Below are positions 1 through 23,721 of a DNA stretch of 23,721 nucleotides, one piece after another. The notes under the pieces were generated by a model. It had not been told where the DNA came from and searched no databases. It saw only the letters and a program-made list of their open reading frames with translations. The DNA lies in IMG/VR virus record IMGVR_UViG_3300025087_000297, positions 1 through 23,721 of that record. One strand, given 5' to 3'. Both the position numbers and the translations under genes were made by a program. The first letter of the stretch is position 1, and each line of letters starts with the position of its first letter. The DNA comes from a virus.

Positions 1-89
1 CTTATATTAAATAAATTTAATTTTATTGATTTCCACTTTTCGGATTTATAAAAATCAACACGTTCCTGTTCTGTAAAATATTTACTCAT
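1..89 (-). CDS. Probable HNH endonuclease, N-terminus only (runs off the window)
   Basis: Reading leftward, an open frame starts with ATG at base 89 and continues without a stop to base 1, giving 29 residues. They begin MSKYFTEQERVDFYKSEKW. A FYKS..W segment near the N-terminus is common in small phage HNH endonucleases, but the catalytic part lies outside the window, so the family is inferred. The start overlaps the last bases of the upstream leftward gene (stop at 82-84), which suggests translational coupling. No structured RNA leader like those before the four + strand endonucleases is present here. Confidence 0.5.
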   Translation of the reverse strand, partial: MSKYFTEQERVDFYKSEKWKSIKLNLFNI

Positions 90-498
90 CTTCTTTATTC
101 TCTAAACTTTTATTTCTAGCATCGATAAACATTTCCTTTATTTTTTTCATTCCAAGTTTATCAGGATTTCTCCGATTATTATAAATGAAATCAGAAAGTT
201 GACTGTATATGTATTCATAATTATTAATTTTAATACGCCTTTTATTAGTTTTGCCTTGATTTAATATTTTTATATATCCCCAATCATTCAATATTTTTAT
301 ATTCCTAGTTACAGTTCTTTCTTCTTGGCAGGCCATTAGTCCTAGAAAAGCATTATTGGCCCAACAACTTTCTTTATTCTTATAAAGATAAAATATGCCA
401 AACAGAGACTTGGCACTTTCCGGGATGTTCGGGTTGAAAAGTAATTCTGTCGGGCAACATAAAATTTTTGGCCTTTTGCTAATTTTTAATTCTTCCAC
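82..498 (-). CDS. Winged-helix/HTH DNA-binding protein, possible replication or transcription regulator
   Basis: A 138-residue leftward gene. Residues about 18-80 read like a winged-helix domain of the type used by phage and plasmid replication proteins: an LLFNP..PESAKSLFGIFYLY segment, then an N-x-A-FLGLMACQEERTVTRNI recognition-type helix, then a GYIKI wing. The C-terminal third is basic and then acidic, ending in KNKEDE. It is the first gene behind the leftward promoter at 545-573, and the divergent promoter at 976-1005 shares a 13-base segment with that promoter. It could therefore regulate both directions, but that is inference. It could equally be a small replisome organiser. Family membership is moderately sure; the role is unknown. 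Confidence 0.6.
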   Translation of the reverse strand: MEELKISKRPKILCCPTELLFNPNIPESAKSLFGIFYLYKNKESCWANNAFLGLMACQEERTVTRNIKILNDWGYIKILNQGKTNKRRIKINNYEYIYSQLSDFIYNNRRNPDKLGMKKIKEMFIDARNKSLENKEDE

Positions 499-544
499 AT
501 TCTCTCCTTTATCTGTTTATTGTGATTAACTGCTGTAGACTCAT

Positions 545-573
545 ATAGTAAGAACTATAGTTAAATTTGTCAA
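545..573 (-). promoter_or_regulatory. Sigma70-like promoter, leftward
   Basis: On the minus strand a perfect -35 TTGACA (568-573) is followed after exactly 17 bases by TACTAT as -10 (545-550). The spacer contains the palindrome AACTATAGTT. It points at the leftward winged-helix gene, whose start is about 45 bases downstream. Confidence 0.7.
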
Positions 574-639
574 GTGGCAATGTAAACTTTTACAAAAATT
601 ATCTGGAAACTATAGAAAACAACAGTATTTCGACTATAG
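553..639. repeat. Palindrome AACTATAGTT and two ACTATAG half-sites
   Basis: AACTATAGTT at 553-562 is a perfect 10-base palindrome between the -10 and -35 of the leftward promoter. The half-sequence ACTATAG recurs at 609-615 and 633-639, 24 bases apart. The location inside a promoter spacer suggests operator sites for a repressor. The binding protein is not known; the adjacent winged-helix protein is a candidate. Confidence 0.4.
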
Positions 640-706
640 ATAATGGTTACTACCGTATTCAATAAACTTTTAATGTAGTAAGTCTTTTATACTTTATTCT
701 ACGAGC

Positions 707-733
707 ATGCTTTTTATTTACATAAAAAAGCAT
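707..733. other. AT-rich hairpin in the divergent region
   Basis: ATGCTTTTTAT (707-717) pairs with ATAAAAAAGCAT (722-733) across a four-base loop, with one bulged A. The stem has T-runs on both strands and could act as a weak bidirectional terminator or a cruciform. No function is shown by the sequence alone. Confidence 0.4.
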
Positions 734-827
734 ATACGCAATAGCACGAAATTCAAAATCGTAACACGCATAATTTAACACGTAACACAACCAAACACAA
801 GTACAATATTACACCATAACCATAGCG

Positions 828-867
828 TTGGTTGCTAGCGCAACCAAGTGACGATGCTACGCATCGT
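828..867. other. Two tandem perfect hairpins
   Basis: TTGGTTGC (828-835) pairs with GCAACCAA (840-847) over a TAGC loop. Three bases later ACGATGC (851-857) pairs with GCATCGT (861-867) over a TAC loop. Both stems are GC-richer than the surrounding DNA. They could be part of an untranslated RNA, a protein-binding site or an origin structure. They lie 110-150 bases upstream of the rightward promoter, so they are not in that transcript. Confidence 0.5.
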
Positions 868-975
868 GTGCTACTATTTTCAATGATTTTGTTTCAACTA
901 TTTTATATTCCTTGTTGTACTAAATAAAATTGTTAAAGTTATTCCGGTTCCGCGCCGATAAGATATGTTAATCAC

Positions 976-1005
976 TTGACAAATTGATAAACATGATTAT
1001 ATTAT
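976..1005 (+). promoter_or_regulatory. Sigma70-like promoter, rightward
   Basis: TTGACA (976-981) is followed after 18 bases by TATTAT (1000-1005); TATATT at 998-1003 gives an alternative with a 16-base spacer. The -35 sits within CACTTGACAAATT (973-985), which is identical, on the other strand, to the -35 region of the leftward promoter. It would drive the rightward gene series starting at 1044. Confidence 0.7.
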
Positions 1006-1043
1006 GCTGTAACGCAGTTAAAACTAAATAAACGGAGTAACAC

Positions 1044-1349
1044 ATGGTTGAAAACATTTTCTATTGGACTGGTGTAGTGATTTGGTGGTCGATATGTTTT
1101 TCTGCTATTGGCGTAGTTATAGCAACTACAATAGTTGCCCCAATTCTATCATATCTACGTATAAAGAAATATTTTTGGCAATGGAAATGGGGTTCCGAAT
1201 TAGCCCATACTGGATTAACACAAGAGGATGTGAGATATGCCCTTGCTTATGCTAAAACTCCTAATGGAGTGTCAATACAAGAAATTCCTGCTTGGGTCGA
1301 ACAAGTAAAAACTAGGACCGTCTCAGCTAGAAAACTCAGTAAGCAGTAA
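1044..1349 (+). CDS. Small membrane protein of unknown function
   Basis: 101 residues. Residues about 5-36 are a continuous hydrophobic stretch rich in W, I, V and A that would cross the membrane once. The remaining 65 residues are soluble and basic (ending ARKLSKQ) and would face the cytoplasm if the positive-inside rule holds (KK at about 41-42). A GGAG ribosome-binding site lies about 9 bases before the ATG. It is the first gene behind the rightward promoter. I do not recognise a family. Confidence 0.7.
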   Translation: MVENIFYWTGVVIWWSICFSAIGVVIATTIVAPILSYLRIKKYFWQWKWGSELAHTGLTQEDVRYALAYAKTPNGVSIQEIPAWVEQVKTRTVSARKLSKQ

Positions 1350-1372
1350 AATTAACTAAATACTGGAGCATT

Positions 1373-2281
1373 ATGAAAACATTTGACTCATCGCAAGATA
1401 AAATTGAATATAGTAAAGAATTGATTCGCTGTTGGTACGAAGCATGGGACGGAAAAGTATGTGTTTCCTTTTCTGGAGGGAAAGACAGCACTGTATTAAT
1501 GCATTTGGCCCGTTCTGTTCATCCAGATATTATTGGCTTGTTCTCGAACACTGGCCTAGAATACCCTGAAGTAGTTGCCCACGTAAAATCATTTGATAAT
1601 ATTATCATGGTTCGCCCTAAGAAAAATTTTAAATGGGTTTTAGAAAACAAAGGCTACCCTGTAATAAGTAAAAAAGTAGCAAGAGGTATTTCCGATTTAC
1701 AAAACTCACATGAAGGGAATCAAGACACCTGTAATTTAAGAATAACGGGATATAATAAAAAAGGAGTTTATTGCCCATCATTCAAGTTACCAAAGAAGTG
1801 GTTAAAATTGGCCGATGCCCCTTTTAAGATTTCTGATAGTTGTTGTAATTATATTAAAAAAGAACCGATGAAAAGAATCCACAAAGAATTAGGGCTTCAC
1901 CCAATAACAGGACAAATGATTTCTGAGGGGGGGCAAAGAGAATTTGCACTTAAAAATCAACAATGTAATGCTTACGAATTAAAAAGCCCAATATCTAACC
2001 CTATGTCGTACTGGGATGAACAAGACGTTCTTGAGTATATTATTAAATATGATATTAAAATTCCATCTGTTTATGGAGATATAGTAAAAGATGAAAATGG
2101 GAATTTAATTACCACCGGTGAAAAGAGAACAGGTTGTATGTTTTGCATGTTTGGGGTTCATCTTGAAAAAGGCGAAAATAGGTTTGAGAGGATGAAAAGA
2201 ACACACCCTCAACAATACGACTTTATTATTAATAAATTAAATGCAAAAGAGGTTCTGGATTACTTGAATATTAAATATTAA
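1373..2281 (+). CDS. PP-loop protein of the PAPS-reductase family with an iron-sulfur cysteine pattern
   Basis: 302 residues. The PP-loop SGGKDST at residues 34-40 binds the pyrophosphate of ATP or an adenylylated nucleotide. FSNTGLEYPE further on matches the (D/N)TGLE-(F/Y)PE segment of PAPS reductases. A CC pair at residues 157-158 and C-x2-C at 255-258 reproduce the CC...CxxC arrangement that holds a 4Fe-4S cluster in bacterial APS reductases. The C-terminal redox-cysteine motif of true reductases (ECG-x-H) is absent; the protein ends in LNIKY. It may therefore act in nucleic-acid thiolation or another adenylation reaction rather than sulfate assimilation; DndC of phosphorothioation systems has the same fold. 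No dnd partners are visible here. Family call strong, role uncertain. Confidence 0.85.
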   Translation: MKTFDSSQDKIEYSKELIRCWYEAWDGKVCVSFSGGKDSTVLMHLARSVHPDIIGLFSNTGLEYPEVVAHVKSFDNIIMVRPKKNFKWVLENKGYPVISKKVARGISDLQNSHEGNQDTCNLRITGYNKKGVYCPSFKLPKKWLKLADAPFKISDSCCNYIKKEPMKRIHKELGLHPITGQMISEGGQREFALKNQQCNAYELKSPISNPMSYWDEQDVLEYIIKYDIKIPSVYGDIVKDENGNLITTGEKRTGCMFCMFGVHLEKGENRFERMKRTHPQQYDFIINKLNAKEVLDYLNIKY

Positions 2282-2293
2282 GCAGGAAAGGAA

Positions 2294-2482
2294 ATGAGCA
2301 CAACAAAATTCAACGAAGATGATTTATTCAGTAAAGGTAAAAAACGTAATCACAAACAAGATAATAAGAAAACAAAAGAATTGAGGGATAGATATAGTAA
2401 AATACAAAAATATAAACAAGAAGACGATAAAGCACTTGAACAAATCGACAAGTATTGGAAAGGTAAAGAGGTTATTGAATAA
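2294..2482 (+). CDS. Small charged hypothetical protein
   Basis: 62 residues, almost entirely charged or polar (many K, D, E and Q), probably helical from about residue 15 onward, with no cysteines and no membrane segment. An AGGAAAGGAA ribosome-binding stretch lies just before the ATG, 12 bases after the PP-loop gene, so the two are likely co-transcribed. No family recognised. Confidence 0.65.
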   Translation: MSTTKFNEDDLFSKGKKRNHKQDNKKTKELRDRYSKIQKYKQEDDKALEQIDKYWKGKEVIE

Positions 2483-2553
2483 AATAATTAAAGTTTTTAC
2501 TTAATTATGCCGATAAGGAAATTTAAGACTAAAGAGGCCTAAAATAAACTAAA

Positions 2554-2730
2554 ATGCAAGAAATAATTGAAAGACTAAAAGAAGTTAAATATTCACTGCA
2601 AGATGAACTGAGTAATAACGATGATTTTATTGAATTTTTCCCTGAATCAGAGGCGATAATTGCGATAAAAAACGATCAAATTACTGAATTTATTGAATAT
2701 TTAGACGAAATACTTGAAGAATTCCAGTAA
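2554..2730 (+). CDS. Small acidic hypothetical protein
   Basis: A 58-residue frame starting ATG at 2554: MQEIIERLKEVKYSLQDEL at the start and DEILEEFQ at the end. It is acidic and predicted all-helical. It fills the space between the 62-residue gene and terS and ends six bases before the terS start. The ribosome-binding site is weak (AAGAGG at 2532-2537, about 16 bases upstream), which lowers confidence. Confidence 0.5.
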   Translation: MQEIIERLKEVKYSLQDELSNNDDFIEFFPESEAIIAIKNDQITEFIEYLDEILEEFQ

Positions 2731-2736
2731 ATAACT

Positions 2737-3390
2737 ATGAACTCAGAAGAAAAAGAACGATTTATGCAGGATTCGCTTGAATTAGTGCAAAATGCTGATT
2801 TTAGCGTTGATGAGTATAATTCAGCCTTGAAAGAATTAGCTACGATCAAAGAAGATGAAGATCTTCCAGTTAGAGTTCAAAGATTTTGCGCTGAATACGT
2901 AAGTACCTATAGCGGTGAAAAAGCCGCAAGAGCAGTAGGATATCCTCCTTGGAATGCTCAAGTATTTGGAGCTAGACTCTTAGCCAATCGACTTGTTCAG
3001 AAAGAAATTGAACGCCTCCAGAAGAAAATCACCAAAAAATTACAAATTACCCAAGAAAGAGTCCTAGCTGAATACGCACACGTTGGATATAGCAATTTTG
3101 CAAATTATTATGACGAAGAAGGGAAGCTAATCCCGATTCATCTACTGGACAGAGAACACGCAGCGGCAATTCAGGATATTGTCTATGACCGCAGAGGAAA
3201 TATAAAGGGATATAAACTTATCGGGAAGACTGTAGCATTAGATGCTTTGTCTAAGACGCTTGGGATGTTTGATAAGGATTCAGAAAGGACGTTGCCTGTT
3301 GATTTTAAGCAGTTCTGTGCTTTGTTGCCTCCTGAAATTCAAGAAAATATTCGCGTTGGGATGGCGAAGAGAATAGGTCAAAAGAAATGA
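2737..3390 (+). CDS. terS: Terminase small subunit
   Basis: 217 residues. Residues about 45-165 match the Terminase_2 pattern: a RFCAEYVSTYSGEKAARAVGY segment forming the DNA-binding helix-turn-helix, a helix with KEIERLQKK, then a middle region with VLAEYAHVGYSNFANYYD and a late TVALDALSKTLGMFDKD typical of these proteins. It recognises the packaging site and hands DNA to the large subunit. The large subunit lies downstream, separated by a small gene and an endonuclease insert, which supports the call. Confidence 0.85.
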   Translation: MNSEEKERFMQDSLELVQNADFSVDEYNSALKELATIKEDEDLPVRVQRFCAEYVSTYSGEKAARAVGYPPWNAQVFGARLLANRLVQKEIERLQKKITKKLQITQERVLAEYAHVGYSNFANYYDEEGKLIPIHLLDREHAAAIQDIVYDRRGNIKGYKLIGKTVALDALSKTLGMFDKDSERTLPVDFKQFCALLPPEIQENIRVGMAKRIGQKK

Positions 3391-3566
3391 TGGATTATAT
3401 TATTTCCACTTGTAAGATTGGGGATTATTTTAGATCGTTCTTCTGTACTGAAGATAGAACTGAGCGATTGTGTGAGTGCCAGGGTGGTCATAAGACTGCT
3501 GATGAGGCGTTGTGGTGTCAAGTTGCGGTGAAGAATGGAATTCATTTAGTTGTGAATTATAGGTAG
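3387..3566 (+). CDS. Small cysteine-containing hypothetical protein
   Basis: A 59-residue frame starting at ATG 3387, overlapping the terS stop by ATGA, a usual sign of translational coupling. The product begins MMDYIISTCKIGDYFRSFFC, has C-E-C at residues 29-31 and a HKTADEALWC segment, and ends in VVNYR. Five cysteines in 59 residues suggest possible metal binding, but no known motif is clear. A second start at 3390 is possible. Confidence 0.5.
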   Translation: MMDYIISTCKIGDYFRSFFCTEDRTERLCECQGGHKTADEALWCQVAVKNGIHLVVNYR

Positions 3567-3586
3567 ATTTGGTAGGTGTATGGTGT

Positions 3587-3670
3587 AGTGGATAGGGGGC
3601 ACCCGACAAGTAGAGAAATCCTTGCTCTATTTCCACTTTTAGTAATAAGGAACGCTTGAAGGAGGCGTAG
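3587..3670 (+). ncRNA. Structured RNA leader of endonuclease unit, copy 1
   Basis: Three-way junction with pseudoknot upstream of the broken HNH gene. P1: AGTGG 3587-3591 with CCACT 3633-3637. P2: GGG 595-597 with CCC 602-604 (add 3000). P3: AAGTAGAG 3608-3615 with CTCTATTT 3625-3632. Conserved joints ATA (before P2) and GAC (after P2). Pseudoknot: loop TCCTT 3619-3623 with AAGGA 3647-3651. A further hairpin, ACGC 3652-3655 with GCGT 3665-3668, encloses the GGAGG ribosome-binding site. The same plan recurs in three other copies in this window with different helix sequences. Function is inferred to be control of endonuclease translation. Confidence 0.8.
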
Positions 3671-4526
3671 ATGGAAGAGATTAAAACGAAGAAGTGCAGA
3701 GTTTGTGGTGAAGAAAAGGAATTAGATGCTTTTGTCAATCATAAAGGCTGTAAATTTGGAAAGGACACTTTATGTAAAGAATGTAGACAAATTTATTTAA
3801 AAAGTTCTCCAAATGTTCATAAGTCTGATAGCGGTAAAAAATATTACGAAAATAATAAAGAAAAGCATAAAATAGGCGGTAAGAAGTGGTACGAGAAAAA
3901 TAGAGATAAGATATTAAGTGATGAAAAAATTAGAAGAGAAGAGAAGAGAAGAGAATAAAAGTTTATTCCAAGAAAGAGGTAAAAAATATTACGAAAATAA
4001 CAAGGAATATGTGCTATAGAGATCTAAAAAATATAGGAATAGCTCAGCTCTTTATGAAACATATAAAAATAAATTAACAATTGATGAGGAGCCAATTTGC
4101 GATGAAAACGGATTTATTATGTGTAGATGTTATCATTGCAAAGAGTATTTTATCCCAAATAACGGACAGGTATCAAATAGACTTAATTCGTTAAATAATA
4201 ATAACGATGGGAAAGAAATTCATTTATATTGTTGTGATGAGCATAAATTATCGTGTGGCGTATACAGAGCAAGAACAACGCCAAGAGAATTGAGGAATAT
4301 AACAAAAAGAGCACGTTGCAACCAGCCCATTAATCGCAAAGCATTACTGGATAACCAAGAAGACGAATTTGGCTATACCTACTGTGAAAAATGCGGCAGG
4401 CCTCTTCCGCGAGAAGAATTAATCATCCATCACAACATAATGGTTGGCAAAGACCATACAATGGCTGATGATATGAGCCATCAAATAATAGTATGTGATG
4501 AATGCCATGAACATAAAGGTTGTTAA
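3671..4526 (+). pseudogene. Decayed HNH homing endonuclease (frameshift plus stop)
   Basis: The N-terminal frame (3671-3958) starts MEEIKTKKCRVCGEEKELDAF and is clearly paralogous to the intact gene at 8923. It breaks in an AAGAG repeat at about 3930-3950, a likely slippage site. The continuing frame carries KKYYENNKEY, meets an in-frame TAG at 4017-4019, then resumes with the conserved C-terminal part through 4526: CRCYHCKEYF, CEKCGRPLP, the HH of the HNH site (IIHHN), and DDMSHQIIVCDECHEHKGC. Two independent lesions make a functional full-length product unlikely. The C-terminal half could still be made from ATG 4119, keeping all HNH residues but not the N-terminal zinc finger. It sits between terS and terL and its end overlaps the terL start. 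Confidence 0.8.
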
Positions 4527-6268
4527 TGACAAATTTAGACGATCAAGCATTAGATTATTTAATAAGTGCATTTGGAGAAGACCAAGTAGCTAATTTACTC
4601 CATGGAGACTTAAAAAAATACCAAGAAAATCCGATTGAATTTTTAGAAAAAGAATTAGGTGTTAAAAATTTATATGATGATTTAATTCGGGTGGCAAATA
4701 GTGTAAAGGACAATAAAATTACCTTGGCTATGTCATCGAATGGGACTGGCAAAACATTTATCGCTTCTCATTTGGCAGCTTGGTTTTATTTATGCTTCCC
4801 TGATTCTCAGGTAATTTGTGCTGCGGCTCCACCAGAAGAAAATTTAAAACAGGGGTTGTTTAGTGAAATAGCAAATGTTTTTTATAGGTATAAAAAATCA
4901 TTATTTAAAAATCATGTATTGACTACGTTAAAAATAACTGATGATGTTAATGCAAAGGATGATGACGATGATATAAATTTAAAACATTTTTTAATCGGGA
5001 AGGCAATACCTACATCTGGAACCCCAGAACGCAGAAAAGCGTCCTTCAGCGGCAAGCACGCCAAATACCAACTGTACATAGTAGATGAGGCTGACGGGTG
5101 TCCCGATGAAATTTTTGAAGCGATTGACGGCTGCCTTAGCGGTAGTCACGTTCGTCTTTTAATGTTATATAACCCCCGCCAAAAATCTGGTTATACTTAT
5201 AAGGTTTGGAAAGATAAATTAGGACATATAGTTCATTTAAATGCACTGAATCACCCGAATGTTGTCACTGGTGAAGAAGTAATACATGGGGCAGTTAGCC
5301 GGGATAAAACGATTCAACGTATTATGGAATGGACTGTTCCAGTTAGAGAAGATGAAGAACCCGATGAGATTAATTGTTTTGAAGTTCCATCTTGCCTAGT
5401 AGGCGCTGTAGGTGTTTCAAGCTCAGGTAAAATTTACCCACCATTGGAGGGAGGATGGAGAAGAATAAAAGATTCTCAATTTGCAACGATTACACTAGGT
5501 CGATACCCTGCCGCTAGTCAAAATGCACTATTTAATGAAGTTGACATTGATAATGCGTTTACAAGATGGAAATTGTATAAAGCGCAATATGGCGATCAGG
5601 CAACAAATGGAATTAGACCCATACTCGGGATGGATGTCGCAGATGAAGGCGCAGATGACTCGTGTATTGCAATAAAATATGGAAATTTTGTTTCTAGTTT
5701 TATTCCGTGGTCTGGGATAAATCTTGATAGATCTGCGGATAGATTAGCTCAAACTTATTGTGATCTTAATGCATTACAGGCGCAGGTTGAGGCAGATGGT
5801 ATCGGTGCAGCTATTCCGCCGAAAGTAAGCTCAATGTTTTATTGGCAGTGTGAAAATATTAGTTGCGAAGGAGTTAATAAAACCTATCTTGATACTACAA
5901 TATTTCAATGTCCTATGTGTCACAAAGAAATGAAGAGACTTCATTTCAACATTAGAAAGGTATATGTCAGTTCTCCAAGTAATAAAAAGTGTGAATTTGG
6001 AAAGCTGGCCCTGACAAGGGATGAACTTGCATGGGCGGTGGCTGAATGGTTAAAAAAAGAACCAGCAGCTATGTTACCTGAAGATGCAGAATTGAAGGAA
6101 CAGATGTTATGTTATGACTATAAAGAAGATCCTAATTCTGGCAAAATCAAAGTAAGTGATAAAAAAACGATTAAGAAGAAATTAAGCGGCAAAAGTGATG
6201 ATAAATTTGCCGCTTTAAGAATGTGTTTCTACTCCCCAGCCGTTCCACACATAAGGATGATCGATTGA
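4526..6268 (+). CDS. terL: Terminase large subunit with zinc-ribbon insertion
   Basis: 580 residues from ATG 4526, which overlaps the preceding stop (TAATG); an in-frame TTG six bases earlier is less likely. The packaging ATPase has a Walker A SSNGTGKT at residues 70-77 and Walker B LYIVDEAD with D187/E188. The C-terminal nuclease domain shows the first catalytic Asp in GMDVADEG (D370), a VEADGIG segment, and a late KSDDKFAALR. Within the nuclease domain a C442-x4-C447...C462-x2-C465 set looks like an inserted zinc ribbon, which is not part of the usual TerL. The protein cuts concatemeric DNA and pumps it through the portal. Call strong. Confidence 0.9.
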   Translation: MTNLDDQALDYLISAFGEDQVANLLHGDLKKYQENPIEFLEKELGVKNLYDDLIRVANSVKDNKITLAMSSNGTGKTFIASHLAAWFYLCFPDSQVICAAAPPEENLKQGLFSEIANVFYRYKKSLFKNHVLTTLKITDDVNAKDDDDDINLKHFLIGKAIPTSGTPERRKASFSGKHAKYQLYIVDEADGCPDEIFEAIDGCLSGSHVRLLMLYNPRQKSGYTYKVWKDKLGHIVHLNALNHPNVVTGEEVIHGAVSRDKTIQRIMEWTVPVREDEEPDEINCFEVPSCLVGAVGVSSSGKIYPPLEGGWRRIKDSQFATITLGRYPAASQNALFNEVDIDNAFTRWKLYKAQYGDQATNGIRPILGMDVADEGADDSCIAIKYGNFVSSFIPWSGINLDRSADRLAQTYCDLNALQAQVEADGIGAAIPPKVSSMFYWQCENISCEGVNKTYLDTTIFQCPMCHKEMKRLHFNIRKVYVSSPSNKKCEFGKLALTRDELAWAVAEWLKKEPAAMLPEDAELKEQMLCYDYKEDPNSGKIKVSDKKTIKKKLSGKSDDKFAALRMCFYSPAVPHIRMID

Positions 6269-6654
6269 AAACCAAAAACTTAACAAATATAACAAACAAG
6301 TTATTAAAACCACTCCAACTTATAACACAAAGGTTAATTAAAGTATTTAACTACTTAACTTTTAATTTAACTATCCTCCTGAACAACAAAGAAGATAACT
6401 TTTATTTCTTCGCTAAACGACTTGAAATGGAATTCCCTAAAGGGTTAATGTTTGTATATGAAGGAATAAATTTTTATATCAAAGACTTCTGCCAGAACGA
6501 ATACGGCGAATGCTCTTTAAATTACAACGAAGATAAAATATCGGTTGTTTGCGAATATTATGATATTGAAAGTAAAATTTGGAATGAGAAAATAATGCAC
6601 GAAGATTTTGTCCGTAATAGATTTAATCAATTTAAGAAAATCATGGAACAGTAA
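6265..6654 (+). CDS. Hypothetical protein between terL and methyltransferase
   Basis: About 129 residues if started at TTG 6265, which overlaps the terL stop (ATTGA) and has AAGG 8 bases upstream. An ATG at 6223 would overlap terL by 46 bases and is less likely; ATG 6427 would give a shorter product. The N-terminus is basic and rich in N, L and T; the C-terminal 75 residues contain FPKGLMFVYEGINFYIKDF and FVRNRFNQFKKIMEQ and look like a small folded domain. No family recognised. The stop directly abuts the methyltransferase start. Confidence 0.55.
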   Translation: MKTKNLTNITNKLLKPLQLITQRLIKVFNYLTFNLTILLNNKEDNFYFFAKRLEMEFPKGLMFVYEGINFYIKDFCQNEYGECSLNYNEDKISVVCEYYDIESKIWNEKIMHEDFVRNRFNQFKKIMEQ

Positions 6655-7434
6655 ATGATAAATCTATATCAAGGTGATTGTTTAGAAGTAATGAAAGGCA
6701 TTCCTGATGGGAGTGTAGATGCTATTATCACCGATCCTCCTTACGGGACTACTGCTTGTAAATGGGATTCAGTTATCCCGTTTGAGGCTATGTGGGAGCA
6801 GCTAAAGAGGGTTATTAAACCTAATGGTGCTATTGTATTGTTCGGCAGTGAACCGTTTAGTAGTGCATTACGGATGAGTAATATAAAAATGTACAAATAT
6901 GATTGGGTGTGGAAGAAAAGCAAAGGGAGTAATTTTCCACATGCTCCTAATATGCCATTAAAAATAACCGAGAATATTTGTGTATTTTCTAAGGGAATTA
7001 TTGGACACTTATTGCAAGCCGGGGAAAAGAGAATGAATTATAATCCTCAAGGAATAAGGCCAGGAACTACGATTGTTAAACAAAACAAGAACACAAGCGA
7101 TCTTAAATATCATAGAGAATCACAAACTAACCATACTTCTGGATATACATGTAAAAATGAAAATTATCCCACTTGTGTAATAGAAATAAAAAGCGAAGGT
7201 AAGACTATTCACCCCACCCAAAAACCAGTAGCATTAATGGAATACTTAATTAAAACTTATACAAATGAATCAGAAACCGTATTAGATTTTACAATGGGCA
7301 GTGGCACAACAGGCGTAGCATGTAAAAACTTAAGTAGAAAATTTATAGGAATAGAAAAAGATTTAACCTATTTTAATATAGCTAAAGATAGAATCAACAA
7401 TACTCAAATTATACCAAATACAATCGAAGGATAA
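6655..7434 (+). CDS. DNA methyltransferase, beta class (N6-adenine or N4-cytosine)
   Basis: 259 residues. The catalytic motif DPPY is at residues 27-30 and the S-adenosylmethionine motif DFTMGSGTTG at 211-220, with the variable target-recognition region between them. This order defines the beta class (N6_N4_Mtase family). The HPTQKP segment just before the SAM motif is also typical. The enzyme would methylate an exocyclic amino group in a short DNA target, probably protecting phage DNA from host restriction or marking it for packaging. No cognate restriction enzyme is adjacent, so it is an orphan in this window. It starts right after the preceding stop. Confidence 0.9.
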   Translation: MINLYQGDCLEVMKGIPDGSVDAIITDPPYGTTACKWDSVIPFEAMWEQLKRVIKPNGAIVLFGSEPFSSALRMSNIKMYKYDWVWKKSKGSNFPHAPNMPLKITENICVFSKGIIGHLLQAGEKRMNYNPQGIRPGTTIVKQNKNTSDLKYHRESQTNHTSGYTCKNENYPTCVIEIKSEGKTIHPTQKPVALMEYLIKTYTNESETVLDFTMGSGTTGVACKNLSRKFIGIEKDLTYFNIAKDRINNTQIIPNTIEG

Positions 7435-7437
7435 CAT

Positions 7438-8823
7438 ATGGCTAATCCATTTTCATATGAAGTACAGTTAAAGGCTGCCGGGGGAAAGAGGAAGGGGGCT
7501 TTGCTTCCTTACCTGTATCCCTATCAATATGGGAGAGAGTTGCATAGTGATGAAGATTTTTATGCAATGATAAACAGCTACAGGTCGTGGATTTATGTAG
7601 CATCGAATAAGAATGCTTCGACTGTAGCGAATACACCATTGAGACTTTATGTTGCGAAGAACAACAAAAGCCAAAGGGTAAAACGAGTACAAACGAAAGC
7701 AGTTGACATAAAACAGGAAAGATTCATAAGAGAAAATCCATTCCTGAACAATATTCCTGCTATTAGAAAGGCATCATCCTTCGAAGAGGTGCTTGACCAT
7801 CCGTTTTTAGATCTGAAAACAAATGTAAACCCATTTGTAAATTCCTTTGATTTGTTCGAAATGACTCAGCTGTATCAGGAGTTGACAGGAAACGCTTTCT
7901 GGCATATATTAGAGGATAAATTTGGGGTCCCAAGGGAGATTTGGTTGATCCCCCCTCAAAATTGTAAAATAATGCCAGATGCTAAGAAGTTTATATCTGG
8001 GTACAAGTATATAAAAAGTACAGAAGAGATTGATTTATCAGAACGCTCAATTATCCATTTTAAAATGCCCAACCCAAAGAATCAATATTATGGAAGTAGC
8101 CCCGTCACTAGTATCGCGGAAGAATATGGATTAGCTAAATCCATTAATGAATATGAGGCCGCGATTTTCAGGAATGGGGGAAATAATCTAAATGGTGTTT
8201 TTGAAACTGATTCCGAGTTAGGAGACCATGAGTTTGAACGTCTGAAAATTGAGATCAAACAAATGTTAGGCGGTGCGTCAAAAGGTGGTTCTATGCCCCT
8301 CCTTGATCATGGGTTGAAGTACAAACCTTTCACGAACAATTCTCCAAAGGATATGTCATACCTAGGAGGGCGCGACAGGATCAAAGAGGCTGTGCTTAAT
8401 GCGTTTGGGCAAGCATTGGGTATGTACAGCTCAGAGGCCAATAGGAACAATGCTGATGCTGCCATTGCGACATTTATGCAGTTTACTATTCAGCCAAGGC
8501 TTAGAAGGATTGAAGAAAAACTAAATGAGAAGATGATTTGGCGTTATGACGAAAAGCTTTTCGTCGCTTATGATAATTGTATACCATCTGATAAATTGTT
8601 CGAGTTGAATCAAAGCGTAAAACACATCCAAACCTCAATCACTTCAGTAGACGAAGAAAGAGATAAACTTGGATTACCTGAACTTGGTGGCGTGTTTAAA
8701 CAGCCTTTTATCCCAGTTAACTTTACAACCCCATCTGGCCTTTTAGCTAGTATTGCCGAAGGCACAGGCGAAGGGAATGTTGTATCGTCACCTGAGAAGA
8801 TGAAGGAAATTTTAAATAGATAA
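7438..8823 (+). CDS. Portal protein, HK97 gp3-like
   Basis: 461 residues, close to the usual length of the Phage_portal family. Recognisable parts include SYRSWIYVASNKNASTVA near the N-terminus, ELTGNAFWHILED, and the late ANRNNADAAIATFMQFTIQP followed by RRIEEKLNEKM. Twelve copies form the ring at the capsid vertex through which terminase drives DNA. Its place after terL and before the protease and capsid genes agrees. The C-terminal end looks complete, so the following endonuclease unit has inserted behind the gene, not in it. Confidence 0.88.
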   Translation: MANPFSYEVQLKAAGGKRKGALLPYLYPYQYGRELHSDEDFYAMINSYRSWIYVASNKNASTVANTPLRLYVAKNNKSQRVKRVQTKAVDIKQERFIRENPFLNNIPAIRKASSFEEVLDHPFLDLKTNVNPFVNSFDLFEMTQLYQELTGNAFWHILEDKFGVPREIWLIPPQNCKIMPDAKKFISGYKYIKSTEEIDLSERSIIHFKMPNPKNQYYGSSPVTSIAEEYGLAKSINEYEAAIFRNGGNNLNGVFETDSELGDHEFERLKIEIKQMLGGASKGGSMPLLDHGLKYKPFTNNSPKDMSYLGGRDRIKEAVLNAFGQALGMYSSEANRNNADAAIATFMQFTIQPRLRRIEEKLNEKMIWRYDEKLFVAYDNCIPSDKLFELNQSVKHIQTSITSVDEERDKLGLPELGGVFKQPFIPVNFTTPSGLLASIAEGTGEGNVVSSPEKMKEILNR

Positions 8824-8827
8824 TAGT

Positions 8828-8922
8828 TTAGCACAGATAGGCTGATCCCCGACAAGTGAGAAAATCCGAGTCTCATTTCTGTGCTAATAATTTAACTCGG
8901 GATACCTATCGGAGGTATTAAA
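8828..8922 (+). ncRNA. Structured RNA leader of endonuclease unit, copy 2
   Basis: Begins five bases after the portal stop. P1: TTAGCACAG 8828-8836 with CTGTGCTAA 8879-8887, nine pairs. P2: GG 8840-8841 with CC 8849-8850. P3: AAGTGAGA 8854-8861 with TCTCATTT 8871-8878. Joints ATA and GAC as in copy 1. Pseudoknot: loop TCCGAG 8865-8870 with CTCGGG 8896-8901, including one T-G wobble. A hairpin ATACC 8902-8906 with GGTAT 8914-8918 takes part of the GGAGG ribosome-binding site into its stem. The fold is preserved relative to copy 1 although most paired bases differ. Confidence 0.82.
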
Positions 8923-9870
8923 ATGGAAGAAACGAAAGTTTGTACAAAATGTGGAGAAGAAAAGGAGTTAAGAGAGTTTTACAGAAGAGAAGGTTCTAGT
9001 GATGGGAGGAGGACTGACTGCAAAGAATGTTGTTCTAAAAATAAAAGAAAATATTATGAAAATAATAGAGAAATATTTTTGAAGAAAAGCAAAGAAGTAT
9101 ATTTAGAAAATTCAGAATATATAAAAGAAAGACAAAGGAATTACACTAAAAAGAATAAGGAATATATTTCTAAGAAAAGTAAGGAAAAGAGAGAATTAAA
9201 TAGAGACAGAATAAGGGAAAAGGAAAGACTTTCGTATTATAGAAACAGAGAGAAGAAATTATTGGCGGCGCGTAAGTTATACGAGGTCAATAAAGATAAA
9301 AAATCGGAATATAATAAGAAATATAGAATTGAAAATAAAGACGAATTGGTTTTAAAAAAGAAAAAATATGCTAATGGCAAGGCGTTATTTAAAACGTTTG
9401 CTGACAGGTTAACAGTTGAGGAGTCTCCAATTGAAAATGAGCATGGCTTCATGTTATGTAAATGTTTTAAATGTGGTAAATATTTTTATCCTACAGTAAG
9501 GGAAGTAAGTAACAGGATAACATCACTTAATACTAGTGATGGGAAAGAATGTCACTTATATGATTCACAAAAATGTAAGCAGGAGTGTGATGTTTTTAAA
9601 GCAAAATTTCTGCCAAAATCGCAGAGAGATCTTATAATACAAGCTAGGTGTAATCAGGATTTGAATAGAGAAATGTTGCTCCAATTGCAATTAGATGAGT
9701 TTGGGTATAATTTTTGTGAAGTTTGCGGTGTAGAATTTGATCAGAAAGACTTATTTATTCATCATAATTTAATGGTTTCTTTATATTTAAATGAAGCGGA
9801 TAATATGAGCCACCAGATTTTAGTCTGTCGCTCACATCATACCCATAAAGATTGCTTTAATAAGTCATAA
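8923..9870 (+). CDS. HNH homing endonuclease with N-terminal zinc finger
   Basis: 315 residues. The N-terminus has CTKCGEEKELREFY and CKECC, a four-cysteine finger (residues about 7-36). Residues about 40-150 are a long, lysine-rich helical linker built of loosely repeated Y-x-x-N-(K/R) units. The C-terminal nuclease part has CKCFKCGKYF, then CEVCGVEF, IHHN with H280/H281, and a final MSHQILVCRSHH, matching an HNH metal site. It would cut intron-less target DNA in related phages and spread by copying. It lies between portal and phosphoesterase genes and is much more AT-rich than the capsid gene. It is the intact paralogue of the broken gene at 3671. Confidence 0.85.
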   Translation: MEETKVCTKCGEEKELREFYRREGSSDGRRTDCKECCSKNKRKYYENNREIFLKKSKEVYLENSEYIKERQRNYTKKNKEYISKKSKEKRELNRDRIREKERLSYYRNREKKLLAARKLYEVNKDKKSEYNKKYRIENKDELVLKKKKYANGKALFKTFADRLTVEESPIENEHGFMLCKCFKCGKYFYPTVREVSNRITSLNTSDGKECHLYDSQKCKQECDVFKAKFLPKSQRDLIIQARCNQDLNREMLLQLQLDEFGYNFCEVCGVEFDQKDLFIHHNLMVSLYLNEADNMSHQILVCRSHHTHKDCFNKS

Positions 9871-9886
9871 TTAAGGGAGAAAAATT

Positions 9887-11113
9887 TTGACTACAGAATC
9901 ACAAGAGATCCAAGAATTGATTGTTGAAACATTCCTGAAACTGGATAAAAACGCCAGAGCAACAGCCAGGGAGCTTAACCTTCCCAGAACAACAGTACGC
10001 AACCACTTGAGGCGGGCTAAAAACAACACAAGATACAAAGAAATTTTTAAAGTACAATCAGAAAATGGTAACGAAACACTTATCCTTAAATCACAAATCC
10101 AGGACTTAAGAAAAGAATTAGTGGAAGCAAATAAAAATAGCGTTTCCGCTGAATATATAAAGAGATTTATTCTCAATTTAAAAGATTCCAATCATATCAT
10201 CCCAGAATGGCTAAGTAAAGAGTCAAATTTTAATGATGGGACGATTGGAGTACCTACTTTATGTATTAGCGACCTGCATTTTGGAGAGGTGGTTGATCCT
10301 GACCAGATATTCGGAGTAAATAAATACAATATTGAAATTGCTAAACATAGATTGCAAGTAGTGGTTGATAAAGCTATTGATTTATCATTTAATCATATAG
10401 CTAATGCTAAGTATCCAGGGATCATTGTCCCTCTACTTGGTGACCTCAGCACTGGACTCATTCATGACGAATTGAAGATAACAGGTGAAAAAGAAGTATT
10501 ACAAGTGAGCCTTGAACTTTTAGATGCAATGATTGAAGCAATTAAAAAATTAGCTGATTCATTTGGGAAGGTATTTGTTCCCTGTGTAGCCGGGAATCAT
10601 GGGCGATTGACTCTTAAACCGAGAGCGAAGGGGTACGCATACGATTCAATGGACTGGCTTCAATATCAACTCCTTGCTAAGTTCTTTGAAAATGACAAAA
10701 GAATTAAATTTTTAATTGCAGATGGTGAAGATGCTCAATATAAGGTGTACGATTACACTTATAGAATCACACATGGTTCGCAATTTTCCGGTGGAAACGG
10801 AATCCTCGGCGCGCTTGGACCGATTTTGCGCGGTGACATGAAGAAACGCTCTTCTGCTAGGTCAATGAATGCAGATTACGATGTATTATTGATTGGGCAC
10901 TTCCATCAATCTATGACATTTGCTCAACGGTGTATATGCAACGGTTCATTGGTTGGATTTAGTGAATATGCAGCGAAGGGGAATTATCCATTTGAACCAC
11001 CTACCCAAAATTTCTTTATTACACACCCTGTTCATGGTATTACATTTAATCTGCCTATTAGAATTGAAGATAAAGAATTAACTAATAAAGAGTGGGTCAG
11101 TTGGGAGGAATAA
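9887..11113 (+). CDS. Calcineurin-like metallophosphoesterase with N-terminal HTH
   Basis: 408 residues from TTG 9887, supported by AAGGGAG at 9873-9879. Residues about 20-45 (NARATARELNLPRTTVRNHL) are a helix-turn-helix. The rest carries the five metal-binding motifs of the family: SDLHFG (D129, H131), GDL (D186), GNH (N237, H238), THG (H296) and GHFH (H338, H340). Such enzymes hydrolyse phosphodiesters or phosphomonoesters in a two-metal site; the natural substrate cannot be read from sequence. A DNA-binding head joined to a nuclease-like phosphoesterase suggests action on nucleic acid, perhaps during packaging or host DNA breakdown. Family call strong. Confidence 0.88.
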   Translation: MTTESQEIQELIVETFLKLDKNARATARELNLPRTTVRNHLRRAKNNTRYKEIFKVQSENGNETLILKSQIQDLRKELVEANKNSVSAEYIKRFILNLKDSNHIIPEWLSKESNFNDGTIGVPTLCISDLHFGEVVDPDQIFGVNKYNIEIAKHRLQVVVDKAIDLSFNHIANAKYPGIIVPLLGDLSTGLIHDELKITGEKEVLQVSLELLDAMIEAIKKLADSFGKVFVPCVAGNHGRLTLKPRAKGYAYDSMDWLQYQLLAKFFENDKRIKFLIADGEDAQYKVYDYTYRITHGSQFSGGNGILGALGPILRGDMKKRSSARSMNADYDVLLIGHFHQSMTFAQRCICNGSLVGFSEYAAKGNYPFEPPTQNFFITHPVHGITFNLPIRIEDKELTNKEWVSWEE

Positions 11114-11114
11114 A

Positions 11115-11291
11115 ATGAGAACATGTAATTGCACTCTACCTTATACAAATCCAAAGGCATGTGAAAATTGTTCGAATAACATTAAATATGATTTTAATAA
11201 AAGTTATGAATATAAACCAATTATTATAAAAGGTATTTGCCTGCACACGGACGAGAAGAAGGATTATAAATTAGGACAATTTGAGGCTTAA
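11115..11291 (+). CDS. Small cysteine-rich hypothetical protein
   Basis: 58 residues from ATG 11115, two bases after the phosphoesterase stop, with GGGAGGAA a few bases upstream. The N-terminus has C-N-C (residues 4-6) and C-E-N-C (16-19), a likely small zinc-binding site, followed by a polar stretch rich in K, Y and N. Resembles small phage proteins of unknown function. Confidence 0.6.
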   Translation: MRTCNCTLPYTNPKACENCSNNIKYDFNKSYEYKPIIIKGICLHTDEKKDYKLGQFEA

Positions 11292-11292
11292 A

Positions 11293-11547
11293 ATGAGAGC
11301 ATCAGTAAATCAAGATGATATTGGTTATACACCAAAGGCTTACAAATATACGGCATTTTTGAATGGAATTAAAGTAAATTATTGTAGGACTGCTGATGAA
11401 GAATTGGGATATATTCTTAAATTTAAAGAAGATAAAGATGGAAAACTTATTATAAAAGATGACGAACTGGAAACCGAAGAATTGTACGGAGAAGTTGAAA
11501 TAAGAAAAGTAGAGAAAGAAGATAAAGACGAGAACAAGGAGGAATAA
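11293..11547 (+). CDS. Small hypothetical protein with charged tail
   Basis: 84 residues from ATG 11293 with GAGG seven bases upstream; a TTG at 11281 is less likely because it overlaps the previous gene. Residues 10-62 (GYTPKAYKYTAFLNGIKVN and following) look like a small beta domain. The last 20 residues are alternating E, K and D. It sits just before the protease-ATPase gene. No family recognised. Confidence 0.6.
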   Translation: MRASVNQDDIGYTPKAYKYTAFLNGIKVNYCRTADEELGYILKFKEDKDGKLIIKDDELETEELYGEVEIRKVEKEDKDENKEE

Positions 11548-11551
11548 AATA

Positions 11552-14086
11552 ATGATTGAAAATAAAATGTTCGCCACTTGCTTTAAAAAGGAAGTGAATG
11601 ACGAAGAGAAATCAGTAGTTGCATGGGCAAATAAGTCAGACTCCATTGACAGGTCAGGCGACCTTATCGAAGACGAAGCTTGGGATTTAGAGAACTTTTT
11701 GAAAAATCCGGTTATCCCCGCGTTCCATCAATATGACAGGCCTCCTATCGGTAAAGCACTTTGGGCACGGGTAATTCCGGGACAAGGCTTAAAATTCAAG
11801 GTTAAGTTCGCTTCAACTTTGGAAGGACAAGAATTCTATGAGCTGTACCGGGATGGGGTGCTCAATGCGTTCTCTGTGGGCTTCCGTGCGTTTGACTATC
11901 TCGAAAGGGAAGATTTTAAAGAAGCAGATATTATTAAATATAATAGGAATGGAAAATTGCCTAATCGGGTTTACAAGAAAGTGGAATTGTTTGAGGTAAG
12001 CGCAGCAGTTGTCCCTGATCACATGAATGCGCTGGTGGAACGATCTGCTTCTGGCATGATTAAGACTAAGTGTGTAATGGATTTCGCAGAAGACGCTAAA
12101 TCCTCCCCAGAATATATCGAACTCCTCTCCACCCAGCCGGATTCTCTACCGGATTTCCCAATGGAAGATAAAGCAAAAGTAATCGGATTTATTAACCTCA
12201 GTGAAAAATCACTTGATGAACCAGAAGAAGTAATCGAAGAGGTACAAGAGGTTCAGGAAACCGTAGAAAACGAAGGTGCAGTAGAAGAAAAATCAGAAAC
12301 GATTGAAGAAGTTGTCGATGCTAAACCAGTAGTAGAGACTGAGACTGTCGAAGATGCTGAACCAATTGAAAAAATAGTAAATGTGGAAGTCCTTGAAGAC
12401 GCCGAAGAAAAAGGTTTAGACCTTGAAATTATTAATGAAATAGAGAAAATCGGAGAAGTAGCTGAACCAGAAACTATTGATGTCGTCGAAGAAAAAGCGA
12501 CAGACGAAGTTAAAAGCATTAAAAAAGAAATCAATGATATTATCTTAGAAGTTCAAAAAGAAGAGAGTATTGAATCAGTAGCGACTGTAGAAAAGGTTAC
12601 TCAAGAAGAAGTAGATAGAATAACAAATATTCTGAAATCTTGCAAGATTAAAGATATTTCTGATGAAGATAAGAAAATTATCTCAAAACAGTATGGCGAA
12701 GAAGAATTTGATATTACTTCAGTAAGAACTGAACCTGCTGGTTTTGAACTAAAGGTCTTCTGTAAATTCCTGAATTGCAAAATCAAGAATATGTTTGTTA
12801 CTGATTTCTTTATCCCTAGCGCAATGAAAGGTAATTATTTATCTGGCTTTAGAAATTCACTAACTAAACACGAATTATTAGATCAGAGGAATTTGTATGG
12901 AAATGGTGGGGAAATTCCTCTTCGCCATTCAGTTATCCAGTTGAATTCAAAAAGATCAGAAGAATTCTTAACTCAAGGGACACAGTTTTATAAAGCAGAT
13001 TCTGGTGAAAGATTTGTATTCCAGATTGAACCAGATTGGGGTGGGTATGGGATTAATATTTATACTACCGATAAAAATATTGAACTAAATAAATCATTTG
13101 CTATGGATGCCATTCAGTGGGTAAAAGAAAACAATCTACTGAAAGGTGAAAAATTCTCTATTATGGGAGAATTTCTTGATAAAAAAGAAATTGGTTGGGA
13201 TGATGTAATTTTCCCTGATGAAGAAGCGAAGAATAAAGTCAAAGGTAGCATTGATAGACTTACTAAGACTTCCCCCAGTAGAGGGATTATGCTTATCGGC
13301 CCCCCAGGGACAGGCAAGACGATGACTGGTAAGGTATTGATGAATCAGCCTGATACTACTTTTATTTGGGCATCTTCTAAAGATTTTAGATATGGGGCTG
13401 CTGGTGCATTAGCTCTTGGTTTTGAAATGGCAAGGGATCTTGCTCCTTCTGTATTTTTTCTTGAAGATATTGATACTTGGTTGAAAGATTATACGATTGA
13501 TCTTCTCAAAACTGAAATGGATGGGATTAGAGACAATAAAGGCGTTTTAACTGTCTTAACTTCAAATTTTCCTGAGCAAATGCCAGAAGCATTGATTGAT
13601 CGCCCAGGTAGATTTCACCATATTATAAATTTTTCTTTACCAAATAAAGAAAATAGAATTAAATTATTAAAGTTTTTTGTTGATTATGCCGATAAGGTAA
13701 TAATAGAGAAATTTGCGGAAGAGACTGCTGGATATTCTGGTTCTCATTTAAAAGAATTAGTGGAATTTGCAAAGATGATTGCTGAAGATCTAAACATTTC
13801 TATCGACGAGGCGCTTGTTAAATCTTTAGATCAAATGAAAGCACAACGGCAATTAATTATCGATGTAAGAAGTAATAAGAAGAAAGGATTAGAAATCCAA
13901 ATGCCTGAAACTAAAATGGTAGAATTTTTAACTTCAACTAAAAAAGAAACCGAATTAAATTTTACTCCTGAACAGGTACAGGATATTTTTACTAAGAATT
14001 TAAAAGAAGTATTCAGTAAAATTAATATCAGTGAAATAGTAGAAGACAGAATTAAAATGGCTAAAGGTATTATTGAGTTTGAATAA
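11552..14086 (+). CDS. Prohead protease fused to AAA+ ATPase
   Basis: One uninterrupted 844-residue frame behind an AAGGAGG site. Residues 1-170 are an HK97-type prohead protease (family U35): His59 in AFHQYD and Ser108 in NAFSVGF, about 50 residues apart as in this family, and VELFEVSAAVVPDHMN. Residues about 218-350 are an acidic, E/V-rich linker. Residues about 350-545 form an unassigned N-domain. Residues about 545-720 are an AAA+ ATPase with Walker A GPPGTGKT (583-590), Walker B VFFLEDID (634-641), sensor-1 N672 and an arginine finger in DRPGRF (683-688). The C-terminal 100 residues are charged and helical. Prohead proteases are normally about 150-250 residues alone. The fusion implies ATP-driven unfolding or scaffold removal coupled to capsid cleavage; that is inference. 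Confidence 0.88.
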   Translation: MIENKMFATCFKKEVNDEEKSVVAWANKSDSIDRSGDLIEDEAWDLENFLKNPVIPAFHQYDRPPIGKALWARVIPGQGLKFKVKFASTLEGQEFYELYRDGVLNAFSVGFRAFDYLEREDFKEADIIKYNRNGKLPNRVYKKVELFEVSAAVVPDHMNALVERSASGMIKTKCVMDFAEDAKSSPEYIELLSTQPDSLPDFPMEDKAKVIGFINLSEKSLDEPEEVIEEVQEVQETVENEGAVEEKSETIEEVVDAKPVVETETVEDAEPIEKIVNVEVLEDAEEKGLDLEIINEIEKIGEVAEPETIDVVEEKATDEVKSIKKEINDIILEVQKEESIESVATVEKVTQEEVDRITNILKSCKIKDISDEDKKIISKQYGEEEFDITSVRTEPAGFELKVFCKFLNCKIKNMFVTDFFIPSAMKGNYLSGFRNSLTKHELLDQRNLYGNGGEIPLRHSVIQLNSKRSEEFLTQGTQFYKADSGERFVFQIEPDWGGYGINIYTTDKNIELNKSFAMDAIQWVKENNLLKGEKFSIMGEFLDKKEIGWDDVIFPDEEAKNKVKGSIDRLTKTSPSRGIMLIGPPGTGKTMTGKVLMNQPDTTFIWASSKDFRYGAAGALALGFEMARDLAPSVFFLEDIDTWLKDYTIDLLKTEMDGIRDNKGVLTVLTSNFPEQMPEALIDRPGRFHHIINFSLPNKENRIKLLKFFVDYADKVIIEKFAEETAGYSGSHLKELVEFAKMIAEDLNISIDEALVKSLDQMKAQRQLIIDVRSNKKKGLEIQMPETKMVEFLTSTKKETELNFTPEQVQDIFTKNLKEVFSKINISEIVEDRIKMAKGIIEFE

Positions 14087-14098
14087 CATAGTTTAATT

Positions 14099-14138
14099 TT
14101 AAAATGGGAGGAAGACTGAGTATACCCTCCCATTTTAA
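14099..14138 (+). terminator. Stem-loop, probable terminator after the protease-ATPase gene
   Basis: TTAAAATGGGAGG (14099-14111) pairs perfectly, 13 bases, with CCTCCCATTTTAA (14126-14138) over a 14-base loop. The 3' arm ends in TTTT. It starts 12 bases after the stop and may separate the protease transcript from the highly expressed capsid gene. The following 107 bases (14139-14245) are the capsid leader; no consensus promoter is clear there. Confidence 0.6.
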
Positions 14139-14245
14139 CAATACGATAAAAATAGCATTCCGTCAAGGAAAATTTTCGCTGGAGACATTTAAGAGATGTT
14201 AGGCGATCTAAACAAACGAACAAAGAGATAAAGGAGATTTAAATA

Positions 14246-15499
14246 ATGGATACTGAAAAGAAAACTATGACCGTTGAAGAATTGAATGAAGTAATTGCGA
14301 AGGGCGCGGTTGGCGTTGTGGATGAGGCTGTTGCTAAGTTTAAGGAAGCACTTGCTACTGAAATTGACGCTAAGATCAAGGCGGCTGTTGAGCCGATTGA
14401 ACAGCGGATTCAGGTGGGTGCTGACCCTATTGACAAAGACCCCACTGCTGGCTTTAAAACTTTGAGCAACTTCGGTGTTCACGTTTATAAGGCTAATCGC
14501 GGCAATGTTTCTGAAGAGTTGAAGAAGTGGGAAACCAAAGCTGCTGGTTCTCCGTCTCAGAATGTTACTGATAACGAAGCTGGTGCTTATCTTATCCCGC
14601 CTGAGTGGAGTTCTGATCTCCTGCGTCCCGTTATGCAGGAAGACCTTGCATTCGGTCGGACTCGGAAGGTCCCCCTTCAGCGTAACACCATCGAAATGCC
14701 TTATGTAAATGGCTTTGATGAGAGTTCCGGCAAGACTTATGGTAATGTTCAGGCCACCTGGATGGACGAAGAGGACACCCACACTGGTAGCTCTATGAAG
14801 TTCGGTAAGCTCCGGCTTTCTCTGAAGAAACTCGGCCTGATGGCTTTCGTTACTGACGAAATGATCTCTGATAGCCCTGCTTCCATGGAAGTTATTCTTC
14901 GTGATTCTTTCCGTGACGCCTTGACTTTTGAGATGAATGATGCTCTAATTCGTGGCTCAGGTGCTGGTAAGCCGCAAGGGATCTTAAATTCTGCTGCTCT
15001 TGTTACCGTTTCTAAGGAAACTGGGCAGGGCGCAAATACTATTCTCTTCGAGAATATCCTTAATATGTACACCCGTATTAATGATAAGGTAAATGCTATC
15101 TGGATGGTAAATCCTGCTTGCCTCCCGACCCTTGCCACTATGTCCATGGCCGTAGGAACAGGCGGAATTCCTGTCTGGCTCCCGGCTAATGGGGCCGCCG
15201 GTCGCCCATTTGATACTTTGATGGGTCTTCCAGTTGTATATAACAAGCATTGTTCTGCACTTTCTTCTGCTGGTGATATCATTCTTGTAGATTGGAGTCA
15301 GTATTATGTTGCAATTAAAGCTGGCGCAGAAGCAAATGGTGTTTATAGTTCATCTGTGCATCTAAAATTCGACGCAGACCAAACAGCGTATAAATTCGTT
15401 TTCAGAATGGACGGAAGTTGCGCCTGGAAATCAGCAGTCACACCTCCTCAATCCACAGCAACTACAATCTCCCCGATTGTAACTCTTGAGGCTCGGTAA
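14246..15499 (+). CDS. Major capsid protein, HK97 fold
   Basis: 417 residues. The N-terminal about 98 residues are helical and charged and match the delta domain that acts as an internal scaffold in HK97-like phages. The mature part begins near AAGSPSQN and shows family signs: EAGAYLIPPEWSSDLLRP, DEMISDSPASMEVIL, LIRGSGAGKPQGILN, and DWSQYYVAIKAG. A plausible protease cut is after K98, comparable to K103 of HK97 gp5. It directly follows the protease-ATPase gene, which would make the cut. The coding sequence is visibly GC-richer (34 of 60 G or C in 14641-14700) than the neighbouring endonuclease. AAGGAG precedes the ATG. Confidence 0.92.
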   Translation: MDTEKKTMTVEELNEVIAKGAVGVVDEAVAKFKEALATEIDAKIKAAVEPIEQRIQVGADPIDKDPTAGFKTLSNFGVHVYKANRGNVSEELKKWETKAAGSPSQNVTDNEAGAYLIPPEWSSDLLRPVMQEDLAFGRTRKVPLQRNTIEMPYVNGFDESSGKTYGNVQATWMDEEDTHTGSSMKFGKLRLSLKKLGLMAFVTDEMISDSPASMEVILRDSFRDALTFEMNDALIRGSGAGKPQGILNSAALVTVSKETGQGANTILFENILNMYTRINDKVNAIWMVNPACLPTLATMSMAVGTGGIPVWLPANGAAGRPFDTLMGLPVVYNKHCSALSSAGDIILVDWSQYYVAIKAGAEANGVYSSSVHLKFDADQTAYKFVFRMDGSCAWKSAVTPPQSTATTISPIVTLEAR

Positions 15500-15514
15500 G
15501 ATTAGTTAAACTTT

Positions 15515-15604
15515 AGTGCGGATAGGGGGCACCCGATAAGTCAATATCTCCCGATTGACTTCCGCACTGATTATCATACGGGATTATAGTGGGAGTATGT
15601 ATGT
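15515..15604 (+). ncRNA. Structured RNA leader of endonuclease unit, copy 3
   Basis: P1: AGTGCGG 15515-15521 with CCGCACT 15562-15568. P2: GGG 15525-15527 with CCC 15532-15534, same GGCA loop as copy 1. P3: AAGTCAAT 15538-15545 with ATTGACTT 15554-15561, where the G-T wobble of the other copies becomes G-C. Joints ATA and GAT (GAC in the others). Pseudoknot: TCCCG 15549-15553 with CGGGA 15579-15583. A hairpin CATAC 15575-15579 with GTATG 15595-15599 encloses the GGGAG ribosome-binding site and shares base 15579 with the pseudoknot, so the two pairings would compete. Confidence 0.82.
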
Positions 15605-16549
15605 ATGGGTAAAAGAGCGAATAAAATTGAAGTAAAATGTGAAACGTGCGGCAAACCAAAGATTATTACTGAACGGGCATACAACGCCAATAAAACAAAA
15701 AGATTTTATTGCAATACTACTTGTAGGAATAATGATAAGTTTAAACAAGTAGAAGTAATTTGTGAAAATTGTGAAACAGTATTTATGATTCACAAGTCAA
15801 GATATGATAAGCGTAAAAATAAAAGATTCTGCTGTAGTCGTAAATGTTTATCATCATATAAAAATGTGACACTTACCTGTGATGGGTGCGGTAGTGATTT
15901 TAAAAGAAAAGAGTACGAACACAAAAAGACAAACGGAAGTTTTTGTTCTAGGAAGTGTTATTTAAATCATATCAGGAATAAAGTAGAAACAAATTGCATA
16001 AATTGTAATGAAATTATTTTTGTTAGGCCGGAAGATTTAGAGAATAAAGAAAATTGTTTTTGTTATAGGAAGTGTTTACACAATTGGCAACATTTAAATT
16101 GGCAAGGAGAGAATCATCCTAATTTTTCGCAAGTAGAAGTAAAATGTTCTGTATGCGAAAAGGGGAAAATGGTAACAAAAGCAGTGTCAGAAAGGCACTC
16201 TAAATTTTACTGTTCTGATGAATGCTTGTCAATTGGTAAAACTGGTGAAGGATCTTCAACTTGGTTAGGAGGAATATCTTTTGGTGAATATTCTCCTAGT
16301 TTTAATAAAAGACTTAAAAAGAAGATAAAGAAACGAGACAACTTTCGTTGCCAACTTTGTGGAAGAAAAGGGAACAAGAAAATATTTTTAGTTATTCATC
16401 ATAAAAATTATATAAAGACCGATTCGGATGATGATAATTTAATAACTTTATGCTCTAGTTGTCATGGTAAAACTAACCACAACAGAGAAATTTGGCAAAG
16501 ATGGTTTAATTCAAGTAGTAGTTTTTGGTTTGCTGCACGTTCACAATAA
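15605..16549 (+). CDS. HNH homing endonuclease with five tandem zinc-finger units
   Basis: 314 residues. Residues about 12-210 contain five successive units of C-x2-C, about 20 residues, then (F/Y)-x-C-x3-C, each spaced about 35-45 residues apart. These would be five zinc fingers for DNA recognition. The C-terminal nuclease is CQLCGRKG, VIHHKNY, and LITLCSSCHGKTNH, a standard HNH site. A WLGG segment links the parts. It is inserted between the capsid gene and the next virion gene and is far more AT-rich than both (13 of 60 G or C in 15961-16020). It would cleave a cognate site in phages lacking the insert. GGGAG at 15591-15595 supports the start at 15605; ATG at 15601 is out of frame and stops at once. 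Confidence 0.87.
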   Translation: MGKRANKIEVKCETCGKPKIITERAYNANKTKRFYCNTTCRNNDKFKQVEVICENCETVFMIHKSRYDKRKNKRFCCSRKCLSSYKNVTLTCDGCGSDFKRKEYEHKKTNGSFCSRKCYLNHIRNKVETNCINCNEIIFVRPEDLENKENCFCYRKCLHNWQHLNWQGENHPNFSQVEVKCSVCEKGKMVTKAVSERHSKFYCSDECLSIGKTGEGSSTWLGGISFGEYSPSFNKRLKKKIKKRDNFRCQLCGRKGNKKIFLVIHHKNYIKTDSDDDNLITLCSSCHGKTNHNREIWQRWFNSSSSFWFAARSQ

Positions 16550-16571
16550 AAAATAACGGAGGAATAAAATC

Positions 16572-17054
16572 ATGAGTGGAAGACTGATTGAAGAAGTACA
16601 TTTTGTTAACGCAATGCCTACTGGTGCTGCAATGGATGATCTCTATGAAGGTGGATTTTCAACCGATATCGTGAATCTCTCTAACTTTGAGAGAGCGACT
16701 TGGGTTATCTCCCGTGGAGTAGGCGCTACTGGCACCGCAACGATCACTGTTGATAGTTGTGACACTACTGCCCCTGGCACTGCAACCGCCATCCCGTTTG
16801 TTTACGCGGTAGCGAGTTCTGGCGATACCCTTGGGGCAGTTACTGCGGCCACGGCTGTAGGCTATACGACTGCCGCTGGGGCCGGGAGTATGGTGGTGGT
16901 GGAAGTTAATGCTTCTGAACTTAGTGGCACTGACAAGTTCGCCCGCCTTACTGTAACTGAAGGGACTGATTCTCCAGTTTCCGGTAGTGTTGCTTGTATT
17001 ATGTCTGCTCCTCGGACTATTGCTGGGACTTCTACCCCTACCGCAATCGTTTAA
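16572..17054 (+). CDS. Probable virion structural protein
   Basis: 160 residues following the capsid gene, with GGAGGAATAAAATC before the ATG. Composition is rich in A, T, G, V and S with few charges, in alternating beta-type stretches such as GTATITVDSC and SMVVVEVNASELSG. Coding sequence is GC-rich (33 of 60 in 16741-16800), like the capsid gene. Position and composition suggest a head decoration or minor virion protein. No specific family recognised. Confidence 0.65.
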   Translation: MSGRLIEEVHFVNAMPTGAAMDDLYEGGFSTDIVNLSNFERATWVISRGVGATGTATITVDSCDTTAPGTATAIPFVYAVASSGDTLGAVTAATAVGYTTAAGAGSMVVVEVNASELSGTDKFARLTVTEGTDSPVSGSVACIMSAPRTIAGTSTPTAIV

Positions 17055-17084
17055 CCCTTATTCCTTAATCTTTTAAAGGGTTAA
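17051..17084 (+). terminator. Stem-loop at the end of the virion gene
   Basis: TTAACCCTT (17051-17059) pairs with AAGGGTTAA (17076-17084), nine bases, overlapping the stop codon. No T-run follows, so it may protect the 3' end or act with the next hairpin. Confidence 0.45.
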
Positions 17085-17108
17085 GGGATAAAACATAGCG
17101 GAAATTAC

Positions 17109-17132
17109 GGGGCTGAAATATGCCCCAATTTT
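17109..17132 (+). terminator. Short GC hairpin followed by AATTTT
   Basis: GGGGC (17109-17113) pairs with GCCCC (17122-17126) over an eight-base loop and is followed by AATTTT. It looks like a small intrinsic terminator, or a processing signal for the tRNA that begins two bases later. Confidence 0.5.
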
Positions 17133-17133
17133 A

Positions 17134-17208
17134 AGCGGGATATAGTAATGGTTAACTTTTTAGGCTCATATCCTAAATATTCGGGTTCAAGTCCCGATCC
17201 CGCCTCCA
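17134..17208 (+). tRNA. tRNA with CAT anticodon (Met or Ile2), encoded CCA
   Basis: 75 bases fold as a cloverleaf. Acceptor AGCGGGA with TCCCGCC has six pairs plus an A1-C72 mismatch. T8 and A9 are in place. The D stem has three pairs, including A11-T24, with GG in the loop. The anticodon stem is TTAGG/CCTAA with loop CTCATAT, anticodon CAT at 17167-17169. The T stem is TCGGG/CCCGA with loop TTCAAGT. Discriminator T73 is followed by CCA. A CAT anticodon can be elongator Met, initiator Met, or Ile with modified C34. The unpaired 1-72 position and A11-T24 pair are initiator hallmarks, but the anticodon stem has only two G-C pairs where initiators usually have three. Confidence 0.85.
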
Positions 17209-17243
17209 CTAAAATCAATTAAATCCATTAACCGGGAGAACAA

Positions 17244-17552
17244 ATGGAATATTTAAAAGTAAGAATGGTAAAAGGTGAATGGCTCGGGCGCGTCCCCCCG
17301 GACACCTTTACTATTATCAAGCAAAAGGCTCTTGAATTAGTCCAAAGAGGAGTAGCCGAAATTGTAGATGCAACGTCTACCGCTAAACCAGTAAAACAAA
17401 CGCAAGAACCAGAATTGAAGAAAGAGCAACAAGAAGAGCAAAAGAGTATCGATGCCCCTGAAGTAGATAAAATGATTCATGAGACACCGATGAACAAAAT
17501 GATTCAGTCTCCGCCTAAGAAGAAAGCGGGAAGGCCGAAAAAGAAAACTTAA
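17244..17552 (+). CDS. Small virion-region protein with basic AT-hook-like tail
   Basis: 102 residues, with GGGAG before the ATG. Residues 1-42 (MEYLKVRMVKGEWLGRVPP at the start) look like a short beta domain seen in proteins between capsid and head-tail connectors. Residues 45-90 are E/Q/K-rich and probably unstructured. The end, KKAGRPKKK, resembles an AT-hook and could bind DNA. The role is unknown; it lies in the head-tail region. Confidence 0.6.
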   Translation: MEYLKVRMVKGEWLGRVPPDTFTIIKQKALELVQRGVAEIVDATSTAKPVKQTQEPELKKEQQEEQKSIDAPEVDKMIHETPMNKMIQSPPKKKAGRPKKKT

Positions 17553-17570
17553 AGTGTTTTAAAATAATTT

Positions 17571-17629
17571 AATAGGGGGAACCGCTTCCTTAAACCGGAA
17601 TAAAAGCCGGTACGGAGAAGGAGATTATT
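17571..17629 (+). promoter_or_regulatory. Folded leader before the 106-residue gene
   Basis: ACCGG (17594-17598) pairs with CCGGT (17607-17611), nested inside TCCTT (17587-17591) with AAGGA (17618-17622). The outer pairing covers the ribosome-binding site GAAGGAG, so translation of the next gene may be structure-controlled. It lacks the three-way junction of the endonuclease leaders. Confidence 0.35.
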
Positions 17630-17950
17630 ATGCCAGTAACAAATGTAAAATCAACGTGGGAATCTGGAAAATTAATTTTTAAACGGAAAGTTGCAGGAAC
17701 TGCTGCAAGTGTATCCTTCGGCGTTGACGATTCCGGCGTAGATGTGATCATGTATGGTGACACTGCATCAAGCAACGCCACTTGGGATGCCTCAGCGGAT
17801 AAATTAATTTTAACTGGGGCGAGCGCAGACCTTGGAACTTCTTGTTCTGCGGACGCATATGTCGTAGGACTGACAGCCGGTATTGACTTCAGTTCTGGAG
17901 CCGTCACAAATATTCATGTTGTAAAAGGGTTAGTCGTGTTCGCTGCATAA
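17630..17950 (+). CDS. Probable small virion protein
   Basis: 106 residues, beta-rich and low in charge: IFKRKVAGTAASVSFGV, then VDVIMYGDTASSNATWD and DKLILTGASADLGTS. It resembles small decoration or fibre-base proteins in phage late regions but I cannot name a family. Its folded leader and AAGGAG site precede the ATG. It ends 23 bases before the fourth endonuclease RNA leader. Confidence 0.6.
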   Translation: MPVTNVKSTWESGKLIFKRKVAGTAASVSFGVDDSGVDVIMYGDTASSNATWDASADKLILTGASADLGTSCSADAYVVGLTAGIDFSSGAVTNIHVVKGLVVFAA

Positions 17951-17973
17951 GTAGTTTAAATTATTATATTATT

Positions 17974-18061
17974 TTGGGGATAGGGATTCGAACCTGACAA
18001 GAAGACTTAATCCATCTTTTTCCCCAATTTTTATTAAATGGATTAGCATAGGAGGAATACT
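17974..18061 (+). ncRNA. Structured RNA leader of endonuclease unit, copy 4
   Basis: P1: TTGGGG 17974-17979 with CCCCAA 18022-18027. P2: GG 17983-17984 with CC 17993-17994 around a longer loop. P3: AAGAAGA 17999-18005 with TCTTTTT 18015-18021. Joints ATA and (T)GAC. Pseudoknot: TAATCCAT 18008-18015 with ATGGATTA 18038-18045, eight perfect pairs, the longest of the four. A hairpin CATAG 18047-18051 with CTATG 18060-18064 encloses GGAGG and includes the start codon itself. The helix sequences are unlike those of copies 1-3 but pair equally well. Confidence 0.82.
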
Positions 18062-18793
18062 ATGAGAGGTGGGCAGAATAGAATTAATGTAGTAATTGGA
18101 CAAGAATTTGGTAGATTAAAAATTGTCGAAGAAATTGATAAAAATAAATGGGGAAGACGGAGATTTCTTTGCGAATGTAATTGCGTTGATAAAACAAAAG
18201 TCGAGGTTCTATTGTATTCTTTAACTTCAGGACATACGAATTCTTGTGGTTGTTTTAATTTAGAAAAAATTAAAGAAAGAAATACAAAACACGGGTTCTC
18301 CCAAAGAAATAATATCGATAAGTTTTATAGTCTTTGGTTGAGTGTCAAGAGACGTTGTTATAATAAAAATCAAAAACAGTACAAAGATTATGGCGGTCGT
18401 GGTATTTATGTATGTGATGAATGGTTGAATGACCCACAAAAATTTATCGGTTGGTGTAAAGTTAATGCATATTCAGAAGGATTAGAAATTGATAGGGAAG
18501 ACAATGATGGACCTTACTCCCCAGAGAATTGCAGGTTTGTTACTTGTCAAGTAAATTCGTTAAATTCAAGGTTATTAAGAGATTCGAATTCTAGTGGATA
18601 TTGTGGCGTAAGTTATCATAAAGGCAGTGATAGTTTTCAAGCAAGGATAATGTATAACGGCAAGGTTGTATTTACTACCGCAGGTTTTAATTCTCCACGG
18701 AATGCAGCATTAGATAGAGATAAATTCATTATAAGGGAAGGATTGCTGCATAAGTTAAACTTCCCCGAACTAGCAATCAACGGGCCTCTATAA
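18062..18793 (+). CDS. AP2-domain homing endonuclease of the phage HNH-like type
   Basis: 243 residues. The N-terminal part has GQEFGRLKIVEE and a cysteine set (CECNC and CGCF) typical of a family of phage homing endonucleases. The central YSLWLSVKRRCYNKNQKQY and YGGRGIYVCDEW, with LEIDREDNDGPYSPENCRF, is the catalytic-type core of that family. Residues about 177-240 (SSGYCGVSYHK at the start, GKVVFTTAGF later) match an AP2 DNA-binding domain. It is unrelated in architecture to the other endonucleases here, yet carries the same RNA leader. Its stop overlaps the glycosyltransferase start by one base. Confidence 0.8.
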   Translation: MRGGQNRINVVIGQEFGRLKIVEEIDKNKWGRRRFLCECNCVDKTKVEVLLYSLTSGHTNSCGCFNLEKIKERNTKHGFSQRNNIDKFYSLWLSVKRRCYNKNQKQYKDYGGRGIYVCDEWLNDPQKFIGWCKVNAYSEGLEIDREDNDGPYSPENCRFVTCQVNSLNSRLLRDSNSSGYCGVSYHKGSDSFQARIMYNGKVVFTTAGFNSPRNAALDRDKFIIREGLLHKLNFPELAINGPL

Positions 18794-19419
18794 TGGGAGA
18801 ATTAAACATCGCCATCGGTCTCCCCTGTAATTGGGACTTCCTCAATATCCAATTCTTCGAATCATGGATAGAATTAAAGAAACCCCAACACAGCGTAATA
18901 ATCGGGAACCGAGGCAGAGTAGACGACCAACGCAATTCGATAATTCATGCAGCTCTTAAAGACGATTCATTTAGCCATGTACTGTTCCTTGACACCGATC
19001 ATCGCCACCACCCTGATACTATTCCTAAATTATTGCAGCACGACAAACAGATAGTGTCGGGCTTGAGTTTTAGACGGTCAGAACCCTATGACCCGATTAT
19101 GTTCAAGGAAGAAAATAACAGATTCAAAAACATAACCGAATGGGAAGAGAACGAATTAGTTCAAATTGATGCAGTAGGCGCAGCTTCTTTATTGGTTAAG
19201 ACAGAAGTATTTAAAAGAATGGATAAAAATAAGTGGTTCGAGATGAATTACCCTTATCACAATGGAGTTATCAGTGAAGATTTTGGATTCTGCATTAAAG
19301 TGAGAAATTTAGGATACAAGATCTTTGTTGACACCAGTTGCACAAACGCTCACATCGGGACTCTGAACGTAACACAAGATACTTGGATTAAGAATGGGAG
19401 AAAAGTAAATGGACTTTGA
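18793..19419 (+). CDS. Glycosyltransferase, GT-A fold (family 2-like)
   Basis: 208 residues. FLDTDHRHHPD contains the DxD metal site (D67, D69) that holds the nucleotide-sugar. VGAASLLVKTEVF and SEDFGFCIKVRNLGYKIFVD match the acceptor-side and ED catalytic segments of family 2-like enzymes. There is no membrane segment, so it acts in the cytoplasm. It could modify virion proteins, phage DNA or host envelope; the sequence does not decide. It overlaps both neighbours, indicating one operon. Confidence 0.8.
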   Translation: MGELNIAIGLPCNWDFLNIQFFESWIELKKPQHSVIIGNRGRVDDQRNSIIHAALKDDSFSHVLFLDTDHRHHPDTIPKLLQHDKQIVSGLSFRRSEPYDPIMFKEENNRFKNITEWEENELVQIDAVGAASLLVKTEVFKRMDKNKWFEMNYPYHNGVISEDFGFCIKVRNLGYKIFVDTSCTNAHIGTLNVTQDTWIKNGRKVNGL

Positions 19420-19726
19420 GTTAAATGTTTATGACCGGATTATATTATTGAATGTATTACCGGATATTAGAGATGTAGATTTAACCCTTTATGGATGTTA
19501 TCACAATTTGATTCAAGAATTATCATTTTCAGAAGAAGAACACCTGAAATTCCAAATTACACATAATGAAGAGAATAATGTAAAATGGATTAATGATGAA
19601 ACGAAGAAAATTGATATCGGCCATAAGATGTTAAACATTATTCAAGGTAGACTGAAAGCGTGTAAAGAAAAAGAACTGCTTGAATATTCCCATAAGTCTC
19701 TTTATGAGAAATTCGTCAATGATTGA
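19409..19726 (+). CDS. Conserved-type small phage protein, function unknown
   Basis: 105 residues starting MDFELNVYDRIILLNVLP, followed by an ELSFSEEEH segment. This combination recurs in small tailed-phage proteins, though I recall no defined role. It overlaps the glycosyltransferase by 11 bases and the next gene by 8. Probably helical and soluble. Confidence 0.65.
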   Translation: MDFELNVYDRIILLNVLPDIRDVDLTLYGCYHNLIQELSFSEEEHLKFQITHNEENNVKWINDETKKIDIGHKMLNIIQGRLKACKEKELLEYSHKSLYEKFVND

Positions 19727-19865
19727 GTATATTAAAAACTTAATAAATAGAATTAAATCCTTCTTTATAAAACCTGAATTTGTTAAAGAAGATAGATACA
19801 TCAAAAGTATCATGAACCCAATATTTTCTTCAGTAGTAGAAAAGGAACGATATGGCAATCAATAG
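19719..19865 (+). CDS. Very small basic hypothetical protein
   Basis: 48 residues if started at ATG 19719, overlapping the preceding stop, with no strong ribosome-binding site, so translation would be coupled. An upstream ATG at 19680 lies deep in the previous gene and is less likely. The start MIEYIKNLINRIKSFFI is an amphipathic helix that could bind membrane. It overlaps the next gene start by 14 bases. Confidence 0.45.
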   Translation: MIEYIKNLINRIKSFFIKPEFVKEDRYIKSIMNPIFSSVVEKERYGNQ

Positions 19866-20145
19866 ACCAGTTAAAAAAGTCGAAAGAACCATCTCTACTT
19901 CTAATATTTTCACTGATTCTGCTGAATTAAAAGGGTATTTTAATTGCTCTATTTCTGGAACATTTGTAGGAGTAGTTACTATTCAGCGTTCATTTGATTC
20001 TGGCGATACTTGGTATGATGTAAAATCGTTCTCTATTGTTGCACAAGAGTTTGGGTTTGAGCCAGAAGCTGGTGTCGTATACAGGGCTGGAATTAAAGAA
20101 GGTAATTATACATCCGGCGAAGCAATAGTGAGGCTTAGTCAGTGA
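19852..20145 (+). CDS. Probable virion protein with beta-sandwich-like domain
   Basis: 97 residues with AAAAGGAA before the ATG. LKGYFNCSISGTFVGVVTIQ and SFDSGDTWYDV form a beta pattern often found in phage tail or head accessory proteins. It overlaps the next gene by four bases (GTGA), suggesting coupled expression in the same virion module. Confidence 0.65.
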   Translation: MAINRPVKKVERTISTSNIFTDSAELKGYFNCSISGTFVGVVTIQRSFDSGDTWYDVKSFSIVAQEFGFEPEAGVVYRAGIKEGNYTSGEAIVRLSQ

Positions 20146-20759
20146 CAACTATTTTTAATGAAAGCGCAGAGCTTAAAGATAGTTCTGGGGTTATTAATCG
20201 CTCGAACCCTCTACAAGTACAATCTCTTTCTGCAAGTAAGAAGCCTTATGCTGATGACCCTCATTCTCGTATTCACCAGGGAGTAATGTTCAATATTGAT
20301 TCGACTGGGTCAAGTACGAATGTGGTGGTGGCTAATAATGCAACACTGGATGTTGTAATTAAAGCCACCGGAACCAATTACCCGCATATTTCAATTTCCT
20401 ACCGATTAGGAGGAAAGGGTAGAATTTTAGTTTATGAATTGGCAAGTAATGAAATGAGTACTGGAGGTACTGAGATTATAATTGTGAATAAAAAGTGGGG
20501 ATCTTCCATTGTATTCGGTGGAACTGCCTGGCGCAACCCTACCATTGATTTAACCGGTGCAATTTGTAAAGAAGGATGCGCTATTTTAGGAATACATCAA
20601 GGGCAGACTCGCAGTGGGTCAGCAGGCACATTTGCTGATGAAATAATTTTAACTCCAATAAAACCCTGTTTAATTAGGGTTTTGAATGAATCTGGTGGGG
20701 CGGTTGATGCCTGTCTATGTATCAACGCATATAATGCGTCAACAATAGCTGATAATTAG
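20142..20759 (+). CDS. Probable virion protein
   Basis: 205 residues from GTG 20142, overlapping the previous stop (GTGA). Shares the local phrase (D/E)SAELK near its N-terminus with the preceding gene, which may reflect a common interaction segment. The rest is beta-rich with low charge: VVVANNATLDVVIKATG, ISYRLGGKGRILVYEL and CLIRVLNESGG. Likely a head-tail or tail accessory protein; no specific family recognised. Confidence 0.65.
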   Translation: MTTIFNESAELKDSSGVINRSNPLQVQSLSASKKPYADDPHSRIHQGVMFNIDSTGSSTNVVVANNATLDVVIKATGTNYPHISISYRLGGKGRILVYELASNEMSTGGTEIIIVNKKWGSSIVFGGTAWRNPTIDLTGAICKEGCAILGIHQGQTRSGSAGTFADEIILTPIKPCLIRVLNESGGAVDACLCINAYNASTIADN

Positions 20760-20774
20760 TTAAGGGGAATCAAT

Positions 20775-21101
20775 ATGAGAGTACAAAGATCAACGGCAGA
20801 AACTGGGGCAATATCATTAACTATCGATCCCGGCATTAATTTTAGGTTAATCGCAATTAAGGTTCATCTTAGTGAAGCAGGCGGCGCAGGCAATCTTACC
20901 GTTACGACTGATGCTAATGCTGGCGCTACTTATGATGCTGTTCTTGCCCTTCAGGATATGACTTCTATTTCTGATTATATTTATGTTCCTGATAATCCAG
21001 TGCCGTTTGTCGCTGGTGATAAGGCTGTTATTGCATGGGCAAATGTTGGCAATAAAACATACGGGATAGAAGTATTCTGGACTGCTGACAATTTAGGATA
21101 A
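20775..21101 (+). CDS. Small virion-type protein
   Basis: 108 residues with AAGGGGAA before the ATG. Beta-rich: GAISLTIDPGINFRLIAIKV, AGNLTVTTDANAG and a late AVIAWANVGNKTYGIEVFW. Resembles small phage decoration or fibre-associated proteins. It follows the two similar-type proteins upstream and precedes the tail-fibre module. Confidence 0.65.
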   Translation: MRVQRSTAETGAISLTIDPGINFRLIAIKVHLSEAGGAGNLTVTTDANAGATYDAVLALQDMTSISDYIYVPDNPVPFVAGDKAVIAWANVGNKTYGIEVFWTADNLG

Positions 21102-21129
21102 AACAAATTTGATTTTATTAAGACGAGTA

Positions 21130-21147
21130 TTGGCTATACCAGGCCAA
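21130..21147 (+). terminator. Weak stem-loop between virion genes
   Basis: TTGGC (21130-21134) pairs with GCCAA (21143-21147) and is followed by ATTTAT. It could be a weak terminator. The other bases of 21102-21172 show nothing I can name. Confidence 0.3.
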
Positions 21148-21172
21148 ATTTATAGTATATCGGGGTGAATAA

Positions 21173-21394
21173 TTGTTAGCTAAACAGATAGTCCCAGGAT
21201 TGGCCGGATTTGTTCATGAGCAAGCCGTTCCCTTAAGTGAATGGGTGATAAATCATAATTTAGGTCGTTATCCTGTTGCAGTAGTATTGGATTCAGGAGG
21301 AACAACTGTTGAAGGTACAATAATTCATACAGATGCAAATTCTCTAACTATAACCTTCTCTGGTATTTTTTCTGGGGTTGCACGTCTAATCTAA
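21173..21394 (+). CDS. Small tail-fibre-type C-terminal domain protein
   Basis: 73 residues from TTG 21173 with GGGGTG nine to fourteen bases upstream. W-V-I-x-H-N-L-G-R-Y-P near the middle, then VEGTIIHTDANSLTITF and a final SGVARLI, match a beta domain common at the ends of phage fibre proteins. The same pattern (YVLTHSLGNRG... TVTLRF) ends the large fibre-like protein just downstream. As a free-standing small protein it could cap or trimerise a fibre. Confidence 0.6.
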   Translation: MLAKQIVPGLAGFVHEQAVPLSEWVINHNLGRYPVAVVLDSGGTTVEGTIIHTDANSLTITFSGIFSGVARLI

Positions 21395-21412
21395 AACAAA
21401 GAGGAACCTATC

Positions 21413-22870
21413 ATGGCTAAACAGTTTCTAACATCAATCGATCTCAACAAAAACGAACTTCAAAACGTAGCACTTCAGTCCCTTGCTACGCCTCCGGCAA
21501 CGCCCGCAACCGGGCAACTGTACCTCAACACTGCCGGCAGCATTAACCAACCCACTTATTACAACGGCACCGACTGGCTACAGCTCGCGACTCGCGCCAC
21601 GAACACGTTCAGTGGCAAACAGACACTCGCCACCCCCAGCGCAACAGTAACCGCCTCTTTGAACCTGCCTGCTGGCGCGGACAACACAGCAGTCAGCGGC
21701 GACGTATACAATGCCAGTAACCGGCTGAAGTTCCATAACGGATCAGCAGAAAAGAACCTGGCGTTCTCTGATGATGTTACCTATATTGGTACGACTTCTG
21801 TAGCCCTTAACCGCGGCAGTGGGGCGCTTGCCCTGGCCGGTATTACTGTCAATGGTTTGACGGTTTCTACCTCCACCGGTACGTTGACGATTGCCGATAC
21901 AAAAACTTTCACTGTCAACAACACACTGACGATTTCCGGCACCGATGGTTCTACCCTCGCGATAGGTACCGGCGGCACCTTGGGCACGGCAGCCTACACC
22001 GCTGCAACTGATTACGCTACTACCGCTACTACATTAAATTCGTTTGCTGCGCCTTCTGCTGACGTAGCAATGAACAACAAGAAGATCACCGGGTTGGCTA
22101 CGTGTACAGAAGACACTGACGCTGCGAACAAAGGCTATGTTGACGCGGTTAAACAGGGCCTGGATATTAAGGATTCTGTCCGGGTTGCCTCCACGGAGAA
22201 CATCACAATCGCTTCTGCTTTGGTTGACGGAGTTACCATCGACGAAGTTGTAGTTGCTACTGGCGATCGAGTACTCTTGAAAAATCAGAGCACTGCGAGC
22301 CAGAATGGTATCTACGTCGTTGCTGCGTCTGGGGCGGCATCTCGGTCCACTGATGCTAACACCACCGCCAAGGTGTCCTCCGGCATGTATGTGTTTGTTT
22401 CTGAGGGCACTGCAAGTGCCGACGCCGGGTATGTTCTGACCACGAATGATCCTATTACCCTTGGCTCGACTGGCCTTTCCTTCACCCAATTCTCTGGTGC
22501 CGGGCAGATTACGGCAGGCAGCGGCTTAGACAAGCTCGGGAACACCCTCTCTGTAAAACCAGACACCGGGGGCACCTCCGGCTTGTCCGTGTCCAGCACC
22601 GGCGTTAAGGTTGACCCGACTGTAGCTTTGGGCGCGGCAAACACCTATGTTGCTCGGCGGATTGGGTTCCTGGTGGGAGACGGGGCGGAAACTTCGTATG
22701 TTCTTACTCATAGTCTTGGCAACAGAGGAGTCGCTGTTTCTGTTTACCGTAACTCTACTCCTTGGGATGAGGTTGGCGTCGATGTAGAGAAGACCACAAC
22801 CAACACCGTGACCTTACGGTTCTCGGTTGCCCCGACCACTGATCAATTTGCGGTTTCGATAGTTGGGTAA
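21413..22870 (+). CDS. Tail-fibre-like protein
   Basis: 485 residues, low in charge and rich in T, A, S, G and N. An N-terminal TPATGQLYLNTAG...YYNGTDWLQLA segment is a small domain common in fibre proteins. The middle is made of short beta repeats with INGLT/GTGGTLGT/ITGLAT phrases, including DAANKGYVDAVKQGLDIKDSV, widely seen in phage fibres. The C-terminal 75 residues form the THSLGNRGVAV beta domain. It would be an adsorption fibre or part of one. Its coding sequence is GC-rich (34 of 60 in 21541-21600) against about 20 percent in 19741-19800, so the module probably came from another source. Confidence 0.78.
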   Translation: MAKQFLTSIDLNKNELQNVALQSLATPPATPATGQLYLNTAGSINQPTYYNGTDWLQLATRATNTFSGKQTLATPSATVTASLNLPAGADNTAVSGDVYNASNRLKFHNGSAEKNLAFSDDVTYIGTTSVALNRGSGALALAGITVNGLTVSTSTGTLTIADTKTFTVNNTLTISGTDGSTLAIGTGGTLGTAAYTAATDYATTATTLNSFAAPSADVAMNNKKITGLATCTEDTDAANKGYVDAVKQGLDIKDSVRVASTENITIASALVDGVTIDEVVVATGDRVLLKNQSTASQNGIYVVAASGAASRSTDANTTAKVSSGMYVFVSEGTASADAGYVLTTNDPITLGSTGLSFTQFSGAGQITAGSGLDKLGNTLSVKPDTGGTSGLSVSSTGVKVDPTVALGAANTYVARRIGFLVGDGAETSYVLTHSLGNRGVAVSVYRNSTPWDEVGVDVEKTTTNTVTLRFSVAPTTDQFAVSIVG

Positions 22871-23297
22871 GTTATTAAGCCCACAAACAGTTCCCGTAGT
22901 GTCCTCCCTGCCTGCCGCAAGTGCGGATTTGGCAGGGGCGACCCTGCGGTTGGCGGCAGACAATAAGCCGTACTGGTGTACTGGTACCGCATGGGTGGAT
23001 CTCACCCTGACATCAGGAGATGACAGTAGGATAAACAGCCTGGAATTAGAGCTGGCTATCGCAACGGCCAACCCTGAGTTCTTCAAAGAATTTGAATACA
23101 CAGGAGATGTTCTTGATGGTTTTACCTTGTATGCAGACGACACGAAGGTGGTGGCATTGTTGGCTGTGTCGTTTAACTACACAGGCGAGAACCTCACTCG
23201 TAAGACGATCCTGCGATCGTCTGATAACGCTTCTCTGCAAATAGATTTTAATTATTCTGGCGATTCTCTAATCTCTCAGGCAAGGGTTATTACATAA
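22863..23297 (+). CDS. Tail-associated protein
   Basis: 144 residues if started at TTG 22863, which overlaps the fibre gene by eight bases; a downstream GTG is also possible. Residues 16-50 contain LAGATLRLAADNKPYW and GTAWVDLT, the same kind of small domain found near the N-terminus of the preceding fibre protein. The C-terminal half (FFKEFEYTGDVLDGFTLY and later NYSGDSLISQARVIT) is beta-rich. It probably forms part of the fibre or base structure. Confidence 0.6.
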   Translation: MGKLLSPQTVPVVSSLPAASADLAGATLRLAADNKPYWCTGTAWVDLTLTSGDDSRINSLELELAIATANPEFFKEFEYTGDVLDGFTLYADDTKVVALLAVSFNYTGENLTRKTILRSSDNASLQIDFNYSGDSLISQARVIT

Positions 23298-23298
23298 A

Positions 23299-23721
23299 AT
23301 GGCAGCTCCTTCGTATACAACAGATTTAGCGACAGTCTCAGCCGATACCGCAAAAGGTACGATCTATCGGCAGGACTCTACATCTGCGCTGACTACGACA
23401 GGGTGTCTGGGTACGCTTACGCACGGTGAGCCAACAGGAAGTACAGCAGGCGGGCTCCCCACACAGGATACTGATTACTTTATCCTGGGGGTAGCAACCG
23501 CAGACAAATCGTTCAATGCCACAGGTGTTGGTGGGTTAGGAGCAGGAACAACTAATGCTGCGTCGCTGCCTACAGACGGGGCATTTATGTTCTGGCAGAT
23601 GTTTACCTGCCCGAACTCCGTGACAGCAAAAGCAAGCGGCGGGATTCAGTGTCTCGTGGGCAGCAGCCTGGCGAATTACTACAGGTTCTATGTCGATGGG
23701 GACGATACTCATCCGTACGGT
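23299..23721 (+). CDS. Virion protein, N-terminal part (runs off the window)
   Basis: ATG at 23299 lies two bases after the previous stop and the frame stays open to the window end, 141 residues. It starts MAAPSYTTDLATVSADTAKG, is rich in T, G, A and S and shares the GC-rich composition of the fibre module. A GAFMFWQMFTCPNSVTAKA segment follows later. Likely a tail or fibre-associated protein; the C-terminus and family are not visible. Confidence 0.65.
   Translation, partial: MAAPSYTTDLATVSADTAKGTIYRQDSTSALTTTGCLGTLTHGEPTGSTAGGLPTQDTDYFILGVATADKSFNATGVGGLGAGTTNAASLPTDGAFMFWQMFTCPNSVTAKASGGIQCLVGSSLANYYRFYVDGDDTHPYG

Follow-up and report, generated by a model that had tools for sequence, protein, structure and literature searches.

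The product of a phage PAPS-reductase-like gene without the catalytic ECGxH tail is very probably not a CysH

Background

In iron-sulfur APS reductases (CysH/APR) a CC pair and a CxxC pair supply the four cysteine ligands of a [4Fe-4S] cluster. The cysteine of the C-terminal tail is the nucleophile of APS/PAPS reductase, as restated in part of a review (PMC8175902). In passages of PMC9301287 cysH is counted among the viral auxiliary metabolic genes conserved worldwide, and it is taken as a gene of sulfate assimilation. Viral cysH is read in the same way in parts of PMC7785012 and PMC6145125. PAPS-reductase homologues are also described from phages with the suggestion that their functions may exceed sulfur metabolism (a section of PMC11437467). 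In the open-licence literature we found no statement that phage PAPS reductases lack the catalytic cysteine. The nearest published argument to tail loss concerns CasCysH of the type IV-B CRISPR systems, described in a portion of PMC8175902 as CysH-like, with a PP-motif and without the catalytic cysteine. CasCysH is linked to Csf proteins and is not phage cargo, and it is likened to the proteins studied here by that published description only.

Other proteins that combine a PP-loop with a cysteine-bearing PAPS_reduct fold are DndC, SspD and BrxP (DNA phosphorothioation, BREX type 4). DndC and BrxP are described in sections of PMC10853773 and PMC12839542.

Here we describe a PAPS-reductase-like gene from a stretch of viral DNA of 23,721 nucleotides, the whole of which is called the window (IMG/VR record IMGVR_UViG_3300025087_000297, positions 1 to 23,721). 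The encoded protein and its family are compared with true CysH/APR proteins and with the DNA-sulfur-modification enzymes. Possible functions are weighed in light of the cysteine pattern, the phylogeny and the gene neighbours.

Results and discussion

The window protein

The gene and the conserved sites of its product are located in the window as follows.

1373..2281, + strand: PAPS-reductase-like PP-loop protein of the phrog_424 family without an ECGxH tail; ORF of 302 amino acids with an ATG start
1472..1492, + strand: PP-loop SGGKDST, residues 34-40
1841..1846, + strand: C157-C158, matching the CC cluster ligands in the alignment with APS reductase
1964..1966, + strand: C198, an additional conserved cysteine that APS reductase lacks at the aligned position
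2135..2146, + strand: C255-xx-C258, matching the CxxC cluster ligands in the alignment with APS reductase

The protein passes the Pfam gathering cut-off of PF01507 (PAPS_reduct; 8.1e-16, 59 bits against 22.5). It matches phrog_424 over residues 8-290 (1.1e-46). This moron/AMG family is named 'phosphoadenosine phosphosulfate reductase', a function that the missing tail contradicts. The nine cysteines are residues 20, 30, 120, 134, 157, 158, 198, 255 and 258. The protein ends 44 residues past C258, near the ends of its relatives, with no ECGxH or similar tail. A preliminary description of the window had recognised the PP-loop SGGKDST and a CC(157-158)...CxxC(255-258) set as in iron-sulfur APS reductases, and both are borne out by the ORF translation and by profile-profile alignment.

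Four CysH/APR models with curated NCBIfam cut-offs match the protein, which fails all four widely: NF002537 (40 bits, cut-off 154), TIGR00434 (25.1, cut-off 165.1), TIGR02055 (25.3, cut-off 235.3) and TIGR02057 (19.2, cut-off 254.2). A control APR and a control CysH each pass the NCBIfam models meant for them. No nucleic-acid-binding domain was reported for the window protein in the Pfam search, which counts against nucleic-acid sulfur transfer.

A widespread tail-less family

The window sequence alone retrieved 168 stretches from IMG/VR, and an alignment of 58 members retrieved 545. All 58 match PF01507 at E 0.001, and S34, G36, D38 and S39 of the PP-loop are invariant among them. In the named-phage collection 25 records match the family, none of them reaching 60% identity; Vibrio phages, a C. 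difficile phage and Enterobacter phage Tyrion are among them. Bacterial and archaeal genomes, scanned once, yielded 212 relatives, of which 80 were kept, and the titles of their records include Clostridiales, Desulfobacteraceae, Gastranaerophilales and Marinomonas. The tail-less phage PAPS-reductase-like gene is widespread, and it is labelled as a sulfate-assimilation enzyme in databases.

An alignment of 166 sequences was assembled from the window protein, 80 viral, 80 genomic and 5 named-phage members. The C-terminal end is present in 165 of these, and part of the protein is absent in two. An ECGxH-like tail occurs in none of the 166 (165 with the C-terminal end); its absence, reported earlier for the window protein, extends to the whole sampled family. 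The cysteines 157, 158, 255 and 258 are kept in 164/164 members with letters at those four sites, a figure that is biased for the sequence-only IMG/VR loci because two of the six search patterns contain CC or CxxC. C198 is a cysteine in 160/164 (W, F, L and F in the other four). The patterns used for the bacterial and archaeal loci contained neither CC nor C198, and there CC is kept in 80/80 and C198 in 79/80. The family-wide CC and CxxC have the arrangement of the APS-reductase [4Fe-4S] site, from which a cluster is predicted.

A further column, 285, lies 27 residues past C258 and is a cysteine in 154/166 members; the window protein has Ile. Eleven full-length members (the window protein included, some of them interrelated) lack C285 and keep the other five cysteines. 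It is therefore unlikely that C285 has to stand in for the lost tail, and its role as a replacement nucleophile is doubtful.

True CysH/APR proteins and their viral counterparts

Controls were taken from 60 genomes, 40 of which had a cysH match, and the best 30 proteins were used. The ECGxH tail is present in 30/30 of them, a set that leans towards the tail since the model choosing the controls covers it, and CC with CxxC is present in 26/30.

An APR query matched 18 records of the phage collection. Among nine of these the tail is present in two and absent in seven. The two tail-bearing records are a 254-kb Acinetobacter contig with housekeeping genes and a 691-kb Salmonella contig, and they are bacterial DNA filed as phage.

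No match was obtained in IMG/VR with one Marinomonas APR, and seven CysH-like loci were retrieved with an alignment built from 22 of the 30 controls. CGxH is present in six of these, and the seventh is truncated where its contig ends. The CysH-like gene begins at the very end of the contig in L241-L243. L238 and L239/L240 may be genuine viral APS reductases. The ECGxH tail was seen at L238 3962-4555 and L239 276-926, which group with bacterial CysH/APR in the tree. From the CGxH-bearing loci and the possible true APRs, real viral CysH seems to exist. It seems to be rare next to the tail-less family, although the comparison of seven CysH-like with 545 tail-less stretches is only rough because one peptide pattern stands against two.

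Structure, alignment and phylogeny

The AlphaFold2 model of the window protein has a mean pLDDT of 94.1 and a pTM of 0.89. Its best structural matches are APS/PAPS reductases, the ATP sulfurylase CysD and FAD synthase. The matches include 7lhs_B (Z 18.5, rmsd 2.8 over 179), 2goy_A (Z 17.9, 2.9 over 182), 1zun_A (Z 17.8, 2.8 over 160) and 8rom (Z 17.2, 2.9 over 159). FAD synthase scores Z 17.2, LarE 14.6, and GMP synthetase and NAD synthetase about 14. The sulfur-inserting TtuA and NcsA are also among the Foldseek matches. In the structure comparison TtuA, NcsA and LarE share a PP-loop fold with an iron-sulfur cluster, but their structural similarity to the window protein is lower. Their cysteine pattern also differs from that of the tail-less family. 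The fold, as modelled, does not by itself pick a function.

A single-sequence search of the PDB returned weak matches only, and a profile search returned APS/PAPS reductases. Profile-profile alignment with an iron-sulfur APR (E 2.1e-16) places CC on CC and CxxC on CxxC. The likeness to this enzyme (TIGR02055; PDB 2goy, 7lhs) includes the PAPS_reduct fold, the Lys and Pro after CC and an NP(L/M)xxW motif. However, the tail-less family lacks ECGxH, has the extra C198 and a full PP-loop SGGKDS that is absent from the aligned APRs, and falls in another clade.

In a tree of 43 rows CysD, CysH, APR and two viral APRs lie on one side of a split supported at 96/96. The tail-less family, a clade supported at 99/98, shares the other side with the DndC, SspD-like and BrxP-like rows. 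In this topology, which has only a midpoint root, several DndC/SspD/BrxP-like rows are long-branched, and a pair of long branches join each other.

Model matches to these enzymes are weak. The DndC model reaches the window protein at E 0.0066 over residues 7-46 only, which fails as a whole-protein match; the control DndC L187 scores 2.6e-134. BrxP (1.4e-10) and SspD (7.8e-8) match in two stretches each, best at 18-73 and 30-92 respectively, with PADLOC models that carry no cut-off. DndC and BrxP are longer than the window protein. By eye, the reference DndC L187 has one cysteine where the tail-less family has CC. Unlike DndC, SspD and BrxP, the family has no recognised system partners among its listed neighbours.

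These observations indicate that the product of the window gene is very probably not a CysH. The iron-sulfur-type site without the catalytic end, together with a tree position nearer to DNA-sulfur-modification enzymes, implies that its real role is probably other than sulfate assimilation. The APR-type CC...CxxC, the absent tail, the failed CysH/APR models and the side of the tree make a chemistry other than sulfite release likely. To this extent the preliminary description stands; nucleic-acid sulfur modification, which it gave as an example of such chemistry, is something that we infer.

Gene neighbours and cysteine desulfurases

The gene was located in 192 of 196 loci (114 after removal of near-duplicates), and 148 direct neighbours were scanned, comprising 147 of 163 and the window's own. 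The commonest Pfam family among the 148 is C5 methyltransferase with five, and other DNA-methylase families have two, two and two. Among direct neighbours that could be given a name, DNA methyltransferases rank with the most common, and replication and head families are about as frequent. By eye, TerL-like genes occur at 14/73 loci and Dam/D12 methylase-like genes at 13/73; these are among the top clusters, with related contigs counted. No neighbour recurs widely, and a universal operon partner was rejected.

Among the 25 of 177 PADLOC families listed for the direct neighbours there is no Dnd/Ssp model, only methyltransferase-type models. DndD and DndE partners are likewise absent among the families listed (25 each), which cover direct neighbours only on fragmentary contigs. 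The 25 of 88 Pfam families listed for direct neighbours include none of CysD/CysN/CysJ type.

A cysteine desulfurase lies near the gene in 3/192 family loci, from two lineages. In L267 it begins 9 bases past the stop codon of the homologue (6940-8067), as it does in the relative L278. In L157, a Ruminococcus MAG contig, it is found four genes on (+4; 9962-11092). The L267 and L157 desulfurases are 41% identical and keep the GSAC motif. Both have strong SspA/DndA/NifS matches below the NCBIfam equivalog cut-offs, and in PADLOC they score best with SspA/DndA. A second PP-loop relative lies two genes upstream in L157, and its homologue lies about 9 kb away on the L267/L278 contigs (L280 with L267, L281 with L278). 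A desulfurase was found on 1/50 whole contigs, a rate that comes without matched control contigs since the TerL query yielded only two related phages. The cysteine desulfurase was rejected as a general partner at this frequency; the desulfurase neighbours are supporting evidence and no rule.

Eleven contigs with a related desulfurase include two that hold PF01507 by Pfam, and L290, a third, has a weak tblastn match (28% identity, 5e-17). Eight virus records (L282-L289) have a related cysteine desulfurase without a PF01507 match. A match to the desulfurase at 1e-10 is present in 50/50,697 records of the named-phage collection, of which many are short records without annotation or contigs of a bacterial-looking Acinetobacter record.

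Another arrangement is seen in L022-L025, L036 and L040. Here a PP-loop protein of 247-249 amino acids lies directly upstream of the gene, with a single cysteine replacing CC. The L025 protein matches SspD at 7.6e-24.

Possible functions of the tail-less enzyme

Our tentative preference is for an accessory phage PP-loop enzyme, not a PAPS/APS reductase, that would use ATP to transfer sulfur to a nucleic acid or nucleotide. Such transfer fits best with the combination of PP-loop, cluster-type cysteines, missing tail, position on the DndC/SspD/BrxP side and occasional desulfurase. The enzyme would bind a [4Fe-4S] cluster, and the PP-loop with ATP would adenylate, and so activate, an oxygen of the nucleic acid or nucleotide. 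The activated oxygen would then be swapped for sulfur delivered as a persulfide by a cysteine desulfurase, which may be host IscS in most cases and the product of a neighbouring gene in a few. C198 is a candidate for the sulfur-carrying residue, a guess weakened by the four exceptions (W, F, L and F). The product could be sulfur-modified phage nucleic acid or host tRNA, which might aid the phage past defence or in translation. With four cysteine ligands the cluster would lack the free iron that can take up sulfide in the three-ligand thiolases, and this counts against sulfur transfer. For the nucleic-acid sulfur modification proposed earlier, the desulfurases in two lineages speak in favour, and the lack of a widespread neighbour and of any Dnd/Ssp model among the 25 of 177 PADLOC families listed speaks against. 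The fuller picture of a phage-borne mobile sulfur-modification enzyme outside Dnd/Ssp is doubtful. Such an enzyme would thiolate phage DNA or host RNA, normally with sulfur from IscS, and a few genomes would bring the whole route, desulfurase and second PP-loop relative together (L267/L280, L278/L281 and L157).

A strong rival explanation, though itself rather unlikely, is a PP-loop enzyme, ligase or hydrolase, that does no sulfur chemistry and in which the cluster is structural. The enzyme would adenylate a nucleobase or small molecule, giving a modified base, or degrade a signalling or cofactor nucleotide against host defence. In structure comparison the scores of the reductases are nearly reached by PP-loop enzymes of many functions (FAD synthase, Z 17.2), adenylation is argued for a different tail-less CysH-like clade in part of the review of type IV-B CasCysH (PMC8175902), and the gene resembles optional cargo, as described below. 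Against this, no readable member lacks any of the four cysteines (164/164) and desulfurases lie nearby in two lineages. Another rival is an APS/PAPS reductase whose nucleophile has moved to C198 or, in most members, to C285, a metabolic gene giving the host sulfite. The fold and cluster set are those of APS reductase, C285 lies 27 residues past C258 where the tail cysteine of the Marinomonas APR lies 25, 154/166 members have it, and viral cysH is so read in passages of PMC7785012 and PMC9301287. We nevertheless consider this improbable. The tail is found in 0/166 members, C285 is missing from 11 full-length members, the window protein among them, and C198 from four. The tree sets the family apart from CysH/APR, which two tail-bearing viral proteins do join, and CysD/CysN/CysJ-type families are absent from the 25 of 88 neighbour Pfam families listed. 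A hidden reductase is less likely than sulfur transfer or a non-sulfur PP-loop reaction. Most improbable is a stand-alone DndC/SspD-like phosphorothioation enzyme that acts on the phage DNA backbone with host partners. It would agree with the tree position beside DndC/SspD/BrxP-like rows, with the weak matches to BrxP and SspD, which are strongest towards the N-terminus, and with the nearby desulfurases that score best with SspA/DndA models in PADLOC. The DndC model gives an E of only 0.0066, however, inspection by eye shows just one cysteine at the CC position in the reference DndC L187, and the PADLOC families listed for direct neighbours hold no Dnd/Ssp model.

Some of what is published on 'viral cysH' may be based on tail-less proteins. 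If the common phage form lacks the catalytic residue, claims on the ecology of viral sulfate assimilation need re-checking. A search for ECGxH combined with tree placement is a simple test that tells CysH from the tail-less kind. Should the preferred reading of sulfur modification be true, many 'viral cysH auxiliary metabolic genes' would be genes of nucleic-acid modification and not of the sulfur cycle. The tail-less family offers a compact stand-alone enzyme for direct study of possible phage nucleic-acid sulfur modification.

The locus and its empty site

In the window the gene forms a cassette with a small ORF.

710..1030, + strand: leader/intergenic region before the cassette, common to cassette-less phages (86% over 725-1030)
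1024..2271, + strand: two-gene cassette (101-aa ORF and PAPS-reductase-like gene), the site of which is empty in two related phages
1044..1349, + strand: 101-aa ORF in the cassette, hydrophobic near its N-terminus (one membrane helix as judged by eye)

The 101-aa ORF has no Pfam, PHROGs or PADLOC match. The cassette ends are ambiguous (left 1021-1031, right 2270-2278) because TAAATA stands on both sides. A megablast of the whole window against named phages gave no match. Related phages were found through the terminase: L293 is 99.3% identical over 9998 bases of its available sequence, and L292 is 98.4% over 4644 bases and 99.4% over 2677 bases. The similarity of both cassette-less phages (98-99%) lies to the right of the gene, and window positions 1-724 are unmatched there. 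In these phages the leader (86%) joins directly to the next gene (89% over its first 129 bases), with TAAATA edges. The leader and right flank match and 1-724 does not, so the phages are mosaic. The cassette difference may have arisen by insertion, by deletion or by exchange.

In its place L293 (741-1556, - strand) and likewise L292 have, about 2 kb away on the opposite strand, a distantly related member of the family whose reading frame contains stops. In the part of the decayed L293 copy that was examined the CxxC is not recognisable. The PAPS-reductase-like gene looks like dispensable or optional cargo that is gained, lost and decaying.

The gene had been placed with early-type genes behind a divergent region. 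It does lie just behind a divergent intergenic region. The genes that follow it are two small ORFs, the terminase small subunit and HNH-like ORFs (by eye), and farther downstream are the large subunit of the terminase, a DNA methyltransferase and the portal. With the gene at the head of an operon that includes the terminase genes, the early assignment is doubtful, and it was rejected on operon order.

Several other ORFs of the window were inspected by eye. Positions 3671-3958 and 4119-4526, between the terminase genes, resemble the N- and C-terminal parts of the ORF at 8923-9870 and are possibly a broken copy of this 315-aa HNH-like ORF. More HNH-like ORFs were seen at 15605-16549 and 18062-18793.

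An ORF of 844 amino acids at 11552-14086 (+ strand) precedes the major capsid gene and has two parts, a head-maturation-protease/major-head-like N-terminal part (about 10-280) and an AAA+ ATPase-like C-terminal part (about 540-790).
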